NCBI RefSeq assembly: GCF_003314995.1
Contig: NZ_QNRH01000007.1
Coordinates: 62,001-126,000 of the forward strand
Length of the DNA: 64,000 nt
Origin: Pseudochrobactrum asaccharolyticum
GTDB lineage: Bacteria > Pseudomonadota > Alphaproteobacteria > Rhizobiales > Rhizobiaceae
Direction: 5' to 3'
Of this stretch, positions 1 through 64,000 are shown one piece after another. Each line of letters opens with the position of its first letter. Positions within the stretch are counted from its first letter, which is position 1. The notes under the pieces were generated by a model. The model was not told the origin of the DNA, ran no database searches, and saw only the letters and a program-made list of their open reading frames with translations. A program made the position numbers and the translations under genes.

Positions 1-508
1 GGATTGCAAATGTACAGGAGCGCCCCTGCCAGGTTCCGCCCGCTTCCGTGTAGAGAACCGGAGCGTCTGCAATCTCTTTGCTCCAGCCCCAGCGACTTGC
101 GGGATTGCCCATCACACCACTCATACCGACATCGAGCCACTCGCCTTTCAGCGTATACGGATATTGCGGTTCTCCGGCGGAATGCTCCAGATAATGAACA
201 CTGTTCGTGCCTGAACATGCCTGACTGGTGCAGTCGCTGGCACCGGTGCTGACCAGCGCAACCTGCGTATCGGAGAGGGGGATGAATGCTAAAGGAACAA
301 AGCTGAAGGTATTTTCGCCGATTTTACGCTTTGCTTCGCTGAACTGGGCATTTGGGAAAGCAACCTCAAACGCGGCCGGTGTGCCGGCCGGTACAACATC
401 GCGATTTACATCATCCGCATTGAACAGAGATTTCTCTGAGGCCGCCAAGGCGGGCATTGCGGCAAGCAGGGAAAGGCTGCAGGCAAGCGCGATATTGTGA
501 TATTTCAT
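1..508 (-). CDS. Exported protein of unknown function (3' end outside window)
   Basis: An open reading frame runs from an ATG at 508 to the window edge without a stop, giving 169 visible residues. The N-terminus (MKYHNIALACSLSLLAAMPA) is a typical Sec signal peptide with a cleavage site near LAA-S. The mature part starts with a hydrophilic segment, has two Cys in a DCTSQAC stretch that could form a disulfide, and is rich in Gly, Trp and Ser. I do not recognise the family. The gene points away from the two-component system, and a CTTAAG-N5-CTCAAG box lies about 140 bp upstream of its start, so it may be a target of the neighbouring response regulator (inference). Codon use and the signal peptide make it very likely a real gene. 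Confidence 0.75.
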   Translation of the reverse strand, partial: MKYHNIALACSLSLLAAMPALAASEKSLFNADDVNRDVVPAGTPAAFEVAFPNAQFSEAKRKIGENTFSFVPLAFIPLSDTQVALVSTGASDCTSQACSGTNSVHYLEHSAGEPQYPYTLKGEWLDVGMSGVMGNPASRWGWSKEIADAPVLYTEAGGTWQGRSCTFAI

Positions 509-647
509 TAATGTCAGCTCCAAAATTGTTTGGTTTTGATCGTAATTTTATAAACTTCGGATGGAATAAACAGGGTTCACCGCCTAAGCGCAATAAAAAC
601 ATGTATCGTAAGTTTTGCTTTTAACTGTCAGCCGTCTTTCTTTGTGC

Positions 648-664
648 CTTAAGCGGCGCTCAAG
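648..664. promoter_or_regulatory. PmrA/QseB-like box (CTTAAG-N5-CTCAAG)
   Basis: The motif CTTAAG, five bases, CTCAAG overlaps the stop codon of the histidine kinase gene and lies upstream of the exported-protein gene starting at 508. It matches the PmrA box (YTTAAK-N5-YTTAAK) at all but one position. A perfect version lies at 2764-2780. Its function is inferred. Confidence 0.45.
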
Positions 665-1985
665 TCCAGCGTAATTCTGCTTCCATGCCTCGTCTGTCAG
701 TGCGGTTGCGTAAGGTGAAGCTGATGCCCAGCCTTTTGGCCGCTGTTTCTACAATTGTCAGGCCAAGACCGGTGCCGGTCTGGCTTTTATTGCTGCCACG
801 ATAGAAACGGGTGGTCAGAAGCGGAATTTCCTCTTCTGCAACACCATTGCCGCAATCGCGCACCACAATACCGCTACCATTTTTCAGGCTTTCCCAACGG
901 ATAGTTTCTTCCGCAGGCGAATAATGCGTAGCATTTTCATAGATATTACGCAGGATCAGGGTCAGACTGTGGCGATCGGTCTGTAAATTATGTTCATACA
1001 GAGACGGATCAATGTGATTATTGATTTTGCGACCGGCGACAGTGTTCTGCGCGATAATTTCCTCAACCAGTTGCCCGAGATTGACCTTTTCCGGTGTAAC
1101 CGGTGAGGCATCAGCATCCAGCTTCGCAAGCGCTAGCAGTTGGCGTACCAGACGTGTGGTACGGTCAACGGAAAGCAGAATTTGCTGCAAAGCACCTTCT
1201 TGTATCGCCGGATCGGTCGTGGCCAGCGCAATTTGTGCCTGTGTTTTCAGACCTGCAAGGGGTGTGCGCAATTCATGGGCGGCAAAAGCAGTCACCTCGC
1301 GCTCATGGCGGCGGGCGGCTTCCACTTTAATAAACAACCCGTTCAGAGCATCCGCAAGCGGTTTGACCTCAGATGGAATATTCTCGGCCTCTAACGGGCG
1401 CATATCATCGGCATCTTTTTGACGGACTTTATCGGCCAGCTCATGCAGCGGCCGCAACCCGCGACCAAGGCTGATCCAGATCAGCAGGCCGAGCAAAGGC
1501 AGAATTAAAATAATTGGTGCAACCAGACCTTTTACCAGATCGCCGACAAGGCGATCGCGCAAGGCCAGACGGTCAGCGACAAGAATCCGCACGCCTTTGG
1601 CCGGATCGACAATCGTATAGACCCGCCATAATTCGCCCTGAACGATTTCATCAGAAAAACCGGTACTATTGCCCGTGATTTTGATATCGGGTGCGCCGGT
1701 TGAACTGCCGACCAGTTCTCCGTCCAGCGACCAGATCTGGCACGATAAATAGCGCTCATAATTGCCGTGTTCATGGGGCAGGCTGATGGCTTTGGTGGTA
1801 TTCATACCGGTGGAAGCATTGCCGAGCAGGGAATGCACCATGCGTGCGGCTTCCTGCAGGCGGGTGTCCAGTACATGTTCAAGCTGGTTGCGGCTGTTGA
1901 AATAAGTCCAGGCAACAGCGCTTGCCCAGATAATGCCTGTGGCGGCAACCAGAATGATAAATAGTCTTTTATGCAGCGAAGTCAT
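660..1985 (-). CDS. Sensor histidine kinase, QseC/PmrB-like
   Basis: This is the membrane sensor kinase of a two-component pair, 441 residues, a usual length for the QseC/TctE type. Visible parts are TM1 (about residues 8-28), a periplasmic sensor domain with one Cys (about 30-148), TM2 (about 153-173), a HAMP linker, a HisKA H-box FAAHELRTPLAGL with the phospho-acceptor His237, and a HATPase_c domain with the GNG box and GTGLGL near the C-terminus. Its ATG overlaps the stop of the response regulator by one base (TAATG), so the two are translationally coupled. The signal is unknown. Family members sense metals, polymyxin or quinone/catecholamine-type cues, and the adjacent dsbD would fit envelope or redox stress (inference). 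Confidence 0.9.
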   Translation of the reverse strand: MTSLHKRLFIILVAATGIIWASAVAWTYFNSRNQLEHVLDTRLQEAARMVHSLLGNASTGMNTTKAISLPHEHGNYERYLSCQIWSLDGELVGSSTGAPDIKITGNSTGFSDEIVQGELWRVYTIVDPAKGVRILVADRLALRDRLVGDLVKGLVAPIILILPLLGLLIWISLGRGLRPLHELADKVRQKDADDMRPLEAENIPSEVKPLADALNGLFIKVEAARRHEREVTAFAAHELRTPLAGLKTQAQIALATTDPAIQEGALQQILLSVDRTTRLVRQLLALAKLDADASPVTPEKVNLGQLVEEIIAQNTVAGRKINNHIDPSLYEHNLQTDRHSLTLILRNIYENATHYSPAEETIRWESLKNGSGIVVRDCGNGVAEEEIPLLTTRFYRGSNKSQTGTGLGLTIVETAAKRLGISFTLRNRTDRRGMEAELRWT

Positions 1986-2644
1986 TATGTTACCCGCATC
2001 CGGTAGCCGAGGCCGCGCACGGTCTCAATGGCATCCCGGCCGACTTTATTGCGCAGATTATGAATATGCACTTCAACAGTATTGCTCTCGACTTCTTCCT
2101 GCCAGCCATAGAGCCTTTCTTCAATATCGCTCTTGGAGCGGATAATGCCCGGTCGCTCCATCAAAGCAGAAAGCACAGCAAATTCCCTGCGTGATAAAGG
2201 TACGCGCTCACCTTTGACCTTGGCATTGAGGCTTGACGGATCAAGTTCAACATCACCGGCAACCATAATGGCGCGCGCACGTCCCGCACCACGCCGCGCA
2301 ATTGCCCTGACCCTTGCAGCCAGTTCATCGAGATCAAACGGCTTGCCCATATAATCATCAGCACCGCTGTCGAGGCCGGTAATGCGGTCGGAGGTCTCAT
2401 CAAGTGCTGTCAGCAGAAGTACAGGCGTGGAATCCTTGTCAGTTCGCATTTTCCTGAGAACATCAAGACCGGAACCGTCCGGTAACATCAAATCAAGCAC
2501 AATCGCGTCAAAAGTAGATGAAGCCAGTGCAGCCAGCGCATCAGCGCAAGTTGAGACCTGATCAACAGTCGCACCGGCCAAACCTAAACCGACTTTAAGA
2601 CCGTTAGACAGAACCGGATCATCTTCAACGACCAGAACGCGCAT
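1985..2644 (-). CDS. Response regulator, OmpR family, QseB/PmrA-like
   Basis: A 219-residue regulator with a receiver domain (phospho-acceptor Asp51 in VLDLMLP, acidic pocket EDD at 7-9, Lys in GKPFD) and a C-terminal winged-helix DNA-binding domain. The stretch RLYGWQEEVESNTVEVHI is typical of the QseB/PmrA/BasR subgroup. I chose the ATG at 2644 because AGGAG lies just upstream and the protein then begins MRVLVVEDD as in relatives; an in-frame start at 2707 would add 21 atypical residues. It is followed by the kinase with a one-base overlap. A perfect CTTAAG-N5-CTTAAG box lies between this gene and dsbD, which suggests autoregulation and control of dsbD (inference). Confidence 0.93.
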   Translation of the reverse strand: MRVLVVEDDPVLSNGLKVGLGLAGATVDQVSTCADALAALASSTFDAIVLDLMLPDGSGLDVLRKMRTDKDSTPVLLLTALDETSDRITGLDSGADDYMGKPFDLDELAARVRAIARRGAGRARAIMVAGDVELDPSSLNAKVKGERVPLSRREFAVLSALMERPGIIRSKSDIEERLYGWQEEVESNTVEVHIHNLRNKVGRDAIETVRGLGYRMRVT

Positions 2645-2763
2645 AATTTTCTCCTGAACCATCGACCATAGTTGCGATTGCCTCAACAGGGAGATGGTTT
2701 TAACCATGACTGCGATATTACAGCAATCTTGTTGCTCAACGCTGTCAGATTTGCCGTTTCTGC

Positions 2764-2780
2764 CTTAAGGCTGACTTAAG
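2764..2780. promoter_or_regulatory. PmrA/QseB-like box (CTTAAG-GCTGA-CTTAAG)
   Basis: A perfect direct repeat of CTTAAG with a 5-bp spacer (11-bp period) lies in the divergent region between the response regulator (start 2644) and dsbD (start 2887). It is followed by TAAGAT/TAGTAT at 2785-2795, usable as a -10 towards dsbD. The arrangement matches the PmrA box consensus exactly. Binding by the adjacent regulator is inferred. Confidence 0.55.
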
Positions 2781-2886
2781 GTCATAAGATAGTATGGACA
2801 TTATCACAGATCACTGCCTATCTGATTGAACTGGCATGATCTTACACTATTAAATCGCATGAAAATTATCAGACCCGTAGGATAAT

Positions 2887-4809
2887 ATGATCCGGCATTA
2901 TTCCCGACAGCTTTTCAGCCTGCTTTTTTTGAGTCTTGTATTAACGGTTGTTGTCGCACCGCATTTCCCCGCTCAGGCGCAATCGGTGCGCAGCGTTGAT
3001 GAGGTGATGCAACTGACTGTTGCGCGCGATGAAAACAATGCGCTGCAATTGCAATGGAATATCGCACCTAAGATTTATATGTATCGCGATAAAATCCAGC
3101 TCGAAAAGCCGGATGGCACGCTGGTGCCAGTGGATATTAATGAAGGTGTTGTCAAAGACGATATGAATTTCGGCCGCACCGAGGTTCTGTATAACCATGC
3201 TTTTGCACAAGTCCCGCAAAAGGATCTACCGCAAGACGGAAAATTGCTGATCCGCTGGCAGGGCTGTGAAGAAGACAGTATCTGCTATCCGCCGGTTACC
3301 AAATCGCTTGATCTGCAAACACTTGAAGTGACAAAAGTTGCATTGGGCTTTGGCGGTTTGTCGCAGAGCAACGGCACTGCAGGTCAGTCGCTTGCACAAT
3401 TGCCGACAATAGATTTGTCAGCGACGGAAGATGCTGCAACAGATAATACCGCCACTTCAACCAGTGCGGAACCGGCTGAAACCGGTTTCTGGGCCAGCCT
3501 TACGGATGCGAGTGCAGAAGATGTCAACGCATGGCTCGGCTCGAATTTTACGTTGATGCTTGCCGGTTTCTTTGGTTTTGGCCTGCTTTTAGCGCTCACA
3601 CCTTGTGTATTTCCGATGATCCCGATCTTGTCAGGAATGCTGGCAAAATCCGGTGAAAAATTATCGTCCGGTCGTGGTTTCGTTTTGTCTACGGCTTATG
3701 TGGTGGCAATGGCAGCCGCCTATGCCTTGCTCGGCTTCGCCGCTTCGTGGTCCGGTTATAATTTGCAGGCTGCATTGCAGACACCTTATGCGCTGGGTTT
3801 TATGGCGCTGGTTTTTGTCGTGCTCGCATTCTCAATGTTCGGTTATTATGAGCTGCAATTACCTCAGGGCTGGACAAATTTCTTCAGCCGCAAAACTGCA
3901 GGTAAAGGCGGGGCAATCAGTGGTGCGCTGGTGCTCGGTTTTGGTTCCGCGCTGATTGTCGGCCCTTGTGTCACACCGCCCCTTGCTGCGGCGTTGCTTT
4001 ATGTTGCGCAAACCGGTGATGCCGTGCGCGGTGCCTCCGCTCTGTTCGCACTCGGTCTGGGTATGGGCGTACCGCTGATCATTTTCGGTACTTTTGGCGC
4101 AAAATTCCTGCCGAAATCCGGCCCTTGGCTCAATACAATCAAGCAGATTTTCGGCGTCGTCTTTCTCGGGCTTGCGCTTTATATGATCCTGCGCTTGTTG
4201 TCGGATGAAAATGCGATGCTGCTGCTGGCACTGACAGCTCTGGCGTGCGGTGTATTCCTTGGTGTGTTTGATCGTTTGAGCGCTGAAAGCACAGTTATGA
4301 TGCGGTTGGAAAAAACCACCGGCATTGCCGCTTTGATTTACGGCACTTTGCTGATGGTTGGTTTTGCAGGCGGTTCGGGTGATCCGTGGCAGCCGCTGGC
4401 ATTTTTGCAAGGGAATGGAACACAGGTTGCGCAGAGTGCGGTTGCACCATCAGTTAAAATTGTCAAAACCACAGCTGAATATGATCAGGCACTGAGTGAA
4501 GCCGTAGCGACTGGCAAACCGGTTATGGTGGATTTCACTGCGGACTGGTGTGTGACCTGTAAAAGCAATGAAAAAGTGATGAAACAGCCGGAATATGCGG
4601 CAAGGCTTGGGCATCTGACGCTGATCAAGGCGGATATCACCGAATATTCCGATGCAAACCGCGATCTGATGCAGCGTTTTAATGTTGTCGGGCCGCCAAC
4701 TCTGATGTTTTTGGAAGCCCAAACGGCTGCCGAGCAGAAACAAAACCGTATCATTGGAGAGCTGACACCGGATAAACTGAATAGCCGGTTGCAGGCTCTC
4801 GGTCTCTGA
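2887..4809 (+). CDS. dsbD: Thiol:disulfide interchange protein DsbD
   Basis: DsbD passes electrons from cytoplasmic thioredoxin across the inner membrane to periplasmic thiol proteins. All three domains are present in 640 residues. After a signal peptide (about 1-32) comes an N-terminal DsbD-alpha domain with the Cys pair C127 and C133 (CEEDSIC). A multi-helix core (about 225-490) contains the conserved LTPCVFPMIP and VGPCVTPPL cysteine motifs. The C-terminal thioredoxin-like domain has WCVTC (about 553-557) and the GPPT cis-proline loop. The usual E. coli length is about 565, so the linkers are somewhat longer here. A strong hairpin terminator follows. The next gene is a DsbA-like oxidoreductase, a natural partner. 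A PmrA-type box upstream suggests control by the neighbouring two-component system. Confidence 0.96.
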   Translation: MIRHYSRQLFSLLFLSLVLTVVVAPHFPAQAQSVRSVDEVMQLTVARDENNALQLQWNIAPKIYMYRDKIQLEKPDGTLVPVDINEGVVKDDMNFGRTEVLYNHAFAQVPQKDLPQDGKLLIRWQGCEEDSICYPPVTKSLDLQTLEVTKVALGFGGLSQSNGTAGQSLAQLPTIDLSATEDAATDNTATSTSAEPAETGFWASLTDASAEDVNAWLGSNFTLMLAGFFGFGLLLALTPCVFPMIPILSGMLAKSGEKLSSGRGFVLSTAYVVAMAAAYALLGFAASWSGYNLQAALQTPYALGFMALVFVVLAFSMFGYYELQLPQGWTNFFSRKTAGKGGAISGALVLGFGSALIVGPCVTPPLAAALLYVAQTGDAVRGASALFALGLGMGVPLIIFGTFGAKFLPKSGPWLNTIKQIFGVVFLGLALYMILRLLSDENAMLLLALTALACGVFLGVFDRLSAESTVMMRLEKTTGIAALIYGTLLMVGFAGGSGDPWQPLAFLQGNGTQVAQSAVAPSVKIVKTTAEYDQALSEAVATGKPVMVDFTADWCVTCKSNEKVMKQPEYAARLGHLTLIKADITEYSDANRDLMQRFNVVGPPTLMFLEAQTAAEQKQNRIIGELTPDKLNSRLQALGL

Positions 4810-4824
4810 TCGTTCATCAATACA

Positions 4825-4857
4825 CATCCTGAAAAGCACTCAATGCTTTTCAGGATG
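4825..4857 (+). terminator. Hairpin terminator after dsbD
   Basis: A perfect 14-bp stem CATCCTGAAAAGCA / TGCTTTTCAGGATG with a 5-base loop lies 15 bp after the dsbD stop. The trailing sequence is only weakly T-rich. A short AGAGCATTTCTCACGGTC stretch at 4877-4894 resembles the left end of the dispersed repeats at 6875, 14398 and 24932. Confidence 0.75.
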
Positions 4858-4946
4858 TTCACTATATCAATTAAGCAGAGCATTTCTCACGGTCGTATTA
4901 AACCGGAAATGGTCTGGATCGACAGATTGCATTACAGGAGAACCTC

Positions 4947-5579
4947 ATGCAACGCCGCCAGTTTCTTCAATTCTCATCCGGTATCGCGTTGAGTGCTTCT
5001 TTTTTGCTCGCTGGTCAGCAGGCTGCATTGGCACAGGAGGTTGATGTCAACGGCATTCTCTACGATCCGGAAGCGCCGGTGGGCGGTAATCCGAAAGGCG
5101 ATCTGACGATTGTGGTTTTTACGGATTATAATTGTATTTATTGCAAGAAATCCGGTGTTGATCTCGCAAAGGTCGTTAAAGAGGACGGCAACATTCGTCT
5201 GGTCTATAAAGAATGGCCGATCCTGACGGAATCCTCTGTTTATGGCTCGCAACTGGCATTGGCCGCCCATTTTCAAGGTAAATATGAGCAGGTTCATAAA
5301 GCTCTGATGGCTATTCCGGGCGGTAAAGTCTCGAAAAAGGCAATGCTCGATGCGGTAAAAGCCTCCGGTATTGATATGCAGCGTCTGCAGGCTGATCTGA
5401 ACAAGAATAATGGTAAAATTACCTCGCAGTTACAGCGGGTTATGTCTCAGGCTGAGTCAATCGGCGTTGAGGGCACGCCAACCCATCTGATCGGCCCGTT
5501 CCGTGCTATGGCACTGGATTATGCCGGTTTCAAAATGGCGGTTGCGGATGCCCGCGCGCGTGAAAAAGCGACCAAATAA
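4947..5579 (+). CDS. DsbA/ScsC-like periplasmic thiol-disulfide oxidoreductase
   Basis: A 210-residue thioredoxin-fold protein of the DsbA family. The N-terminus MQRRQFLQFSSG followed by a hydrophobic stretch and an AxA site looks like a twin-arginine signal; cleavage is probably after AALAQ. The active site is C63-I-Y-C66, within FTDYNCIYCKKS, and the cis-proline loop is EGTPTHLIG. The helical insertion of DsbA-fold proteins lies between them. CIYC differs from the strongly oxidising CPHC of classical DsbA; variants of this kind occur in ScsC/BdbD-type reductases and isomerases, often reduced by DsbD, whose gene is immediately upstream. Whether it acts as oxidase or isomerase cannot be told from sequence. 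It has its own RBS (AGGAGAACCTCATG). Confidence 0.88.
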   Translation: MQRRQFLQFSSGIALSASFLLAGQQAALAQEVDVNGILYDPEAPVGGNPKGDLTIVVFTDYNCIYCKKSGVDLAKVVKEDGNIRLVYKEWPILTESSVYGSQLALAAHFQGKYEQVHKALMAIPGGKVSKKAMLDAVKASGIDMQRLQADLNKNNGKITSQLQRVMSQAESIGVEGTPTHLIGPFRAMALDYAGFKMAVADARAREKATK

Positions 5580-5703
5580 CAAGACAGAGCGGTTTGCTTG
5601 ATGTTTTGCGGCTGCATCTCGCTGCTGAAACAGGACGTGATTGACTTTTACACCCGCATTTTAAACGGCCACGAAAGTGGCTGCCCTTTAACCGGAGCAT
5701 GAA

Positions 5704-6138
5704 ATGAATGACCCGCTGACACAGAATCGCTATCAGACAATTGAGCAGCGGGTCGTTTATCATAATAACGGAGCTTCGGTGCTGGCCTCTCCGGCCGAGA
5801 CAAAAGCCTATATGGCGGCTTTGCTCACATCACTGACCAATCATGTGAATGCTTTATGTGCCGGATTTACTGAAAAACCGGCTTTTACGATTCATGTTGT
5901 CTGCCATGGTGCAGGGCTGGATTTGTTTAGCATTGTGCAGGAAGACGATGTTCTCAAACAGCGCTTTGACGATTTATGTGTGCAGGGTGTGCGTTTTCTG
6001 GCCTGCGCTAATACGCTTCGCGGACGTAATCTGAAACCTGCAGATCTTTATGGCGTGACTGATCAGGATGTGGTGCCAAGTGGTGTTGCTGAGCTTGGCT
6101 ATCTGCAAATGCAGGGTTTTGCCTATATTCATCTGTGA
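5704..6138 (+). CDS. DsrE/DsrF-like family protein
   Basis: A 144-residue cytoplasmic protein with the DsrE-like fold pattern: beta-strand VVYHNNG at the start, TIHVVCHGAGLDLF in the middle, then a conserved-position cysteine in VRFLACANTLRG and a C-terminal GVAELGYLQMQGFAYIHL. That Cys corresponds to the persulfide-carrying residue in DsrE/TusD-type proteins, so a role in sulfur relay or persulfide handling is plausible. The gene follows the DsbA-like gene by about 120 bp in the same direction. A small GCCAC-GAAA-GTGGC hairpin lies in the gap (about 5679-5692). Substrate and partner are unknown. It could belong with the redox genes upstream, but no sulfur-oxidation genes are nearby. Confidence 0.8.
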   Translation: MNDPLTQNRYQTIEQRVVYHNNGASVLASPAETKAYMAALLTSLTNHVNALCAGFTEKPAFTIHVVCHGAGLDLFSIVQEDDVLKQRFDDLCVQGVRFLACANTLRGRNLKPADLYGVTDQDVVPSGVAELGYLQMQGFAYIHL

Positions 6139-6187
6139 TGAACCGGCCGCCGCAGTCATTTTATCTTTATTCAGGGCACAAAAAGTA

Positions 6188-6219
6188 AACGCCCGACGCT
6201 GGGAGGAGCATCGGGCGTT
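6188..6219 (-). ncRNA. CCUCC-loop RNA hairpin 3 (CcsR/Cuckoo-like), also terminator
   Basis: Read on the minus strand, a 9-bp stem (AACGCCCGA / TCGGGCGTT) encloses a 14-base loop containing CTCCTCCC (6201-6208). It is the last of three hairpins downstream of the DUF1127 gene. The following minus-strand bases are TTACTTTTTG, so this hairpin can also act as the Rho-independent terminator of the whole unit. The CCUCCUCCC loop is the hallmark of alphaproteobacterial CcsR/Cuckoo RNAs. Confidence 0.75.
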
Positions 6220-6228
6220 ACAATGAAT

Positions 6229-6255
6229 GACCGGTTGGGAGGAGGGAGACCGGTC
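6229..6255 (-). ncRNA. CCUCC-loop RNA hairpin 2 (CcsR/Cuckoo-like)
   Basis: A 7-bp stem (GACCGGT / ACCGGTC) encloses a 13-base loop that reads CCCTCCTCCC on the minus strand (6237-6246). It is the middle unit of three tandem hairpins. Stem sequences differ between the three units while the loop motif is kept, which points to selection on the loop. Confidence 0.75.
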
Positions 6256-6260
6256 TTCGA

Positions 6261-6300
6261 TCAAACCTGAGTTGGGAGGAGGAGGGAGGCTCAGGTTTGA
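6261..6300 (-). ncRNA. CCUCC-loop RNA hairpin 1 (CcsR/Cuckoo-like)
   Basis: A perfect 11-bp stem (TCAAACCTGAG / CTCAGGTTTGA) encloses an 18-base loop. On the minus strand the loop reads CCTCCCTCCTCCTCCC, the longest anti-Shine-Dalgarno-like tract of the three. It begins 16 bp after the DUF1127 stop, so it is probably released by processing from the DUF1127 mRNA, as known for CcsR RNAs of Rhodobacter. Confidence 0.78.
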
Positions 6301-6316
6301 TATCTCGGGAATTCTA

Positions 6317-6463
6317 TTAGCGCTGAGCTGCCTTGCGAGCTACGAACGGAATTTCTGCAGGCAGGATGCCGAGATCGTTCAGTTCGCGTGTTGAGAGGCG
6401 GTTCAGTTCGTTTACTGTGCTGCGGTAACGGCGCCAGTTGTTGTAAGAGCGGATCAGGTTCAT
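6317..6463 (-). CDS. Small DUF1127 (YjiS-like) protein
   Basis: A 48-residue ORF (MNLIRSYNNWRRYRSTVNEL...), rich in Arg and Asn, with the typical DUF1127 core RYRSTVNELNRLSTRELNDLGI. Such proteins are small arginine-rich, probably RNA- or protein-binding factors. In Rhodobacter the DUF1127 protein CcaF1 is encoded directly upstream of CCUCCUCCC-motif small RNAs and affects RNA turnover. The same order is seen here: three hairpins with CCUCC loops start 16 bp after the stop. The RBS is weak (AGGTGAGAAACATG). A TATATA at 6506-6511 (minus strand) could be part of the promoter, perhaps stress-sigma dependent (inference). Confidence 0.9.
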   Translation of the reverse strand: MNLIRSYNNWRRYRSTVNELNRLSTRELNDLGILPAEIPFVARKAAQR

Positions 6464-7105
6464 GTTTCTCACCTAGAAAATTTTATGTCGTTGTTTGTTG
6501 AGTTGTATATAGCCCTATTGATCCGAAATGAGCAGAGACAAATTTGCATAGCTGCGTTGCTTATTCATGCGTGTAAAAGAAGGCCGTCAGGCATCAAATT
6601 GTCATAATCATCGTTTTAAGTAGAAAACTTGCCGAAAAAGCTCTGTATGTAGCCCTGAAGCGGTCACAATTGCCTTCAGTTTGTTGTGATATCTGCATTT
6701 TGCGCAAAATATGCGTTGAGCTATGCAATCCTTCTCAGAACTAGCCCTGTTTTAACTGCGAATTTTGCATGAAGTGCAGTTGTTCGCGATCAAACGCATG
6801 GAGCTATGCGCAAACGTTGTTTAAGCGCACAGAGGGTTTCCGTTTTTTATTGAATGATTGGAAAATGCTGGGCCAGAGCATTTCACGGTCAGGTTGGATC
6901 AACTTGACTTCGGGATAATGCGACAAGCTAAAAAATCCAGAGTGAGCACTGCGATCTAACATGAACGTAAAACGCTCAGCTAAACTGTCGGGCAGAATAC
7001 GTCACATATCTGCGCTTTATAAACAGGTACAATATATCTGTATAAATCAGCCACTCAGACTTATGATAAGTAACTGAGCGGCTGAGAAATCGTATCAGAA
7101 ATTAA
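6464..7105. other. Intergenic region: DUF1127 promoter, one dispersed repeat, no gene seen
   Basis: No convincing ORF. It holds the upstream region of the DUF1127/RNA unit, a repeat copy at 6875-6978, and three loosely similar TAGCCCT segments (about 6511, 6648, 6744) of unknown meaning. Confidence 0.5.
6875..6978. repeat. ~104-bp dispersed palindromic repeat, copy A (Bru-RS-like)
   Basis: It starts AGAGCATTTCACGGTCAGG, contains CGGGATAATGCGACAAGC and ends ACATGAACGTAAAACGCTC. It is closely similar to copy B at 24932-25039 and shares its ends and core with copy C at 14398-14499. Size and palindromic ends resemble Brucella Bru-RS elements; identity is not verified. Confidence 0.75.
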
Positions 7106-7531
7106 TTATGATAATTTGGTGCCAGGCTTGCGGCCAAGACCAATGGTTTTGGCAAGCGCTGAGCGTGTTGCGGCATATTCAGGCGCAACCATCGGGTAAT
7201 CTGCGGGCAGGTTCCATTTCTCACGATATTGCTCAGGTGTAAGCTCATGAGAAGACATGATGTGACGCTTCAGCGACTTATATTTGGAGCCGCATTCAAG
7301 GCAAGTAATCTCATGATCTGCCAGCGATTTTTTAACCGGAACGGCAGGAGCCTTCTTTTCTTCGATGACTTCTACAGCCTGAAACTGTTTTACAGTCAGA
7401 TTTTGTAAGGACTGATAGACGTCACCAATCAAGTTCGGGATATCGCCCGCAGAGATTGAGTTGTTTGCAACATAGGCGCAGACAACATCGGCGGTCAGTG
7501 ATTTAAGATCGAAAGAGCCATCGTGAGTCAT
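7106..7531 (-). CDS. mucR: MucR/Ros family zinc-finger transcriptional regulator
   Basis: A 141-residue protein with the prokaryotic zinc finger of the Ros/MucR family: C77-x2-C80-x9-H90-x4-H95 (CLECGSKYKSLKRHIMSSH). It is followed by the conserved basic tail LTPEQYREKWNLPADYPMVAPEYAATRSALAKTIGLGRK. The N-terminal half is a helical oligomerisation region. MucR proteins are global H-NS-like silencers that bind AT-rich DNA with T-A steps; in Brucella and rhizobia they control envelope, motility and virulence genes and repress their own promoter. The region upstream (7548-7592) has repeated ATATAGCA/TATATGAC motifs that could be self-binding sites (inference). Confidence 0.95.
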   Translation of the reverse strand: MTHDGSFDLKSLTADVVCAYVANNSISAGDIPNLIGDVYQSLQNLTVKQFQAVEVIEEKKAPAVPVKKSLADHEITCLECGSKYKSLKRHIMSSHELTPEQYREKWNLPADYPMVAPEYAATRSALAKTIGLGRKPGTKLS

Positions 7532-8324
7532 CGAATGAACCTTAATTAGTCATATAGCATGTTTGGAGCAGGACTTATGTGTTATATGACGTTATATAGC
7601 AAGCTGTCGAAATGATAGATATGTAGCTGCGAAATGTCTATTTAGGCCGTCATTATTGTAAATTCCAGTAATTAATTTTCGCTAAATGCCGTTTTTAGAT
7701 AAAAAAATTGATAATATTCAATGTGTTAACATAAGTATAGATGGAAATATAAACGTACACCCCAATGGGAATAATTATTTTATTAATCTGTGCCTTGGAT
7801 CACATATGATAAAATTTTGTAATATTTTATACCGATTGATTGTGAGTTTACAATTGATCTGGTCTATATCGACGGGGCTTAAGCTGGCAAAAATAAGAAT
7901 GTATACAATGTCTGTCTGACAACTAGAATTGTATTTATTTTCAATAGCTTACAGGACTTTCAGTTGAACTGGTATGTTCGTCGGAAGAGCGGCGGTATGA
8001 TCGTGTTGCATTGTTTGTAGCACTTGATTGACATCTATTTTATCCCACTTTTTGAGAGTTAATCTGATATTTCAGACTTGCCTCAAAGCAAAAATATGTC
8101 ATTCTGATTTTTATATATAATTTGAAATATCTGTGCTGCTATTGTCACCTGGTGCTCTATGTCGCATAGAGATCCGTTACTTTTTTAACCTCAGATTATA
8201 CCTGTAATTGTGCTTCTCCAGAGGATACTGATTTTACAGCGAAATCTCATCCGACAATAAAAAACACACTTCATCTCACTATAAGCCATGGGCTGAAGTC
8301 ATAAGAAAATGGGGAACAACATTC
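7532..8324. other. AT-rich intergenic region between mucR and the GntR gene
   Basis: About 790 bp with no convincing gene. A 77-codon ORF at 7686-7919 has low-complexity composition, no RBS and no recognisable motif. Repeated TATAGCA/TATATGAC sequences at 7548-7592 lie at the mucR promoter. The strong AT bias would suit MucR-type silencing. Confidence 0.5.
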
Positions 8325-9056
8325 GTGAGCACCAAATCTGAAGATGCCTATAATAGTTTACGGCGGGATATTCTTGAGGCCCGGTTAGCACCTTCTACAC
8401 CGCTCAAATTGCATAAAATTCAGGAAATGTACGGGTTAGGCTGGACACCGCTACGTGAGGCACTTTCGCAGCTTGAAGCAGAGCATCTGGTTATTTCTAT
8501 ACCGAACAAAGGTTATGTTGTTACTCCGATTTCATTTGCTGAACTTGAAGACCTGACGAAAACAAAAAAGATCCTTGAATTACCATTGTTACAGGAAGCT
8601 ATGGAATTTGGAGATACAAGCTGGGAAGCAGGAATTGTCGCTGCACATTACCGTTTGTCAAAAGAGGCCAGCCCGCTGGATGGTCATATTGATGTTGAAA
8701 ATTATATCGGCTGGGCGCAGGCGCATAATGAGTTCCATAGTACACTCCTCTCAGCCAGTAAGTCTGCCTGGCAGCAGCGGTTTCATTTGCAGGTAACGGA
8801 TCATATGCGCCGTCATGGACGGGTCTTGTGCGCATCCTTATCTCATAGACAGCCTGAAAATTATTTGTTGGCTGTAGAAGCTTCTCCTGCATTACGAGAG
8901 GCTTATTGTCTTGAGACGCATACGGCGCTGATGGATGCCGTGCTTAATCGGGAGGTTGAAAAAGCTTGCGAGATGACAGCGCGTCAGATTGAGCTGATAA
9001 TATTATCTTATAATGAGTTGAGAGCAGCAGGAATGACCGAGATCATTCCAGATTAA
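8325..9056 (+). CDS. GntR-family (FCD subfamily) transcriptional regulator
   Basis: A 243-residue regulator with an N-terminal winged helix (about 7-70: AYNSLRRDILEARLAPSTPLKL, then LGWTPLREALSQLEAEHLVISIPNKGYVVTP) and a C-terminal all-helical FCD effector domain. The latter has the conserved NEFHSTLLSAS and the late histidine-containing helices ETHTALMDAVLNRE. FCD regulators usually sense organic acids or related metabolites. It starts with GTG at 8325 preceded by GGGGAAC. It stands alone, converging on the fadB-like gene with a shared terminator between. Its target is unknown; the adjacent paa transport operon runs towards it rather than from it, so it is not an obvious local regulator. Confidence 0.9.
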   Translation: MSTKSEDAYNSLRRDILEARLAPSTPLKLHKIQEMYGLGWTPLREALSQLEAEHLVISIPNKGYVVTPISFAELEDLTKTKKILELPLLQEAMEFGDTSWEAGIVAAHYRLSKEASPLDGHIDVENYIGWAQAHNEFHSTLLSASKSAWQQRFHLQVTDHMRRHGRVLCASLSHRQPENYLLAVEASPALREAYCLETHTALMDAVLNREVEKACEMTARQIELIILSYNELRAAGMTEIIPD

Positions 9057-9087
9057 GACGCTGCGCAAAAGCGTATAGCTTGGTTTG

Positions 9088-9112
9088 AAGCGCCCCGATA
9101 AACGGGGCGCTT
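9088..9112. terminator. Bidirectional hairpin terminator
   Basis: A perfect 10-bp stem AAGCGCCCCG / CGGGGCGCTT with loop ATAAA lies between the convergent GntR gene and the fused hydratase/dehydrogenase gene. Confidence 0.8.
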
Positions 9113-9118
9113 GTTGTC

Positions 9119-11056
9119 TCAGGCGCGGCCACTGGCAAACATTGGTCCGCCGCGCCAGCGCGGAAAGCCATAGCCGTGGATTTTTACCAGATCAATATCT
9201 ACGGCATCCGTGGCAATGCCTTCATCAAGAATAGCTTGTCCCTCAGCTGCTATCTCGCCCACAAGGGCTTCGGCAATTTCTGTAGCTGACATCGGGGAGC
9301 CGTTTGTGACATGGGGTTTTAAAAGCGCTGTGACCGCAGCGGAAGGCTGTCCTTTGCGGTTGCCGTCGGCATAGTCATACCAGCCGCCAGCGGTTTTTTG
9401 CCCTTTGCGACCTGCCTCAACCAGAATGTCACCCAATGTTTGCGGTATCACCTGTCCGGTGGCACGGGCGCCCTCGCGTTGCAGATAGGCGATGTCCAGA
9501 CCACCCAGATCCTGCGCTTCAAACGGCCCCATTGCCAGTCCGTAGCTACGCATCGCGGCATCAATATCGGCAATATTATTGCCTTTGCGCAGCAAATCTT
9601 CTGCCGCAGCGCGGTAGCGTTTCAGAATGCGGTTGCCGATGAAACCTTCACAAATACCGGCACGTACCGGCATTTTCTTCAATTTAGCAGCGAGGCTGAA
9701 ACCGGTGGCCAAAACTGCGTCTGATGTTTCCGGAACCGGCACAATTTCCAGTAGTTTCATAATATGTGCGGGGCTGAAGAAATGCAGACCGATGAAACGC
9801 TCAGGATGTGGCAGCCCCTCGGCGATGGCACGCGGGTCAATATAAGATGTGTTGGTTGCCAGAATTGCATCCGGACGGCAAACCTGTCCGAGCTTTTCGA
9901 ACACAGCACGTTTCACGCTGATTTCTTCAAAAACCGCTTCAATCACCAGATCTGCATCGGCGAGGTCAGCATAATTGCAAGTACCTGTGACCCCAGCAAA
10001 ACGCTCCTGAGCCTGAGCTTCACTCTGGCGGCCACGTTTGACACTGTCGTCGAAAATTTTGCGGATATTGGCAAGACCGCGCTCCACTGCGGTTTCATCC
10101 TGCTCGGTGAGGATAACCGGATAACCCGCCTCGCGCAAAGCAGCAGCAATGCCCGCACCCATGGTGCCGCCGCCGATAACGCCAATGGTTTTGAGGGTTA
10201 CCGGAGTAACATCCTGTAGAGTCGCTGGTCTGGTCGCACCGCGCTCTGCAAAGAAAATCCGGCGCAGGGCTGCAGCTTCACGGGAGTCGCGGCGTTCAAG
10301 AAAAGTTTGGCGTTCAAAAGCCATAGCCTCATCAAACGGCAGGATTGTGCTGTGACGAACAGACTCCAAAGCCATGAGAGGCGCGCTGGCACCGCGCGCT
10401 GCTTTGCGTACACTTTCCTGTTGTGCCTGCCAGAATGTTTCATCGGCTTGTGGCGCAGGGCGGAAGGAAATTGGCTGTGGCAGCGGTTGTTGCAAGGCAT
10501 TGCGGGCAAAGGCCAGTGTGCCGTCTTTCAGATCACCTTCGATCACAGCATCAACCAACCCGTCTGTGAGCGCCTGTTTTGCACGAACCGGCTTACCGGA
10601 TGTGATCATGGCAATCGCTTTTTCGAGGCCGATCAGACGTGGCGTCCGCACAGTTCCGGAAGCACCGGGAATAACACCTAATGTGACTTCCGGCAGGCCG
10701 AGCGATGCGTTTTCAACGGCAACGCGGAAACGGCAACCCAGTGCTACTTCGAGCCCGCCACCAAGCGCAGAACCATGAATTGCAGCCACCCACGGTTTCT
10801 GTGCCGCTTCGATTTTTGTTACCAGATCAGGCAAATGCGGCGGCTGAGGTGTCTGGCCGAATTCGCGTACATCTGCGCCCGCAATAAAGGTACGCCCTGC
10901 GCAAATCAGCACGACAGCTTTGACCTTATCGTCGGCATCAAGGGTGGAGACAGCATCCCACAATCCCTGACGCAGTGCCTGACCAAGGGCATTCACAGGC
11001 GGATTATCAACTGTAACGAGGGCGATTTCACCTTCACGGGTGATGGTAACTGACAT
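9119..11056 (-). CDS. Bifunctional enoyl-CoA hydratase / 3-hydroxyacyl-CoA dehydrogenase (FadB-like; likely PaaF+PaaH role)
   Basis: A 645-residue fusion. The N-terminal crotonase domain (about 1-190) has the oxyanion-hole motif GSALGGGLEVALGCRFRVA and catalytic-site Glu residues (E in LEVAL and LGLPEVTLGVIPG). A 3-hydroxyacyl-CoA dehydrogenase NAD-binding domain follows, with GVIGGGTMGAGIA and FIGLHFFSPAHIMKLLEIVP. The C-terminal 3HCDH domains end in HGYGFPRWRGGPMF. I chose the ATG at 11056, one base after the livF stop; the longer in-frame reading would overlap livF. It is the last gene of the paaN-liv operon. No separate paaF or paaH lies in the window, so this enzyme probably hydrates 2,3-dehydroadipyl-CoA and oxidises 3-hydroxyadipyl-CoA in phenylacetate breakdown (inference); a general beta-oxidation role is the alternative. 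Confidence 0.92.
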   Translation of the reverse strand: MSVTITREGEIALVTVDNPPVNALGQALRQGLWDAVSTLDADDKVKAVVLICAGRTFIAGADVREFGQTPQPPHLPDLVTKIEAAQKPWVAAIHGSALGGGLEVALGCRFRVAVENASLGLPEVTLGVIPGASGTVRTPRLIGLEKAIAMITSGKPVRAKQALTDGLVDAVIEGDLKDGTLAFARNALQQPLPQPISFRPAPQADETFWQAQQESVRKAARGASAPLMALESVRHSTILPFDEAMAFERQTFLERRDSREAAALRRIFFAERGATRPATLQDVTPVTLKTIGVIGGGTMGAGIAAALREAGYPVILTEQDETAVERGLANIRKIFDDSVKRGRQSEAQAQERFAGVTGTCNYADLADADLVIEAVFEEISVKRAVFEKLGQVCRPDAILATNTSYIDPRAIAEGLPHPERFIGLHFFSPAHIMKLLEIVPVPETSDAVLATGFSLAAKLKKMPVRAGICEGFIGNRILKRYRAAAEDLLRKGNNIADIDAAMRSYGLAMGPFEAQDLGGLDIAYLQREGARATGQVIPQTLGDILVEAGRKGQKTAGGWYDYADGNRKGQPSAAVTALLKPHVTNGSPMSATEIAEALVGEIAAEGQAILDEGIATDAVDIDLVKIHGYGFPRWRGGPMFASGRA

Positions 11057-11057
11057 A

Positions 11058-11759
11058 TCAAATTCCCAGATAGGCTTCACGGATTTTAGGATCTGCAATC
11101 AGTTCCTCAGCGGAACCTTGCATTGTGATGTTACCGGTTTCCATCACATAACCTCTGTCGGCAACTTTCAGAGCGCCATAGGCATTCTGCTCGACGAGAA
11201 GAATTGTAACACCTAAGGATTTGAGGCTGCTGACAACATCAAAAATTTGCTGAACAATAATCGGCGCCAGCCCCATCGAGGGTTCATCCAGCAATAAGCA
11301 GGCCGGGCGCCCCATCAGAGCGCGTGCCATTGCCAGCATTTGTTGCTGTCCGCCCGAAAGGCCACCGGCGGGCAGATTACGTTTTTCTTTCAGAATCGGG
11401 AACATGGAAAAAGCATCTTCCATATCCTTTTCAACGCGGCTGTCGCGAAACAGAAACGCGCCGAGACGTAAGTTTTCCTCGACTGTCAGGTTCGTGAAAA
11501 TCTGACGCCCTTCCGGCGACTGGGTTAGTCCGCGCGACGGACGGCGATAGGCTGAAAGTGTGGTGATCACCTCACCACGAAAATTAATGCTGCCGCCGGA
11601 GACCGGCTGCAAGCCGGAAAGACAACGCAGCAGAGTGGTTTTGCCTGCGCCATTGGCGCCGACAACCGTAACGATTTCACCGGAATCGACCGTCAGATCG
11701 ATACCATGCAATACTTCAATACGCCCGTAACGCGAGCGCAGTCCCTCAACTGTCAGCAT
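11058..11759 (-). CDS. livF: Branched-chain-type ABC transporter ATPase LivF
   Basis: A 233-residue ATP-binding subunit of a HAAT-family (Liv) importer. Walker A is GANGAGKTT, the signature is LSGGQQQMLAMARAL, Walker B is CLLLDEPSMGLAP, and the H-loop region is TILLVEQN. The chosen ATG at 11759 gives the usual N-terminus MLTVEGLRSRYGRIEVLHG and overlaps the end of livG by 14 bp; a longer reading from 11801 would add residues unlike the family. The neighbouring paaN and FadB-like genes suggest that the transporter serves phenylacetate or another aromatic or acyl acid rather than leucine (inference). Confidence 0.93.
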   Translation of the reverse strand: MLTVEGLRSRYGRIEVLHGIDLTVDSGEIVTVVGANGAGKTTLLRCLSGLQPVSGGSINFRGEVITTLSAYRRPSRGLTQSPEGRQIFTNLTVEENLRLGAFLFRDSRVEKDMEDAFSMFPILKEKRNLPAGGLSGGQQQMLAMARALMGRPACLLLDEPSMGLAPIIVQQIFDVVSSLKSLGVTILLVEQNAYGALKVADRGYVMETGNITMQGSAEELIADPKIREAYLGI

Positions 11760-12534
11760 GCGCGTTCTCCTCGCTGTAGTCTGCACCCAGATAAGCGGCA
11801 ATCACTGCCGGATTTTGGCTGACCTCGGCGGGCAGGCCTTCCGTCAGCTTTTGTCCGTGATCGAGAACGACAATATGATTGGAGATGCGCATCACCATTT
11901 TCATGTCATGCTCAACCAGCAAAATCGCTACGCCCGAGGCTGCAACTTCGGCAATCAGCCGGTCAATTTCATCGGTTTCCACGGCATTACAACCGGCTGC
12001 GGGCTCATCCAGCAGCAGCACTGCAGGTTGCAAAGCCAGAGCGCGGGCAATTTCCAGCCGTTTCAGCGAACCATAGGACAGGCTTCCGGCTTCACGCTCG
12101 GCCGCGCGTTCAAGACCGACTTTTTCCAGAAGCTGCATGGCATTATCACGGGCTTTGGCTGCTCTGCGGCGCGATCCTGGCAGGCATAACAAGTCACTGA
12201 TAACCGAGCCGCGCTCGCTTAAGTGAAAACCTGCAATAGCGTTTTCAATCACCGACATATTCTGGAAGATTTGCAGGTTTTGGAATGTGCGTGACATACC
12301 GCGGCGCGCCAGCAGATCGGGGCGCATACCGGTAATATCTTCACCTTTCAGCATCACACGCCCCTGTGATGGCTGATAGACACCGGAGATCATATTGAAC
12401 AGGGTCGTTTTACCGGCACCGTTGGGGCCAATGACGGATGTAATTTCACCCTGTTTAACCTGAAAGCTGACATTATCAACGGCTTTCAGACCACCAAAGC
12501 TGATGCCTAAATTCTCAATAGAGAGCAGGGTCAT
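11746..12534 (-). CDS. livG: Branched-chain-type ABC transporter ATPase LivG
   Basis: A 262-residue ATPase with Walker A GPNGAGKTT, Walker B AVLLLDEPAAGCN and H-loop LLVEHDMKMVM. The signature LSYGSLKRLEIARAL is the degenerate form normal for LivG. The C-terminal extension LTEGLPAEVSQNPAVIAAYLG is the BCA_ABC_TP_C tail of LivG proteins. It overlaps livM by 4 bp (ATGA) and livF by 14 bp, so the operon is tightly coupled. Confidence 0.94.
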   Translation of the reverse strand: MTLLSIENLGISFGGLKAVDNVSFQVKQGEITSVIGPNGAGKTTLFNMISGVYQPSQGRVMLKGEDITGMRPDLLARRGMSRTFQNLQIFQNMSVIENAIAGFHLSERGSVISDLLCLPGSRRRAAKARDNAMQLLEKVGLERAAEREAGSLSYGSLKRLEIARALALQPAVLLLDEPAAGCNAVETDEIDRLIAEVAASGVAILLVEHDMKMVMRISNHIVVLDHGQKLTEGLPAEVSQNPAVIAAYLGADYSEENAHADS

Positions 12535-13490
12535 TCGCCGGTCCCCCTGAATTTGCGCAGTATGGAAGGCAGCAGGCCTTCACGTAAGAAGATCATCACC
12601 AGCATCATGACGAGGCCGAGGATAAGCTGTTCATATTCGGCAAAAACCGTCAGTACCTGCGGCAGAATTGTCAGAATGGCCGCACCCAGAATTGCACCGA
12701 GGACAGAGGCTGCACCACCAAGAACGGCCATTGTCACCATTTCAATAGAATGCATGAAACCGGCAATGTCAGGGGTAATGAATTTGTTTTGCAAAGCGAT
12801 CAGCGAGCCTGCAACGGATGCAAAGACTGCGGAGATGACGAAAGCCATCAGTTTATAGCGTGCAATATCAATACCGACAGTTCGGGCTGCAATTTCTGAT
12901 CCGTGGAGTGCGCGTAAAGCACGCCCCATCGGGCTGTTGTGCAGGTTCAATACAACCCATGCACCGATCAGCAGCACAATACCGCAGAAATAGTACCAGA
13001 ACTCGCCATTGCTCAAGCTCAAACCCATGGTTTTCAGCCAGCCACGTAGGCCCAGTTCCGGCACTGACATACCATCCGGCCCGCCGGTGAGGTCGCGTTC
13101 ATTGCTCAGTACCATTGAGACAAGAATACCAAAGCCCAGCGTTGCAACGCCGAGATAATAGCCTTTCAGGCGCAGGATCGGACGGCCTACCAGATAGGCC
13201 AGTATGGCGGAAACAATTGCACCCAAAACCACCGCCAGCCCCGGATGGATACCCAGGTGCACAGGTGCGAGCGCACAGGCATAGCCACCGATGCCGGCAA
13301 AGCCCGCATGACCGAGACTGATTTGTCCGGCATAGCCTGTGAGAATGACAAGACCCAGAACAGCCAGTCCGTTGACGAAAACCAGAGCGCCGATGCGGAA
13401 ATAGAAGCCTGACGGGAAGAACAGCGGCGACAAAGCGATGATCGCAGCCAAAACCAGCAGGGTCAATAATTTAGCGGAAATACGGGGCAT
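12531..13490 (-). CDS. livM: Branched-chain-type ABC transporter permease LivM
   Basis: A 319-residue integral membrane protein with about nine or ten hydrophobic segments. It has the LivM signature region LVILTGYAGQISLGHAGFAGIGGYACA near residue 50 and the later AGFMHSIEMVTMAVLGGAASVLGAILGA. It pairs with LivH to form the translocation channel. Its start shares one base with the livH stop (TGATG). Confidence 0.94.
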   Translation of the reverse strand: MPRISAKLLTLLVLAAIIALSPLFFPSGFYFRIGALVFVNGLAVLGLVILTGYAGQISLGHAGFAGIGGYACALAPVHLGIHPGLAVVLGAIVSAILAYLVGRPILRLKGYYLGVATLGFGILVSMVLSNERDLTGGPDGMSVPELGLRGWLKTMGLSLSNGEFWYYFCGIVLLIGAWVVLNLHNSPMGRALRALHGSEIAARTVGIDIARYKLMAFVISAVFASVAGSLIALQNKFITPDIAGFMHSIEMVTMAVLGGAASVLGAILGAAILTILPQVLTVFAEYEQLILGLVMMLVMIFLREGLLPSILRKFRGTGE

Positions 13491-14362
13491 CAGACACGCT
13501 CCGTCGTTTTGTTGCCAAACAGGCCTTGCGGCATGAAGAACAACACCAGAAGAATAACGATGAAAGCGGCTGCTTCTTTATAGGTTGAAGACAGATAGCC
13601 TGCGGTCATGGCTTCAATCAGGCCGATCAGGAAGCCGCCGACCAGCGCACCTTTCGGGTTGCCCATGCCGCCGAGCATTGCACCGGCAAAGCCTTTCAGC
13701 GCAAAACCAATGCCGACATTATAGGCGACCAGAGTGATCGGCGTTGCCAGCACACCGGCCAATGCGCCGATACCGGCTGACAGTGCGAAAGATAGCGTCA
13801 TGATAAAGGTCGTATTGATACCGACCAGCTGTGCCGCCTGACGATTATTGGATGTGGCTAGCACCGCACGGCCAAGCAGCGTGCGGGTGAAAAACAGCCA
13901 CAGACCGATAAAGACCACCAAAGCGCCGCCGATGACCCACAGGCTCTGTGTCTGGATGGTTGCACCGAGGATATTCAGCGGTGTGTCATCGGAAAAGGCC
14001 GGAAAACTATGGATTTGCTTATCAAAAATGATTTGCGCACCGCCCTGAATAAACACCGAAGCACCGATGGTGATGATGATCAGGGACACAACCGGCGCAC
14101 CACGTGCCGGTTCAATGGCGAATTTATTGATCGCAACACCGAGAGCTGCAGTCAGAATAATGGCAATCAGCGCAGCCAGCGGTAAAGGTAAACCGGCGGC
14201 ATAGGCTGCCCATGTGATCATACCGCCCAGCATGACAAATTCGCCTTGTGCGAAATTCACCACGTCTGAAGCATTATAGATGATCGTGAAACCAAGGGCG
14301 ACCAGCGCATAAACTGCGCCGACAGTTACCCCTGAAGAAAGGAATTGCATAAATTCGGACAT
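13490..14362 (-). CDS. livH: Branched-chain-type ABC transporter permease LivH
   Basis: A 290-residue permease with about eight hydrophobic segments, the typical N-terminus VGAVYALVALGFTIIYNASDVVNFAQGEFVMLGG, and the conserved GFALKGFAGAMLGGMGNPKGALVGGFLIG. The RBS is GGAGAGCTTATG. A dispersed repeat and two hairpins lie between the binding-protein gene and livH, a position where stem-loops often lower expression of membrane genes relative to the binding protein. Confidence 0.94.
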   Translation of the reverse strand: MSEFMQFLSSGVTVGAVYALVALGFTIIYNASDVVNFAQGEFVMLGGMITWAAYAAGLPLPLAALIAIILTAALGVAINKFAIEPARGAPVVSLIIITIGASVFIQGGAQIIFDKQIHSFPAFSDDTPLNILGATIQTQSLWVIGGALVVFIGLWLFFTRTLLGRAVLATSNNRQAAQLVGINTTFIMTLSFALSAGIGALAGVLATPITLVAYNVGIGFALKGFAGAMLGGMGNPKGALVGGFLIGLIEAMTAGYLSSTYKEAAAFIVILLVLFFMPQGLFGNKTTERV

Positions 14363-14397
14363 AAGCTCTCCGGCGTCTGTCGGGGATGGCGGATATC

Positions 14398-14499
14398 AGA
14401 GCATTTCCGGCAAAAGTTTGAAACGGTTTTGCGTCGGATAATGCGACAAACAAAGACTGAGAGCGGTTCTCCGATTCCGTGTTCATCAGAACCGCTCCG
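14398..14499. repeat. ~102-bp dispersed palindromic repeat, copy C
   Basis: It starts AGAGCATTTCCGGCAAAAG, contains CGTCGGATAATGCGACAAAC and ends with a perfect 10-bp hairpin GAGCGGTTCT / AGAACCGCTC (14461-14470 and 14488-14497). It shares both ends and the core with copies A and B but differs between, so it is a second subtype. It lies inside the livK-livH intergenic region of an operon. Confidence 0.75.
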
Positions 14500-14507
14500 G
14501 GCTATTT

Positions 14508-14530
14508 CCCGCCTGTGATTGACAGGCGGG
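14508..14530 (-). terminator. Hairpin after livK-like gene (attenuator or mRNA stabiliser)
   Basis: A perfect 8-bp stem CCCGCCTG / CAGGCGGG with a 7-base loop lies 14 bp after the binding-protein stop. No T-run follows, so partial termination or 3'-end protection is more likely than full termination. Confidence 0.55.
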
Positions 14531-14544
14531 AGCAGGGGCAAAGC

Positions 14545-15699
14545 TTATTCAGCCAGTGTCCAGCCGCCGTCCTTAATTTCCAGCATACGGAAAGCTGACA
14601 GGTCGAGACCCAGATGATCTTCCGGCGAGAAGGTGTAGATACCTGTGGCACCGGCAAGACCGCTGGTCTTTTCAATGGCATCACGAATGGCTTGCGGCTC
14701 GGCGGAACCGGCACGGGTCACAGCATCGGTGATGATGAGTAGCGCATCATGTGCATAGCCGCCAAATGTGCCGACCGGCATTTTATAGCGCTCTTCAAAC
14801 TTGGTTTTATAGGCAGTTACCAGTGGCTGCTGAGGATCGTCTTTGCTGAGAAGATCTGCAACCAGCAAAGCAGTACCCGGCAGGCGTACGCCATCCGCAG
14901 CCTGCTTGCCGGCCAGTTCAATAAAGCCGGAAGAGGCAACGCCATGCGACTGATACAGCGGCAGCTCAATGCCGAGCTGATGATAGTTGCGGGTTACAAT
15001 CGACGGTCCCTGACCAAAGCCCGGATTAAGCACTGCCTGAATGCCGCCGGTATTACGGATTTTTGTCAGCTGCGCTGTCATATCCGCATCTTTCGGATCA
15101 TAGGTCTCATCAACAATGATCTCGATTTTATAGTCTTTGGCAACGTCCTTACACTGCGCTTCCATTGAGGCGCCAAAGCCGTCAGTACCGGAAATCAGAC
15201 CGATTTTGGTGATGCCGCGCTTGCCCATATCTTCATAGATTTTCTGGCAGGCCATGCGGTCAGTATGCGGGGTTTTGAATGTATAAGCGCGTACCGGCTT
15301 GATAATTTCAATCGCACCGGCAAGGGCGATGAATGGAATTTCAGCATCTTCGGCCACGGACAGGATCGACATGGCTGTACCGGTGGTGGTGCCGCCGATA
15401 ATCGCCACAACCTCATCATCTTCAATCAGACGGGTTGCGAAAGTGCGTGCTTTATTGGCATCGCCGCCGTCATCATACATGACCAGTTTGATCTGCTCGC
15501 CATTGATGCCGCCTTTTTCATTTAACTCGGCAACCAGCATTTCCAGCGTTTTGGCTTCCGGATCACCCAGAAATGCAGCAGGGCCGGTTGCTGAAATGGA
15601 AGCACCAAGGCGGATTTCCGCTTGAGCAGCCGACCAGCCGCCTGCAAGACCGAGTGCCAGAATGGTTGCAGGAACCGTTGTCTTTAAAAACTTAATCAC
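14545..15699 (-). CDS. Periplasmic substrate-binding protein of Liv-type ABC transporter
   Basis: A 384-residue Peripla_BP_6 protein with a signal peptide (VIKFLKTTVPATILALGLAG...AQA) and the two-lobe fold. Family motifs are IRLGASISATGPAAFLGDPE, NEKGGINGEQIKLVMYDDGGDANKA and VVAIIGGTTTGTAM. The start is GTG at 15699, preceded by an excellent GGGAGGAG; the upstream in-frame reading would overlap paaN. It directly follows paaN (23-bp gap) and precedes livHMGF. The lobe residues differ from leucine-binding proteins. Given the paa context, phenylacetate or a related carboxylate is a reasonable ligand (inference). Confidence 0.92.
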   Translation of the reverse strand: MIKFLKTTVPATILALGLAGGWSAAQAEIRLGASISATGPAAFLGDPEAKTLEMLVAELNEKGGINGEQIKLVMYDDGGDANKARTFATRLIEDDEVVAIIGGTTTGTAMSILSVAEDAEIPFIALAGAIEIIKPVRAYTFKTPHTDRMACQKIYEDMGKRGITKIGLISGTDGFGASMEAQCKDVAKDYKIEIIVDETYDPKDADMTAQLTKIRNTGGIQAVLNPGFGQGPSIVTRNYHQLGIELPLYQSHGVASSGFIELAGKQAADGVRLPGTALLVADLLSKDDPQQPLVTAYKTKFEERYKMPVGTFGGYAHDALLIITDAVTRAGSAEPQAIRDAIEKTSGLAGATGIYTFSPEDHLGLDLSAFRMLEIKDGGWTLAE

Positions 15700-15722
15700 G
15701 TTAGTCTCCTCCCAGAGTGATA

Positions 15723-17366
15723 TTAATTTGTGACAGGTCTGCGCCACATTGCTCGGCGGAAACGGCTGGCCACAAAAGCGGTATCAGTCAGACAAGCATT
15801 GCCCGCAGGATTTGCACCGGTAACGTGGAAATCACTGAAAGCGGCTGATTGGTTGACGAAAATATTTCCTGTCAGATTGACGGACAGATTCACACCACCA
15901 CGCGCAAAGGCGATGGCAGCTTGCTGAATACGGGTTTCATCCGTGTCATAGAGTGCTGCGGTGATCGCACCTTTACGACGAGCCAGAGCGGATGCGGTTG
16001 TAATCGCGCTGGTGACATCCTTTGCGGAAATGACGAAAATGACCGGACCGAACCACTCATCCTCGGTCACCTTGTCGCTCTCCTGCATGGCAAGGATCAA
16101 AGGTGTGGCACTGCGCGCTGCGGGCAAGGACGCAGAATCGCGAATGATGCGGCCAAGTTTGCGAGCAGTCTGCACACGCTCGAGCGTTGCCGGATTGGCA
16201 ATCGCACCGCAAATTCCTGCTGCACGGTCAGGGTCGGCGAGCAGGCGATCAATCGCATCGCTCAGTCCCTGTGCCACTTGCTCAAAGCTTTTGTGACCTT
16301 CATCAGTTTCGATACCGTCTGCGGGAATGTAAACATTCTGCGGTGAGGTGCACATCTGGCCGGAATAGAGCGCAAAGGAAAAAGCCAGATTATCGGTCAT
16401 GGCTTTGAAATTATCGGTTGCGGCAATGGTAACCGTATTTACACCCGCTTCTTCGGTAAAGAGCTGTGCCTGACGGGCATGATCGCGCAACCAGCCGCCA
16501 AAGGCGCTGGAACCGGTATAATCGATGAGGCGGATATCATTATGAACTGCGAGTTTATCGGCAATCGGTGTCTCTGCACTGTCAACGGCCAGCAAAATTG
16601 CATTTACCGGCAGATCAGCTTCCGCAAAAACCTCACGGAGGACTCTGACCGCAATGGCTAAGGGCAGGACAGCTGCGGGATGCGGTTTGACAATGACCGG
16701 ATTACCCGTGGCAAGACTGGCAAAAATCCCCGGAAATGAATTCCATGTCGGGAAAGTATTGCAGCCGATAGCCAGTGCAATACCTTCCGGTACCAGAGTC
16801 CAGTGTTTTTCGATCCGTAATGCCGGATTTTTGCCCTGTGGTTTTTCCCACAATGCATCGGCCGGAAACCGGTTCATCTCTTCCCATGCCATCGCTACCG
16901 CTTCCAAGGCGCGATCCTGCGCATGAGGACCACCGGCCTGAAAAGCCATGGCAAAAGCCTGACCTGTGGTATGCATGACAGCATTGCCCATCAGGAAACT
17001 GTCGCGGTTGAGGCGCGCTAAGGCTTCAAGCAAAGCACCGATACGGGCTTTTGCATCAGTTTGGGCAAATGCATCGGCAGCAGCATTGGCTGCATCCATC
17101 AGCTGTTCAACAGTTGCGGCGGGATAAGTGATTCCCAAAGCTGTGCCATAAGGGGAAATCTCAGCGCCGGAACGTGTACTTTCAGGATGATCTGCAAGTA
17201 AAAATGGTTTGTTCAGCAGGCTTTCATAGGCGTTGAGCCCGTCTTGTTTCGCGGTCTCGCCATAGATTTTGCCTGAAGGGATTTCAGGATAGGGCGTCCA
17301 GAATTCACGCTTATGCAGCGCTGCCAGAGCAGCCTCAAGCACTGGAAAATGGCGGTCCCAAAACAT
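15723..17366 (-). CDS. paaN: Phenylacetate degradation protein PaaN (aldehyde dehydrogenase-like)
   Basis: A 547-residue protein of the PaaN type made only of an aldehyde-dehydrogenase fold, without the MaoC-like domain found in PaaZ. Visible motifs are ALAIGCNTFPTWNSFPGIFASLATGNPVIVKPHP (NAD region), the catalytic Glu in FTEEAGVNT and the catalytic Cys in SGQMCTSPQN. Proteins of this type accompany many alpha- and betaproteobacterial paa clusters, and their exact reaction is unclear where a full PaaZ also exists, as here. It is the first gene of the paaN-liv-fadB operon and diverges from paaG across a GACCG-N2-CGGTC operator. Confidence 0.85.
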   Translation of the reverse strand: MFWDRHFPVLEAALAALHKREFWTPYPEIPSGKIYGETAKQDGLNAYESLLNKPFLLADHPESTRSGAEISPYGTALGITYPAATVEQLMDAANAAADAFAQTDAKARIGALLEALARLNRDSFLMGNAVMHTTGQAFAMAFQAGGPHAQDRALEAVAMAWEEMNRFPADALWEKPQGKNPALRIEKHWTLVPEGIALAIGCNTFPTWNSFPGIFASLATGNPVIVKPHPAAVLPLAIAVRVLREVFAEADLPVNAILLAVDSAETPIADKLAVHNDIRLIDYTGSSAFGGWLRDHARQAQLFTEEAGVNTVTIAATDNFKAMTDNLAFSFALYSGQMCTSPQNVYIPADGIETDEGHKSFEQVAQGLSDAIDRLLADPDRAAGICGAIANPATLERVQTARKLGRIIRDSASLPAARSATPLILAMQESDKVTEDEWFGPVIFVISAKDVTSAITTASALARRKGAITAALYDTDETRIQQAAIAFARGGVNLSVNLTGNIFVNQSAAFSDFHVTGANPAGNACLTDTAFVASRFRRAMWRRPVTN

Positions 17367-17404
17367 CGTGATCTCATCCCTCGTTATTGCTGGATATTAT
17401 TATT

Positions 17405-17416
17405 GACCGTCCGGTC
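17405..17416. promoter_or_regulatory. Likely PaaR (TetR) operator, GACCG-TC-CGGTC
   Basis: This inverted repeat with perfect 5-bp arms lies in the ~110-bp divergent region between paaN and paaG, and a near-palindrome extends to 17419. A second copy with one arm mismatch is at 29006-29017, at the paaJABCD promoter. A TetR regulator gene is in the cluster. PaaR-type operators with GACCG-like arms are known from other Proteobacteria; binding here is inferred. Confidence 0.6.
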
Positions 17417-17475
17417 GGTTTATGCAACAAAAAAAGAGAGAGCTCCGAAAATATGCCGGAGCAGGGAGTGAAAAT

Positions 17476-18264
17476 ATGTCGGATACGGTTCTGGTGGATC
17501 TGGCTGATGGCGTTCTGTCTTTGACATTGAACCGCCCTGAAAAGCTGAATTCATTTAACGAGGAAATGCATATTGCTTTGCGTGCAGCCATTCAGCGCGC
17601 GCATGATGATAATGCTGTACGGGCGGTGTTTTTAACGGGGAGTGGCCGCGGTTTTTGCGCTGGTCAGGATCTTGGTGACCGTGATCCGCGCAAGGGTGGC
17701 GCGGCACCTGACCTGGGAAAAACCCTAGAGACTTTTTATAATCCGACTCTGCGTCTGATCCGCTCATTGGATAAGCCGGTTATTTGCGCGGTCAATGGTG
17801 TTGCAGCCGGTGCGGGTGCGAATATTGCTATCGCATGCGATATTGTTTTTGCAGCAAAATCGGCCCGTTTTATTCAGGCATTTTCAAAAATCGGATTGAT
17901 TCCCGATGCCGGTGGTACATTCAATCTGAGCCGTATTCTGGGTGAGCCGCGTGCCAAGGCACTGACCATGCTGGCGGAACCTTTATCCGCGCAGGATGCG
18001 ATGGATTGGGGACTGATCTGGAAGGCTGTCGATGACGAGGTTTTGCAGGCTGAGGCAATGGCAGCAGCACGTAAACTGGCATCAGGTGCAACATTCGGAC
18101 TTGGTCTGACCAAGCGCCTTATTCAGGAAGCGGCAACCAATACACTTGATCAGCAGCTTGATGCGGAGCGGGATGCACAGCAACAAGCAGGCAAGAGCGC
18201 TGATTATGCGGAGGGCGTGACCGCTTTTCTTGAAAAGCGTCAGGCGGAGTTTAAAGGCCGATGA
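17476..18264 (+). CDS. paaG: PaaG: 1,2-epoxyphenylacetyl-CoA isomerase (crotonase family)
   Basis: PaaG converts ring-1,2-epoxyphenylacetyl-CoA to the seven-membered oxepin-CoA. The 262-residue length equals that of E. coli PaaG. Motifs are the N-terminal LSLTLNRPEKLNSFNEEMH, oxyanion-hole GRGFCAGQDLGDRD and VNGVAAGAGANIAIACD, and the catalytic-region FIQAFSKIGLIPDAGGTFNLSR. The PaaG-type Asp is in IPDAGG. The ATG at 17476 follows GGGAGTGA; a longer in-frame reading from 17422 would run into the operator region. It overlaps paaI by 4 bp (ATGA) and leads the paaGIK operon. Confidence 0.94.
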   Translation: MSDTVLVDLADGVLSLTLNRPEKLNSFNEEMHIALRAAIQRAHDDNAVRAVFLTGSGRGFCAGQDLGDRDPRKGGAAPDLGKTLETFYNPTLRLIRSLDKPVICAVNGVAAGAGANIAIACDIVFAAKSARFIQAFSKIGLIPDAGGTFNLSRILGEPRAKALTMLAEPLSAQDAMDWGLIWKAVDDEVLQAEAMAAARKLASGATFGLGLTKRLIQEAATNTLDQQLDAERDAQQQAGKSADYAEGVTAFLEKRQAEFKGR

Positions 18265-18704
18265 AAAGTGCTGCAGAGATGACGCCGCAGGAGCTGGCTG
18301 AAGCTTCTGCCAAGGCGATGTGGGACGGAGATCATGCCAGTCAGAAGCTTGGCATGAAGCTGGAGCATGTCGCGCCCGGCGAAGCTAGATTGTCGATGAC
18401 GATTGCGGATTTTATGGCCAACGGACATGGCAATTGCCACGGTGGCTATATTTTCACACTGGTGGACAGTGCGTTTGCTTTTGCTTGCAACAGCTACAAT
18501 CAGCTGACTGTCGCACAGCAATGCTCGGTGAGTTATATCAATCCGGGCAAGATCGGTGACCGGTTGACGGCACATGCCCGTGAGGTGTCCCGCCGCGGGC
18601 GCTCCGGTATTTACGATATTCGTGTCGTCAATCAGGACAATGACCATATTGCAGAATTTCGCGGCCTGTCGCGCAGCGTCAAGGGAACGCATGTGCCGGA
18701 CTGA
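18261..18704 (+). CDS. paaI: PaaI: hydroxyphenylacetyl-CoA/acyl-CoA thioesterase
   Basis: A 147-residue hotdog-fold thioesterase with the PaaI signature NGHGNCHGGYIFTLVDSAFAFACNSY. The Asp of VDSAF is the catalytic residue and HGG forms the active-site turn. PaaI is a housekeeping enzyme that frees CoA from dead-end thioesters in phenylacetate breakdown. It starts inside the paaG stop codon (ATGA), so the two are translationally coupled. Confidence 0.94.
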   Translation: MKSAAEMTPQELAEASAKAMWDGDHASQKLGMKLEHVAPGEARLSMTIADFMANGHGNCHGGYIFTLVDSAFAFACNSYNQLTVAQQCSVSYINPGKIGDRLTAHAREVSRRGRSGIYDIRVVNQDNDHIAEFRGLSRSVKGTHVPD

Positions 18705-18734
18705 TTTGCCGTAAATAAGACCAGGGAGGTTCCT

Positions 18735-20045
18735 ATGAAAGCGCTGCCACCGGATCCAAAGATCCTCGATCCGATTGAAACTGCCTCGCGCGATGAAATT
18801 GAAGCGCTGCAGTTCCATCGCATGAAGCGTTCGTTAAAGCATTGCTACGAAAACTCACCTTTTTATCGCAAACGCTTTATTGAAGCGGATGTTCATCCTG
18901 AAGAGCTGAAAACACTGGCGGATATCGCTAAGTTCCCTTTCACCTATAAACAGGATCTGCGCGATACCTATCCGTTCGGTATGTTTGCCGTGCCGCAGAA
19001 TAAGGTCGTGCGTATTCACGGTTCTTCCGGTACTACCGGCAAACCCACTGTTGTCGGCTATTCCCAGTCTGATATTGATAACTGGGCCAATCTAATCGCG
19101 CGCTCGATCCGTGCTGCGGGCGGCCGCTCCGGTGATATGCTGCACAATGCCTATGGCTACGGGCTGTTCACAGGTGGTATTGGTGCGCATTACGGTGCCG
19201 AACGTCTGGGCTGTACGGTTATTCCGATGTCCGGCGGTCAGACGGAACGTCAGGTGACGCTGATTAATGACTTCCGCCCGCGCATTATCACGGTAACACC
19301 GAGCTATATGCTTTCCATTCTTGATGAGTTCCGCAGGCAGGGTCTTGATCCGCGTAAAAGCTCATTGGAGATCGGTATTTTCGGCGCGGAACCATGGACA
19401 AATTCCATGCGCGAAGAGATTGAAGATGCCTTTGATATGCATGCTGTTGATATTTACGGCCTGTCTGAAGTGATGGGGCCGGGTGTGGCGATGGAATGTG
19501 TTGAGACCAAAGACGGTCTGCATGTATGGGAAGATCATTTTTATCCGGAAATCATTGATCCGGTGACTTGTGAAGTGCTGCCGGACGGTCAGATGGGTGA
19601 GCTGGTCTTCACCACCCTGACCAAAGAAGCGCTGCCGATGGTACGTTATCGTACGCGCGATCTGACCCGCATCCTCCCGGGCACTGCGCGTTCCATGCGT
19701 CGTATTGAGAAAATTACCGGCCGCAGTGATGATATGATTATCCTGCGCGGGGTTAATGTTTTTCCGACGCAGATTGAAGAGCAGGTTCTGAAATGCGCTG
19801 GTCTTGCACCGCACTTCCAGATTCAGCTAACCCGCACCGGCCGTATGGATTGTATGACTGTGCATGTTGAATGTACACCGGACATGACAGATGATGCTGC
19901 ACGCGCGAAATCTTCCCGCGAGTTGTCGCATCATATTAAGAGCATTGTCGGCGTTTCGGCTCAGGTTGTCATCAAAGATCCGAATTCGATGGTGCGTTCT
20001 GAAGGAAAAGCCAAGAGGGTTGTCGACGACCGCCCTGTTGAGTAA
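18735..20045 (+). CDS. paaK: PaaK: phenylacetate-CoA ligase
   Basis: PaaK activates phenylacetate with ATP and CoA, the first step of the pathway. At 436 residues it has the usual length. Visible motifs are the AMP-binding loop HGSSGTTGKPTVVGYS (about 95-110), YGYGLFTGGIG, the central EIGIFGAEPW, DIYGLSEVMGPGVAMEC, and the C-terminal hinge TGRSDDMIILRGVNVFPTQIEE. A GGGAGG ribosome-binding site precedes it. It is the last gene of paaGIK and is followed by a strong terminator. Confidence 0.96.
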   Translation: MKALPPDPKILDPIETASRDEIEALQFHRMKRSLKHCYENSPFYRKRFIEADVHPEELKTLADIAKFPFTYKQDLRDTYPFGMFAVPQNKVVRIHGSSGTTGKPTVVGYSQSDIDNWANLIARSIRAAGGRSGDMLHNAYGYGLFTGGIGAHYGAERLGCTVIPMSGGQTERQVTLINDFRPRIITVTPSYMLSILDEFRRQGLDPRKSSLEIGIFGAEPWTNSMREEIEDAFDMHAVDIYGLSEVMGPGVAMECVETKDGLHVWEDHFYPEIIDPVTCEVLPDGQMGELVFTTLTKEALPMVRYRTRDLTRILPGTARSMRRIEKITGRSDDMIILRGVNVFPTQIEEQVLKCAGLAPHFQIQLTRTGRMDCMTVHVECTPDMTDDAARAKSSRELSHHIKSIVGVSAQVVIKDPNSMVRSEGKAKRVVDDRPVE

Positions 20046-20088
20046 GTGTTGTGTACACTGTGACACTATTTAAAAAGTGATTTTCATA

Positions 20089-20113
20089 TCAGGGGGCTTT
20101 AACTGCCCCCTGA
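20089..20113 (+). terminator. Terminator of paaGIK
   Basis: A perfect 9-bp stem TCAGGGGGC / GCCCCCTGA with a 7-base loop is followed by TCTTTTG, 43 bp after the paaK stop. Confidence 0.85.
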
Positions 20114-20158
20114 TCTTTTGCCGGTGGGGCATGATTTATACGATAATAAGGGGGCACT

Positions 20159-20758
20159 ATGTCTCGAACCAGAGCCACTGATTTTGAAGAGAAACAACGC
20201 GGTTTGCTGATCAGCGCTGCAGAAGTTTTTGCCGATTTGGGTATGGAAAAAGCATCAATGTCATTGATAGCCAATCATGCTAAAGTGTCGAAATCCCTGC
20301 TTTATCATTATTATCCGAGCAAAGATGAGTTGATTTTCGCGATTATCACCACGCATCTGGAAGACCTGGTTGCGGCGATTGAAGAAGCAGATGATGAGGC
20401 GCTTGATCCGCGCAAACGTCTGCGCCAGTTGGTTGGTACCGTGCTTGAATGTTATAAAGGTGCTGATAACCAGCATAAGGTTCAGCTGAATGCCGCATGG
20501 GCACTGCCTGAAGAGCAGCGCAATCAGATTTATGCGATTGAAAGACGGATTGTGAAGCGGTTTTCGCGGGTGCTGCGCGAGATTAATCCGGAGCTGGATA
20601 ATGCGGAGCGGCCGCTGCTGACCCCTGTGACCATGTCACTGTTTGGCATGATCAACTGGGTCTATATGTGGTTTAAAGACGGTGGCAAAATTACCCGTGA
20701 AGATTATGCCGATGTGGCCACGACGTTGATCCTCGAAGGGATCAAAGCTGTTCGTTAA
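20159..20758 (+). CDS. paaR: TetR-family regulator, PaaR-like
   Basis: A 199-residue TetR protein. The N-terminal HTH is at about 18-60 (ISAAEVFADLGMEKASMSLIANHAKVSKSLLYHYYPSKDELIFAII) and is followed by a helical ligand-binding domain of the TetR_C type. PaaR-type TetR repressors respond to phenylacetyl-CoA and control paa genes in several bacteria. Its place between paaK and paaZ, and the GACCG-N2-CGGTC sites in front of paaG/paaN and paaJ, support that role. No clear copy of the site precedes paaR itself, so autoregulation is not evident. It converges on the paaZ operon and ends within the remnant of paaY. Confidence 0.85.
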   Translation: MSRTRATDFEEKQRGLLISAAEVFADLGMEKASMSLIANHAKVSKSLLYHYYPSKDELIFAIITTHLEDLVAAIEEADDEALDPRKRLRQLVGTVLECYKGADNQHKVQLNAAWALPEEQRNQIYAIERRIVKRFSRVLREINPELDNAERPLLTPVTMSLFGMINWVYMWFKDGGKITREDYADVATTLILEGIKAVR

Positions 20759-20949
20759 AGCTGTTTCGCTCCGGCGGAAGCGGCCGATATTTTATAATAA
20801 ATACTGAAATCACCGCGCAGAGCACATACGGGTCCGACATAGGCTGCCGGGCCGCTATGAACATCCCCGATCACAACTGCCTCCGCATGAACGAAGGCAG
20901 CAGGATCAATCACGAAGATAATACCGTCTCAGGCGTAAACGTGGCTCAT
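20755..20949 (-). pseudogene. paaY: Decayed 5' remnant of paaY (gamma-carbonic-anhydrase-like thioesterase)
   Basis: On the minus strand an ATG at 20949 overlaps the paaZ stop (ATGA), as in an intact paaZ-paaY operon. Read in one frame, it gives MSHVYA, a TGA stop at codon 7, then DGIIFVIDPAAFVHAEAVV and IGDVHSGPAAYVGPVCALRGDF. This is the N-terminus of the PaaY / gamma-class carbonic anhydrase left-handed beta-helix family (pattern DG..PVIDP..FVH.EAVLIGDV..G...YVGP.ASLRGDF). After codon 48 (about position 20806) the similarity stops and unrelated sequence runs to a TAA at 20755. About three quarters of the gene is missing. PaaY removes CoA from dead-end ring products, so its loss would leave PaaI as the only such thioesterase here. 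Confidence 0.8.
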
Positions 20950-23018
20950 TGAGCCGCTTCAGGCAGCGGCCATGATTTTGCAACCATGGTCAGCACATCA
21001 TATTGTGCAACTACGTCACCGCGCTGGTTGGTGACACAGCAATCCCAACGCACTTCACCATGCTGTGCATTGAGGCGCGGATTAATTTCCTTACAGGTCA
21101 GGCGCACCTGCAATGTATCGCCGAAATAGACCGGCACGAGGAAACGCAGATTATCCACGCCGTAATTGGCCAGAACCGGCCCTGCATCCGGATGAACAAA
21201 GAGACCTGCCGCAAAACTTGCAATCAGATAGCCATGAGCTACACGATCATCAAAGAACGGATTGGCTTTAGCAGCTTCACTGTCCATATGGGCGTAGAAG
21301 GTATCGCCGGTGAAATGGGCAAAATGCTCTACATCTTCCAGAGTGATGGTGCGCTTGTCAGTAATCAGCTGATCACCGATTTTAAGTTCTGCCAGCGATT
21401 TACGGAACGGATGCTCGTCCTGTTTTGCCGGTGCACCTTCAATCCAGCGGCCGGTGACAGCGGAAAGCAGGGTCGGCGAACCCTGAACGGCTGTACGTTG
21501 CATGAAATGTTTGACGCCACGAATACCGCCCATTTCCTCGCCGCCGCCTGCGCGACCCGGGCCGCCATGGATCAGACCGGCCAGAGGGGAGCCGTGGCCG
21601 GTTGAGGTCTTGGCGGTCTCACGGTTGCCGATCAGCACACGGCCATGCCATGGCGCAACGCCCAGCACAGTTTTCTCAGCGGTTGCCGGATCATTGGTAA
21701 AGACCGAGGAGACCAGCGAACCTTTGCCTTTGCGGGCAAGTGCAATGGCCTCATCCAGATCATCATAGGCCATAACAGTTGATACAGGGCCGAAAGCCTC
21801 TACATCATGAATGGCTTCGGCCTCAAAAGGCTTGTCTGCATAAAGCAGAACCGGATTGAGGAATGCACCTTTTTCCGCATCGCCGGAGGCAATATTGATC
21901 ACATCCGGATCACCGGCAACGATTTCAGCACCTTTCTGCAAGGTGCGGATACGGTCGCGGACTTCCACGCGCTGATCAAGGCTCGCCAAAGCGCCCATAC
22001 GGACAGCCTCATCCTGAGGCAAACCGACGGCAGTTTTACCCAGACGTTCGCGCAGGGCAGCGATCAGGGCATCCGTTTGGGAGCGGGGAGCAATCACACG
22101 GCGGATGGCTGTGCATTTCTGACCCGCCTTGGAGGTCATTTCGCGGCAGACTTCTTTGACAAACAGGTCAAATTCTTCGGTGCCTGCTTTGGCATCAGGG
22201 CCAAGGATCGCCGCATTGAGACTATCTGCTTCCATTGTGAAGCGAACTGAATTGGCAACAATAGCAGAATGGTTTTTCAACATGCGGCCGGTGCTGGCTG
22301 AGCCGGTGAAAGTTACCACGTCCTGCTCTGTGACATGGTCAAGCAGATCGCCGACCGAGCCGCAGATCAGCTGTAATGCACCTTCGGGCAGAATACCGGT
22401 TTCGATGATACGGCGTACCATCAGTTCAGTAAGATAAGCGGTCTGGCTGGCAGGTTTGACAAGGCAAGGCACACCGGCAATCAGTGTCGGTGCGATTTTT
22501 TCCAGCATACCCCAGATCGGAAAGTTGTAGGCATTGATATGCACTGCAACGCCTTCCATAGGGGTGAGGATATGCTGACCGATAAAGCTGCCGTCACGGG
22601 AGAGCTGCTCAATGTCACCCTCAGCCAGAACGCGGGCGTTTGGCAATTCACGCCGTCCTTTGGACGAATAAGCGAGCATAGTGCCGATGCCGCCTTCAAT
22701 ATCGACCCAGCCGTCACTGCGGGTGGCGCCGGTACGCAGGCTTTCCGTGTAGAATTCTTCTTTCTGTGCCATCAGCGCCAGACCCAGCTCTTTTAAAAGT
22801 TGGGCACGCTCATGAAAGGTCATATTCCGCAGTTTCGGACCAGCAACTTTGCGGCCATAATCCAGCGTATCAGCGAAATTCACGCCTGTTGAATCAATAA
22901 GCGCTACCGGTTCACCGGTGGCTGCATCCAAAAGTGTCTGTCCTTGTTTGGTGCCGGTGACCCAGCTTCCGTAGACATAGCTTTCAAGGCGGCGTGGTTG
23001 AACAGCCGTATGGCTCAT
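20946..23018 (-). CDS. paaZ: PaaZ: oxepin-CoA hydrolase / 3-oxo-5,6-dehydrosuberyl-CoA semialdehyde dehydrogenase
   Basis: A bifunctional ring-opening enzyme of 690 residues (E. coli 681). The N-terminal aldehyde dehydrogenase domain (about 1-520) has the catalytic Glu in FTMEADSLN and the catalytic Cys in AGQKCTAIRR. The C-terminal MaoC-like hydratase domain (about 535-690) has FTGDTFYAHMD and FDDRVAHGYLIAS, with the Asp and His expected for oxepin-CoA hydrolysis. I chose the ATG at 23018, preceded by GGAAGG; the in-frame ATG at 23033 lies upstream of that site. It follows the PaaA-like gene by 49 bp and once overlapped paaY (now a remnant). Confidence 0.95.
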   Translation of the reverse strand: MSHTAVQPRRLESYVYGSWVTGTKQGQTLLDAATGEPVALIDSTGVNFADTLDYGRKVAGPKLRNMTFHERAQLLKELGLALMAQKEEFYTESLRTGATRSDGWVDIEGGIGTMLAYSSKGRRELPNARVLAEGDIEQLSRDGSFIGQHILTPMEGVAVHINAYNFPIWGMLEKIAPTLIAGVPCLVKPASQTAYLTELMVRRIIETGILPEGALQLICGSVGDLLDHVTEQDVVTFTGSASTGRMLKNHSAIVANSVRFTMEADSLNAAILGPDAKAGTEEFDLFVKEVCREMTSKAGQKCTAIRRVIAPRSQTDALIAALRERLGKTAVGLPQDEAVRMGALASLDQRVEVRDRIRTLQKGAEIVAGDPDVINIASGDAEKGAFLNPVLLYADKPFEAEAIHDVEAFGPVSTVMAYDDLDEAIALARKGKGSLVSSVFTNDPATAEKTVLGVAPWHGRVLIGNRETAKTSTGHGSPLAGLIHGGPGRAGGGEEMGGIRGVKHFMQRTAVQGSPTLLSAVTGRWIEGAPAKQDEHPFRKSLAELKIGDQLITDKRTITLEDVEHFAHFTGDTFYAHMDSEAAKANPFFDDRVAHGYLIASFAAGLFVHPDAGPVLANYGVDNLRFLVPVYFGDTLQVRLTCKEINPRLNAQHGEVRWDCCVTNQRGDVVAQYDVLTMVAKSWPLPEAAQ

Positions 23019-23067
23019 TGCATATCCTTCCAAATTCTTTATCGGGGGCGCTGTCTGAGCGCTGCTG

Positions 23068-23820
23068 TCAAAGACCGAGCGGGGTCAAAATTGCGCTGCA
23101 TTCACTCCGCCAGCGGCTGAGCAGGGCGCTATTGGGGCTATGGCGCAATCCAAAACGCGCCAGAATTTCAAAACGACCGGATTGCGGATCGCCAAAACCG
23201 GCGGCAACACGCGGGCGCCAATAAGCGATACTGGCTGCGGCTTCTTCCCGGTCTGCATCGGTGCGGACAATGCTTGTCAGACCTTCTAGCCCAAGCTGCA
23301 TATGGCGGGTTTCGCGCGGTGCAATCTCACGGAAGACCTCGGCCAGCGGGGCGTAGGAAATGCGGGTAAACTCGGTCATCAAAACGCCGGTTGCCAAACC
23401 CTGCAGGACATTCATCACCACGGCATCTGTCCAGCTGATAATCGGGTAGTGAAACACCGAAACCCGCATATCACCCTCTTTACGGGTGGTGCCGAGATCG
23501 CTGTCGCGCGGTACACGGGCTGCCCAGTCATATTGGGTCTGATAGCGGCGTTTATCGGTGCCGAAATCACCCATGATATTGAGAACACGCTCGGCATGAT
23601 CCGCTTTTTCCAGCGTGATACGGCTGGCGGCAATGCGCTCTTTAATAGCGGGCGCAAAATTGATCGAGGATGCAAAACCTGCAGAAGCTGCCAGTTCGCT
23701 GTCGACAAAGCTCGACATCATCCGCATCAGTTCGCCGCGATAGCGCGCAGGCACATTGTTCGGAGCGGAGAGAACGCCGCCTTTTGCCAGATAGTCTTCA
23801 ATATTCATTGTATCAGACAT
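23068..23820 (-). CDS. Extra PaaA/PaaC-like ferritin-fold protein (phenylacetate catabolism family)
   Basis: A 250-residue protein of the Paa ferritin-like family, clearly related to PaaA but about 80 residues shorter. Compared with PaaA in this window, the first iron-ligand Glu is kept (DSELAASAG aligned to HSEIVGQLP). The ExxH of PaaA (DEAGH) is replaced by EKADH, so the Glu ligand becomes Lys while the His remains. The later ExxH is kept (RETRHMQLG aligned to EESFHQRQG). A complete diiron site therefore looks doubtful. It sits between paaE and paaZ with gaps of 11 and 49 bp, so it is co-transcribed with the epoxidase genes. It could be an accessory or scaffold subunit, as PaaC is for PaaA, or a separate oxygenase. 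Its function is unknown. Confidence 0.8.
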   Translation of the reverse strand: MSDTMNIEDYLAKGGVLSAPNNVPARYRGELMRMMSSFVDSELAASAGFASSINFAPAIKERIAASRITLEKADHAERVLNIMGDFGTDKRRYQTQYDWAARVPRDSDLGTTRKEGDMRVSVFHYPIISWTDAVVMNVLQGLATGVLMTEFTRISYAPLAEVFREIAPRETRHMQLGLEGLTSIVRTDADREEAAASIAYWRPRVAAGFGDPQSGRFEILARFGLRHSPNSALLSRWRSECSAILTPLGL

Positions 23821-23831
23821 GGCAGTTCCTC

Positions 23832-24908
23832 TTATTCATCATAGCTGACGACAACGCGGTCGCTCAGCACAGACGCCTGACAGGACAGAACATAACCGGC
23901 GCGGACTTCGTAATCTTCCAGCGCGTGGTTGATGGCCATTTCGACTTCGCCTTCAAGCACTTTACAGCGGCAGGTCGAGCAGACACCGGCTTTACAGGAG
24001 TAGGGTGCGTCAAGATTGTTGGCGAGCGCCGCTTCCAGAATTGTCTGGCCGTTGCGCTCCATTGCAAAGCTGCGGGTCGTACCATCCAGAGTAATCATCG
24101 CCTGCACACCGGCACCGGTAGTCGCCGCCTGTTTGGAAACAGGGCGCTGTTTGGCACGTCCTTGCTGGCCGGAGGCGAAGAGTTCGAATTTGATCTGCTC
24201 GTCTTTTAAACCGTGTTCACGAAGGCTTGCGGCAATGCTCAGCATCATCGGCTCGGGGCCGCAGATGAAGGCAGTGTCAATTGATGTCGGATCGATCCAG
24301 ATACGGAACATATCTTTCAGCTTGGCTTCATCAATACGGCCGGTAAAAAGATCAATTTCCTGACCTTCCTGCTGCAACACGTGAATGACAGAAAAACGGC
24401 CGAGATAGGTGTTTTTCAGGTCTTCCAGCACTTCGCGGAACATGATCGAGCTGATCTGGCGATTGGCGTAAATCAATGTGAAGCGGGATTTAGGCTCACG
24501 TGCCAATGTGGTTTTGATGATCGAGAGCAACGGAGTGATGCCGGAACCGCCCGCAAAACCCAGATATTGTTTTTCACTGTCCGCGGTAATCGGCGTAAAG
24601 AAACGCCCCATCGGCGACATGGCCTCAACTTCATCACCAAGGCAAAGATTTTCATTCGCCCATGTACTGAAGGCACCGCCATCAACGCGCTTGATACCAA
24701 CCTGCAAAACACCGTCATCCAGCCCGGCGCAGATGGAATAGCTGCGGCGCAGTTCTTCGCCGTCAAAAGCGCGGCGAAAGGTCAGATATTGACCCTGCGT
24801 GAAGTTAAACAGTTCGCGGTCTTCATCACGCGGTGTCAGTGTCAGAACGACAGCATCGCGGGTATCGCGATGGATATCGGTGACTTTAAGGGTATGAAAG
24901 CGTGCCAT
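23832..24908 (-). CDS. paaE: PaaE: reductase subunit of phenylacetyl-CoA epoxidase
   Basis: PaaE feeds electrons from NADPH through FAD and a 2Fe-2S cluster to PaaA. The 358 residues show a FAD-binding domain (RRSYSICAGLDDG), an NAD(P)-binding domain (YLGFAGGSGITPLLSIIK and the later FICGPEPMM), and a C-terminal plant-type ferredoxin domain with CKAGVCSTCRCKV and the fourth cluster Cys in VLSCQ. This is the usual PaaE architecture and length. It is separated from paaD by 144 bp holding a dispersed repeat, the only large gap in the paaJABCDE unit. Confidence 0.96.
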   Translation of the reverse strand: MARFHTLKVTDIHRDTRDAVVLTLTPRDEDRELFNFTQGQYLTFRRAFDGEELRRSYSICAGLDDGVLQVGIKRVDGGAFSTWANENLCLGDEVEAMSPMGRFFTPITADSEKQYLGFAGGSGITPLLSIIKTTLAREPKSRFTLIYANRQISSIMFREVLEDLKNTYLGRFSVIHVLQQEGQEIDLFTGRIDEAKLKDMFRIWIDPTSIDTAFICGPEPMMLSIAASLREHGLKDEQIKFELFASGQQGRAKQRPVSKQAATTGAGVQAMITLDGTTRSFAMERNGQTILEAALANNLDAPYSCKAGVCSTCRCKVLEGEVEMAINHALEDYEVRAGYVLSCQASVLSDRVVVSYDE

Positions 24909-24931
24909 TGGGTATCTTTCTTAAAACCGGC

Positions 24932-25039
24932 CTAGAGCATTTCACAGTCAAGTTGGATCAACTTGACGTCGGGATAATGCGACAAACAAAAGAATCTAGA
25001 GCGAGCACTGCGATTCAACATGAACGTAAACCGCTCTAG
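24932..25039. repeat. ~108-bp dispersed palindromic repeat, copy B
   Basis: It is bounded by CTAGAGC and GCTCTAG. Inside is a 9-bp stem GTCAAGTTG / CAACTTGAC around GAT, then CGGGATAATGCGACAAAC. Most positions match copy A at 6875-6978. It occupies nearly the whole paaD-paaE gap. Resemblance to Bru-RS elements is by size and ends only. Confidence 0.8.
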
Positions 25040-25052
25040 AACTTGCGCATCC

Positions 25053-25574
25053 TCAGATGCATTTGAAATAGTCAAAAGGCTCCAGACAATCTTTGCAGCG
25101 ATAGCTGGCCTTACAGGGTGTCGATCCGAACTGGCTGATCTTTTCCGTATGCGTGGACGAACATCGTGGGCAGGCGATGGTTATATTGCCGCCTGAAAGA
25201 CTGCGGGCACGGTCAAGCAGCACACCATTTGCGGCAGTACCGTCAACAGGCGGGGTAATGCCGTAGGCACGCAGCTTTTCGCGGCCTTCTTCGCTCAGCC
25301 AGTCGGTTGTCCATGCGGGAGAGATCCTGCGTTCCAGACGGAGTTGTTCAATCCCTTTGGACCGCAGTGCCGTTTCAATATCGAGATTGATGATGTTCGT
25401 AGCCGGACAACCACTATAGGTCGGCGTAACCGTAACAACGAGCTCATCTTCCTGCCATGCAACATCACGGATGATGCCGAGATCTGTCAGGCTGATAACC
25501 GGGATTTCCGGATCGGGAACCTCGGCAAGCCAGCCCCAGATTTGATCGAGAGAGGGACGGGCAGTGTTCTCCAT
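25053..25574 (-). CDS. paaD: PaaD: epoxidase iron-sulfur assembly factor
   Basis: A 173-residue protein with an N-terminal MIP18/DUF59 domain (VPDPEIPVISLTDLGIIRDV, then TPTYSGCPATNIIN with its conserved Cys) and a C-terminal zinc-ribbon-like cysteine cluster (CPRCSSTHT and CKASYRCKDC). PaaD is needed for in vivo epoxidase activity, probably by loading metal or clusters. The ATG at 25574 places it five bases after the paaC stop; a longer in-frame reading would overlap paaC. Confidence 0.94.
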   Translation of the reverse strand: MENTARPSLDQIWGWLAEVPDPEIPVISLTDLGIIRDVAWQEDELVVTVTPTYSGCPATNIINLDIETALRSKGIEQLRLERRISPAWTTDWLSEEGREKLRAYGITPPVDGTAANGVLLDRARSLSGGNITIACPRCSSTHTEKISQFGSTPCKASYRCKDCLEPFDYFKCI

Positions 25575-25579
25575 GGCGG

Positions 25580-26428
25580 TTACCAGCTCGCACCAGGGTA
25601 GGCGCGCTGCAACCATTGCATCTGTGTCAGCATATGCCCCAGATGTTCGGTATGCATGCCCTGACGGCCGCCTTTATGGGCAAAGGTGCTGTCGGGAATA
25701 TGCAGCGTTGCCTCATGAAGAACCGCACGAATTGTGCTTTCCCAGATCGGGCGCAACTCTGCCGGATCGGGTGCAATACCCTGTTTGGCTGCTGCTTCGT
25801 CGATCTCGTCTGAGAGGAACATCTCGCCTGTATATGGCCACAACGCATCCAGAGCCTTCTGCATACGGCGATGACTTTCGTCAGTACCGTCACCCAGACG
25901 GATGACCAGATCGGAGGAGCGTTCCAGATGATAAGCAACTTCCTTAGCGGATTTCTCTGCAATATCCGCAATGCGCTGATCAGACGATTTTTTCAGCGCT
26001 TTCAAGAGTTCCAGATGAAAGGCATCAAACAGGAACTGACGCATCAGCGTATAGCCGAAATCATCATTCGGGCGCTCGGTGATCAGGAGATTTTTGAAGT
26101 CCCATGCGTCACGCAGGAAAGCCAGATCATCAGCTGAGCGGCCCTTGCCTTCCACTTCACCGGCAAGACCGAGCCAAAGCTGCGTCTGACCGATCAGGTC
26201 GAGGGACACATTGGCCAGCGCGATATCTTCTTCCAGTGCAGGGGAATGCCCGCACCATTCTGAAATGCGATGACCGAGGATCAGAGTATTATCGCCAATA
26301 CGGAGCAGGGTTTCAAAAGTCACATTACGTGCGCTCTTGTCTTCCACAGGAGGGCGCACATTGCGTACGATTTCTTCCTGCCTTGCACGATCCAGTACCG
26401 GCGCTGTTTTACCGTGGGCAGCGCTCAT
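25580..26428 (-). CDS. paaC: PaaC: structural subunit of phenylacetyl-CoA epoxidase
   Basis: A 282-residue ferritin-fold protein (E. coli 248; the extra length is an N-terminal hydrophilic extension of about 30 residues). PaaC binds PaaA in the epoxidase core but has lost the iron site. Recognisable stretches are LLRIGDNTLILGHRISEWCGHSP, WDFKNLLITERPNDDFGYTLMRQFLFD and SSDLVIRLGDGTDESHRRMQKALDALWPYT. Its start shares one base with the paaB stop (TAATG). Confidence 0.95.
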   Translation of the reverse strand: MSAAHGKTAPVLDRARQEEIVRNVRPPVEDKSARNVTFETLLRIGDNTLILGHRISEWCGHSPALEEDIALANVSLDLIGQTQLWLGLAGEVEGKGRSADDLAFLRDAWDFKNLLITERPNDDFGYTLMRQFLFDAFHLELLKALKKSSDQRIADIAEKSAKEVAYHLERSSDLVIRLGDGTDESHRRMQKALDALWPYTGEMFLSDEIDEAAAKQGIAPDPAELRPIWESTIRAVLHEATLHIPDSTFAHKGGRQGMHTEHLGHMLTQMQWLQRAYPGASW

Positions 26429-26712
26429 TACATGCTCCCTACTTCTTCAGGAATCTCGAAGAATGTCGGATGGCGATAGACTTTGCTGTTGGAAGGCTCG
26501 AAAAGCGGGCCTTTTTCCGACGGGCTGGAGGCGACGATATCATCCGAGCGCACCGCCCAGATGGAAACACCTTCATTGCGGCGGGTATAGACATCACGCG
26601 CATTATTGATCGCCATTGCAGCATCCGGTGCGTGCAGGCTGCCAACATGACGATGGTTCAGCCCGTGCTGACCACGGATAAAGATCTCCCAGAGCGGCCA
26701 TTCTTTGGACAT
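26428..26712 (-). CDS. paaB: PaaB: small subunit of phenylacetyl-CoA epoxidase
   Basis: A 94-residue protein (E. coli 95) with the conserved PaaB sequence EWPLWEIFIRGQHGLNHRHVGSLHAPDAAMAINNARDVYTRRNEGVSIW. PaaB bridges the PaaAC units and the reductase. It lies 26 bp after paaA and is coupled to paaC by TAATG. Confidence 0.96.
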   Translation of the reverse strand: MSKEWPLWEIFIRGQHGLNHRHVGSLHAPDAAMAINNARDVYTRRNEGVSIWAVRSDDIVASSPSEKGPLFEPSNSKVYRHPTFFEIPEEVGSM

Positions 26713-26738
26713 GCTATTCTTCCTTATCTTGAGGGCTG

Positions 26739-27731
26739 TTATTCGGCTGCAACGCGTGCAGAACGGCTGGCAGCTTTGTCAGCATGCGCAACCAGTGCTT
26801 CGCGGAACCAGGCACCATCGTCCCATGCTTTGACACGGGCGCCGAGGCGGTCCGTATTACAAGGGCCGTTACCGCTGATGACATCGAAGAATTCAGTCCA
26901 GTCCGGCTCGGTAAAGTCGTAACCGCCTTTTTCTTCATTCCATTTCAGATCAGGATCGGGAACTGTCAGGCCAAGATATTCAGCCTGCGGAACTGTCTGA
27001 TCGACAAATTTCTGACGCAGTTCGTCATTGGTATTCATCTTGATCTTCCAGGCCATAGACTGGACGGAGTGCACGGAATCTTTGTCGGACGGGCCGAACA
27101 TCATCAATGACGGATACCACATGCGGTTCAGCGCATCCTGAGCCATGCGTTTTTGTGCAGGTGTGCCGGAAGCCATTTTCATCATCACGGCATAACCCTG
27201 ACGCTGATGGAAGGATTCCTCTTTACAGATGCGGATCATCGCACGGCTGTAAGGGCCGTAGGATGTACGCTGCAACGGCACCTGATTCATAATTGCCGCG
27301 CCGTCAACCAGCCAGCCAACCGCGCCCATATCGGCCCATGTCAGTGTCGGATAGTTGAAGATGGAGGAATATTTCATCCGGCCTTCATGCAGGCGCTCAA
27401 GCAGATCATCGCGTGAGACGCCCAGAGTTTCAGCGGCAGAATAGAGGTAGAGACCGTGACCGGCTTCATCCTGCACCTTGGCAAGCAGGATCGCTTTGCG
27501 CTCCAGTGTCGGCGCGCGGGTGATCCAGTTGCCCTCAGGCAGCTGTCCGACAATTTCACTATGGGCATGCTGGCCAATCTGGCGGATCAGCGTCTTACGA
27601 TAGCCGTCCGGCATCCATTCTTTCGGCTCGATCTTTTCACCGCGGTCGATACGCTCCTGAAAAGCGATTTCCTGCGGGCTCATCTCGGCGCGGTTTTTTG
27701 CACCTTCAGACGTTACAAGCTGTGCATACAT
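26739..27731 (-). CDS. paaA: PaaA: catalytic diiron subunit of phenylacetyl-CoA epoxidase
   Basis: PaaA inserts one oxygen atom into the ring of phenylacetyl-CoA. The 330-residue ferritin-fold protein shows the diiron ligands in HSEIVGQLP, the ExxH of [19 protein letters not shown], and the second half-site [12 protein letters not shown]. The length is close to E. coli (309). It follows paaJ by 19 bp in the same operon. Confidence 0.97.
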
Positions 27732-27750
27732 AGCTGGCTGTCCTTTCCGG

Positions 27751-28956
27751 TCAGACGCGTTCGATAATCATGGCGATACCCTGACCGACACCGATGCACA
27801 TTGTGCACAAGGCATAGCGGCCGCCGGTGCGATGCAACTGATACATCGCTGTTGAAACCAGACGCGCACCGGACATGCCCAAAGGATGACCGATTGCGAT
27901 GGCTCCGCCATTCGGGTTTACATGCTCAGCATCATCCGGCAGACCCAGATCACGCAGTGTGGCCAATGCCTGACTGGCAAAAGCTTCATTCAGTTCAATC
28001 ACATCCATCTGCTCGATGGTCAGGCCAGCGCGTGCCAGAACTTTTTTGGCTGCTGGCGATGGGCCGATACCCATAATGCGCGGCTCAACACCGGCTGCGA
28101 CCATGGCAACAATCCGTGCCTTTGGTGTCAGTCCCTGTGCTTTCGCAGCCTGACCGGAAAGAATGGTCAGGGCTGCCGCACCGTCATTGACGCCGGAGGC
28201 ATTCCCTGCGGTTACAGTCAGATCAACGCCGTTAATGGCTTTGAGTTTGGAGAGGGCATCTGCGGTCGTGCTTGGGCGGGGATGTTCGTCTTCTGCAAAA
28301 ATCACCGGATCGCCACGGCGTGGTGTAATTGTAACCGGCGCGATTTCATCTTTGAAAAGGCCCGAAGCCTGTGCTTTTGCCCAGCGTGCCTGACTGCGTG
28401 CAGCAAAAGCATCCTGATCTTCACGGGAGATATGAAAGTCAGCAGCCACGTTGTCAGCGGTTTCCGGCATTGTATCGACGCCGAACTTTGCTTTCATCGC
28501 CGGATTAACAAAGCGCCAGCCGATGGTGGTGTCATAAACCGCATTGTTGCGGGAAAAGGCGCTGTCAGCCTTCGGCATCACAAAGGGCGCGCGTGTCATG
28601 CTCTCAACGCCGCCTGCGATAACGAAATCGCAGTCACCGGAGCGGATGGCGCGTGCAGCCATACCAATGGCATCCATACCGGAACCGCAAAGACGATTGA
28701 CGGTGGTGCCCGGAACGCTGATCGGCAGGCCTGCAAGCAAAACAGCCATGCGGCCGACATTGCGGTTGTCCTCACCGGCCTGATTGGCGCAACCATAGAT
28801 TAGGTCATCAACGGCAGACCAGTCTACGTTTGGATTTCTTTCAACGAGAGCTTTGAGCGGCAATGCTGCAAGGTCATCTGCACGTACCGAGGCAAGCGCC
28901 CCGCCATAGCGACCAATTGGAGTACGCACTGCATCGCAGATAAAGGCATCTTGCAT
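27751..28956 (-). CDS. paaJ: PaaJ/PcaF: 3-oxoadipyl-CoA thiolase
   Basis: It cleaves 3-oxoadipyl-CoA (and in PaaJ also 3-oxo-5,6-dehydrosuberyl-CoA) to succinyl- or dehydroadipyl-CoA and acetyl-CoA. The 401 residues match E. coli PaaJ. The N-terminal catalytic Cys is in [11 protein letters not shown], the His in [14 protein letters not shown], and the C-terminal Cys in [11 protein letters not shown] chose the ATG at 28956 after GGAAAGGA; a longer in-frame reading from 29040 would cross the promoter. It is the first gene of the paaJABCD unit. A TetR-type operator overlaps the likely start of transcription. Confidence 0.95.
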
Positions 28957-29005
28957 TGCCTTGTCCTTTCCTACCCTGAAAAGCCGGTGAATCTCCTCAT
29001 TCATC

Positions 29006-29050
29006 GACCGATTGGTCAGGATTATATGATCATCAAACATTACAACGCAA
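29006..29050 (-). promoter_or_regulatory. paaJABCD promoter with second GACCG-type operator
   Basis: On the minus strand, TTGCGT (29050-29045), an 18-bp spacer and TATAAT (29026-29021) form a good sigma-70-type promoter. GACCG-AT-TGGTC (29006-29017), a one-mismatch version of the operator at 17405, lies just downstream of the -10, where a repressor would block initiation. A long imperfect inverted repeat (CATTACAA..CAAGAA / TTCTTGTAATG, about 29038-29076) lies upstream and could bind PaaX or act as the paaX terminator. Confidence 0.6.
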
Positions 29051-29094
29051 GAAGTTTTTTAGAATTCTTGTAATGTTTTGGAGCAAAACAAATT

Positions 29095-29937
29095 TTACCC
29101 TTGTTCTGACAAGGAAAGTCCGTGTTGGCGGGCGGCAGTTTGCGGGGTTGTTGCGGGCAGAAGACCGTCCACACCTTCGCATTGTGAAGCAATCCAAACT
29201 TCTGATTTTGGCGACAGTGCCAGATACAGGCTGCGAAACAGATCGCGGGCATTATGTCCCTGCCAGTCAGCAGGCAGAGCCGCTGCAGGCAGTCGCGGGT
29301 CGCGTAATAAAACACCGCGATAGGCATGCACCAGTAAGAGCCGTACCATCATGGCTTCTTCGGCAGAAAGTTGAGCGATCTTGTTATGCAGGGGCTCAAA
29401 CCGTGTCAGCAGATCGCAATAACGCTGATGCAGGGCGGACAAGTCCCAGAACTGTGTCAGCCAGTTCATATCCTCTGGATCTGCGGCGCGCAGAACCTGA
29501 GCACCCTCCGGCAAAGCCTGTCCGCGATCCGGCCGGATAAAAACGCAAGCTCCCATGCGCCCCATGCGCAGACGCGACGCTTCAGCATCAGACAAGTCAG
29601 GCGCAAAGATAATTTGCCAGCCATTGATAACTGTATCGGGTTGATAAAGCAGTTTTGCGGCCTGATCGAACTCCTGTTGGGCAGAAGCATCAAGATTATA
29701 ATAGCTGCGCCGCCCGTTGCGTTCACCTTTCAGGCGTTGGGCAGTGACAAGGCGTGAAACAGCGGTTCTGACGACGGATTCACTCAAACCTGCACGATTG
29801 CAAATTTCAATCAGTGAGCCTGTCCAGAGAATACCGCCTCTGGGCAGAACAATATCGCCATAGACCGTGACAATGAAGCCGGCAGCCCGCAATTCCTGTC
29901 CGTTCAGTAGCTCTGTGATAACAGTTTGTGCAACCAT
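29095..29937 (-). CDS. paaX: PaaX-type phenylacetic acid-responsive regulator
   Basis: A 280-residue PaaX-family protein. The N-terminal winged helix has the typical FIVTVYGDIVLPRGGILWTGSLIEICNRAGLSESVVRTAVSRLV. A central part includes GWQIIFAP, and the C-terminal PaaX domain has the conserved VRLLLVHAYRGVLLRDPRLPAAALPADWQGHNAR. PaaX represses paa genes until phenylacetyl-CoA is present. The ATG at 29937 is preceded by AAAGGTAG; a TTG six codons upstream is a weaker choice. It lies upstream of paaJ in the same direction. Having both PaaX and a TetR-type PaaR in one cluster is uncommon. Confidence 0.92.
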   Translation of the reverse strand: MVAQTVITELLNGQELRAAGFIVTVYGDIVLPRGGILWTGSLIEICNRAGLSESVVRTAVSRLVTAQRLKGERNGRRSYYNLDASAQQEFDQAAKLLYQPDTVINGWQIIFAPDLSDAEASRLRMGRMGACVFIRPDRGQALPEGAQVLRAADPEDMNWLTQFWDLSALHQRYCDLLTRFEPLHNKIAQLSAEEAMMVRLLLVHAYRGVLLRDPRLPAAALPADWQGHNARDLFRSLYLALSPKSEVWIASQCEGVDGLLPATTPQTAARQHGLSLSEQG

Positions 29938-30063
29938 AGACAGGCTACCTTTCAATCATTGAGGGCTGGTCTGAACGGAATATAGTTCTGCAGAAGGCGG
30001 AGTTGGCTTGATAGTTCATAGACCAGCTGCATCAGGATAGCAAAACAGCCTTGTTTGTATCTT

Positions 30064-30900
30064 TCAGACTAATTTGCTTAAAATTTCATTGGCTTTGGTC
30101 CATAAAATGGCGCTGCCGTCATCTTCAAAGTGATGCAATTGCGCATTTTTAATCCGCTTTGAAAGTGACACGCCAAAGTCCGGAGAATGCACGGGGCTTG
30201 TATCTTTTAGTCCGTACCAGAGATAAACAGGGCAGGTGATGTCTTCCAGTTTGAATGGCCATGGCGCCATCGCCAGAATTGTATCGCGTGCATAGCCTGC
30301 AGCGCCCTGTTGAAAGCCTGCATTCAATGCCGCTCTGTAAGCAGGAGCAAAATCTTCGCTGGCATAGATCAGGCGATCCTGTTCACCGCTCATGGTTTCA
30401 ATCATGTGCCATAGCCAGTCTGCGGTAGCGAATTCCGTCATCTCAGCTTCCAGCTTTTCCGGATCACTTTGTGCCCGCTGAACCATGGCTGCGAGAGGCT
30501 CCGGCAACAAAGAGAAGATGGCAGGATGGCGCAGTTCATCCTGACCGGAAACAACAGAGACAGTGCGTGCAAGATTGCTCGCGCCAAGCGCGAGCGCAAA
30601 AGGTGCGCCTTGTGAGAAACCGATGACATCGGCAGTTTCAGCGCCAATATAGGCAAGGATGGTCCGGATATCATCACACCAGCTGGCAAAACTTTTGGCT
30701 GTATCCGGCGCAGAAGTGCCAAGGCCTGCACGATCAACAGAGATCATACGTAAGTCTGACTGACGAGCATGATCTTCACCGAACGGCAGGGCGCCCGCCA
30801 TTCCGGCACCAGGACAAATAATGACCGGACGGCCTTGCGGCGCACCCCATTCATGCCAGCTGATTGGACGGTTTTGTGCTGTGTGTATTGTTTTCATCAT
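30064..30900 (-). CDS. Alpha/beta hydrolase
   Basis: A 278-residue alpha/beta-hydrolase-fold protein without a signal peptide. The nucleophile elbow is GFSQG (Ser96), the oxyanion region PGAGMAG is near residue 30, and the acid and His are probably in WYGLKDTSPV and HHFEDDG. DRAGLGTS marks the beta-4 loop as in esterases and C-C hydrolases. The substrate is unknown. It is separate from paaX (about 125 bp upstream on the same strand) and is not obviously part of the paa pathway. Confidence 0.85.
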   Translation of the reverse strand: MMKTIHTAQNRPISWHEWGAPQGRPVIICPGAGMAGALPFGEDHARQSDLRMISVDRAGLGTSAPDTAKSFASWCDDIRTILAYIGAETADVIGFSQGAPFALALGASNLARTVSVVSGQDELRHPAIFSLLPEPLAAMVQRAQSDPEKLEAEMTEFATADWLWHMIETMSGEQDRLIYASEDFAPAYRAALNAGFQQGAAGYARDTILAMAPWPFKLEDITCPVYLWYGLKDTSPVHSPDFGVSLSKRIKNAQLHHFEDDGSAILWTKANEILSKLV

Positions 30901-31303
30901 GCAATAATCTTAATTCATATTCGCGCAAGCTGCTTAAATAACAGATCACAATAGAGCAATAAAGCAGAACTATTTAAATGAGCGGAATGATGAATTGATG
31001 CATACAGGCAGGATCTGCCAATATGAAGTGAAAAATAGTAGAGTGATTATAAAAAATCGAGAAGCTTAATGCTTCCCGATAAGTTGGTTCTGGAGTTCAT
31101 CTGCAAGAGAGCAGCATAATGAACCGGCTACCTGATGCAGGTAACTTCGAATTATTAGGGGCTAAATTAGTTAACAATAAATTGTTATTATGTGCAAATT
31201 TAAGATTTATACGAAGTAAAGGTAAGGTCTGTAAAATAATAGAGATTTATATAAAATAGTGAAAATACGGATGAGTGCTAAATGTGTTTGCCGCGAGAAT
31301 TTG
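30901..31303. other. AT-rich intergenic region, no gene seen
   Basis: No ORF with an RBS was found. It contains a minus-strand terminator at 31051-31080 that ends transcripts from the small membrane-protein gene or the globin. The alpha/beta hydrolase promoter would lie near 30901-30960. Confidence 0.5.
31051..31080 (-). terminator. Rho-independent terminator (minus strand)
   Basis: On the minus strand, ATCGGGAAGC - ATTAA - GCTTCTCGAT (one mismatch) is followed directly by TTTTTTATAA, a classical hairpin plus U-tract. It is 224 bp downstream of the 31-residue membrane-protein gene. Confidence 0.75.
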
Positions 31304-31399
31304 TTACCAGAATATAGAAGCAAATGCGGCCTCAACAACATTGTTGCTAATAATGAGACCTATAGTTGTGATCACTAAAAAAGCAATTAAATCACTCAT
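31304..31399 (-). CDS. Small single-TM membrane protein (31 aa)
   Basis: An ATG at 31399 with a strong GAGGAGAGC Shine-Dalgarno opens a 31-residue ORF whose centre is one hydrophobic helix: MSDLIAFLVITTIGLIISNN, then a short tail ending IFW. It resembles other tiny inner-membrane proteins and has the same leader type (AGAGGAGAGC..ATG) as the 26-residue ORF at 36765. It may be co-transcribed with the globin gene 99 bp upstream. Its function is unknown. The good RBS and compact hydrophobic design are the evidence that it is real. Confidence 0.55.
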   Translation of the reverse strand: MSDLIAFLVITTIGLIISNNVVEAAFASIFW

Positions 31400-31498
31400 A
31401 TAGCTCTCCTCTTCAAGCGAAGCCTGAATTGAGTATACAACTTTAGTATTATAAAGTTAAGCCTGTTCGCTTAAGCCTTAACTTGTTAGCCGTGTTGT

Positions 31499-31921
31499 TC
31501 AGGATAATGAACGACGTGAGTGACGTGGTTGGGATATTGTTCCGGAATGCGTAGCAATTGCCATTTCAAAACTGTCGGCAATACGACGCGCGCGATCGAT
31601 AAACAAAAAAGCTGCATCTTCGGGAAAAATCTCTCTTGCTGTCTGAGCAAACAGGTCGAGCCAGCGGTCAAAATGTTCCGCTTTCAGATCCAGCTTCAGA
31701 TGCGGTGGCAACGGGCGCCCGCCATAGGTGCCGGTTTTAAGAATGATTGCTGCCCAAAATTCTGCAATCTGGGCAATATGATGATCCCAGTCATGTACGG
31801 CTGTCGCAAAAATCGGGCCAATGAGCTCATCTTCACGGGCGCGCCCGTAAAACTGTGCCACCAATTTTTCAATAGATGTTTTATCAATAGAGGGGTGCGG
31901 TTGTTGAATAAGGATGTTCAT
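31499..31921 (-). CDS. Group III truncated hemoglobin
   Basis: A 140-residue truncated globin with the group III pattern. The proximal His is His83 in LKAEHFDRWLDLF, with an aromatic-rich B/E region (VAQFYGRAREDELIGPIF, HHIAQIAEFWAAIILKTGTYGGRP). Such globins bind O2 and NO, and some protect against nitrosative stress; the role here is not known. The last residues (THSGTISQPRHSRRSLS) are polar and unstructured. The upstream region contains TTGAATTAATCATA, a poor match to FNR/NsrR-like sites, so regulation is uncertain. Confidence 0.92.
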   Translation of the reverse strand: MNILIQQPHPSIDKTSIEKLVAQFYGRAREDELIGPIFATAVHDWDHHIAQIAEFWAAIILKTGTYGGRPLPPHLKLDLKAEHFDRWLDLFAQTAREIFPEDAAFLFIDRARRIADSFEMAIATHSGTISQPRHSRRSLS

Positions 31922-32282
31922 GATCTCGTGCCAGACTACCTATGCATTTTGAATTAATCATAGTCCCTTCGCATGGTGTGATCCAGAACTGTTTCTTAAG
32001 GGAAGTATGGCGCTATGCAAATTACCAGCCGAGCGGTGATATGAAAAAAACGCATGAACCGTCTGTGCGGGACGCCAAAGCCAATATTCGTGTAAAATCG
32101 TTGATTTTTATTCGAGCATTTACGGAAGTGAAATCAACAGGTGCACTGTTACAGACCAGTGTAAAGAACTGCAATATGGTAAACTGAGCTGTAATTTATA
32201 TGTGTCAGCTGGTTGCAATTTGGTGGACTGACGAGGGCTTGCCCGTTATTTGAATAGTATTCAATTTTGCACGGCTGGCACC
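31922..32282. other. Divergent intergenic region, globin / DUF523
   Basis: An 81-codon ORF at 31942-32187 lacks an RBS and family features and is probably not a gene. The region should hold the globin and DUF523 promoters. No clear motif was found. Confidence 0.4.
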
Positions 32283-32789
32283 ATGACTGCTAAAATTCTT
32301 GTAAGCGCCTGTCTCTTAGGTAAGCCTGTACGCTATAATGGTTCGGATAAGAAATCCGGGCATCCTGCTCTGGAGCAATGGATTCGTGAGGAGAGAGTTA
32401 TCTCTGTGTGTCCTGAATTGACAGCAGGATTTAGCATTCCCCGCCCGCCTGCTGAAATCGCAAACGGGTTTTCCGGTAATGATGTGTTGTCAGAAAATGC
32501 ACGGGTGGTTGAGATAACCGGCAGGGATGTGACGGAGCTTTATGTAGAGGGCGCACGTGCTACATTGGCAGTGGCACTTGAAAATGACTGCAAATATGCA
32601 CTTTTAACGGATGGAAGCCCGTCTTGTGGCAGTGCGTTTATTTATGATGGTGCATTTGCAGGTAATAAGCATAATGCTGCCGGTGTGACATCTGCTCTTT
32701 TGCTTCAACATGGCATTGAAGTGTTTAGTGAAGCACAAATCCCGGCGCTGCAGGAAAGACTTTCGGCTGAACAAGTAGGTATGAAATAA
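32283..32789 (+). CDS. DUF523 family protein (YbbK-like)
   Basis: A 168-residue protein with the DUF523 signature KILVSACLLGKPVRYNGSDK at the start, SVCPELTAGFSIPRPPAEI in the middle, and ALLTDGSPSCGSAFIYDGAFAGNKHNAAGVTSALL at the end. Conserved Cys residues in SACLLG, VCPE and PSCG may bind an iron-sulfur cluster or metal. Its biochemical role has not been established. I chose the ATG at 32283 because the family motif starts at residue 4 from there; the upstream in-frame start at 32250 adds residues not typical of relatives. Confidence 0.9.
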   Translation: MTAKILVSACLLGKPVRYNGSDKKSGHPALEQWIREERVISVCPELTAGFSIPRPPAEIANGFSGNDVLSENARVVEITGRDVTELYVEGARATLAVALENDCKYALLTDGSPSCGSAFIYDGAFAGNKHNAAGVTSALLLQHGIEVFSEAQIPALQERLSAEQVGMK

Positions 32790-32903
32790 TATTTGGTGTG
32801 CGTAAAATTTATGAATTTTATTGCTTTGACTAAATTTGTTCATTTCAGGTACATCGGATAAATAATATAAGAACTGATGATTATCAATTGCGGAAAATCA
32901 GAC

Positions 32904-33227
32904 ATGAAATCAAAAACTATAATGATCGCGTTGGCTCTGGCCGTGCTTCCTGTAGCTGCTCATGCAACAACGGGTCCCGGTTGTCTTCGTATCGTCAATG
33001 TTGCTGCCAATGATGTCTTGAATGTTCGCGCAGAACCATCAGCTAGAAGCCGTATTGTTATTTCTATTCCTGCAAATAATTATGGTGTGCTGGCCCTTAA
33101 AGGGGAGTGCACTCCAAAGAATATTGCGTGGGGACAGCGCTGGTGTCCGATCAGCTATTCTTACGAAGATGGCACATTGCGTGGCTATGTAAAGGCTCGT
33201 TTTGTGCGCGATCAGGAATGCCCGTAA
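32904..33227 (+). CDS. Exported bacterial SH3-domain protein
   Basis: A 107-residue exported protein. The signal peptide is MKSKTIMIALALAVLPVAAHA, followed by one SH3b domain (VNVAANDVLNVRAEPSARSRIVISIPANNYGVLALKG, then WCPISYSYEDGTLRGYVKARFV). Cys residues flank the domain and may form disulfides. Such small SH3b proteins often bind the cell wall in the periplasm. The ATG at 32904 gives a clean signal peptide; the in-frame ATG at 32877 is upstream. A terminator follows at 33254. Confidence 0.88.
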   Translation: MKSKTIMIALALAVLPVAAHATTGPGCLRIVNVAANDVLNVRAEPSARSRIVISIPANNYGVLALKGECTPKNIAWGQRWCPISYSYEDGTLRGYVKARFVRDQECP

Positions 33228-33253
33228 GCAGAATACTGGATAGAGCCGGTTAT

Positions 33254-33280
33254 AACCCCGTCATTTATGGCGGGGTTTTT
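33254..33280 (+). terminator. Terminator after SH3 gene
   Basis: A 7-bp stem AACCCCG / CGGGGTT with a 10-base loop, followed by TTT GGTTTT, lies 26 bp after the stop. Outer GAGCCGGTTATA / ATGAGCCGGCTATA segments flank it. It may also end the minus-strand gene at 33285. Confidence 0.75.
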
Positions 33281-33284
33281 GGTT

Positions 33285-33632
33285 TTATGAGCCGGCTATA
33301 AGGGATGCGGCGGCTTCGGATAACAGGCATCCTTTGTTATGCAGCATACGAATTGCGTTTTTCGTGACGTTACGGTTTCCGGTATTGCCGATAAATGTAC
33401 TGACACTATCGCTGAATTCGATCACGATGTTTTCTGTCCGCCATGCAGACCGGTAGTCGATTTTTGCGATTGCAGTATAGGGCTTCCGACGCAGTCTGAA
33501 CAAACGAAACTCAACTGCATCACTGTGCAATATCAGCTTGGGCTTCATGTTGTTGGAACCCCAGGCAAACCAAGGCGCAAATTTCCAGCCACCAAAAGAG
33601 GCTTTAAGAGGAATGTTTACCGGAGCAGTCAT
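33285..33632 (-). CDS. Hypothetical protein, PH-like fold possible
   Basis: A 115-residue soluble protein without signal peptide. The alternating pattern MKPKLILHSDAVEFRLFRLRR, then YTAIAKIDYRSAWRTENIVIEFSD and a C-terminal helix ending in LSEAAASLIAGS resembles small bacterial PH-domain-like proteins (a beta-barrel followed by a helix). This is a judgement from the pattern only. It follows the small membrane-protein gene at 33665 by 32 bp on the same strand and is likely in one transcript with it. Confidence 0.65.
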   Translation of the reverse strand: MTAPVNIPLKASFGGWKFAPWFAWGSNNMKPKLILHSDAVEFRLFRLRRKPYTAIAKIDYRSAWRTENIVIEFSDSVSTFIGNTGNRNVTKNAIRMLHNKGCLLSEAAASLIAGS

Positions 33633-33664
33633 GGTGCTGATTATTTGAATTTCTGTCTAAAGAT

Positions 33665-33823
33665 TTATGAGTGTTTTTGAGACGGAACGGTGGCTTCGAC
33701 ATGCGTTGATTTCATTTTGGCAGAGCGGAATGATTTCATCTGCGTTCCCGCTGCAAAACCTGCAACAGCCAGCACCAGGCAACTGATGATAATCAGTCTT
33801 TTCTGAAAGGCCTCTTGAAACAT
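33665..33823 (-). CDS. Small single-TM protein (52 aa)
   Basis: An ATG at 33823, preceded by AAGGTAG, opens a 52-residue ORF. It has a short cytoplasmic start (MFQEAFQKR), one transmembrane helix (LIIISCLVLAVAGFAAG) and a basic, Ser/Lys-rich tail (SFRSAKMKSTHVEA). I do not recognise it. Its position just ahead of the PH-like gene suggests an operon. The tail could be periplasmic and bind the wall or envelope (inference). Confidence 0.55.
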   Translation of the reverse strand: MFQEAFQKRLIIISCLVLAVAGFAAGTQMKSFRSAKMKSTHVEATVPSQKHS

Positions 33824-34168
33824 AGCTGGCTACCTTATGCTCTCGTCAGGAAATTATTGCGCAAAACAATAATACCCAAACATGAGCGGAATGGAAGGTA
33901 TTCCCTTTATTTTTACACATGCCAGCATCTGACCGGGATATTTTGTAAGTATAAACATATAAAAAGAACCAAATTCATGCAAAGTTGTATTTATTAATTA
34001 CGGTGCATCAAGTGGCGATTTTTGTAACATCGTTCTGCTGGAATTGATCTTCAGGTTGATCGGCGGCTGCGCTCTTATTAAGCTGGTGCCGGATATATGG
34101 GAATAATTTCCAATAAAACATATGAGATGTGACTGCTTGTTCCGACAAGATAATGACCGGAAGGTTTT
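33824..34168. other. AT-rich intergenic region, no gene seen
   Basis: The 345 bp contain only short ORFs without RBS. It probably holds the promoters of the small membrane-protein gene (minus) and the nucleotidyltransferase gene (plus). Confidence 0.4.
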
Positions 34169-34944
34169 ATGAATATTGATGCTGATGGCTTGATATGTGT
34201 GCCTGAAAATGTAGCGTATCAGGCAGAATTTCTTCCGCTGCTGTCGGCAGTTTGGGCGCGTTTCGAGCAGTACACTGCCGATCTGGTTCATAGTGTTTAT
34301 GTCTATGGCAGTGTATCAAGAGGCACAGCTGTACCTAAACATTCCGATCTCAATCTGACAGTGCTGTTAACCAATGTTCCCCAGCTGGAAGATTATTCAA
34401 GGCTGGAGCAGATACGGCAACAACTTGAGGTAGATTACCCTATTGTTATTAAAGTGGATTTTGATGTTGGCTCTCTGAAGCAGATGATGTCACCCGAAGT
34501 TGATATAGCGTGGCGTTATTGGTTGAAACATCATTGCCGTTGTCTTTATGGCCCGGATCTGACCATCGACATTTTGCCATTCAGACCATCTGAAATGCTC
34601 GCGCTTGCTGTGAATGGTGACTATCATCAGGTGCTCGTTAATTATGCGGAAAAGATAGAGGCATGTGAAGCGCGAGCATTGTCAAAAAAATGCGGCGCGA
34701 AGCTGCCCGCAAGGCTATTCGTTCGACAAAGATATTGCGCACGGAAACGGATGCAAGCTGGCCATCGAGTCTGGATGAGCATGCTGAACGCTTTCAGGCT
34801 CTCTTTCCTGAAAAGGCAGATGAGATGCAATACTTCCTTATGCATGCCCAAGGGGCAATAGCTGAAGCAAACGATTTTGTTGGGCGGCTCACACAGTTTG
34901 CCGATTGGCTGGATCAGATAAGACATGTGAACAGAGTGCCTTAA
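34169..34944 (+). CDS. Nucleotidyltransferase-fold protein split at an A7 run (frameshift or -1 slippage)
   Basis: The first frame (34169 onward) encodes an Ntase domain: VYGSVSRGTAVPKHSDLNLTVLL has the GS motif and a DxD-like site in which the second Asp is Asn. The sequence remains family-like to about residue 174 (EACEARALSKK) and then becomes nonsense-like up to 34861. The reading frame starting at 34690 (RREAARKAIRSTKILRTETD, ending at 34944) looks like the true C-terminal helical part. The frames meet at A AAA AAA (34684-34690), a perfect -1 slippery heptamer in the zero frame. Joined by a -1 shift, the product would be 258 residues. It may be a sequencing error, a recent mutation or programmed slippage. 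Relatives include aminoglycoside adenylyltransferase-like proteins, but the substrate is unknown. Confidence 0.65.
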
Positions 34945-35285
34945 ACCTCAGCGCTTAATCTGTCTCCGCGACTGGTTGGTGAGGAAATGACAAGGAACAT
35001 AACATCCTGATCACTGTCATTTCTGGCCTGATGGGGAAGGTTTGGCTGAATTTCAATACTGTTTCGCGCTGTAATCCGGTGTAACATATTGTCAAGCTCC
35101 ATGGTTAATGTACCGGAGAGAACATAAAAGACCTGTTTGGATTTTGTATGGTAGTGCCGTTGTTCTGCTGTCTGAGGAGGCATACGTTCTTCTATGACGA
35201 GGAGATCGCTGCCATCCGATAATATCCAGCCGTCACAATTATTACCCCATCTATAATGTTCTGCATTGTTTGTATTTTTGATCAT
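34941..35285 (-). CDS. Cupin-domain protein
   Basis: A 114-residue single cupin. Motif 1 is RHYHTKSKQVFYVLSGTLTMEL (metal-type His, His and Glu/Gln positions partly kept: HYH, then Q in KQVF), and motif 2 is LPHQARNDSDQDVMFLV with one His. It is probably a small metal-dependent enzyme or sensor. Its stop overlaps that of the convergent nucleotidyltransferase gene by a few bases (TTAA), so the two are tightly packed. Confidence 0.85.
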   Translation of the reverse strand: MIKNTNNAEHYRWGNNCDGWILSDGSDLLVIEERMPPQTAEQRHYHTKSKQVFYVLSGTLTMELDNMLHRITARNSIEIQPNLPHQARNDSDQDVMFLVISSPTSRGDRLSAEV

Positions 35286-35447
35286 GTGTTTTGTCCGGAT
35301 GTGGTGCTGATTTTGCGAGCTGGTTAATAAGAAGAGATCTTGTGTAGCAAAGAAAAACAGCGGTTATAAAGGCTTGCCGATATTGTACTTCCTGCCTGAG
35401 TGGTTCAGACTGTATCCGGGAAGACCGGATGAGTAAAACGGGAGAGC

Positions 35448-35933
35448 ATGGTGATTACAGAGACAGACCGTATACATCTGCAGCGCTGCATTGAACTGGC
35501 AGCAACTGCTGTTGAAAAAGGGGATGAGCCTTTCGGATCGGTTTTGGTAACTGCTGAGGCAGAGGTGGTCTTTGAAGACCATAATCATGTTGCCGGCGGA
35601 GATCATACGCAGCACCCGGAATTTGCTATCGCCAGATGGGCAGCTGAGAATATGAGCTCTGAGGAGCGCGCTAAGGCAACGGTTTATACATCCGGCGAAC
35701 ATTGTTCGATGTGTGCTGCCGCGCATGGTTGGGTCGGCTTGGGGCGCATTGTTTATGCCAGTTCGTCAGACCAACTGCAGGACTGGCTCTACGGGCTAGG
35801 CGTGCCTTTGTCCCGCGTCCGGCCATTGCCGATTGATGCAATTATTACGGATACGATTGTCGAAGGACCGGTTGAGGACTTGGCAGAGCAGGTTCGGCTA
35901 TTACATGTAAAATTTCATGGCGGGCAGCCGTAA
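35448..35933 (+). CDS. Cytidine/guanine deaminase-family (CMP/dCMP-type) deaminase
   Basis: A 161-residue zinc deaminase. The active site is H-P-E (TQHPEFAIARWA; most relatives have HAE) with the catalytic Glu, and the zinc Cys pair is in YTSGEHCSMCAAAHGW (relatives have PCxxC). The N-terminal CIELAATAVEKGDEPFGSVLV is typical of the nucleoside deaminase/guanine deaminase group. The substrate cannot be assigned from sequence. A terminator follows and is shared with the convergent DUF2165 gene. Confidence 0.88.
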   Translation: MVITETDRIHLQRCIELAATAVEKGDEPFGSVLVTAEAEVVFEDHNHVAGGDHTQHPEFAIARWAAENMSSEERAKATVYTSGEHCSMCAAAHGWVGLGRIVYASSSDQLQDWLYGLGVPLSRVRPLPIDAIITDTIVEGPVEDLAEQVRLLHVKFHGGQP

Positions 35934-35955
35934 AATAATAATTTAAAAGAAAATA

Positions 35956-35985
35956 CCCCTGTTATGCATTTTAGTATGACAGGGG
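35956..35985. terminator. Bidirectional terminator
   Basis: The stem CCCCTGT / ACAGGGG, with inner AT pairs and a loop around GCATTTTAGT, is followed by CATTTT, between the convergent deaminase and DUF2165 genes. Confidence 0.75.
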
Positions 35986-35996
35986 CATTTTGGGTT

Positions 35997-36491
35997 TTAT
36001 TCTTCGTCTCTTTCCGGCTGAACGAGATAGATCAGAACCAGAATGATGGTTACAAAAAAGCGGAATGCATCAGGCACACCGTTCCACTGTTTGGACATCC
36101 ACATACCAAACCATTCACCGCCAACGGACATAAAGGCAACCTGCCATGTCAGAAAGCCCAATGTCAGGCCGGCAACGGCGAGATTTTTGCTTTTGTTGAA
36201 AACCTTTGCACTTTCATTGCGCGCGACCAGCAGTTTAAAGCCCGCAATCCAGCAAATAATAGCAGTTAAGGTTTCGAGCGTGATAATGCCGATATAACCA
36301 ACATGGTGCAGCCACTCGGTTTCAATAGCTCTGTACTTGATGGTCGCATCAGGGAAGATGGTATCCATGAGGAATACATGGTGTACAAATGCAAAATTAG
36401 AACCGTAATCGGTAATGTTACCGAAGGCGACTAAAGACGCAAAAAATGCGATTGCCATCACCATAAAGATTTTTGACAGCCGGATGATCAT
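35997..36491 (-). CDS. DUF2165 family membrane protein
   Basis: A 164-residue integral membrane protein with four hydrophobic segments and the DUF2165 pattern. This includes LVAFGNITDYGSNFAFVHHVFLMDTIFPDA, the extracytoplasmic EWLHHVGYIGIITLE, and WQVAFMSVGGEWFGMWMSKQWNG near the C-terminus. The family is common in Proteobacteria and has no known function. The ATG at 36491 is preferred: it begins directly before TM1, while the longer in-frame reading from 36626 adds a polar stretch without an RBS. Confidence 0.88.
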   Translation of the reverse strand: MIIRLSKIFMVMAIAFFASLVAFGNITDYGSNFAFVHHVFLMDTIFPDATIKYRAIETEWLHHVGYIGIITLETLTAIICWIAGFKLLVARNESAKVFNKSKNLAVAGLTLGFLTWQVAFMSVGGEWFGMWMSKQWNGVPDAFRFFVTIILVLIYLVQPERDEE

Positions 36492-36764
36492 ATCATTACT
36501 TTCTATGTTAGGGGGAGCAAGCTTGTTCAATAATAAGAAACGTGATGCTGACGAACTGGTTATGAATTTTTCATCCTGAAAACAATGTTTTTCTGTTCGT
36601 ATATTCTTAAGATGAAGAATATTCACTGTTTAATCAAGCTTCAGGCGTGTTGCTGGCCTGATAGTGCTCAGGTGCATATAGTCAGCGTCAGGATATCCGG
36701 TTCGGCGGCTGCTCTTTGATAATGATATTATCGATTTATTGAATGCTGATCGCAAAATGTAGGA

Positions 36765-36845
36765 TTAATAGCCGTCTCTGAAATATACGGCGATCACTCC
36801 GTTGATCGCAAGTATTACAATTATGCATATCCAGAAGCTTGTCAT
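36765..36845 (-). CDS. Small single-TM membrane protein (26 aa)
   Basis: An ATG at 36845 after AGAGGAGAGC opens a 26-residue ORF: MTSFWICIIVILAINGVIAV followed by YFRDGY. It is a single hydrophobic helix with a short charged C-terminal tail, in the style of CydX/YbgT-like or toxin-like micro-proteins. The RBS leader is nearly the same as that of the ORF at 31304. It is not long enough for family assignment. Confidence 0.5.
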   Translation of the reverse strand: MTSFWICIIVILAINGVIAVYFRDGY

Positions 36846-37583
36846 TGTGCTCTCCTCTTATTGAAGAATGACAAAGCGAATAGCGGATGCCGAGCTATAA
36901 TTTTCTGTTGTTGGGGGAGGGGCTGGAAATATGTGCCAAAACTATAAGTTGTCGCACCTTACAAAAAAGAACAGCCAGATTTGCTGTAACGCTACAATCC
37001 GGTAAAAGTGCCTGTCTTCGATGCAGGTGTGCTCCATTTATGGTTGCTTATGGAGAAGAGTGTGCGCTAATTTAAATATTAATAATTACTGAAAACTATA
37101 ATATATTATTATAATTTTCAGTAATATTTTCTACTATAGTTGAATATTCTCTTGTATAAATTTTATAAAAGGTTTTATGTAATAGTCGGCAGCAGTGGGT
37201 AATGCCTGCCCCCGTAGGCCATAGAGCGTTTTGAAACGTCCTATGTTACTTCACTGCCGCCGGTGACGAAGAATGTCGATTGTACCGCCCCATTTATCGG
37301 TTTCCAAACAAAGCTGGAAACAATAATTGTTCCGTTGACATTCTCCGTCAAACTGAAATGGATCTTGTCTGTAATAAGTGTGACATGGTGGTTGTTGCCA
37401 CGCCTGCTGCTTTTCATATTGCTTGGTAACAAGTTACCATAAGGGTTGTGGGGGCTCTATTGCGTAAAGTCTCATTTTTTTTGACCTGCTGATGAAAAAT
37501 CTAATGTTTTTAGCAGCTGACAGTCAAAATATCTCATTAGCCTCAGCGGTCTCAAATAATCTGCCTATATTTTAGTCTGCCGT
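36846..37583. other. Intergenic region upstream of the AraC-family gene
   Basis: It holds no convincing gene. A 62-codon ORF (36887-37075, plus) and a 63-codon ORF (37241-37432, minus; SRRGNNHHVTLITDKIHF...) lack clear RBS. The minus one has beta-rich, protein-like composition and might be real. A TGGTAAC-AA-GTTACCA palindrome lies at 37424-37439. Confidence 0.4.
37424..37439. promoter_or_regulatory. 16-bp palindrome TGGTAAC-AA-GTTACCA
   Basis: A perfect 7-bp inverted repeat lies 145 bp upstream of the AraC-family gene and at the start of a doubtful minus-strand small ORF. It could be an operator; the regulator is unknown. Confidence 0.35.
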
Positions 37584-38639
37584 ATGGTTTTATTATTAGG
37601 GGGGAAGGTGCAAAGTCTCATTCAGGTTTCAACGGATATGGTCGATCTGCAAGACCGTACAGAATTCTGGCGTGAAGTGACACGACCTATATTCGATAGC
37701 AGGTCATATGAAAATAGCCCGACAAAGAACCTGGAGGGCGCATACGGGACAAAGTTGATCGGAACACTTCTGACCGGTTATGCAGAATTTTGCCCGCAAC
37801 GATTTGTACGTGACTGGAAGACTATCAGTCGTAGCGGACTTGAAGATTATTATATGTTGCAGCTTTTTATAGGCGGAACGGCCGTTTCTGATCGTGACGG
37901 GTTAAGTTTGTCAGTTGCCGACGGTGATGTTTATCTGTTTGATATGGGAAGAACAATTTCTATTTGCTGCAGTAAAGCAGCAACATGTTCACTTCTTTTA
38001 CCGCGGGAGCGTATTGAAAAGGCCTGTGGCGGCAGTAAACTTCATGGTCTTTTATTCAAGGCGGGGCAACCGCAAACGAAATTGCTCGCGGATGTTGTCG
38101 CTGATATCGTAAAGTTGCCAGCGGTCAATGATGAGGCATTTGCCTGGGCTGCGGAAGAAGCTGTTATATCTCTTCTTGCTCTGGCCTTGCGCTGGAATGT
38201 TTTGGATATGGGTGCTCAAGATGCCGTCCCGACGCCGATTTTACGTGCGCGCGTGCTATGTTTCATTGATGAGCATCTGACCAACCCTGGTTTGGATATT
38301 AATATGATAATGAAGGAATTCAGAGTCTCGAGGGCGCATTTGTTTCGTATGTTTGACGATGAAAGGGGCGTCATGCGGGCAATTCGGGAACGCCGTGTTG
38401 AGGCCGCATATAAGCACTTGATGACCAGGCCGAAAGTATCAGCGGAAGGATTGGCTCACTTAACGGGATTTACGGGAGCCGCACAGCTTTTGCGTGTATT
38501 TCGCAATCGTTATGGTCTGACATTAAATGATTTTAAGCAGGAACGCTTGAATTCCTTTGTAAAAAATCGTGAATTGTCTGTAATTCCCGATTATTTAGCG
38601 CATTATTCTAATAATAAAAATAGCGTACCATATTATTAG
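37584..38639 (+). CDS. AraC-family transcriptional regulator
   Basis: A 351-residue regulator with an N-terminal AraC_binding_2-like effector domain (FWREVTRPIFDSRSYENS through YMLQLFIGGTAVSDRDG, then GDVYLFDMGRTISICCS). The C-terminal double HTH (about 238-335) has DINMIMKEFRVSRAHLFRMF and SAEGLAHLTGFTGAAQLLRVFRNRYGLTLNDFKQ. This domain set is shared with regulators that sense small aromatic or amine compounds; the ligand here is unknown. It has no adjacent enzymatic operon. Several Cys residues (ISICCSKAATC) could be redox-sensitive (inference). Confidence 0.88.
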   Translation: MVLLLGGKVQSLIQVSTDMVDLQDRTEFWREVTRPIFDSRSYENSPTKNLEGAYGTKLIGTLLTGYAEFCPQRFVRDWKTISRSGLEDYYMLQLFIGGTAVSDRDGLSLSVADGDVYLFDMGRTISICCSKAATCSLLLPRERIEKACGGSKLHGLLFKAGQPQTKLLADVVADIVKLPAVNDEAFAWAAEEAVISLLALALRWNVLDMGAQDAVPTPILRARVLCFIDEHLTNPGLDINMIMKEFRVSRAHLFRMFDDERGVMRAIRERRVEAAYKHLMTRPKVSAEGLAHLTGFTGAAQLLRVFRNRYGLTLNDFKQERLNSFVKNRELSVIPDYLAHYSNNKNSVPYY

Positions 38640-38668
38640 AATGGGAGAATTTTATATAAGCTTGATTT

Positions 38669-38854
38669 TTAGTTTAATATTTTTGAGAAATTATTGCGGT
38701 ATATTCTATTTAACCGATCAACCATATGATCTGTTTCAATTATATTGAGACCGATTACATCTTTTCCGTTATGTCTGGCTATGCCGCCGGTAATAATATC
38801 AAAAACACACCAGTGTCCGTTGGGAAGCTTTTTCATATCGTAACGGATGCGCAT
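38669..38854 (-). CDS. Small hypothetical protein
   Basis: An ORF whose conserved-looking part is MRIRYDMKKLPNGHWCVFDI followed by ITGGIARHNGKDVIGL and an amphipathic helix (MVDRLNRIYR), 61 residues. The composition is that of a folded basic protein, with two beta-strand hairpins and a helix. No Shine-Dalgarno is visible before this ATG; in-frame starts up to 38911 exist but run into AT-rich sequence. I do not recognise it. Moderate confidence that it is real. Confidence 0.45.
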   Translation of the reverse strand: MRIRYDMKKLPNGHWCVFDIITGGIARHNGKDVIGLNIIETDHMVDRLNRIYRNNFSKILN

Positions 38855-38994
38855 AAAAACAAATCTTTTAAAATAGATCATGGATTTGAGAATGCGGATT
38901 AAATACATCAAATAATTTGATATTCAATTTCATAAATAGGATGGAATTATGCAAAAACAGAATAATTATCTGTATAAAGGCAGTTGTTTTTAAA

Positions 38995-39219
38995 TTATTT
39001 ATTTTCAGATAATTTATATTTTCCGCGAGCAACACGTACAAATAAAGCTTCTGCATCAGGTCTGTTTTCTGTGCAATTGTAAGCCATATAGGAAAAATAA
39101 CGACAATAGGACCATCCGCCGGCAATACGGCGCACATCTTTTGCTGTGAACGGTTCCTTCAAAGTGCCATGCACCCTCACAGCATTTATAATGAGTGGGT
39201 ATATGCTCTCTTTGTCCAT
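38995..39219 (-). CDS. Small winged-helix-like hypothetical protein
   Basis: A 74-residue protein: MDKESIYPLIINAVRVHGTL, then PFTAKDVRRIAGGWSYCRYF, ending LFVRVARGKYKLSENK. The order helix, helix (AKDVRR), helix and beta-wing ending GKYKL is that of a compact winged helix, so DNA binding is plausible. The start has no strong RBS (TTCCGGCATGG). The first 13 bases of the gene are repeated in inverted orientation at 39303-39315, at the start of a 22-codon ORF. Confidence 0.6.
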   Translation of the reverse strand: MDKESIYPLIINAVRVHGTLKEPFTAKDVRRIAGGWSYCRYFSYMAYNCTENRPDAEALFVRVARGKYKLSENK

Positions 39220-39251
39220 GCCGGAATAATAAAATATCAGTATAAACCTGA

Positions 39252-39369
39252 ATATTCCCCCAAACAGGGGGGGCTTGTGTGGAAAGTCAAATTGAGCTGA
39301 TTATGGACAAAGAGAAATTTTTACAGCTTACTATGCGAGATCTTTATCCCGTGGGTATTGGGGGAATAT
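39252..39369. repeat. 118-bp segment with perfect 12-bp terminal inverted repeats
   Basis: ATATTCCCCCAA (39252-39263) and TTGGGGGAATAT (39358-39369) bound a segment that also holds an inner CCCCC-AAACA-GGGGG hairpin (39257-39271) and a 22-codon ORF (39303-39371) starting MDKEK. No target-site duplication is evident. It could be a small mobile-element relic (MITE-like) or a structured RNA. Confidence 0.5.
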
Positions 39370-39374
39370 AAATT

Positions 39375-39400
39375 AAGACCGCACCTTCAGGTGCGGTCTT
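39375..39400 (-). terminator. Terminator of the RND operon
   Basis: A perfect 11-bp stem AAGACCGCACC / GGTGCGGTCTT with a four-base loop lies 18 bp beyond the stop of the RND permease. Confidence 0.85.
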
Positions 39401-39418
39401 TGTGACTGTGAGATAAGA

Positions 39419-42400
39419 TCAGGCGACCGGAGTGTTTTCCTGCAATATCTCACCATGTATTTCCCGCGTTTCTGTCTTGCGGGAGAACAGTCTGGACACC
39501 ACGACAAAGAAAGTGGGAACCAGCAGAACGGCGAGCACGGTTGCCGAGATCATACCGCCAAGTACACCGGTGCCGATTGCCCGCTGGCTGGCAGAACTGG
39601 CACCTGTTGCAAAAGCGAGCGGCACCACACCGAGAATAAAGGCAAAAGACGTCATCACAATCGGGCGGAAACGCAGCTTTGCAGCCTCGATTGTTGCCTC
39701 CAGTAGCGGGCGTCCTTCATTTCTGAGTTCACGGGCAAATTCGATAATAAGGATCGCGTTTTTAGCGGAAAGACCAATGATCGTGATAAGCCCTACCGTA
39801 AAATAAATATCATTCGGAAGGCCGCGGAGCATCACGGCCAGTACCGCGCCGATTGCGCCCAACGGGACAACCAGCATAACCGCAATCGGGATCGACCAGC
39901 TCTCATATAATGCTGCCAGACAGAGGAAGACAAACACCATCGAAAGACCAAGCAGGAACGGTGCGGCATTACCGGATGCTTTTTCCTGATAGGATTGTCC
40001 GGTCCACTCATAACCAAAACCTGCAGGCAATTGCCCCGCAAGCCTTTCCATCTCGGCCATAGCATCACCGCTTGTATATCCGGGTGCCGCACTGCCGCTG
40101 ATTTTTACCGCCTGCAAACCGTTGTAACCAACCACCTGTGTCGGCCCTAAAGCCCAGCGGGCTGTCGCGAAAGACGACAACGGCACCATCTCGCCTTTAT
40201 TATTACGCGCATTCAGTTCAAGAATATCGGCAACATCCATGCGTTCATGGGCATCAGCCTGCACAATAACCCGCTGCATACGACCGGCATTCGGGAAATC
40301 CGCGACGTAACTCGATCCGATGGATGTCGAGAGCACTGTGTTGATCTCATCAAATGTAATGCCGAAGGCATTGGCCTTACGGCGGTCGATATCAAGCAGG
40401 ATCTGTGCTGCAGGAGGCAGGCCTTCAATATACGGATATTGAATCACAGGACTGCTCCATGCACTGGCAAGCAGCTGGTTAGCTGCGGCAACCAATGCCG
40501 CGTTCCCCATATTGCCGCGATCCTGCAAGCGGAGGCTGAAACCGCTGGCATTGCCGAGTGCTGCAATAGGCGGCGGGGTCAGAGTGAAAACCGAACCTTC
40601 AGGACGGTCTGCCAATGCGGCAAGTGCCGAGCCGACAATCGCATCGGAGGAATCCTCGGGGCCGCGTTGTGACCAGTCTTTATACATGGCAAACGAGATG
40701 CCTGCATTCTGCCCGTTCCCGTTAAAGCCATAGCCAAGGATGGTCGCGATTTTTTCAACACCGGAGCGGTTTACAAAGAAATCGTCGACATCCTTCAAAA
40801 GCGCAGCTGTCCGCTCTGCTGTCGCTCCGGCAGGAAGCTGGGTTGTGGCAATCGCATATCCCTGATCTTCCAGCGGCAGAAAACCGGTCGGCAACCGCAT
40901 ATAAGTATAACCCAAGGCTGCCACGATAGCGGCATAGATCGTCATCATCCGCAGGCCGCGTTTAACCGTGCCGCTGATGAGCCTGCCATAACCGCCTGTG
41001 GTCGCATGAATAATCCGGTCAAAGCCGCGAAAGAAGCGGTTCTTTTGATGGGCGTGACCCGCCGGTATCGGCTTGAGCATCGTCACACAAAGTGCCGGTG
41101 TCAGTGTCAGAGCCATCAGTGCGGAAAAGACCATCGACACAACGATTGTCAGCGAGAACTGCTTGTAAATAATACCGATTGCTCCGGGGAAGAAAGCCAT
41201 CGGCACAAATACGGCGATCAGAACCACCGTAATACCTATGACTGCACCGGTAATCTGCTTCATTGCTTTGATGGTTGCCTGCTTAGGCGGCAGGCCTTCC
41301 TCATGCATGATGCGCTCGACATTTTCGACCACAACAATGGCATCGTCGACCAGAATACCAATGGCCAGCACCATAGCGAACATGGTCAGCACATTGATGG
41401 AAAAGCCGAATACTTGCAGAGCTGCACAGGTGCCAAGCAGTGCGACCGGAACCACTAGTGTCGGGATCAGCGTATAGCGCAGGTTCTGCAAAAACAGGAA
41501 CATGATGATGAAGACCAGCCCCACGGCCTCTGCCAGTGTATGCAGCACTTTCTCAATCGAAATCGAGACAAACGGGGACGTATCATACGGAATGTCGAAT
41601 TCCACGCCTGCAGGGAATGACAATGCAAGCTCTGCCATACGTGCTTTAACTGCTTCAGCGGTAATAAGCGCATTACCGGCGGCGTTCAGCTGAATACCGA
41701 TCATGGCTGCTGGTTGTCCGTTAATATTCGATGCGATGGTGTAGCTTTGTCCGCCAAATTCAACACGTGCGACATCGGCAAGGCGCACAACGGAACCATC
41801 GGCATTTGCCCGCAATACGATCTCAGAAAATTCTTCGGCTGTGGAAAGCTGGCCGGTAGCAGAAACGGTTGCCGTGATCTGCTGGCCGTTCACATTCGGC
41901 TGCGCGCCGATACTGCCGGAGGAAACCTGCGCATTCTGCGCTGCAATAGCATCTGTGACATCTTTCGCTGTCAGGTTGAAGCCAACCAGCTTTTTGGCAT
42001 CGATCCAGACGCGCATCGCACGCTCAGTCGCAAATAAATGTGCCTTACCGACCCCCGGTAAACGGCGTAATTCATCAACAACATTCCGCGTGGCAAATTC
42101 ACCCAGATCAATCGCGTTGAGGCGGTGGTCGGTGGAGATCAGGCCGACAAACAAGAGAAAGGCATTGCTGGTTTCTTCAACCCGCACACCTTGCTGGCGT
42201 ACGGATTGCGGCAGGCGGGCTTCCACGCGACTGATGCGGTTTTGTACATCAACAGTTGCCGTTTGCGGATCGGTGCCGGCCTCGAAGGTAATGTTGATCG
42301 TTACGCTGCCCTGATTGTCGGAGACAGAGTCATAATACAACATGCCGGTTGCACCATTCATCTCCTGTTCGATCAGTTTTGTAACGCTATTATAGAGGTT

Positions 42401-42565
42401 TTCCGGTGTTGCACCCGGATAGCTGGTCGTGACCGCAATCGTTGTCGGTGCCACATTCGGATATTGTGAAATCGGCAAAAACGGAATGGCAATTATACCG
42501 GCTAAAGCAATAGCAAGCGCTATAACCCAGGCAAAAACCGGGCGTTCAATAAAATACTGAGGCAT
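39419..42565 (-). CDS. RND multidrug efflux permease (HAE1, AcrB/MexB/BepE-like)
   Basis: A 1048-residue inner-membrane proton-driven pump of the HAE1 family. It has the N-terminal MPQYFIERPVFAWVIALAIAL, 12 predicted TM segments in two halves, the proton-relay Asp pair in GILVDDAIVVVENVER (TM4), and two large periplasmic porter loops. FGYEWTGQSYQEKASGNAAPFLL in the second half is typical of AcrB relatives. It expels drugs, detergents or bile-type compounds together with the adaptor encoded directly upstream (9-bp gap). No outer-membrane TolC-type gene is nearby, so a general channel must be shared. Confidence 0.96.
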   Translation of the reverse strand: MPQYFIERPVFAWVIALAIALAGIIAIPFLPISQYPNVAPTTIAVTTSYPGATPENLYNSVTKLIEQEMNGATGMLYYDSVSDNQGSVTINITFEAGTDPQTATVDVQNRISRVEARLPQSVRQQGVRVEETSNAFLLFVGLISTDHRLNAIDLGEFATRNVVDELRRLPGVGKAHLFATERAMRVWIDAKKLVGFNLTAKDVTDAIAAQNAQVSSGSIGAQPNVNGQQITATVSATGQLSTAEEFSEIVLRANADGSVVRLADVARVEFGGQSYTIASNINGQPAAMIGIQLNAAGNALITAEAVKARMAELALSFPAGVEFDIPYDTSPFVSISIEKVLHTLAEAVGLVFIIMFLFLQNLRYTLIPTLVVPVALLGTCAALQVFGFSINVLTMFAMVLAIGILVDDAIVVVENVERIMHEEGLPPKQATIKAMKQITGAVIGITVVLIAVFVPMAFFPGAIGIIYKQFSLTIVVSMVFSALMALTLTPALCVTMLKPIPAGHAHQKNRFFRGFDRIIHATTGGYGRLISGTVKRGLRMMTIYAAIVAALGYTYMRLPTGFLPLEDQGYAIATTQLPAGATAERTAALLKDVDDFFVNRSGVEKIATILGYGFNGNGQNAGISFAMYKDWSQRGPEDSSDAIVGSALAALADRPEGSVFTLTPPPIAALGNASGFSLRLQDRGNMGNAALVAAANQLLASAWSSPVIQYPYIEGLPPAAQILLDIDRRKANAFGITFDEINTVLSTSIGSSYVADFPNAGRMQRVIVQADAHERMDVADILELNARNNKGEMVPLSSFATARWALGPTQVVGYNGLQAVKISGSAAPGYTSGDAMAEMERLAGQLPAGFGYEWTGQSYQEKASGNAAPFLLGLSMVFVFLCLAALYESWSIPIAVMLVVPLGAIGAVLAVMLRGLPNDIYFTVGLITIIGLSAKNAILIIEFARELRNEGRPLLEATIEAAKLRFRPIVMTSFAFILGVVPLAFATGASSASQRAIGTGVLGGMISATVLAVLLVPTFFVVVSRLFSRKTETREIHGEILQENTPVA

Positions 42566-42574
42566 GTCGGTTCC

Positions 42575-43768
42575 TTAGAATTTAGCCTTTTGCTCACAAG
42601 CCGTGACACAGGTCTCGTCTGATTGTGCGCTCTTGCTGTCTTCCGTGATTGCTTTCGCGGTCACCGGTGATCCGGGCATTGTCTTTTCTACACCGTCAAC
42701 AATGACTTCATCACCGGCTTTCAGCCCCTCGCTTATCAGCCAGCGGGTTCCGACAGATTGCGAGATACGAACAGGCTGAGGAACGGCTTTGCCGTCCTGA
42801 ACGGTCATGACCTGCGCCTGACCAAGCGTATCCCATTGCACAGCCCGTTGTGGGATCAGCAAAGCGCTCTGGCTGCCTTCCTGCGCCATACGCACACGGA
42901 CATAGGTGCCGGGAAGCAGGGCATGTCCCGGATTGTTAAACTCAGCACGCAATGACACCTGACCGGTGGTTTCATTCACCACGGCTGAAGAAAAGAGCAA
43001 AGCGCCGGTTTGGTTGAAAACTGTGCCGTCATTGGTAACAAGCTCGATTTTGCTGCCGCTATTGGACTTGGAAGAAGCCTCAGCTGCATTTCCTTGTTTG
43101 TTTGGGCGCAGTTCAGAAAGCGGCGCTGTGAAATCCACATAAACGGAACTGAGATCGCGAATAATCGCCATCTGGGTACCATCTTCCTGACGAACGAAAG
43201 CACCTTCCGTTACAAGCGCAGCACCGATACGGCCGTCAATAGGAGAACGTACGGAAGCGTAGCTGAGATCCAGCTCGGCATCATCAAGATTGGCTTTTGC
43301 AACAGCAACCTCAGCCTGTGCCTGCTGGCGGCTGGCTATTGCAACATCATATTGCTCTTTACTGCCGACATTTCTTTGCAGCAGTTTTTCAGAGCGGGTT
43401 TCCTGCTGGGCAGCCAGTGCGAGCGAAGCTTCAGCGCGGGCAAGCTGGGCTTTGGCACTATCGACGGCAGCTTTAAATCTCGCGGGCTCAATCTGGAACA
43501 GGATATCACCTGCCTTAACATCCGAGCCTTCGGCAAAACTGCGCTTCAGAACAATGCCGCTGACACGGGCACGCACTTCCGCAAGGCGAACGGGCAGCAG
43601 GCGGCCCGGATATTCTTTCTGTAGCTGAATATCTTCCGTTTGCAGAGCTATCGTTCTGACTGTGGGCGGCGGATAGGTAGCTTGTGTTGCATCTGCGGAA
43701 TTATCACAGGCAGATAAAAATACAGGTATGAGCAGGGGGAAAAGGGTCGTCGATAATTTTAAAGACAT
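42575..43768 (-). CDS. RND efflux periplasmic adaptor lipoprotein (AcrA/MexA/BepD-like)
   Basis: A 397-residue membrane-fusion protein. The lipoprotein signal ends LIPVFLSAC with the lipidated Cys21. The lipoyl half-motifs (EVRARVSGIVLKRSFAEGSDVKAGDILFQIEP and YASVRSPIDGRIGAALVTEGAFV) flank a coiled-coil hairpin rich in Ala, Lys and Gln, followed by beta-barrel and membrane-proximal domains. The ATG at 43768 gives the clean lipobox; a longer in-frame reading to 43816 exists. An 18-bp SoxR-like dyad sits in its promoter, with a 19-bp -35/-10 spacer. Confidence 0.93.
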   Translation of the reverse strand: MSLKLSTTLFPLLIPVFLSACDNSADATQATYPPPTVRTIALQTEDIQLQKEYPGRLLPVRLAEVRARVSGIVLKRSFAEGSDVKAGDILFQIEPARFKAAVDSAKAQLARAEASLALAAQQETRSEKLLQRNVGSKEQYDVAIASRQQAQAEVAVAKANLDDAELDLSYASVRSPIDGRIGAALVTEGAFVRQEDGTQMAIIRDLSSVYVDFTAPLSELRPNKQGNAAEASSKSNSGSKIELVTNDGTVFNQTGALLFSSAVVNETTGQVSLRAEFNNPGHALLPGTYVRVRMAQEGSQSALLIPQRAVQWDTLGQAQVMTVQDGKAVPQPVRISQSVGTRWLISEGLKAGDEVIVDGVEKTMPGSPVTAKAITEDSKSAQSDETCVTACEQKAKF

Positions 43769-43841
43769 GTCGTCATCCGGCTTGAATGAGCCTGCTGCCG
43801 GGAGGGAAATCAGCATGGCTCACAGATAAGGTTCGGATGGC

Positions 43842-43872
43842 TTCATAAAACCTCAAGTCCAGTTGAGGTCAA
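43842..43872 (-). promoter_or_regulatory. MerR/SoxR-type promoter of the RND operon
   Basis: On the minus strand, TTGACC (43872-43867), a 19-bp spacer and TATGAA (43847-43842). The spacer region is filled by the dyad ACCTCAA-N6-TTGAGGT (43850-43869). The 18-bp core CCTCAAGTCCAGTTGAGG shares 15 positions with the classical SoxR box. An over-long spacer with a central dyad is typical of MerR-family activation. Confidence 0.6.
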
Positions 43873-44239
43873 TACAACTCTTTGTTATGAATTCTTCTTG
43901 AATGCAGCGTATTTCCGGTATTCCTCCTCATGAGAAATATTAATAATAATTCTTTTTAATCAATGGCTTAAAATACGGTATGCAGGATTTTCTCATGCAT
44001 AGAGTTCCACAGTATATTCTTATAGGTAAGGCGTGGTTGGTGTCTTAATTGGCAGGTTTGGATAATAGGTTTCTGCCTGTATGAATGTCGGTGACGCAGA
44101 GCAGTATGCATCCGTATCAGACTGCCCGCTTTTCCTGCGATATAATTATTTCGGCATCTTGCTATTCACTTTAAAGATGAGTAAATAACTCCAGTTATTT
44201 TTGCATTGCGATTGCACGCATTATTTTTGCAGGTTTTTT
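43873..44239. other. Intergenic region upstream of the first ECF sigma gene
   Basis: AT-rich, with no gene seen. It ends with an 18-bp palindrome AAATAACT-CC-AGTTATTT (44183-44200) followed by TTTG, 40 bp before the sigma-factor start. This is either an operator or a hairpin in the 5' leader. Confidence 0.45.
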
Positions 44240-44743
44240 ATGCCCCCCATGAACGCTGTTTTTGAACGGATTTATGTCAGGGAGCGTTTGCGCCTGAAGC
44301 GGCTTGCAGCCCGTATTCTCGGCAATGCACAGGATGCGGAAGATATTCTACATGATACTTATGTCAAATTATCCAAACGATCTTTAACGGAAAATGACGG
44401 CGGGCTGGTCGTGCGCACTGTCACGACACTGGCGCTGGATCAGTTGCGCAGCCGTAAAGTGCAGCCGGATAAAGCTGCATATGACAAGCAAAGCTGTGAA
44501 ATGTCCGACTTCATTCAGCCTGAACGGATCATCGAAGCGCGTCATGACCTCTTTGCTCTGCTGGATGCGATCCATGCTTTGCCGGAACGCCGTGCGCAGA
44601 TTTTTCTGCTGGCCAGAGTTGACGGTATGACCTATCAGCAGATTGCGCATCATTTACAGCTTTCATTGAGTACGGTTGAAAAAGAAATGGCGGCAGCAAT
44701 TGCTTACTGCCATAAGTGGCAGCAGATGCGTGACCGGAAATGA
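44240..44743 (+). CDS. ECF sigma factor, FecI-like (set 1)
   Basis: A 167-residue ECF sigma factor. Region 2 includes IYVRERLRLKRLAARILGNAQDAEDILHDTYVKL. Region 4 has the HTH LPERRAQIFLLARVDGMTYQQIAHHLQLSLSTVEKEMAAA. The FecI group responds to a FecR-type regulator and a TonB receptor, both encoded next to it in the same direction. I chose the ATG at 44240 (AGG six bases upstream); the in-frame ATG at 44201 is less likely. Its targets are probably the adjacent receptor gene and perhaps others. Confidence 0.9.
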   Translation: MPPMNAVFERIYVRERLRLKRLAARILGNAQDAEDILHDTYVKLSKRSLTENDGGLVVRTVTTLALDQLRSRKVQPDKAAYDKQSCEMSDFIQPERIIEARHDLFALLDAIHALPERRAQIFLLARVDGMTYQQIAHHLQLSLSTVEKEMAAAIAYCHKWQQMRDRK

Positions 44744-44792
44744 TTATGTTTGTCTGTCACCAATTTGCAGGCAACTGCGTGCTTCATGGAAA

Positions 44793-45785
44793 ATGCTTCA
44801 TCTCATGCTGAAAACCGACGGTTCTGAAAAACTGACAGATGCTGCCATTGAGGAAGCCGCACAATGGTTTGTGCGGATGGGCAGTCAGCCGGTCAGCACA
44901 GATATACAGCAGGCTTTTCAGGCATGGCTTGAGCAAAGCCCGATGCATCAACAAGCCTATCAGCAAACCGCACAGCTCTGGACAGATCTGAAAACGCCCG
45001 CCCGTGAAGCGGCCAGAAGCGGCTGGCATCGCAAACGGCAACGGCAGTCTTTTTCTCCCGGATATTTTGCCAAATGGGGCAGTGTTGCAGCGGCGGCGGT
45101 TGTTGTCATGACATCAACGGCGCTCTGGCGTGATGCAGGGCTGATACAACGTGCTTTTGCTGAATATGCTGTGGCACCCGGCACCTATAGCGAATTAACC
45201 CTGAGTGACGGGTCACGAGTCTATCTGGATGGCGACAGCGCTATCAATACAAATTTCGGTGATGCGGAACGCAATGTCGAGCTGGTTCGCGGCCGCGCAT
45301 GGTTTGACGTGACGCGGAATGAAAACCGGCCGTTTCATGTGACGGGCGGCACTGCCTCAGTGCACGTGCTTGGTACAGCCTTTGCTGTCGAGCTGGAACC
45401 AGAGGTGACTAAAGTCACCGTCGAGCGCGGGCTGGTTGCGGTGCATTCCAAAGGCAAGACGGACACGGTCCGGCTGGAGGCCGGAGACAGTGCGGCAGTA
45501 ACACCGGACAGGATCGAACAAATCCGTGACGGTAATGCGGAAGCCCGTCTCGCATGGCGGCGCGGTTTGATCATGATGAACCAGACGCCGCTTAAATCTG
45601 TACTGCATGAGCTCGGAAAATATACTGCGGGTCGTATTATTCTCAGTGATAAAGAGCTGGAAAATCTGCCGGTATCAGGCGTGTTTCAGGCGCAAGATCC
45701 TGATGCGGTTTTTGATGCTCTGCGCAGCACGCTCAATCTGACTGTGGTGCGGGTGCCGGGCTTGATGACAATTATCTACCGGTAA
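44793..45785 (+). CDS. FecR-like anti-sigma regulator (set 1)
   Basis: A 330-residue inner-membrane regulator. The N-terminal cytoplasmic domain, which binds the sigma factor, includes EAAQWFVRMGSQPVSTDIQQAFQAWLEQSPMHQQAYQQ (DUF4880). One TM helix follows at about 96-115 (WGSVAAAAVVVMTSTALW), then a periplasmic FecR domain (ELTLSDGSRVYLDGDSAINTNF and VLGTAFAVELEPEVTKVTVERG). A C-terminal STN-like segment (LKSVLHELGKYTAGRIILSDKEL) contacts the receptor. The start is uncertain; ATG at 44793 or 44805 fits the domain best. It is followed by its receptor after 84 bp. Confidence 0.88.
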   Translation: MLHLMLKTDGSEKLTDAAIEEAAQWFVRMGSQPVSTDIQQAFQAWLEQSPMHQQAYQQTAQLWTDLKTPAREAARSGWHRKRQRQSFSPGYFAKWGSVAAAAVVVMTSTALWRDAGLIQRAFAEYAVAPGTYSELTLSDGSRVYLDGDSAINTNFGDAERNVELVRGRAWFDVTRNENRPFHVTGGTASVHVLGTAFAVELEPEVTKVTVERGLVAVHSKGKTDTVRLEAGDSAAVTPDRIEQIRDGNAEARLAWRRGLIMMNQTPLKSVLHELGKYTAGRIILSDKELENLPVSGVFQAQDPDAVFDALRSTLNLTVVRVPGLMTIIYR

Positions 45786-45869
45786 AATTATTTTTACGGG
45801 TTTTACTCGGGCAAACCGTTCTTTGATTAAGGGCCTGACGTCCTTGAATTTGAACAGGAAACGTCCAGA

Positions 45870-48785
45870 ATGAAGACCATCAGAACTGCGTTCACCGCCA
45901 GCGGTGTTTCGCTCATTGCGCTTATGTCGGCTTATCCGGCTGGTGCTTTGGCGCAATCCGCCACAACGGCGCAGGATCGCACCAGCTATAATTTTAATAT
46001 TCCTGCGAAACCGCTGCTCACAGCATTGGCTGATTTTACGGCAACCACCGGCATACAGGTTGTGCGCCAGAATGGCGGAACAATTTCCGGACAATCCGCA
46101 GCCGTGATCGGCCGTCAGTCACCGGAAGCAGCACTCCAACGCGTTCTTGGTCCTTCTAAACTGCATTATCGTTTTGTCGACAGCCGCACAGTCAGCCTCT
46201 ATGCACCTGATGAGACAGCCGTAAATTCCGGCGGTGTGAACGCTGATGGTGCAACTCAGCTGAACATGATCACGATTACAGCGCCTGCCGGTGCTGTCGA
46301 CGGGGCGTCTGCCGTTTATTCCGCACCTAAGTCCACGGTTTATCTCTCGGAAGAGCAGATCAACCGTTATGGTTCGGTATCGTCGGCAGATATGCTCAAA
46401 GGTTTGCCTGGCGTGCAGGTTGCAGACAGCCGTAACGGCGGCGGTCTTGATGTGAACATTCGTGGTGTTCAGGGGCAAAGCCGTGTGGCTGTGACCGTGG
46501 ATGGTTCACAACAGTCGCTTAATGTTTATCGTGGTTATGCCGGAACACAGCAGCGCAGCTATATTGACCCCGATCTGATCAGCGACGTGGTGATCAGTAA
46601 GGGCCCCGATCTTACACCCGCCGCAGCCGGTGCCATCGGCGGGGCGGTCAGAATGACCACGCTGCGTATTCAGGATATTCTTAAGCCCGGTCAGACTTTC
46701 GGTGTTCGTCTGAAAGGCGAATTATGGGACAATGGTGTAAAGCAGCCGTATCGTCCGGATCAGGTCAGTTCTGTATCCGAGCTTAACGCAGATGTACGCA
46801 GCGGTCGTCCGGATATTTTTGGCTCGGCAGCGAAATCCGGCAGTATTGCTGCAGCTTATACCAGTGATTTTGTGGATGTGGTTGCCGCCTATGCACGGCG
46901 CAATCAGGGCAATTATTTTGCCGGTAAACATGGTCGAGATAAATATCGCCAATTCTCTAAATCCGGCTATGAAGAAAACACGGTTGCAAAATCCTACAAG
47001 GCCGGAGAAGAAGTTTTAAATTCCTCTTCACAAACGGAATCCGTGTTGTTGAAGGCGACAATCAAACCAACGGATGAACAGCAGCTTGAGCTGAGCTACC
47101 GTTATTATAACGGGCGTTTTGGTGAGGTCATGCCATCGGATATTTTCCGTTTTGGTACCGCCGGACTTTATCAGTATCCGACCGGCAGCATGATTATCAA
47201 TTCGGGTTCAGCACGCTATCAGTATAAGCCAGCCGATAATGATCTGATTGATTTTAAGGCCAATCTCTGGATTACAGACGCTAAAAGCGATCAGATCAAC
47301 GCGACCAACGGGCCTAAATCCCAACAGGTTTATGGCAGCCCTGACCGCACATGGGTACGTATGGATGATGTGCGCGTGGGTGGCGATCTTTCCAATCGTT
47401 CTGAATTTACTACGGAAGCCGGTGCCTTTGCTTTCGACCTTGGCGGTTCGTTCCAGTATGAAAATATCCGTCCGCAAAAAGACGTTGTGATCTCTGAACA
47501 CGATATCAACCAGAACCGTAATTTGCGTGACGGGTATCGTTCAGAAATCAGCCTGACCGGTAAGCTCGAATATGAGCCACGTGAGAATTTACAGTTCTGG
47601 GCTGGCGGGCGTTATGGCCGTTACAGTTCTCACGACCGCAATGCGCCATCCGTTGCACGCCGCGAAAAGGTGTTAGGCAAATGGATTTCTCTCTCCAGAG
47701 GTCCGGGCACATGGGACAGCATGTATTGGCGTGCGGATGAAAACGGGCAGTTTACCGATGCCACGGATCCGCGTCTGAACAATGGTATTGCGGCTGCGGA
47801 TACCAACAATCCTTTCGACGGGACGCCTTTTGATGAATATGGTACGCCGACCTATATGGCGGTGGGTAAAGCAGGGTATAATGAAATTGTCACCGGCTTT
47901 GACCGCGGCGAGAAAATGTCGAACAAAGGCAGCGGTTTTACACCGGCCTTTGGTGTGAATTATGAGATTATTCCGCAGACTTTCCTCTATGCCAGCTACA
48001 CACAAGGCTACCGTCTGCCGTCATTGTTTGAAACCACGCTTGGCACTTTGCAGGTTGACCCTGCGACTGGTCTGAAGCCTGAGCGTTCCCGTGCCATTGA
48101 GTTTGGTGCCAGCACGACACGCGATGACCTGTTCATGCAGGGTGATACGGCATCTTTCAAGCTCGCTTATTTTGATAATAATATCAAAAACTACATCAGC
48201 CGTTATTATGACCCGACGTCGAATGGCCTGATGACGTTCAGTAATGCTGACAGCTATAAAGCGAACGGTCTTGAGTTCCAGTCGAGCTATGATAACGGCC
48301 GGATTTTTGCTGATCTTTCCGCGACTTATTATTTTAAAACGGAAACTTGTGATGCGAGTTTCGCGGCGCGTTTGCGGGCAAGTGCCAACAAGTATCAGCC
48401 GACTGAAAACACGCCGGATTGCACGCCCGGCAGCTATATGGGCTCTTTTACCAATACCCAGAACCCGCCGAATTATGCAGCAAATCTGACACTTGGCAGC
48501 CGTTTCTTTGAAGAAAAACTGACCGTGGGTGGACGTATGACCTATACATCAGGGCCGACCGAGACAATCGACAAGCCGTGGCAAACAGGCGCAACCACGC
48601 CGCAGATTATCTATAAGCCGGTTACGCTGTTTGATGCTTTTGTCAGCTATAAATTGCGCGAAGATGCCGTGTTGAATGCCTCGGTTCAGAATATCGGGAA
48701 CCGCTATTATCTGGATCCGCTGGCACAAAGTTTTATGCCAGCACCAGGGCGAACCTATCGCGCCGGTTTCTCAGTTAAATTTTAA
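45870..48785 (+). CDS. TonB-dependent receptor with STN signalling domain (set 1)
   Basis: A 971-residue outer-membrane receptor. The signal peptide (to about ALAQ at 29) is followed by an STN domain (about 40-110: YNFNIPAKPLLTALADFTATTGIQVVRQNGG through LHYRFVDSRTVSL). The plug domain (about 150-275) has VNIRGVQGQSRVAVTVDGSQQ, and the 22-strand barrel ends in Phe (FSVKF). The plug and barrel resemble the hemoglobin/transferrin/lactoferrin receptor group, so heme or an iron-containing protein is possible; the ligand is not proven. The STN domain means that it signals through the FecR/FecI pair upstream. A terminator follows. Confidence 0.93.
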   Translation: MKTIRTAFTASGVSLIALMSAYPAGALAQSATTAQDRTSYNFNIPAKPLLTALADFTATTGIQVVRQNGGTISGQSAAVIGRQSPEAALQRVLGPSKLHYRFVDSRTVSLYAPDETAVNSGGVNADGATQLNMITITAPAGAVDGASAVYSAPKSTVYLSEEQINRYGSVSSADMLKGLPGVQVADSRNGGGLDVNIRGVQGQSRVAVTVDGSQQSLNVYRGYAGTQQRSYIDPDLISDVVISKGPDLTPAAAGAIGGAVRMTTLRIQDILKPGQTFGVRLKGELWDNGVKQPYRPDQVSSVSELNADVRSGRPDIFGSAAKSGSIAAAYTSDFVDVVAAYARRNQGNYFAGKHGRDKYRQFSKSGYEENTVAKSYKAGEEVLNSSSQTESVLLKATIKPTDEQQLELSYRYYNGRFGEVMPSDIFRFGTAGLYQYPTGSMIINSGSARYQYKPADNDLIDFKANLWITDAKSDQINATNGPKSQQVYGSPDRTWVRMDDVRVGGDLSNRSEFTTEAGAFAFDLGGSFQYENIRPQKDVVISEHDINQNRNLRDGYRSEISLTGKLEYEPRENLQFWAGGRYGRYSSHDRNAPSVARREKVLGKWISLSRGPGTWDSMYWRADENGQFTDATDPRLNNGIAAADTNNPFDGTPFDEYGTPTYMAVGKAGYNEIVTGFDRGEKMSNKGSGFTPAFGVNYEIIPQTFLYASYTQGYRLPSLFETTLGTLQVDPATGLKPERSRAIEFGASTTRDDLFMQGDTASFKLAYFDNNIKNYISRYYDPTSNGLMTFSNADSYKANGLEFQSSYDNGRIFADLSATYYFKTETCDASFAARLRASANKYQPTENTPDCTPGSYMGSFTNTQNPPNYAANLTLGSRFFEEKLTVGGRMTYTSGPTETIDKPWQTGATTPQIIYKPVTLFDAFVSYKLREDAVLNASVQNIGNRYYLDPLAQSFMPAPGRTYRAGFSVKF

Positions 48786-48791
48786 GGCTTC

Positions 48792-48827
48792 AAATCTGCG
48801 CTCCTGTAAATGGGGCGCAGATTTTTT
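48792..48827 (+). terminator. Terminator after receptor 1
   Basis: A 10-bp stem AAATCTGCGC / GCGCAGATTT with a 13-base loop is followed by TTTATA, 6 bp after the stop. Confidence 0.85.
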
Positions 48828-48868
48828 ATAAGCTCAAAAAATGCAAGAAGTTGATCGTCACACAAATA

Positions 48869-48883
48869 TGATTGATTTTATCA
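48869..48883. promoter_or_regulatory. RirA-type iron-responsive operator (TGA-N9-TCA)
   Basis: TGA, nine bases, TCA lies within a larger inverted repeat ATATGAT-N7-ATCATAT (48866-48886), 95 bp upstream of the second ECF sigma gene. TGA-N9-TCA is the IRO motif bound by RirA in rhizobia. The motif is short, so chance occurrence is possible; the flanking symmetry and the location strengthen it. Confidence 0.5.
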
Positions 48884-48977
48884 TATTATAAGTGTAGTGA
48901 AATCGAACGGATATGGTGCCTGTGAATTTGCAGCATTTTATTGGTCTGTCGGTATAAAAACAGAAAGCTAAGCTCCA

Positions 48978-49481
48978 TTGGGCTGGGATATTCAAAACCT
49001 GTTTCGGAGTCACGCATGGGGTATTGCCAATTCCCTGCATCGCCGTGGTTTGAATAATGAAACTGCTGCAGATCTTACACAGGACACATTCGTGCGTGTT
49101 CTGACAACACCACCGCCTGCTGCCAGCGGAAACTTTAATCCGAAAGCCTATCTGTATAAAATCTCACGCAATCTCGGCACCAATTATCAAAAGCGTGAAG
49201 CGCTGATAACGACGGTTGCAATTGACGATGCAAGTGTGCCGGAGATCGCCGATCAAAAGCCATCGCCGGAAGATATTGTGCATTCACGGCAATGCTTGCT
49301 GCAAACCTATAATGCGCTCGCTGAATTGCCGGAGCGTACACGGCAGGCGTTTGAAATGCACCGTCTGGGCGAAAGAACGATTGCTGAAATCGGTGAAGAG
49401 CTTGGCATATCCACCTCAAGAGCATGGGCACTCATTCGTGATGCCTATAAACATATCCTGTCCCGTGTAGACGCGTTCTGA
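48978..49481 (+). CDS. ECF sigma factor, FecI-like (set 2)
   Basis: A 167-residue ECF sigma factor. Region 2 is IQNLFRSHAWGIANSLHRRGLNNETAADLTQDTFVRVL, and the region 4 HTH is LPERTRQAFEMHRLGERTIAEIGEELGISTSRAWALIRDAYKHIL. The start appears to be TTG at 48978 (AGAAAG upstream); no ATG is available in frame without losing region 2. It begins the second sigma/FecR/receptor set. Its sequence differs clearly from the first sigma factor, so the two probably recognise different promoters. Confidence 0.88.
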   Translation: MGWDIQNLFRSHAWGIANSLHRRGLNNETAADLTQDTFVRVLTTPPPAASGNFNPKAYLYKISRNLGTNYQKREALITTVAIDDASVPEIADQKPSPEDIVHSRQCLLQTYNALAELPERTRQAFEMHRLGERTIAEIGEELGISTSRAWALIRDAYKHILSRVDAF

Positions 49482-49553
49482 AACACGTCATAAACAGGAT
49501 GCACTGAAAAATCGTGCCCTGCCTTCAAAAACATTGATACGAAAAGGACCGGA

Positions 49554-50516
49554 ATGAGCGAGCCGCATACAGATCAGAACCAGCTGCTTGATGAGGCGAT
49601 TGATCTGGTTATCCGGCTTCAGAATGATCCGGATAATACAGTGTCCGGCGACATGATCCGTGCATGGCGGGCAAGAAGCCCGCTCCATGAGAAAATCTGG
49701 CTCCGTATTGATAAGGCCCATGGCGCATCGGGTGCAATTTTGTCTCATCAACGCCGTGAAGAACGCCGGAAAAATATCGGTCTGTCACGCCGTCAGTTTA
49801 TGATCGGCGGTCCGGCTTTGCTGGCGGCAGGCGGATTGTCTTATTCCTTTGGGAAAGAGTTGTTGTTGCGCGCGCAGGCCGATTATATCACTGCGAAAGG
49901 TGAAATGGCGCAGATCACACTTCCGGACGGCAGTCTTGTGACATTAGGGCCGGACAGCGCTCTTCAGCTTGTCTATGGCTCTGAGCGCCGCGACATTAAT
50001 TTATTGCGCGGAATGGGCTTTTTTGAGGTCGTACCGGATAAAAGCAAGCCATTTTCAGTTTTGTCAGACACTGTTCGTGTGACGGCACTCGGCACCGCTT
50101 TTGACGTCTCGAATGATGCGGGCGTTATCGCAGTCTCTGTTGATCATGGCGTTGTTGAAATGCAATCACCCGATGCTGCTCTGGGGGCAGGCAAGCGCCT
50201 TGAACAAGGCCAATGGATTAATTTTGATCAAACGACGCAAACCATCGATCAGGGCGCGCGTGAGGCCGAACAAATCGCGGCATGGCGGGACAAGCTGATC
50301 ATTGCCGAGAGAGAAACGGTTTCGGCGCTGGTTGCCCGTATCGGTCGCTGGATGCCCGGACGCATTATCATGGCTAGCCCGAGTACCGGCGCGCAACGGG
50401 TCAGCGGTGTATATGACCTGACCGATCCGCTTCGTGCATTGGAAGCCGTGGTGCATCCGACCGGCGCACAGGTGCGACAACTATCGTCTTTTGTCACTAT
50501 TATTACCCCACTTTAA
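49554..50516 (+). CDS. FecR-like anti-sigma regulator with twin-arginine anchor (set 2)
   Basis: A 320-residue FecR protein: an N-terminal sigma-binding domain (LLDEAIDLVIRLQNDPDNTVSG and AWRARSPLHEKIWLRIDKAHG), a membrane anchor preceded by S78-R-R-Q-F-M, then a periplasmic FecR domain (QITLPDGSLVTLGPDSALQL, ALGTAFDVSND) and a C-terminal STN-like part. The SRRQFM motif followed by GGPALLAAGGLSYSFG is a twin-arginine signal-anchor; E. coli FecR is known to use the Tat pathway. Set 1 FecR lacks such a motif. Confidence 0.9.
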   Translation: MSEPHTDQNQLLDEAIDLVIRLQNDPDNTVSGDMIRAWRARSPLHEKIWLRIDKAHGASGAILSHQRREERRKNIGLSRRQFMIGGPALLAAGGLSYSFGKELLLRAQADYITAKGEMAQITLPDGSLVTLGPDSALQLVYGSERRDINLLRGMGFFEVVPDKSKPFSVLSDTVRVTALGTAFDVSNDAGVIAVSVDHGVVEMQSPDAALGAGKRLEQGQWINFDQTTQTIDQGAREAEQIAAWRDKLIIAERETVSALVARIGRWMPGRIIMASPSTGAQRVSGVYDLTDPLRALEAVVHPTGAQVRQLSSFVTIITPL

Positions 50517-50647
50517 AAATATGAGTAAAAAAGTAAAAATATTACAGCCCCGATTGTATTACATTCAGGGTCGCATTTCTTCATCGACAGAAAGCACGAT
50601 CCTTCAGGAAATTTGCCAAGAAATTTGCATTGACGGAGAGTGCACCG

Positions 50648-53365
50648 ATGGGGCTCGGAACTTACAAAAACAGTTTTAAAAATTGCACACGCAGAATGCT
50701 GTCTACGACATTCATACTGACTGCGGGTGTCAGCTTAGCAGGCATCAGCCCGAGCGCATTTGCACAAACACAGGCACAAACCAGTTTCTCTGTGCCTGCC
50801 GGTTCACTTACACAAGCTCTGAACGTTTTCGGCAGGCAGTCCGGCTTGCAGATCACGTATCTGGCTTCGGTCGCTGCGGGTAAGACATCCAAAGGTGTTT
50901 CCGGAAATGTCAGCCGTGAACAGGCTTTATCCAGTATTTTGCAAGGCTCCGGCCTGACCTATTCTTTCCCAAATGCGACCACCGTTGCAATCACTCAGCC
51001 AAATGAAGCCAGTAGTGGAGCAACTGCCGCAGATGGCTCGCTGGTGCTCAACACAATCACCATCAGCAGCGGTGGTGTTATCGGCAGTCATGATGATACC
51101 TATACCACCGCGGGTTCGGTCAGTTACGTTTCAGCGCAAGAAATAGAGCAGCGACGCGGCACATCGGCAGGCGACTTTATTGCAGGTATACCAGGCGTTC
51201 TGAGCGGTGATACCCGCAACTCCGGCGCTATTGATGTGAATATTCGCGGCTTGCAGGGGCAAGGCCGCGTTCCGGTGGTTATAGATGGCGCCACACAAGA
51301 GCAGACCGTCTATCGCGGTTATAATGGTGCACGCTCCGGCAGTTATGTTGATCCGGACTTCATTGGTGAAGTTTCCGTAGAAAAAGGCCCGAGTGCCGCC
51401 GCAGATGGTTCCGGTGCGATTGGTGGTGTTGTGCGTATGCGCACTCTGAACGCCGGCGATATTCTGCTACCTGATCGCCAGTTCGGTGTCCGTATACGCG
51501 GTGGCTTCAATACAAACAGCACCACACCACCGGATGTGCTGACACCAGGCGGCATGGCTGGTGGTTCCTATCAGGCCGGAAAACAACCGACCACCCGCGA
51601 TGGCGGCAATATGGATCGCCCGGGTTTTTTTGATCCGACCGGCGGCAATGGCAGTATCGCTGCGGCTTTCACGACAGACTATATTGATGTTGTGGGTGCC
51701 TATGCAAAGCGCAAAAACGGCAACTATTTTGCAGGTAAAAAAGGTGGCGGACAGCCTTATTTTGTTGACCGTACCACAGATCCGGATTTCCCGAATATTG
51801 GCTATGAAGGACTTTCGCCTTGGAAGGGCGGAGAAGAAGTTCTCAATACGTCGATGGAAAATGAGTCTGTTCTTCTGAAAAGCAATATCCGGTTTGGCGA
51901 TGATCACGCGCTTGAGCTCAGCTATATGAGCTATAGCAGCGAGTTCGGTGAAATTATGCCAACCCGGTTGGGCACACATACCAGTGCTATTGGCGGATTT
52001 CAGTCAGAGCCGGATACACTTGATCTTAAAACCTATAATGCCCGTTATAAATGGACACCGGATAACGATTTCATCAATCTGAAAATTAACGCATTTCGTA
52101 CGGATATGGATCACCGTGCCACAAATCTGCTGACAATGTTTGGTACAACCACGACATCCGTGCATTATGCACAGACAATTCGTGATGGTATTACCGTATC
52201 GAATGAAAGCAAAATTGACTTTATTCCCGGTGAGTTCCGCCTGGAATATGGTGGTGGCTGGCAGCGTGAAACTGTGGGGCTGCCCAAGAATCTGGATGAC
52301 CAGAAGTGGGTGATTGATCATTTAGAGTTTCCGCCACGTTCCGGTAAACGGACGGAGAAAAATCTGTTCGTTAACGGAACATGGGAAATTACACCACAAT
52401 GGACCGCAACTGCGGGTCTGCGCTATTCGGATTTCCGCACCTCGGATGATAATTACAGCCTTCGCGCGAAGGGCAACTGGCCGAATTTCTCCTATGATCT
52501 GATACCGGGGCAAGTAAGCCATGTGACGGGTAATGGCTGGTCAAAAAATGCTTCATTGAGCTGGGAGCCGATCACAGATCTGCAACTTTATGGCCGTTAT
52601 TCCGATACGATGCGTATGCCGAGTATTTTTGAAACACTTTCGGGGTTCTCGACGGCCTATTTGCCATTGGACATCAAACCGGAACAGGCACGCACTTTCG
52701 AGCTAGGTGCCAATAAAACATTCGAAGACATCACCGGCAATGATGATCGTTTGAGATTGCACATAGCCTATTACAATAATCACATTGATGATTATCTGAC
52801 CCGCTCCAACATCATTTATAAAAATCCGGTTTTCGGTAATATTTGGGGTCTGGGAATGACCAATCTGGATTATGCCAAGATGACCGGTTTTGAGCTGAGT
52901 GCCGATTATCAGATCGGAAACCTCACCGCAAAACTGGGCTGGAACCATGCTATAACATCGCTGTTTTGCGCACATCCGGGCTCATTGTGGAAACAGGATG
53001 ATCTTTGCAGCGAGGGCGGCTTTACCAATAGCTACGCTCTTCAGCATGTGCCGCCTAAAGATACGGTCTCGGCAGAGTTCGCTTATAAAATGCTGGAAGA
53101 CCGCCTGACTTTGGGTACCCGTATTTCCTATTACTCCCATCGTTTTGCCGAAAGCAAAGCTGAAACCACATCGGAAATCCAGCCGGGCAAATGGCGTCCG
53201 TATACGCTGGTGGATGTCTATGGCAGCTATGCATTCAATGAGGCGACAAGGCTTGATTTTGCGATCGATAACCTGACTGACCAATATTATATGGATGCTC
53301 TGAATGCCTCGCTGATGCCGGCACCCGGCCGCACCTTCCGTATGAATATGACTGCTAAATTTTAA
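50648..53365 (+). CDS. TonB-dependent receptor with STN signalling domain (set 2)
   Basis: A 905-residue receptor with the same domain order as set 1: signal peptide to about AFAQ, STN (about 40-115: FSVPAGSLTQALNVFGRQSGLQITYLASV), plug with VNIRGLQGQGRVPVVIDGATQ and a 22-strand barrel ending in Phe (MNMTAKF). Local motifs are shared with receptor 1 (for example YRGYNGARSGSYVDPDFI compared with YRGYAGTQQRSYIDPDLI), so the two are paralogues of one receptor type, probably for heme or iron-protein ligands. The ATG at 50648 is preceded by GGAGAG; a TTG at 50630 is less likely. Confidence 0.92.
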   Translation: MGLGTYKNSFKNCTRRMLSTTFILTAGVSLAGISPSAFAQTQAQTSFSVPAGSLTQALNVFGRQSGLQITYLASVAAGKTSKGVSGNVSREQALSSILQGSGLTYSFPNATTVAITQPNEASSGATAADGSLVLNTITISSGGVIGSHDDTYTTAGSVSYVSAQEIEQRRGTSAGDFIAGIPGVLSGDTRNSGAIDVNIRGLQGQGRVPVVIDGATQEQTVYRGYNGARSGSYVDPDFIGEVSVEKGPSAAADGSGAIGGVVRMRTLNAGDILLPDRQFGVRIRGGFNTNSTTPPDVLTPGGMAGGSYQAGKQPTTRDGGNMDRPGFFDPTGGNGSIAAAFTTDYIDVVGAYAKRKNGNYFAGKKGGGQPYFVDRTTDPDFPNIGYEGLSPWKGGEEVLNTSMENESVLLKSNIRFGDDHALELSYMSYSSEFGEIMPTRLGTHTSAIGGFQSEPDTLDLKTYNARYKWTPDNDFINLKINAFRTDMDHRATNLLTMFGTTTTSVHYAQTIRDGITVSNESKIDFIPGEFRLEYGGGWQRETVGLPKNLDDQKWVIDHLEFPPRSGKRTEKNLFVNGTWEITPQWTATAGLRYSDFRTSDDNYSLRAKGNWPNFSYDLIPGQVSHVTGNGWSKNASLSWEPITDLQLYGRYSDTMRMPSIFETLSGFSTAYLPLDIKPEQARTFELGANKTFEDITGNDDRLRLHIAYYNNHIDDYLTRSNIIYKNPVFGNIWGLGMTNLDYAKMTGFELSADYQIGNLTAKLGWNHAITSLFCAHPGSLWKQDDLCSEGGFTNSYALQHVPPKDTVSAEFAYKMLEDRLTLGTRISYYSHRFAESKAETTSEIQPGKWRPYTLVDVYGSYAFNEATRLDFAIDNLTDQYYMDALNASLMPAPGRTFRMNMTAKF

Positions 53366-53371
53366 TATATA

Positions 53372-53396
53372 AACGGGGCGGTTTAACCGCCCCGTT
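53372..53396. terminator. Bidirectional terminator
   Basis: A perfect 10-bp stem AACGGGGCGG / CCGCCCCGTT with loop TTTAA lies between the convergent receptor-2 and ABC-ATPase genes. Confidence 0.85.
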
Positions 53397-53422
53397 ATCA
53401 GTTTTCATATGTTCTGAACTTG

Positions 53423-55098
<1,676 letters not shown>

Positions 55099-55102
<4 letters not shown>

Positions 55103-55980
55103 TTGTTCAACCTCGGATTAAGCTGGTCGCGGATCTGATCGCCAACGAGATTGATCGCCATGATAAGAATGATCAGTGCAATGCCCGGATAGATCGAAAT
55201 CCAGTAGCGGCCGGACAGCAGATATTGGAAACCGTTGGAAATGAGCATGCCGAGGGATGGTTCTGTCGGCGGCAGGCCAACCCCCAAAAAGGACAGGGTT
55301 GCTTCCAGCGAAATTGCCGAGGCGACCTGTACTGTTGCCACAACAATCAGCGGCGGCATGGCATTGGGCAGAATATGACGGGTCACAATGAACCAGCCAC
55401 TCATTGGCACGGAAAGTGCGGCCTCCACATAGTCTTTATGGCGTTCAGCAGAGGCTGCACCATGAGCCGTACGCACAAAATAGGCATATTGCGAAAAGAC
55501 CAGAGCGATAATCAGCTGGCTTTTGCCTTGTCCGAGAAGTGCTGCCACTACAAAGGCCAGCAGAATAGCCGGAAAGGAGAGCTGCAGGTCGATAACGCGC
55601 ATGATGAAGGCTTCAAAGCGACCACCGACATAGGCTGCCGTCGAGCCGACCAATGCACCAATGGCAAAGGCAATCGCACCGGCGAGCAGGCCCATTTCCA
55701 GTGAAATGCGCAAGCCGTAGAGGATGGCGGAGAAGAGATCGCGCCCCTGTCCGTCGGTTCCCAGAATATGGGTATAGCCGCTCTGACCGATATAGCCGGG
55801 TGCACGGCGTCCGTCTCGCAGCACAAGGCTGGAAAGATCATAAGGATCCTGCGGTGCAATCAGTGGTGCGAAGACGGCCAGCAAAATGATGAGCAGCACT
55901 ATAAAAGCGGCAACCATCGGCACCGGATGGCGTTTGAATTCCGACCAGAATTGTAATGATCTGCTGTTGAGTAATGACAT
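55099..55980 (-). CDS. Peptide-type ABC transporter permease (DppC-like)
   Basis: A 293-residue permease with an N-terminal cytoplasmic segment and the OppC N-terminal helix, then about six TM segments. The EAA loop region is EAALSVPMSGWFIVTRHILPNAMPPLIVV. LGTDGQGRDLFSAILYGLRISLEMGL is a DppC/OppC hallmark. It is coupled to the upstream permease by one base (TAATG) and to the ATPase by ATGA. Confidence 0.94.
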
Positions 55981-56954
55981 TATTTGCCACCTCCCTGACG
56001 CATGCGCGGATCAAGAACGGCATAGGACAGATCCACAATCAGATTAATCGTGATGAACAGCAGGGAAACCAGCATCAGATAGGCCACCATCACCGGACGG
56101 TCGAGTGAGGTGATACTGTCAATGATCAGCTTACCAAGACCCGGCCATGAATAAATTGTTTCGGTAACAACGGCAAAAGCAACGGTTGAGCCAAGCTCTA
56201 GACCAAAGACGGTCACAAGCGGAATGGAGATCAGGCGCAGCACATGGCGGCGCAGAATTGTGCGCTCGTTAATACCGGCGGCACGGGCAAATTTAATCGT
56301 GTCGGTCAGCATGATTTCACGCGTACCGGACGCAGCCAGACGGATCATCAGTGATAGTTTGAATAGCGACAGATTAATGGCGGGCAATGCCAGATGATGA
56401 AGACCATCAAGCGTGAGGAAGCTGACAGGAACACCGAGCACGGAAATTGTGGCACCGCGTCCGCCCGCAGGCATAATGCCAAGCTGCACAGCAAAGACCA
56501 TAATCAGCATCAGTCCGATCCAGAACGTCGGAACGGAAAAGCCGAGAATAGACAGCGCCATAATGATTTTGGACGCCCAGCTGTCCGGTTTGTAACCGGC
56601 ATAGATACCAAGCGGAATACCGATGAGGCTGGCCATGAACACAGCGGTCAGAGCCAGTTCGGCGGTTGCAGGCAAGCGCGATGCAATCAGCTCGGAGACG
56701 GGCATATTATAGACGAAGGATCGTCCCAAATCGCCATGAAGCAGATTGCTCATGAATTGCAGATATTGCTGCCATACCGGCAGGTCCAGCCCGTATTGGG
56801 CGATAACCCTGTCACGGATTTCCTGTGTCGCATCCGGTGAGATCAGCACATCGACAGGATTGCCGATGACAAAGACCCCCATAAACACCAATAGCGACAT
56901 GACAAGCATCACCAATGCTGCCTGCCATAAGCGTCTGACAATAAATGCAATCAT
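55980..56954 (-). CDS. Peptide-type ABC transporter permease (DppB-like)
   Basis: A 324-residue permease starting MIAFIVRRLWQAALVMLVMS, typical of DppB. It has LDLPVWQQYLQFMSNLLHGDLGRSF, about six TM segments, and the EAA region FARAAGINERTILRRHVLRLISIPLVTVFGLELG. It is the first permease gene of the ABC operon, 107 bp downstream of the creatininase gene on the same strand. Confidence 0.94.
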   Translation of the reverse strand: MIAFIVRRLWQAALVMLVMSLLVFMGVFVIGNPVDVLISPDATQEIRDRVIAQYGLDLPVWQQYLQFMSNLLHGDLGRSFVYNMPVSELIASRLPATAELALTAVFMASLIGIPLGIYAGYKPDSWASKIIMALSILGFSVPTFWIGLMLIMVFAVQLGIMPAGGRGATISVLGVPVSFLTLDGLHHLALPAINLSLFKLSLMIRLAASGTREIMLTDTIKFARAAGINERTILRRHVLRLISIPLVTVFGLELGSTVAFAVVTETIYSWPGLGKLIIDSITSLDRPVMVAYLMLVSLLFITINLIVDLSYAVLDPRMRQGGGK

Positions 56955-57061
56955 CAGCTATGCTCCCCCAAAAGCGGATAGTGGACAGTTTCCTCCCGCC
57001 GTATCCGCTTAATTATTTCTAATGCCGGACGGGATTTCTCCTGTCCGGAAATTTATGATTA

Positions 57062-57769
57062 TCAGTGCCAGCCGTTTTCGAGTTCAAAGCGGGTTTCACG
57101 CACAGCAACATCCCAGATCGCGAGCATATCGGCATCCGGACGTTCAAAAAGACCGTGATAATTGCCTTCGCAGCTCTCTAACAGCGCACGTTTGCGACCG
57201 GCGTCAACGCGTGCCATGGCGCCGAAATCAATGCGCTCTACCGCGTGTTCCGGCTGCTGAACGTCTGCAAGACGTGTCCACGGAAAGTTCTCCATCCACG
57301 AGGCGTGCGAGGCGCGACTGTCAATTTCCAGTACCTTGCCCATGGTTTGTGGTGCGCGCCACCAATCGTGCATTTTGACGCTGGCATCGCGGTTGCGGTT
57401 CAGCCACTCAGACACAACAGTACCGGCAGGTGCATTGCCGCCATGACCGTTGACGATCAGGATACGGCGGAAACCGGCGCGGTAGATGCTGTCGAGAATA
57501 TCTTCAATCACGCCGATATAGGTGCGCAGGCTCAGGGATACTGTGCCCGGAAAATCGGCAAAGCTGGATGCAAGACCATAAGGGAGCACAGGAAATACCG
57601 GCACGCCCAGCGGCTCTGCGGCATCCAGCGATACTTTTTCAGCCAAAATCATATCGGTGCCAAGGCTGATGCGGGCATGTTGCTCAACGCTGCCGATCGG
57701 CAGGATGCAGCGGTCGTCCTGTTTGACGCGCTCTTCAACCTGTGCCCAGTGCATAGCGTTAATATGCAT
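57062..57769 (-). CDS. Creatininase-family amidohydrolase
   Basis: A 235-residue metal-dependent amidase of the creatininase/FAPy-deformylase/MftE superfamily. Motifs are the metal-binding LPIGSVEQHARISLGTDM (Glu and His), FPVLPYGLASSFADFPGTVSL, VNGHGGNAPAG, and RASHASWMENFPWTRL with the late Glu. Relatives open cyclic amides (creatinine), deformylate FAPy or cleave peptides; the substrate here cannot be fixed. It precedes the ABC permease genes on the same strand and is divergent from marR, so it probably acts on the compound imported by this transporter (inference). Confidence 0.85.
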   Translation of the reverse strand: MHINAMHWAQVEERVKQDDRCILPIGSVEQHARISLGTDMILAEKVSLDAAEPLGVPVFPVLPYGLASSFADFPGTVSLSLRTYIGVIEDILDSIYRAGFRRILIVNGHGGNAPAGTVVSEWLNRNRDASVKMHDWWRAPQTMGKVLEIDSRASHASWMENFPWTRLADVQQPEHAVERIDFGAMARVDAGRKRALLESCEGNYHGLFERPDADMLAIWDVAVRETRFELENGWH

Positions 57770-57856
57770 GTGAAATTCCTCTCATTTCAAATGTGTTCCC
57801 GAGTCTGCGCTCATGGGTTTCTGAAACTATTATCCATGAAAATATTTTACAAACAA

Positions 57857-57923
57857 GTTCCAATTGGAACAAAAATTACGTTTGACATCCTTAAAACAAG
57901 CTATATCTTGTTCCAAATAGAAC
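57857..57923. promoter_or_regulatory. MarR-type operators flanking the marR promoter
   Basis: The perfect palindrome GTTCCAATTGGAAC (57857-57870) and the near-palindrome GTTCCAAATAGAAC (57910-57923) lie on either side of a TTGACA (57882-57887) and TATATC/TATCTT -10 region, in the divergent creatininase/marR gap. The spacing (53 bp between equivalent bases) is about five helical turns, suiting repression from the same DNA face. Confidence 0.6.
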
Positions 57924-57954
57924 TTAATCACTGAAATACCACAGGGGAGGGGTG

Positions 57955-58539
57955 ATGGAGGAACGTGTAGCAACCGCCCTTTTGGAAGGGCGCGCGGGGC
58001 GCAGTGAGGCGGCGGACAGCCGCATCAGCGAAAGCGATATTCTGCATACAAAATTATGGGAAAATCCATGCTGGTTGTCGTTTAGGATCAACTATCTGGC
58101 TCTGCATTACAACAATCCGATCTACGGGCTGATCGGTGCGGATCATGATCTGCTGCGGCCGGAATTTGTGGTGCTGTATTCGCTGTTTCTGCGCGACCGC
58201 ACGACATTGTCCGAAGTGGTTGCCGGTTCCGGCTTTCCAAAAAACACACTGAGCCGCGCCACTAAAAAACTGACGCGCCTGAAACTGGTGCAACGCGAAG
58301 GTGACAGCGACGACCTGCGCCGTGTTGTGCTGTGTCTGACTGATACTGGTCGCGCCATTGTCGAAGCGAAAATGACGCCGATGCTTGAGCGTGAACGCCT
58401 GATGCTGGAAACGCTTAGCCCTGCTGAGCGCATGATGCTTTCGGAACTGCTGACCAAACTGGTGATCGCCTCGCGGGAGTGGCCGGAAACAATTGCCTCC
58501 GATCTGCCGGAGCGTGATGAAGAGTTTGAACAAGACTAA
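57955..58539 (+). CDS. MarR-family transcriptional regulator
   Basis: A 194-residue MarR protein with a winged helix in the middle (LRPEFVVLYSLFLRDRTTLSEVVAGSGFPKNTLSRATKKLTRLKLVQREGDSDDLRRVVLCLTDTGRAI). It has a longer N-terminal tail than usual (about 45 residues), and helical dimerisation ends. The ATG at 57955 is spaced four bases from GGAGG; a GTG one codon upstream is too close. It is followed by the peptide-binding-protein gene after 22 bp, so it shares an operon with it. Two GTTCC..GGAAC-type palindromes at its promoter suggest autorepression and control of the divergent creatininase-ABC operon (inference). Confidence 0.9.
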   Translation: MEERVATALLEGRAGRSEAADSRISESDILHTKLWENPCWLSFRINYLALHYNNPIYGLIGADHDLLRPEFVVLYSLFLRDRTTLSEVVAGSGFPKNTLSRATKKLTRLKLVQREGDSDDLRRVVLCLTDTGRAIVEAKMTPMLERERLMLETLSPAERMMLSELLTKLVIASREWPETIASDLPERDEEFEQD

Positions 58540-58561
58540 TAATGGGGACTGGACTATTCAC

Positions 58562-60139
58562 ATGAAAAAAACACTGCATGCTTTAATGCTTGGCACAACA
58601 TTGCTTTTTAGCGCCGGACAGGTTTTTGCTGCCGATCTGGTTATGGCAATTAAAGCCGGCCCTGCCTCGATGGACCCGCATTTTACGGCAACCGCCGCCA
58701 ATGCCGAGGCAACAAAACATATTTTCGATACGCTGATCCGTTCCGGTAATAATCTGGAGCTTGAGCCGTCTCTGGCTGTCAGCTGGCAGGCGCTCAATGA
58801 TACAACATGGGAATTTAAACTGCGCGAAGGCGTGAAATTCCATGACGGTTCGGATTTTACCGCGGAAGATGTGAAATTCTCCATTGAGCGTATTCCGCAT
58901 GTGACAGGGCCAAATCCGGCAACGATTTTTGTGCGCCGTGTTAAATCGGTCGAAGTTGTTGATCCGCTGACTGTGCGCGTGACAACAAATTCTGCTGCAC
59001 CGACATTGCCGAATGATTTTATCCGTCTGTTTATCACTTCGCATAAAGCGGCTGCCGCCTATTCAACGCAGGAAACCGCTGCGGAAGGTTTCAATACCGG
59101 TAAAGCGACCATCGGCACCGGCCCTTATAAATTCGTTTCATGGGCACCGACACAGGATCTGGTTGTTGAGCGCTTTGACGGTTACTGGGGCGGTGCACAG
59201 CCGTGGGATCGCGTTATCCGCAAGGAAATTCCGAACGATGCTGCCCGTGTTGCCCAGCTGAAGGCCGGTCAGGTTGATGTTATTTCCAAAGTGCCAGCCT
59301 CGGATGTGCCTGTACTTGAACAGGATTCATCGCTGACAGTTGTGAAAAACGAGAGCATCTATATCAGCTATCTCGAATTTGATTTCCGCGAAAAAAGCCC
59401 GATGGTATTCGCCAAGGATGGCAGCAAGCTGGATAAAAACCCGTTGCTTGATCCGCGTGTACGAGAAGCTTTTGATCTGGCAATTGACCGCGAGACCATT
59501 GTCGAATTTGCTCTGGAAGGCATGGCAGCCGTACCGACACAATTGGTGACCTCCAATATTTTCGGCTATGACAAGTCGCTGCAGGCACCGGAATTCAACG
59601 TAAAGCGTGCAAAAGAATTACTGGCAGAAGCCGGTTATCCGGATGGTTTCAAAATCACATTGAGCTATTCAAATGACCGTATGCCGAATGAGCTGGGACC
59701 TACAGTCGCCCAGATGCTGGCCGCAATTGGCATTACGGCGGATGTAAACGGCGTTCCGGCGGCGGTGTTCAACCCTGCGAAAACGCGCGGCGAATATTCG
59801 CTCTATATGGCGAGCTGGGGCACATTGACCGGTGAGGCTAACTATATGCTGTCATCGCTGATGCACTCGAATGAACCGGCAAAATCGCTGGGTGCATTTA
59901 ACGTGCGTGGCTATGCCAATCCGGAAATGGATAAGCTGATTGAAGATGCAGCGGCAGCGATGGATGCAGATGAGCGCCGCACATTGCTTGAAAAGGCGAA
60001 TAATCTGGTGGCAACGGATCGTCCTGATTTGCCGCTGGCGATCCAGCTCAGTGCATGGGCTGTGAAGAAGGACAAGGTGGAGCTGACACCACGTGCTGAT
60101 GAAGATACGCTGGCGATGAACATCAAGCCAGTGAAATAA
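58562..60139 (+). CDS. Periplasmic peptide-type ABC substrate-binding protein
   Basis: A 525-residue SBP_bac_5 protein with a clear signal peptide (MKKTLHALMLGTTLLFSAGQ...VFAA). Family motifs are ASMDPHFTATAANAEATKHIFDTL, WEFKLREGVKFHDGSDFTAEDVKFSIERI and RVREAFDLAIDRETIV. The ATG at 58562 gives the signal peptide; a longer in-frame reading overlaps marR. It most likely delivers substrate to the DppBC-type permeases and fused ATPase encoded on the other side of marR. The ligand could be a peptide, but the link with a creatininase-family enzyme suggests a small amide (inference). Confidence 0.94.
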   Translation: MKKTLHALMLGTTLLFSAGQVFAADLVMAIKAGPASMDPHFTATAANAEATKHIFDTLIRSGNNLELEPSLAVSWQALNDTTWEFKLREGVKFHDGSDFTAEDVKFSIERIPHVTGPNPATIFVRRVKSVEVVDPLTVRVTTNSAAPTLPNDFIRLFITSHKAAAAYSTQETAAEGFNTGKATIGTGPYKFVSWAPTQDLVVERFDGYWGGAQPWDRVIRKEIPNDAARVAQLKAGQVDVISKVPASDVPVLEQDSSLTVVKNESIYISYLEFDFREKSPMVFAKDGSKLDKNPLLDPRVREAFDLAIDRETIVEFALEGMAAVPTQLVTSNIFGYDKSLQAPEFNVKRAKELLAEAGYPDGFKITLSYSNDRMPNELGPTVAQMLAAIGITADVNGVPAAVFNPAKTRGEYSLYMASWGTLTGEANYMLSSLMHSNEPAKSLGAFNVRGYANPEMDKLIEDAAAAMDADERRTLLEKANNLVATDRPDLPLAIQLSAWAVKKDKVELTPRADEDTLAMNIKPVK

Positions 60140-60145
60140 GAGACA

Positions 60146-60174
60146 AATGGCCCGGTTCATCCGGGCCATTTTTT
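60146..60174 (+). terminator. Terminator after the binding-protein gene
   Basis: A perfect 10-bp stem AATGGCCCGG / CCGGGCCATT with loop TTCAT is followed by TTTTG, 6 bp after the stop. The convergent lysR gene ends at 60182. Confidence 0.9.
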
Positions 60175-60181
60175 GACTGTC

Positions 60182-61102
60182 CTACAGGCGTCCCCAGTCG
60201 CAGTTTTTCAGATCATCCCTGATAAAATCGACAAAGGTTCTGATCAGAGGATTTTTATAACGGCTTTGGAAATACATTGCATAAAGCGTGTGCAGGCTGG
60301 CCGCCTGATAATCGGGAAACAGAACTTCAATTTCGCCATTCTTGATATGTTTATCAGCCACATAAGTCGGCAGACAGGCAATGCCCTGATGAGCAAGCGT
60401 GAAATTCAATAAGGCCAGACTACTGTTACATTCCAGACTGGCATTAATTTTTATCTGCTCCACAGTGCCTTTATGCCAGTAGGTCCACGCACCGCCGTTT
60501 GTCATAGCCGGATAGACCAGCAATTGGTGGTTTTGCGGTTTGAGATCTTGTGGCTTTTGCGGGCGTCCGTGTTGCTCAAGATATTGCGGTGTCGCACAAT
60601 AAACCCAGCGGATTTGGGTGAGCATTCTGGCTGCATAGGGGCCGTCAGTTGCATCCGTTATGCGCAAGGCAATATCAATATTTTCCTCGCCAAGATTAAC
60701 CAGCCGGTCATCCAGAGAAATGTGAATATTCACATCAGGATAGCGCTCTTTATAGCGGCTGATAATGCCAACGAGCTGTGAGCAGCCAAATGCAATCGAA
60801 CAAGAGATATGGAGATCGCCTTTCGTCTGGCTGCGCAAATCTCCGACTTCATCCAGCGCATCCTCAACATCAGCAAGAATACGGGAGACACGCTGGAAAA
60901 ACATTTTGCCGTGTGTTGTCAGCGTAACCGCGCGTGTTGTGCGCCGAACCAGCAAAACACCGAGTTGTTCTTCGAGCAGGGACAGGCTTTTGCTGACAGC
61001 AGAGGGTGTCATGCCCAGCTCGCGCGCTGCCGATGACAGACCGCCGGTTTCTGCAATTTTTGCCAGAACAATGAACTGGTTGAGCGAGGAAGTGAGTTTC
61101 AT
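60182..61102 (-). CDS. LysR-family transcriptional regulator
   Basis: A 306-residue LysR regulator. The N-terminal HTH is at about 5-62 (LNQFIVLAKIAETGGLSSAARELGMTPSAVSKSLSLLEEQLGVLLVRRTTRAVTLT) and a type 2 periplasmic-binding-like effector domain fills the rest. It belongs to the CrgA/PecT-like group (DLRSQTKGDLHISCS). It is divergent from the aminotransferase gene, the usual arrangement for regulator and target. An ATGAA-N6-TTCAT dyad (61134-61149) lies between them. Confidence 0.92.
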   Translation of the reverse strand: MKLTSSLNQFIVLAKIAETGGLSSAARELGMTPSAVSKSLSLLEEQLGVLLVRRTTRAVTLTTHGKMFFQRVSRILADVEDALDEVGDLRSQTKGDLHISCSIAFGCSQLVGIISRYKERYPDVNIHISLDDRLVNLGEENIDIALRITDATDGPYAARMLTQIRWVYCATPQYLEQHGRPQKPQDLKPQNHQLLVYPAMTNGGAWTYWHKGTVEQIKINASLECNSSLALLNFTLAHQGIACLPTYVADKHIKNGEIEVLFPDYQAASLHTLYAMYFQSRYKNPLIRTFVDFIRDDLKNCDWGRL

Positions 61103-61194
61103 TTGTGAAAATTTATCATAATAGCTTTGAAAAATGAACTATTCTTCATAACTCTTTCTTGTTCTATCTTTGTCGTATGTGAGAGGGAACAGAT

Positions 61195-62376
61195 GTGACT
61201 ACAGATTTCGATTGCGTAATTGACCGCCGCCAGAGCAGTTCAATCAAATGGGCTGCAGCGGATACAAATCTTTTGCCGGATGAGGCAGCCGCCGATCCGT
61301 TGCCGATGTGGGTGGCGGATATGGATTTTCGCTCTCCGCCTGTTGTGATTGAGGCTTTGGAAAAGGCAGCACGCGATGGTGTGTTTGGTTATCCGTTCCG
61401 CACGCAGAGCTATGATGAGGCTGTGTGCGGCTGGCAAAAACATCGTTTTGGCTGGGATGCAAAGCCTGAGTGGCTGGTGCAGACTCCGGGCGTTGTAACC
61501 GCATTGAACATGCTGATCCAGACTTTCAGCCGTCCGGGCGATGCTGTTCTGATCCAGCCGCCGGTTTATGGTCATTTCTTCAACGATGTGATTGAAAACG
61601 GCCGTCGGGTGATTGAAGCGCCGTTACAGCGCAATGATACATCCTACAGTTTTGATGCTGAGGTCTTTGAAGCAGCGATTACACCGGACACCAAAATCTT
61701 TATCCTCTGTAATCCGCATAATCCGACCGGTAATGTCTGGTCAAAAGCAGATCTGCGGCAAATGGGGGAAATCTGTCTGCGGCACAATATTCTGGTGATT
61801 TCTGATGAAATTCACGAGGATCTGATCTTAAACCCGCATGTCAGTCATGTGCCGTTTGCCTCGCTGGGTGAGGAATTTGCGCAGAATTCGGTTGTATGCA
61901 CTGCACCAAGCAAGACATTTAATATTGCTGGTCTGCAATGCTCAAATCTGTTCATTGCCAACAAGAAGATCCGTGATGAATTCCGCCGTGTTCTGGTGCG
62001 CAGCGGACTTAATTTTGTGAATACATTAGGCGCGGTTGCCTGCGAGGCGGCTTATAAACATGGTGAGAGCTGGCTGGAGGACTTGCTGGCTTATATTCGC
62101 GGTAATCAGCAATATTTTGCGTCTTCTGTGCATCAGCTTTTCCCGCAATTGCAGGTTTTCGACAGCGATGCGCTTTACCTCGCATGGATGGATTGTCGTG
62201 GCCTTGATATGGCGGCGCCTGAGCTGGAAAAATTCATGCTGACACAGGCACGGGTCTGGTTTGATCGTGGCTCCAAATTTGGCACGCAGGGACATGGTTT
62301 TATGCGGGTTAATCTCGGCTGTCCGCGTTCGACGATTGATGAGGCGCTCGGGAGACTGAAAAACGCTCTAGAATAA
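61195..62376 (+). CDS. MalY/PatB-like PLP-dependent C-S lyase or aminotransferase
   Basis: A 393-residue fold-type I PLP enzyme of the MalY/PatB group. Motifs are the N-terminal DRRQSSSIKWAA followed by PLPMWVADMDF, the cofactor region NPHNPTGNVWS, the Asp of VISDEIHEDLIL, and the Schiff-base Lys in APSKTFNIAGLQCSNLFI. PatB/MalY enzymes cleave cystathionine and other S-substituted cysteines to a thiol, pyruvate and ammonia. It starts with GTG at 61195 after GAGAGGG. It leads an operon with an M20 amidohydrolase and an AbgT transporter, so it may act on an amino acid released by the amidohydrolase (inference). Confidence 0.92.
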   Translation: MTTDFDCVIDRRQSSSIKWAAADTNLLPDEAAADPLPMWVADMDFRSPPVVIEALEKAARDGVFGYPFRTQSYDEAVCGWQKHRFGWDAKPEWLVQTPGVVTALNMLIQTFSRPGDAVLIQPPVYGHFFNDVIENGRRVIEAPLQRNDTSYSFDAEVFEAAITPDTKIFILCNPHNPTGNVWSKADLRQMGEICLRHNILVISDEIHEDLILNPHVSHVPFASLGEEFAQNSVVCTAPSKTFNIAGLQCSNLFIANKKIRDEFRRVLVRSGLNFVNTLGAVACEAAYKHGESWLEDLLAYIRGNQQYFASSVHQLFPQLQVFDSDALYLAWMDCRGLDMAAPELEKFMLTQARVWFDRGSKFGTQGHGFMRVNLGCPRSTIDEALGRLKNALE

Positions 62377-62385
62377 GGACTAAGA

Positions 62386-62412
62386 CCCTGCCAGCTGGGG
62401 AGCTGAGCAGGG
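62386..62412 (+). other. Strong intercistronic hairpin
   Basis: CCCTGC-CAGCT, loop GGGG, AGCTG-A-GCAGGG: an 11-bp stem with a single bulged A lies between the aminotransferase and amidohydrolase genes, with no U-tract. It may protect or process the mRNA, or act as a partial attenuator. Confidence 0.6.
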
Positions 62413-62432
62413 AAGCATAAAGGGGAGGAATT

Positions 62433-63638
62433 ATGCTGGCATCTTATAAAACATCTGCCATTGCTATTGCATTGGCGGAACAGGACTATATGCGCGCTAT
62501 CCGGCGGGAGTTACATAGCCTGCCGGAACTATCGCTGCATGAGCGCAGAACATCACAACGTATTGCAGAGGAGCTGGATGCCATCGGCGTGCCTTATGTG
62601 CGGGTTGGTGAGTTCGGTATTGTTGCGACTATTGAAGGTACAAGCAGAGACCGTGTGGTGGCTTTGCGTGCGGATATGGATGCTTTGCCGATTCAGGAAG
62701 ATAATCCGCATCTGGAATATTGCTCAAAAACAGAAGGTGTGATGCATGCCTGCGGTCATGACGGACATGTGGCGATGTTGCTGGGTGCTGCCCGTATTCT
62801 GCAACAGCTTAAAGCGCAATTAAACGGCACAGTGAAACTCTGTTTCCAGCAGGCGGAAGAAGTCGGCAAAGGAACACAGGAAATTCTGGCGGAGCTTGCC
62901 AAGTTTCCGGTGGAAAGTGTTTTCGGTATTCATCTCTGGTCAGAGATTGAAACCGGCAAAATTTCAGTTGAAGCGGGGCCGCGCATGGCTGCCGGTAAAG
63001 CGATCAATATTGCGGTTCATGGTACCGGTACACATGGTGCTTACCCGAACCGTGGTATCGATCCGGTGCTCGCATCAGCCGCTATCTTATTAAATTGCTC
63101 GGCGTTGATCAGTCGTGAGATTGATGCAGTTGAGCCTGCGGTGCTGACATTCGGGCAAATCCACGCCGGTGAAGCGGGAAATGTTATTCCGGATATTGTG
63201 CGGATTGCCGGTACGTTGCGGACCACATCTGTTGCAACAGAGGCGTTTCTTATTGAGGCCGTAGAACGTGTGGTAAAAAACACGGCAGCATCTTACCGCG
63301 CAACGGCCGAGGTGAGCTGGCCCGGTGGCGTGCCTGTAGTTGCCAATGATCCTGCGTGCAGCGCGGTTGCATTCACGGCTGTGCATAATCTGGGGCTTGC
63401 TGATCAGCTGATCGATTTTAAAACCATGATGGCCTCCGAAAACTATGCTGACTTTCTGGCCGTTTATCCCGGTGTATTTGCGCTGATCGGCGTTCGCAAT
63501 GAAGCATTGGGCGCCTGCTATCCGCATCATCATCCGAAATTCAATATTGATGAGGAGCCGCTGTCCACCGGTGCTGCTTTGCATGCGCAATATGCGATTG
63601 ATTATTTCAACAAGATGCAGGCGGGAGCAGGACAATGA
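62433..63638 (+). CDS. M20-family amidohydrolase (hippurate hydrolase / N-acyl amino acid type)
   Basis: A 401-residue M20D amidohydrolase. Motifs are the metal-binding ALRADMDALPIQE, the MHACGHDGHVAMLLGAAR signature with the catalytic Cys/His, the CFQQAEEVGKGTQEIL Glu pair, HLWSEIETGKISVEAGPRMA, and the terminal YPHHHPKFNIDEE. A lid domain lies in the middle. Family members remove acyl groups from amino acids or split aminobenzoyl-glutamate. A strong RBS (GGGGAGGAATTATG) precedes it, and its stop overlaps the start of the AbgT gene (ATGA), as in abg operons. Confidence 0.95.
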   Translation: MLASYKTSAIAIALAEQDYMRAIRRELHSLPELSLHERRTSQRIAEELDAIGVPYVRVGEFGIVATIEGTSRDRVVALRADMDALPIQEDNPHLEYCSKTEGVMHACGHDGHVAMLLGAARILQQLKAQLNGTVKLCFQQAEEVGKGTQEILAELAKFPVESVFGIHLWSEIETGKISVEAGPRMAAGKAINIAVHGTGTHGAYPNRGIDPVLASAAILLNCSALISREIDAVEPAVLTFGQIHAGEAGNVIPDIVRIAGTLRTTSVATEAFLIEAVERVVKNTAASYRATAEVSWPGGVPVVANDPACSAVAFTAVHNLGLADQLIDFKTMMASENYADFLAVYPGVFALIGVRNEALGACYPHHHPKFNIDEEPLSTGAALHAQYAIDYFNKMQAGAGQ

Positions 63639-64000
63639 CAGACGCTGTTATGAAAAAGGGCAGCGGCTTTCTCGCTGCTGTGGAACGTATCGGCAATAAA
63701 ATGCCGCATCCGATTGCCCTGTTTTTAGGAATTATTCTTATAGTTCTGTGTCTGTCTTTGCTGCTGTCGCTGGCAGGGGTGTCTGCTGTTCATCCGCAAA
63801 CACAGGAAACACTCTATGTTAAAAACCTGCTCAATGTGCGGGAACTGATTGAGTGGGGCAGCAATCTTTCTAAAAACCTGCAAAACTTTCCGGTATTGGC
63901 CAGTGTGCTTATTCTGGCAGCGGCAACAGGGCTGTGTGAGCAAACGGGTTTTTTTGCTTCCGCAATCAAGTCGTCTTTGAAAAATGCGACCGGATCAGGC
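63635..64000 (+). CDS. AbgT-family transporter (3' end outside window)
   Basis: The first 122 residues of a membrane transporter. The N-terminus is MTDAVMKKGSGFLAAVERIGNKMPHPIALF, with a first TM helix (ALFLGIILIVLCLSLLLSLAGVSAVHP), VKNLLNVRELIEWGSNLSKNLQNFPVLASVLILAAATGLCEQTGFFASAIK: the typical AbgT opening. AbgT proteins import p-aminobenzoyl-glutamate or export sulfonamide-like compounds. Translational coupling to the M20 amidohydrolase (ATGA overlap) points to uptake of its N-acylated substrate. Confidence 0.92.
   Translation, partial: MTDAVMKKGSGFLAAVERIGNKMPHPIALFLGIILIVLCLSLLLSLAGVSAVHPQTQETLYVKNLLNVRELIEWGSNLSKNLQNFPVLASVLILAAATGLCEQTGFFASAIKSSLKNATGSG

Follow-up and report, generated by a model that had tools for sequence, protein, structure and literature searches.

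NfeR1 of Sinorhizobium meliloti, the founding member of the αr14 RNA family, folds into three hairpins with highly different stems, in which the anti-Shine-Dalgarno (anti-SD) motif CCUCCUCCC is unpaired. It is described with a promoter of its own, in which CTATAT serves as the -10 element, and it represses ntrB via its loops; the three motifs are functionally redundant, and a change of all three abolishes repression (PMC10746234). A second layout, in which a short DUF1127 gene lies directly upstream of CcsR-like tandem CCUCC hairpins, has been published as CIN1/cuckoo; the definition, as well as the term CIN1 locus of Reinkensmeier and Giegerich (2015), is taken here via PMC10253847. In the ccaF1-CcsR locus of Rhodobacter sphaeroides, tandem CCUCC hairpins and then a terminator come after the DUF1127 gene (PMC10253847, PMC8307010), and its promoter is of the RpoHI/RpoHII type (PMC10253847). 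The roles ascribed to DUF1127 proteins differ, with RNA binding reported for CcaF1 and protein contacts for the proteins of Agrobacterium and Salmonella (PMC12501420).

Regulators of the LysR type have been connected with both kinds of elements. In Rhizobiales, lsrB sits in operon order with trxB (PMC11975290). LsrB, which is oxidative stress-responsive in Sinorhizobium, activates NfeR1 (PMC10746234), and in Brucella three DUF1127 genes and AbcR2 are under the positive control of VtlR (PMC12595884). We found no paper in which LsrB/VtlR control, DUF1127 and αr14 come together in a single operon, in a search that reached few subscription papers, and this is weak evidence of novelty.

A DUF1127 gene followed by an αr14 RNA

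The window, i.e., the stretch of 64,000 nucleotides of Pseudochrobactrum asaccharolyticum DNA analysed as a whole, encodes on its minus strand a DUF1127 small protein of 48 aa (6317-6463, 48 codons from ATG; Pfam PF06568, E 8.1e-15), and a Shine-Dalgarno-like AGGTGAG, read from the sequence, precedes the start codon at 6468-6474. The Pfam match bears out the original prediction that a 48-residue DUF1127 gene heads the unit. The Rfam scan identified αr14 (RF02344) at 6184-6305 of the same strand, with 75.1 bits against a gathering cut-off of 58.8 bits, an E value of 1e-11 and an alignment to model positions 1-123 of 123. This match spans all three hairpins as one RNA and is the sole Rfam match above cut-off in the window; two lower-scoring candidates, ar7 (21.7 bits, cut-off 60) and SAM-SAH (17.9 bits, cut-off 40), were dismissed. 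The RNA is a member of αr14, the family of Sinorhizobium NfeR1. It had been proposed that the locus has the layout of CcsR/Cuckoo RNAs, with a covariance-model search for this family as the check. The order of gene and hairpins agrees with that layout as given in PMC10253847 and the search did find a family, but the family is αr14, of NfeR1 type, and not CcsR.

The region 6180-6315 (minus strand) folds with -52.1 kcal/mol, compared with -25.87 (sd 3.01) in 200 dinucleotide shuffles, none of which was as stable (z -8.71). Hairpin 1 (6260-6301), which starts 15 nt past the DUF1127 stop codon, has 12 bp and an 18-nt loop, CCUCCCUCCUCCUCCCAA, and hairpin 2 (6225-6258) has a 13-nt loop, CUCCCUCCUCCCA; both were recovered in the best fold and in single-sequence folds. 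Hairpin 3 (6185-6221), seen in folds, the terminator scan and covariation, has the loop CCUCCC and is followed by a U-rich tail of the ACTTTTT type, which makes it terminator-like. In the best fold, each of the three loops contains CCUCC, a motif of anti-SD type. The expected tandem array of three CCUCC-loop hairpins 3' of the DUF1127 gene is thus present at the predicted place and strand, and the suggestion that the last hairpin can terminate the unit agrees with both the tail and the intrinsic-terminator scan, which also picks hairpin 3.

The likeness to NfeR1 extends to the three hairpins, the anti-SD motif in every loop, the divergent stems, the length of approximately 120 nt and the CTATAT -10 element. 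The structure of the αr14 family, with three hairpins of variable stems and an unpaired anti-SD motif, is found here with a qualification for hairpin 3, whose motif is shorter and in part base-paired: the full CCUCCUCCC is present in hairpins 1 and 2, whereas hairpin 3 has only CUCCUCCC, of which CCUCCC is unpaired in the best fold. Unlike NfeR1, with its own promoter, the αr14 RNA of the window lies directly 3' of DUF1127. This position is shared with the CIN1 loci and cuckoo RNAs, in which, following the definition in PMC10253847, CcsR-like anti-SD hairpins come directly after a short DUF1127 gene. Since DUF1127 genes with such RNAs have already been published, the unit is a further example of an established gene-RNA pair. 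We consider it, with a probability of roughly 0.8, to be an operon of CIN1 type, in which an LsrB/VtlR-type promoter would produce a DUF1127 and αr14 transcript of about 320 nt, whose loops would repress mRNAs via their ribosome-binding sites.

Conservation in the genus and occurrence in relatives

In a plasmid collection, the closest named DNA to a 2.2-kb query is from Pseudochrobactrum (79% identity over 58% of the query), and the gene order DsbD-DsbA-DsrE-DUF1127 is the same in Pseudochrobactrum NZ_CP084393.1. MucR, encoded upstream of the unit in the window, was recovered in one of six same-genus loci of 3 kb. The whole unit is present in all six other same-genus genomes examined, and their DUF1127 proteins are identical to that of the window; the DsrE protein encoded downstream has 69-94% identity across the same-genus loci. 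Across these seven genomes, all 43 positions from CTATAT to the start codon are invariant, as are 140 of the 147 gene positions and 129 of the 138 positions after the gene, and conservation in the alignment fades beyond about -210. A DsbD scan of genome contigs, from which 80 of 589 loci were kept, contributed none of the loci used here.

Synonymous positions in the gene are also conserved. At fourfold sites of DUF1127, 24 of 27 are invariant in the seven genomes of the genus, compared with 10 of 36 in DsrE (seven genomes) and 10 of 69 in DsbA (six genomes). In the control rpsL, expected to be highly expressed, 51 of 71 fourfold sites were invariant in six genomes, and the second DUF1127 gene had 19 of 26. 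As both are conserved as well, high expression may explain the constraint on synonymous sites, and the idea of an RNA-level constraint on the DUF1127 gene was set aside.

Two αr14 matches above cut-off were identified in the organism's own genome, namely the one in the window and a second at C2:303082-303197 (locus L001), around which no DUF1127 match was present in the 3.1 kb fetched. The genome also has two DUF1127 matches, the second at C4:574838-574945, and both genes have an anti-SD array downstream. The array behind the second gene (L034 640-1002, minus strand) is a longer series of CCUCC-loop hairpins with a fold z of -8.85; it gave no Rfam αr14 match and is possibly a divergent cuckoo RNA cluster.

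The scan of 41 genomes, comprising the own genome and 40 relatives, resulted in 86 αr14 matches. They were distributed over 32 genomes, with matches above cut-off in 25. A DUF1127 match was found near αr14 in 17 of 31 loci and none in the remaining 14, with approximately 3 kb fetched per locus. The combination of DUF1127 and downstream array is retained in all seven examined genomes of the genus, as well as in several further genera. In one further locus (L027), four DUF1127 frames are packed into about 1.6 kb; two CCUCC-type motifs come after each of three of these frames, suggesting that the unit was duplicated in tandem.

Promoter region and candidate regulator

Upstream of the gene, the minus strand carries a -10-like CTATAT (6507-6512), the same as that reported for the NfeR1 promoter, and a VtlR/LsrB-like box, CAACGCAGCTATGCA (6545-6559). 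This putative binding site is identical in 13 of 15 positions to the Brucella VtlR motif, quoted as CAATGCAGCCATGCA in PMC12595884 (shuffle p 0.001 for the upstream 200 nt), and its other strand agrees with the box GCAT-N3-TG-N3-T that PMC7486931 proposes. In having a near match to the motif upstream, the unit is similar to the VtlR-regulated DUF1127 genes of Brucella (PMC12595884), and binding is predicted here. Genome-wide, the motif has 34 sites at two or fewer mismatches and 337 at three or fewer, against 49 in the reversed control, and hence resembles common coding sequence; in the whole window it shows no excess, with 6 matches versus 5.26 expected. Since the motif is this common in the genome, the 13/15 match is weak by itself.

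For 29 DUF1127 genes, the 200 nt preceding each were also tested for the motif against dinucleotide shuffles. The genes come from 18 of the loci with a DUF1127 match, each genus being represented by a single locus and the own genome also by its second unit; the near-identical same-genus loci L032, L033 and L035-L046 were left out. Five of the 15 array-linked genes reached p ≤0.003, versus none of the 14 without array; at p ≤0.05 the numbers were eight of 15 and two of 14. Both of these unlinked genes reach p 0.012, one of them, in L013, being the first gene of a tandem pair that precedes an array. For the second own-genome unit, the motif was found with four mismatches (p 0.025).

The two DUF1127 units of the own genome have a promoter pattern in common, ATGCAANNTTGTCTCT-N16-22-CTATAT (6507-6549 in the window), whose left end is overlapped by CAACGCAGCTATGCA. 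The pattern has two matches in 4.65 Mb, each of them preceding a DUF1127 gene that has an anti-SD array behind it, and a control gave 0; as it was written after viewing both promoters, the result lies in its rarity and not in the two matches. In 297 genomes of the family it occurred in seven, at 12 sites (control 0). Ten of these are in five same-genus genomes, two in each, and two are in another genus, one per genome, where they precede DUF1127 and αr14 (106.9 and 106.3 bits; loci L143 and L144).

As for the regulator, a TrxB ORF followed by a LysR ORF (L139; Pfam) was identified in the own genome, in the operon order described for trxB and lsrB, with an ar15/AbcR match close behind the pair at C4:207875. 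Judged by this neighbourhood, the trxB-linked LysR would be LsrB/VtlR, and we give its binding at the promoter in the window about even odds. It is conceivable, although we rate this somewhat below even, that the DUF1127-cuckoo units of this genus and a related one form a dedicated regulon with a shared LsrB/VtlR-type promoter, in which one LysR would jointly activate every DUF1127-αr14 operon, the αr14 that stands alone and the AbcR RNAs, as anti-SD repressors together with small proteins. Two published observations, that LsrB/VtlR acts on DUF1127 genes and AbcR and that DUF1127 genes lie together with cuckoo RNAs, may meet at one promoter here. If true, the phenotypes of DUF1127 and lsrB/vtlR mutants in Rhizobiales could partly reflect αr14-type RNAs on the same transcripts; otherwise the unit is an ordinary family member.

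The promoter also bears on how closely the locus corresponds to that of Rhodobacter. A direct equivalent of ccaF1-CcsR1-4 would be RpoH-driven, induced by oxidative and heat stress and cut by RNase E into RNAs of one hairpin each, and the shared layout of DUF1127 gene, tandem CCUCC hairpins and terminator (PMC10253847, PMC8307010) speaks for it. Nevertheless, we regard such an equivalence as unlikely. The Rhodobacter locus has four CcsR RNAs, a protein of 71 aa and an RpoHI/HII promoter, whereas the window has three hairpins matched by αr14 as one unit, a protein of 48 aa and a conserved promoter with CTATAT and a VtlR/LsrB-like box. These two elements lend no support to control of the RpoH stress type in the window; as LsrB is oxidative stress-responsive in Sinorhizobium, an oxidative link is still conceivable.

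Less probable still, and in our opinion rather improbable, is the reading that αr14 is an independent RNA transcribed from a promoter of its own within the DUF1127 gene, the latter being just a neighbour. NfeR1 has its own promoter in Sinorhizobium (PMC10746234) and αr14 without DUF1127 does exist, L001 of the own genome being one of the 14 loci of this kind. Against this, hairpin 1 follows the stop codon closely, gene and array are retained together in the genus and beyond, and the sigma-70 scan, which covers one promoter type only, placed no site inside the DUF1127 gene. The same scan gave no site using CTATAT as -10 (one match in the region versus 1.8 expected), so that the -35 element is poor.

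Some observations on the upstream regions are worth recording. In L143 (1216-1864) and L144 (1194-1863), αr14 is preceded, at a distance of a few hundred bases, by an ar15/AbcR match, with DUF1127 and the promoter pattern in between. By eye, TGCA-N5-GCAT is seen upstream of the stand-alone αr14 (L001 1671-1683). Upstream of the VtlR-like box of the window, GCATAGCT (6719-6726, minus strand) is present, as it is at the aligned place in L041-L045, which makes six of the seven aligned genomes (L046 lacks it). In L044 and L045 it is lengthened to the palindrome GCATAGCTATGC; a half-site of a second regulator is possible.

Hairpin covariation, proposed mechanism and candidate targets

For the comparison of structures, 22 αr14 sequences were chosen from the fetched loci to span many genera, and three hairpins with CCUCC-type loops were present in single folds of all 22. 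In their alignment, 94.7% of the cells of hairpin 3 are paired and 12 of its 13 pairs show both-sided change; its covariation was 0.612, versus 0.287 (sd 0.023) in shuffled and at most 0.182 in slid controls. RNAalifold on this alignment recovered only hairpin 3, with hairpins 1 and 2 absent, and the support for these two comes from the single folds and an arm-swap control. Among the 22 sequences, the 5' arm occurs in 19, 17 and 14 different versions in hairpins 1, 2 and 3, respectively. Arms from the same sequence pair at 6.41, 6.73 and 6.95 of 7 positions, versus 2.87, 3.67 and 4.71 after swapping. The contrast between conserved loops and divergent stems, noted earlier from the one sequence, is therefore real among these αr14 RNAs by both the counts of distinct arms and the arm swap.

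That the hairpins serve the DUF1127 mRNA only as 3' UTR and terminator and do not act in trans is very improbable: hairpin 3 does resemble a terminator and the targets in this organism are candidates only, but termination does not need two extra hairpins whose stems are unrelated and whose anti-SD loops are conserved, changes in the arms are compensated while the loops are unchanged, and loops of the αr14 family silence an mRNA in Sinorhizobium (PMC10746234).

According to the CIN1-type operon reading, a single promoter, probably activated by LysR-type LsrB/VtlR, would drive the unit. The transcript, its length estimated from the promoter and the terminator-like hairpin, would be a DUF1127 message with αr14 as the 3' end, and hairpin 3 would stop transcription. 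The αr14 part may be freed by RNase processing or may work inside the mRNA. Its CCUCC loops are predicted to pair with purine-rich ribosome-binding sites, and translation of the targets, probably transporter and metabolic mRNAs, would thereby be repressed. The DUF1127 protein may aid RNA maturation like CcaF1, or work by protein contacts, as in Agrobacterium.

Candidate targets were sought as GGGAGGAG-N3-10-ATG, which has 12 sites in the genome, whose ATGs may not all be true starts, and 0 in the reversed-pattern control. Inspection of the ORFs of all 12 showed that seven sites precede ORFs of 122 aa or more, which were analysed with Pfam. Two of the seven are transport binding proteins, which proves nothing but fits the published transporter preference: a family-3 solute-binding protein and a DctP-type binding protein. 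The other Pfam-scanned candidates are an oxidoreductase, MmgE/PrpD, a PhyH-like protein, a LuxR-type regulator and a pentapeptide protein.
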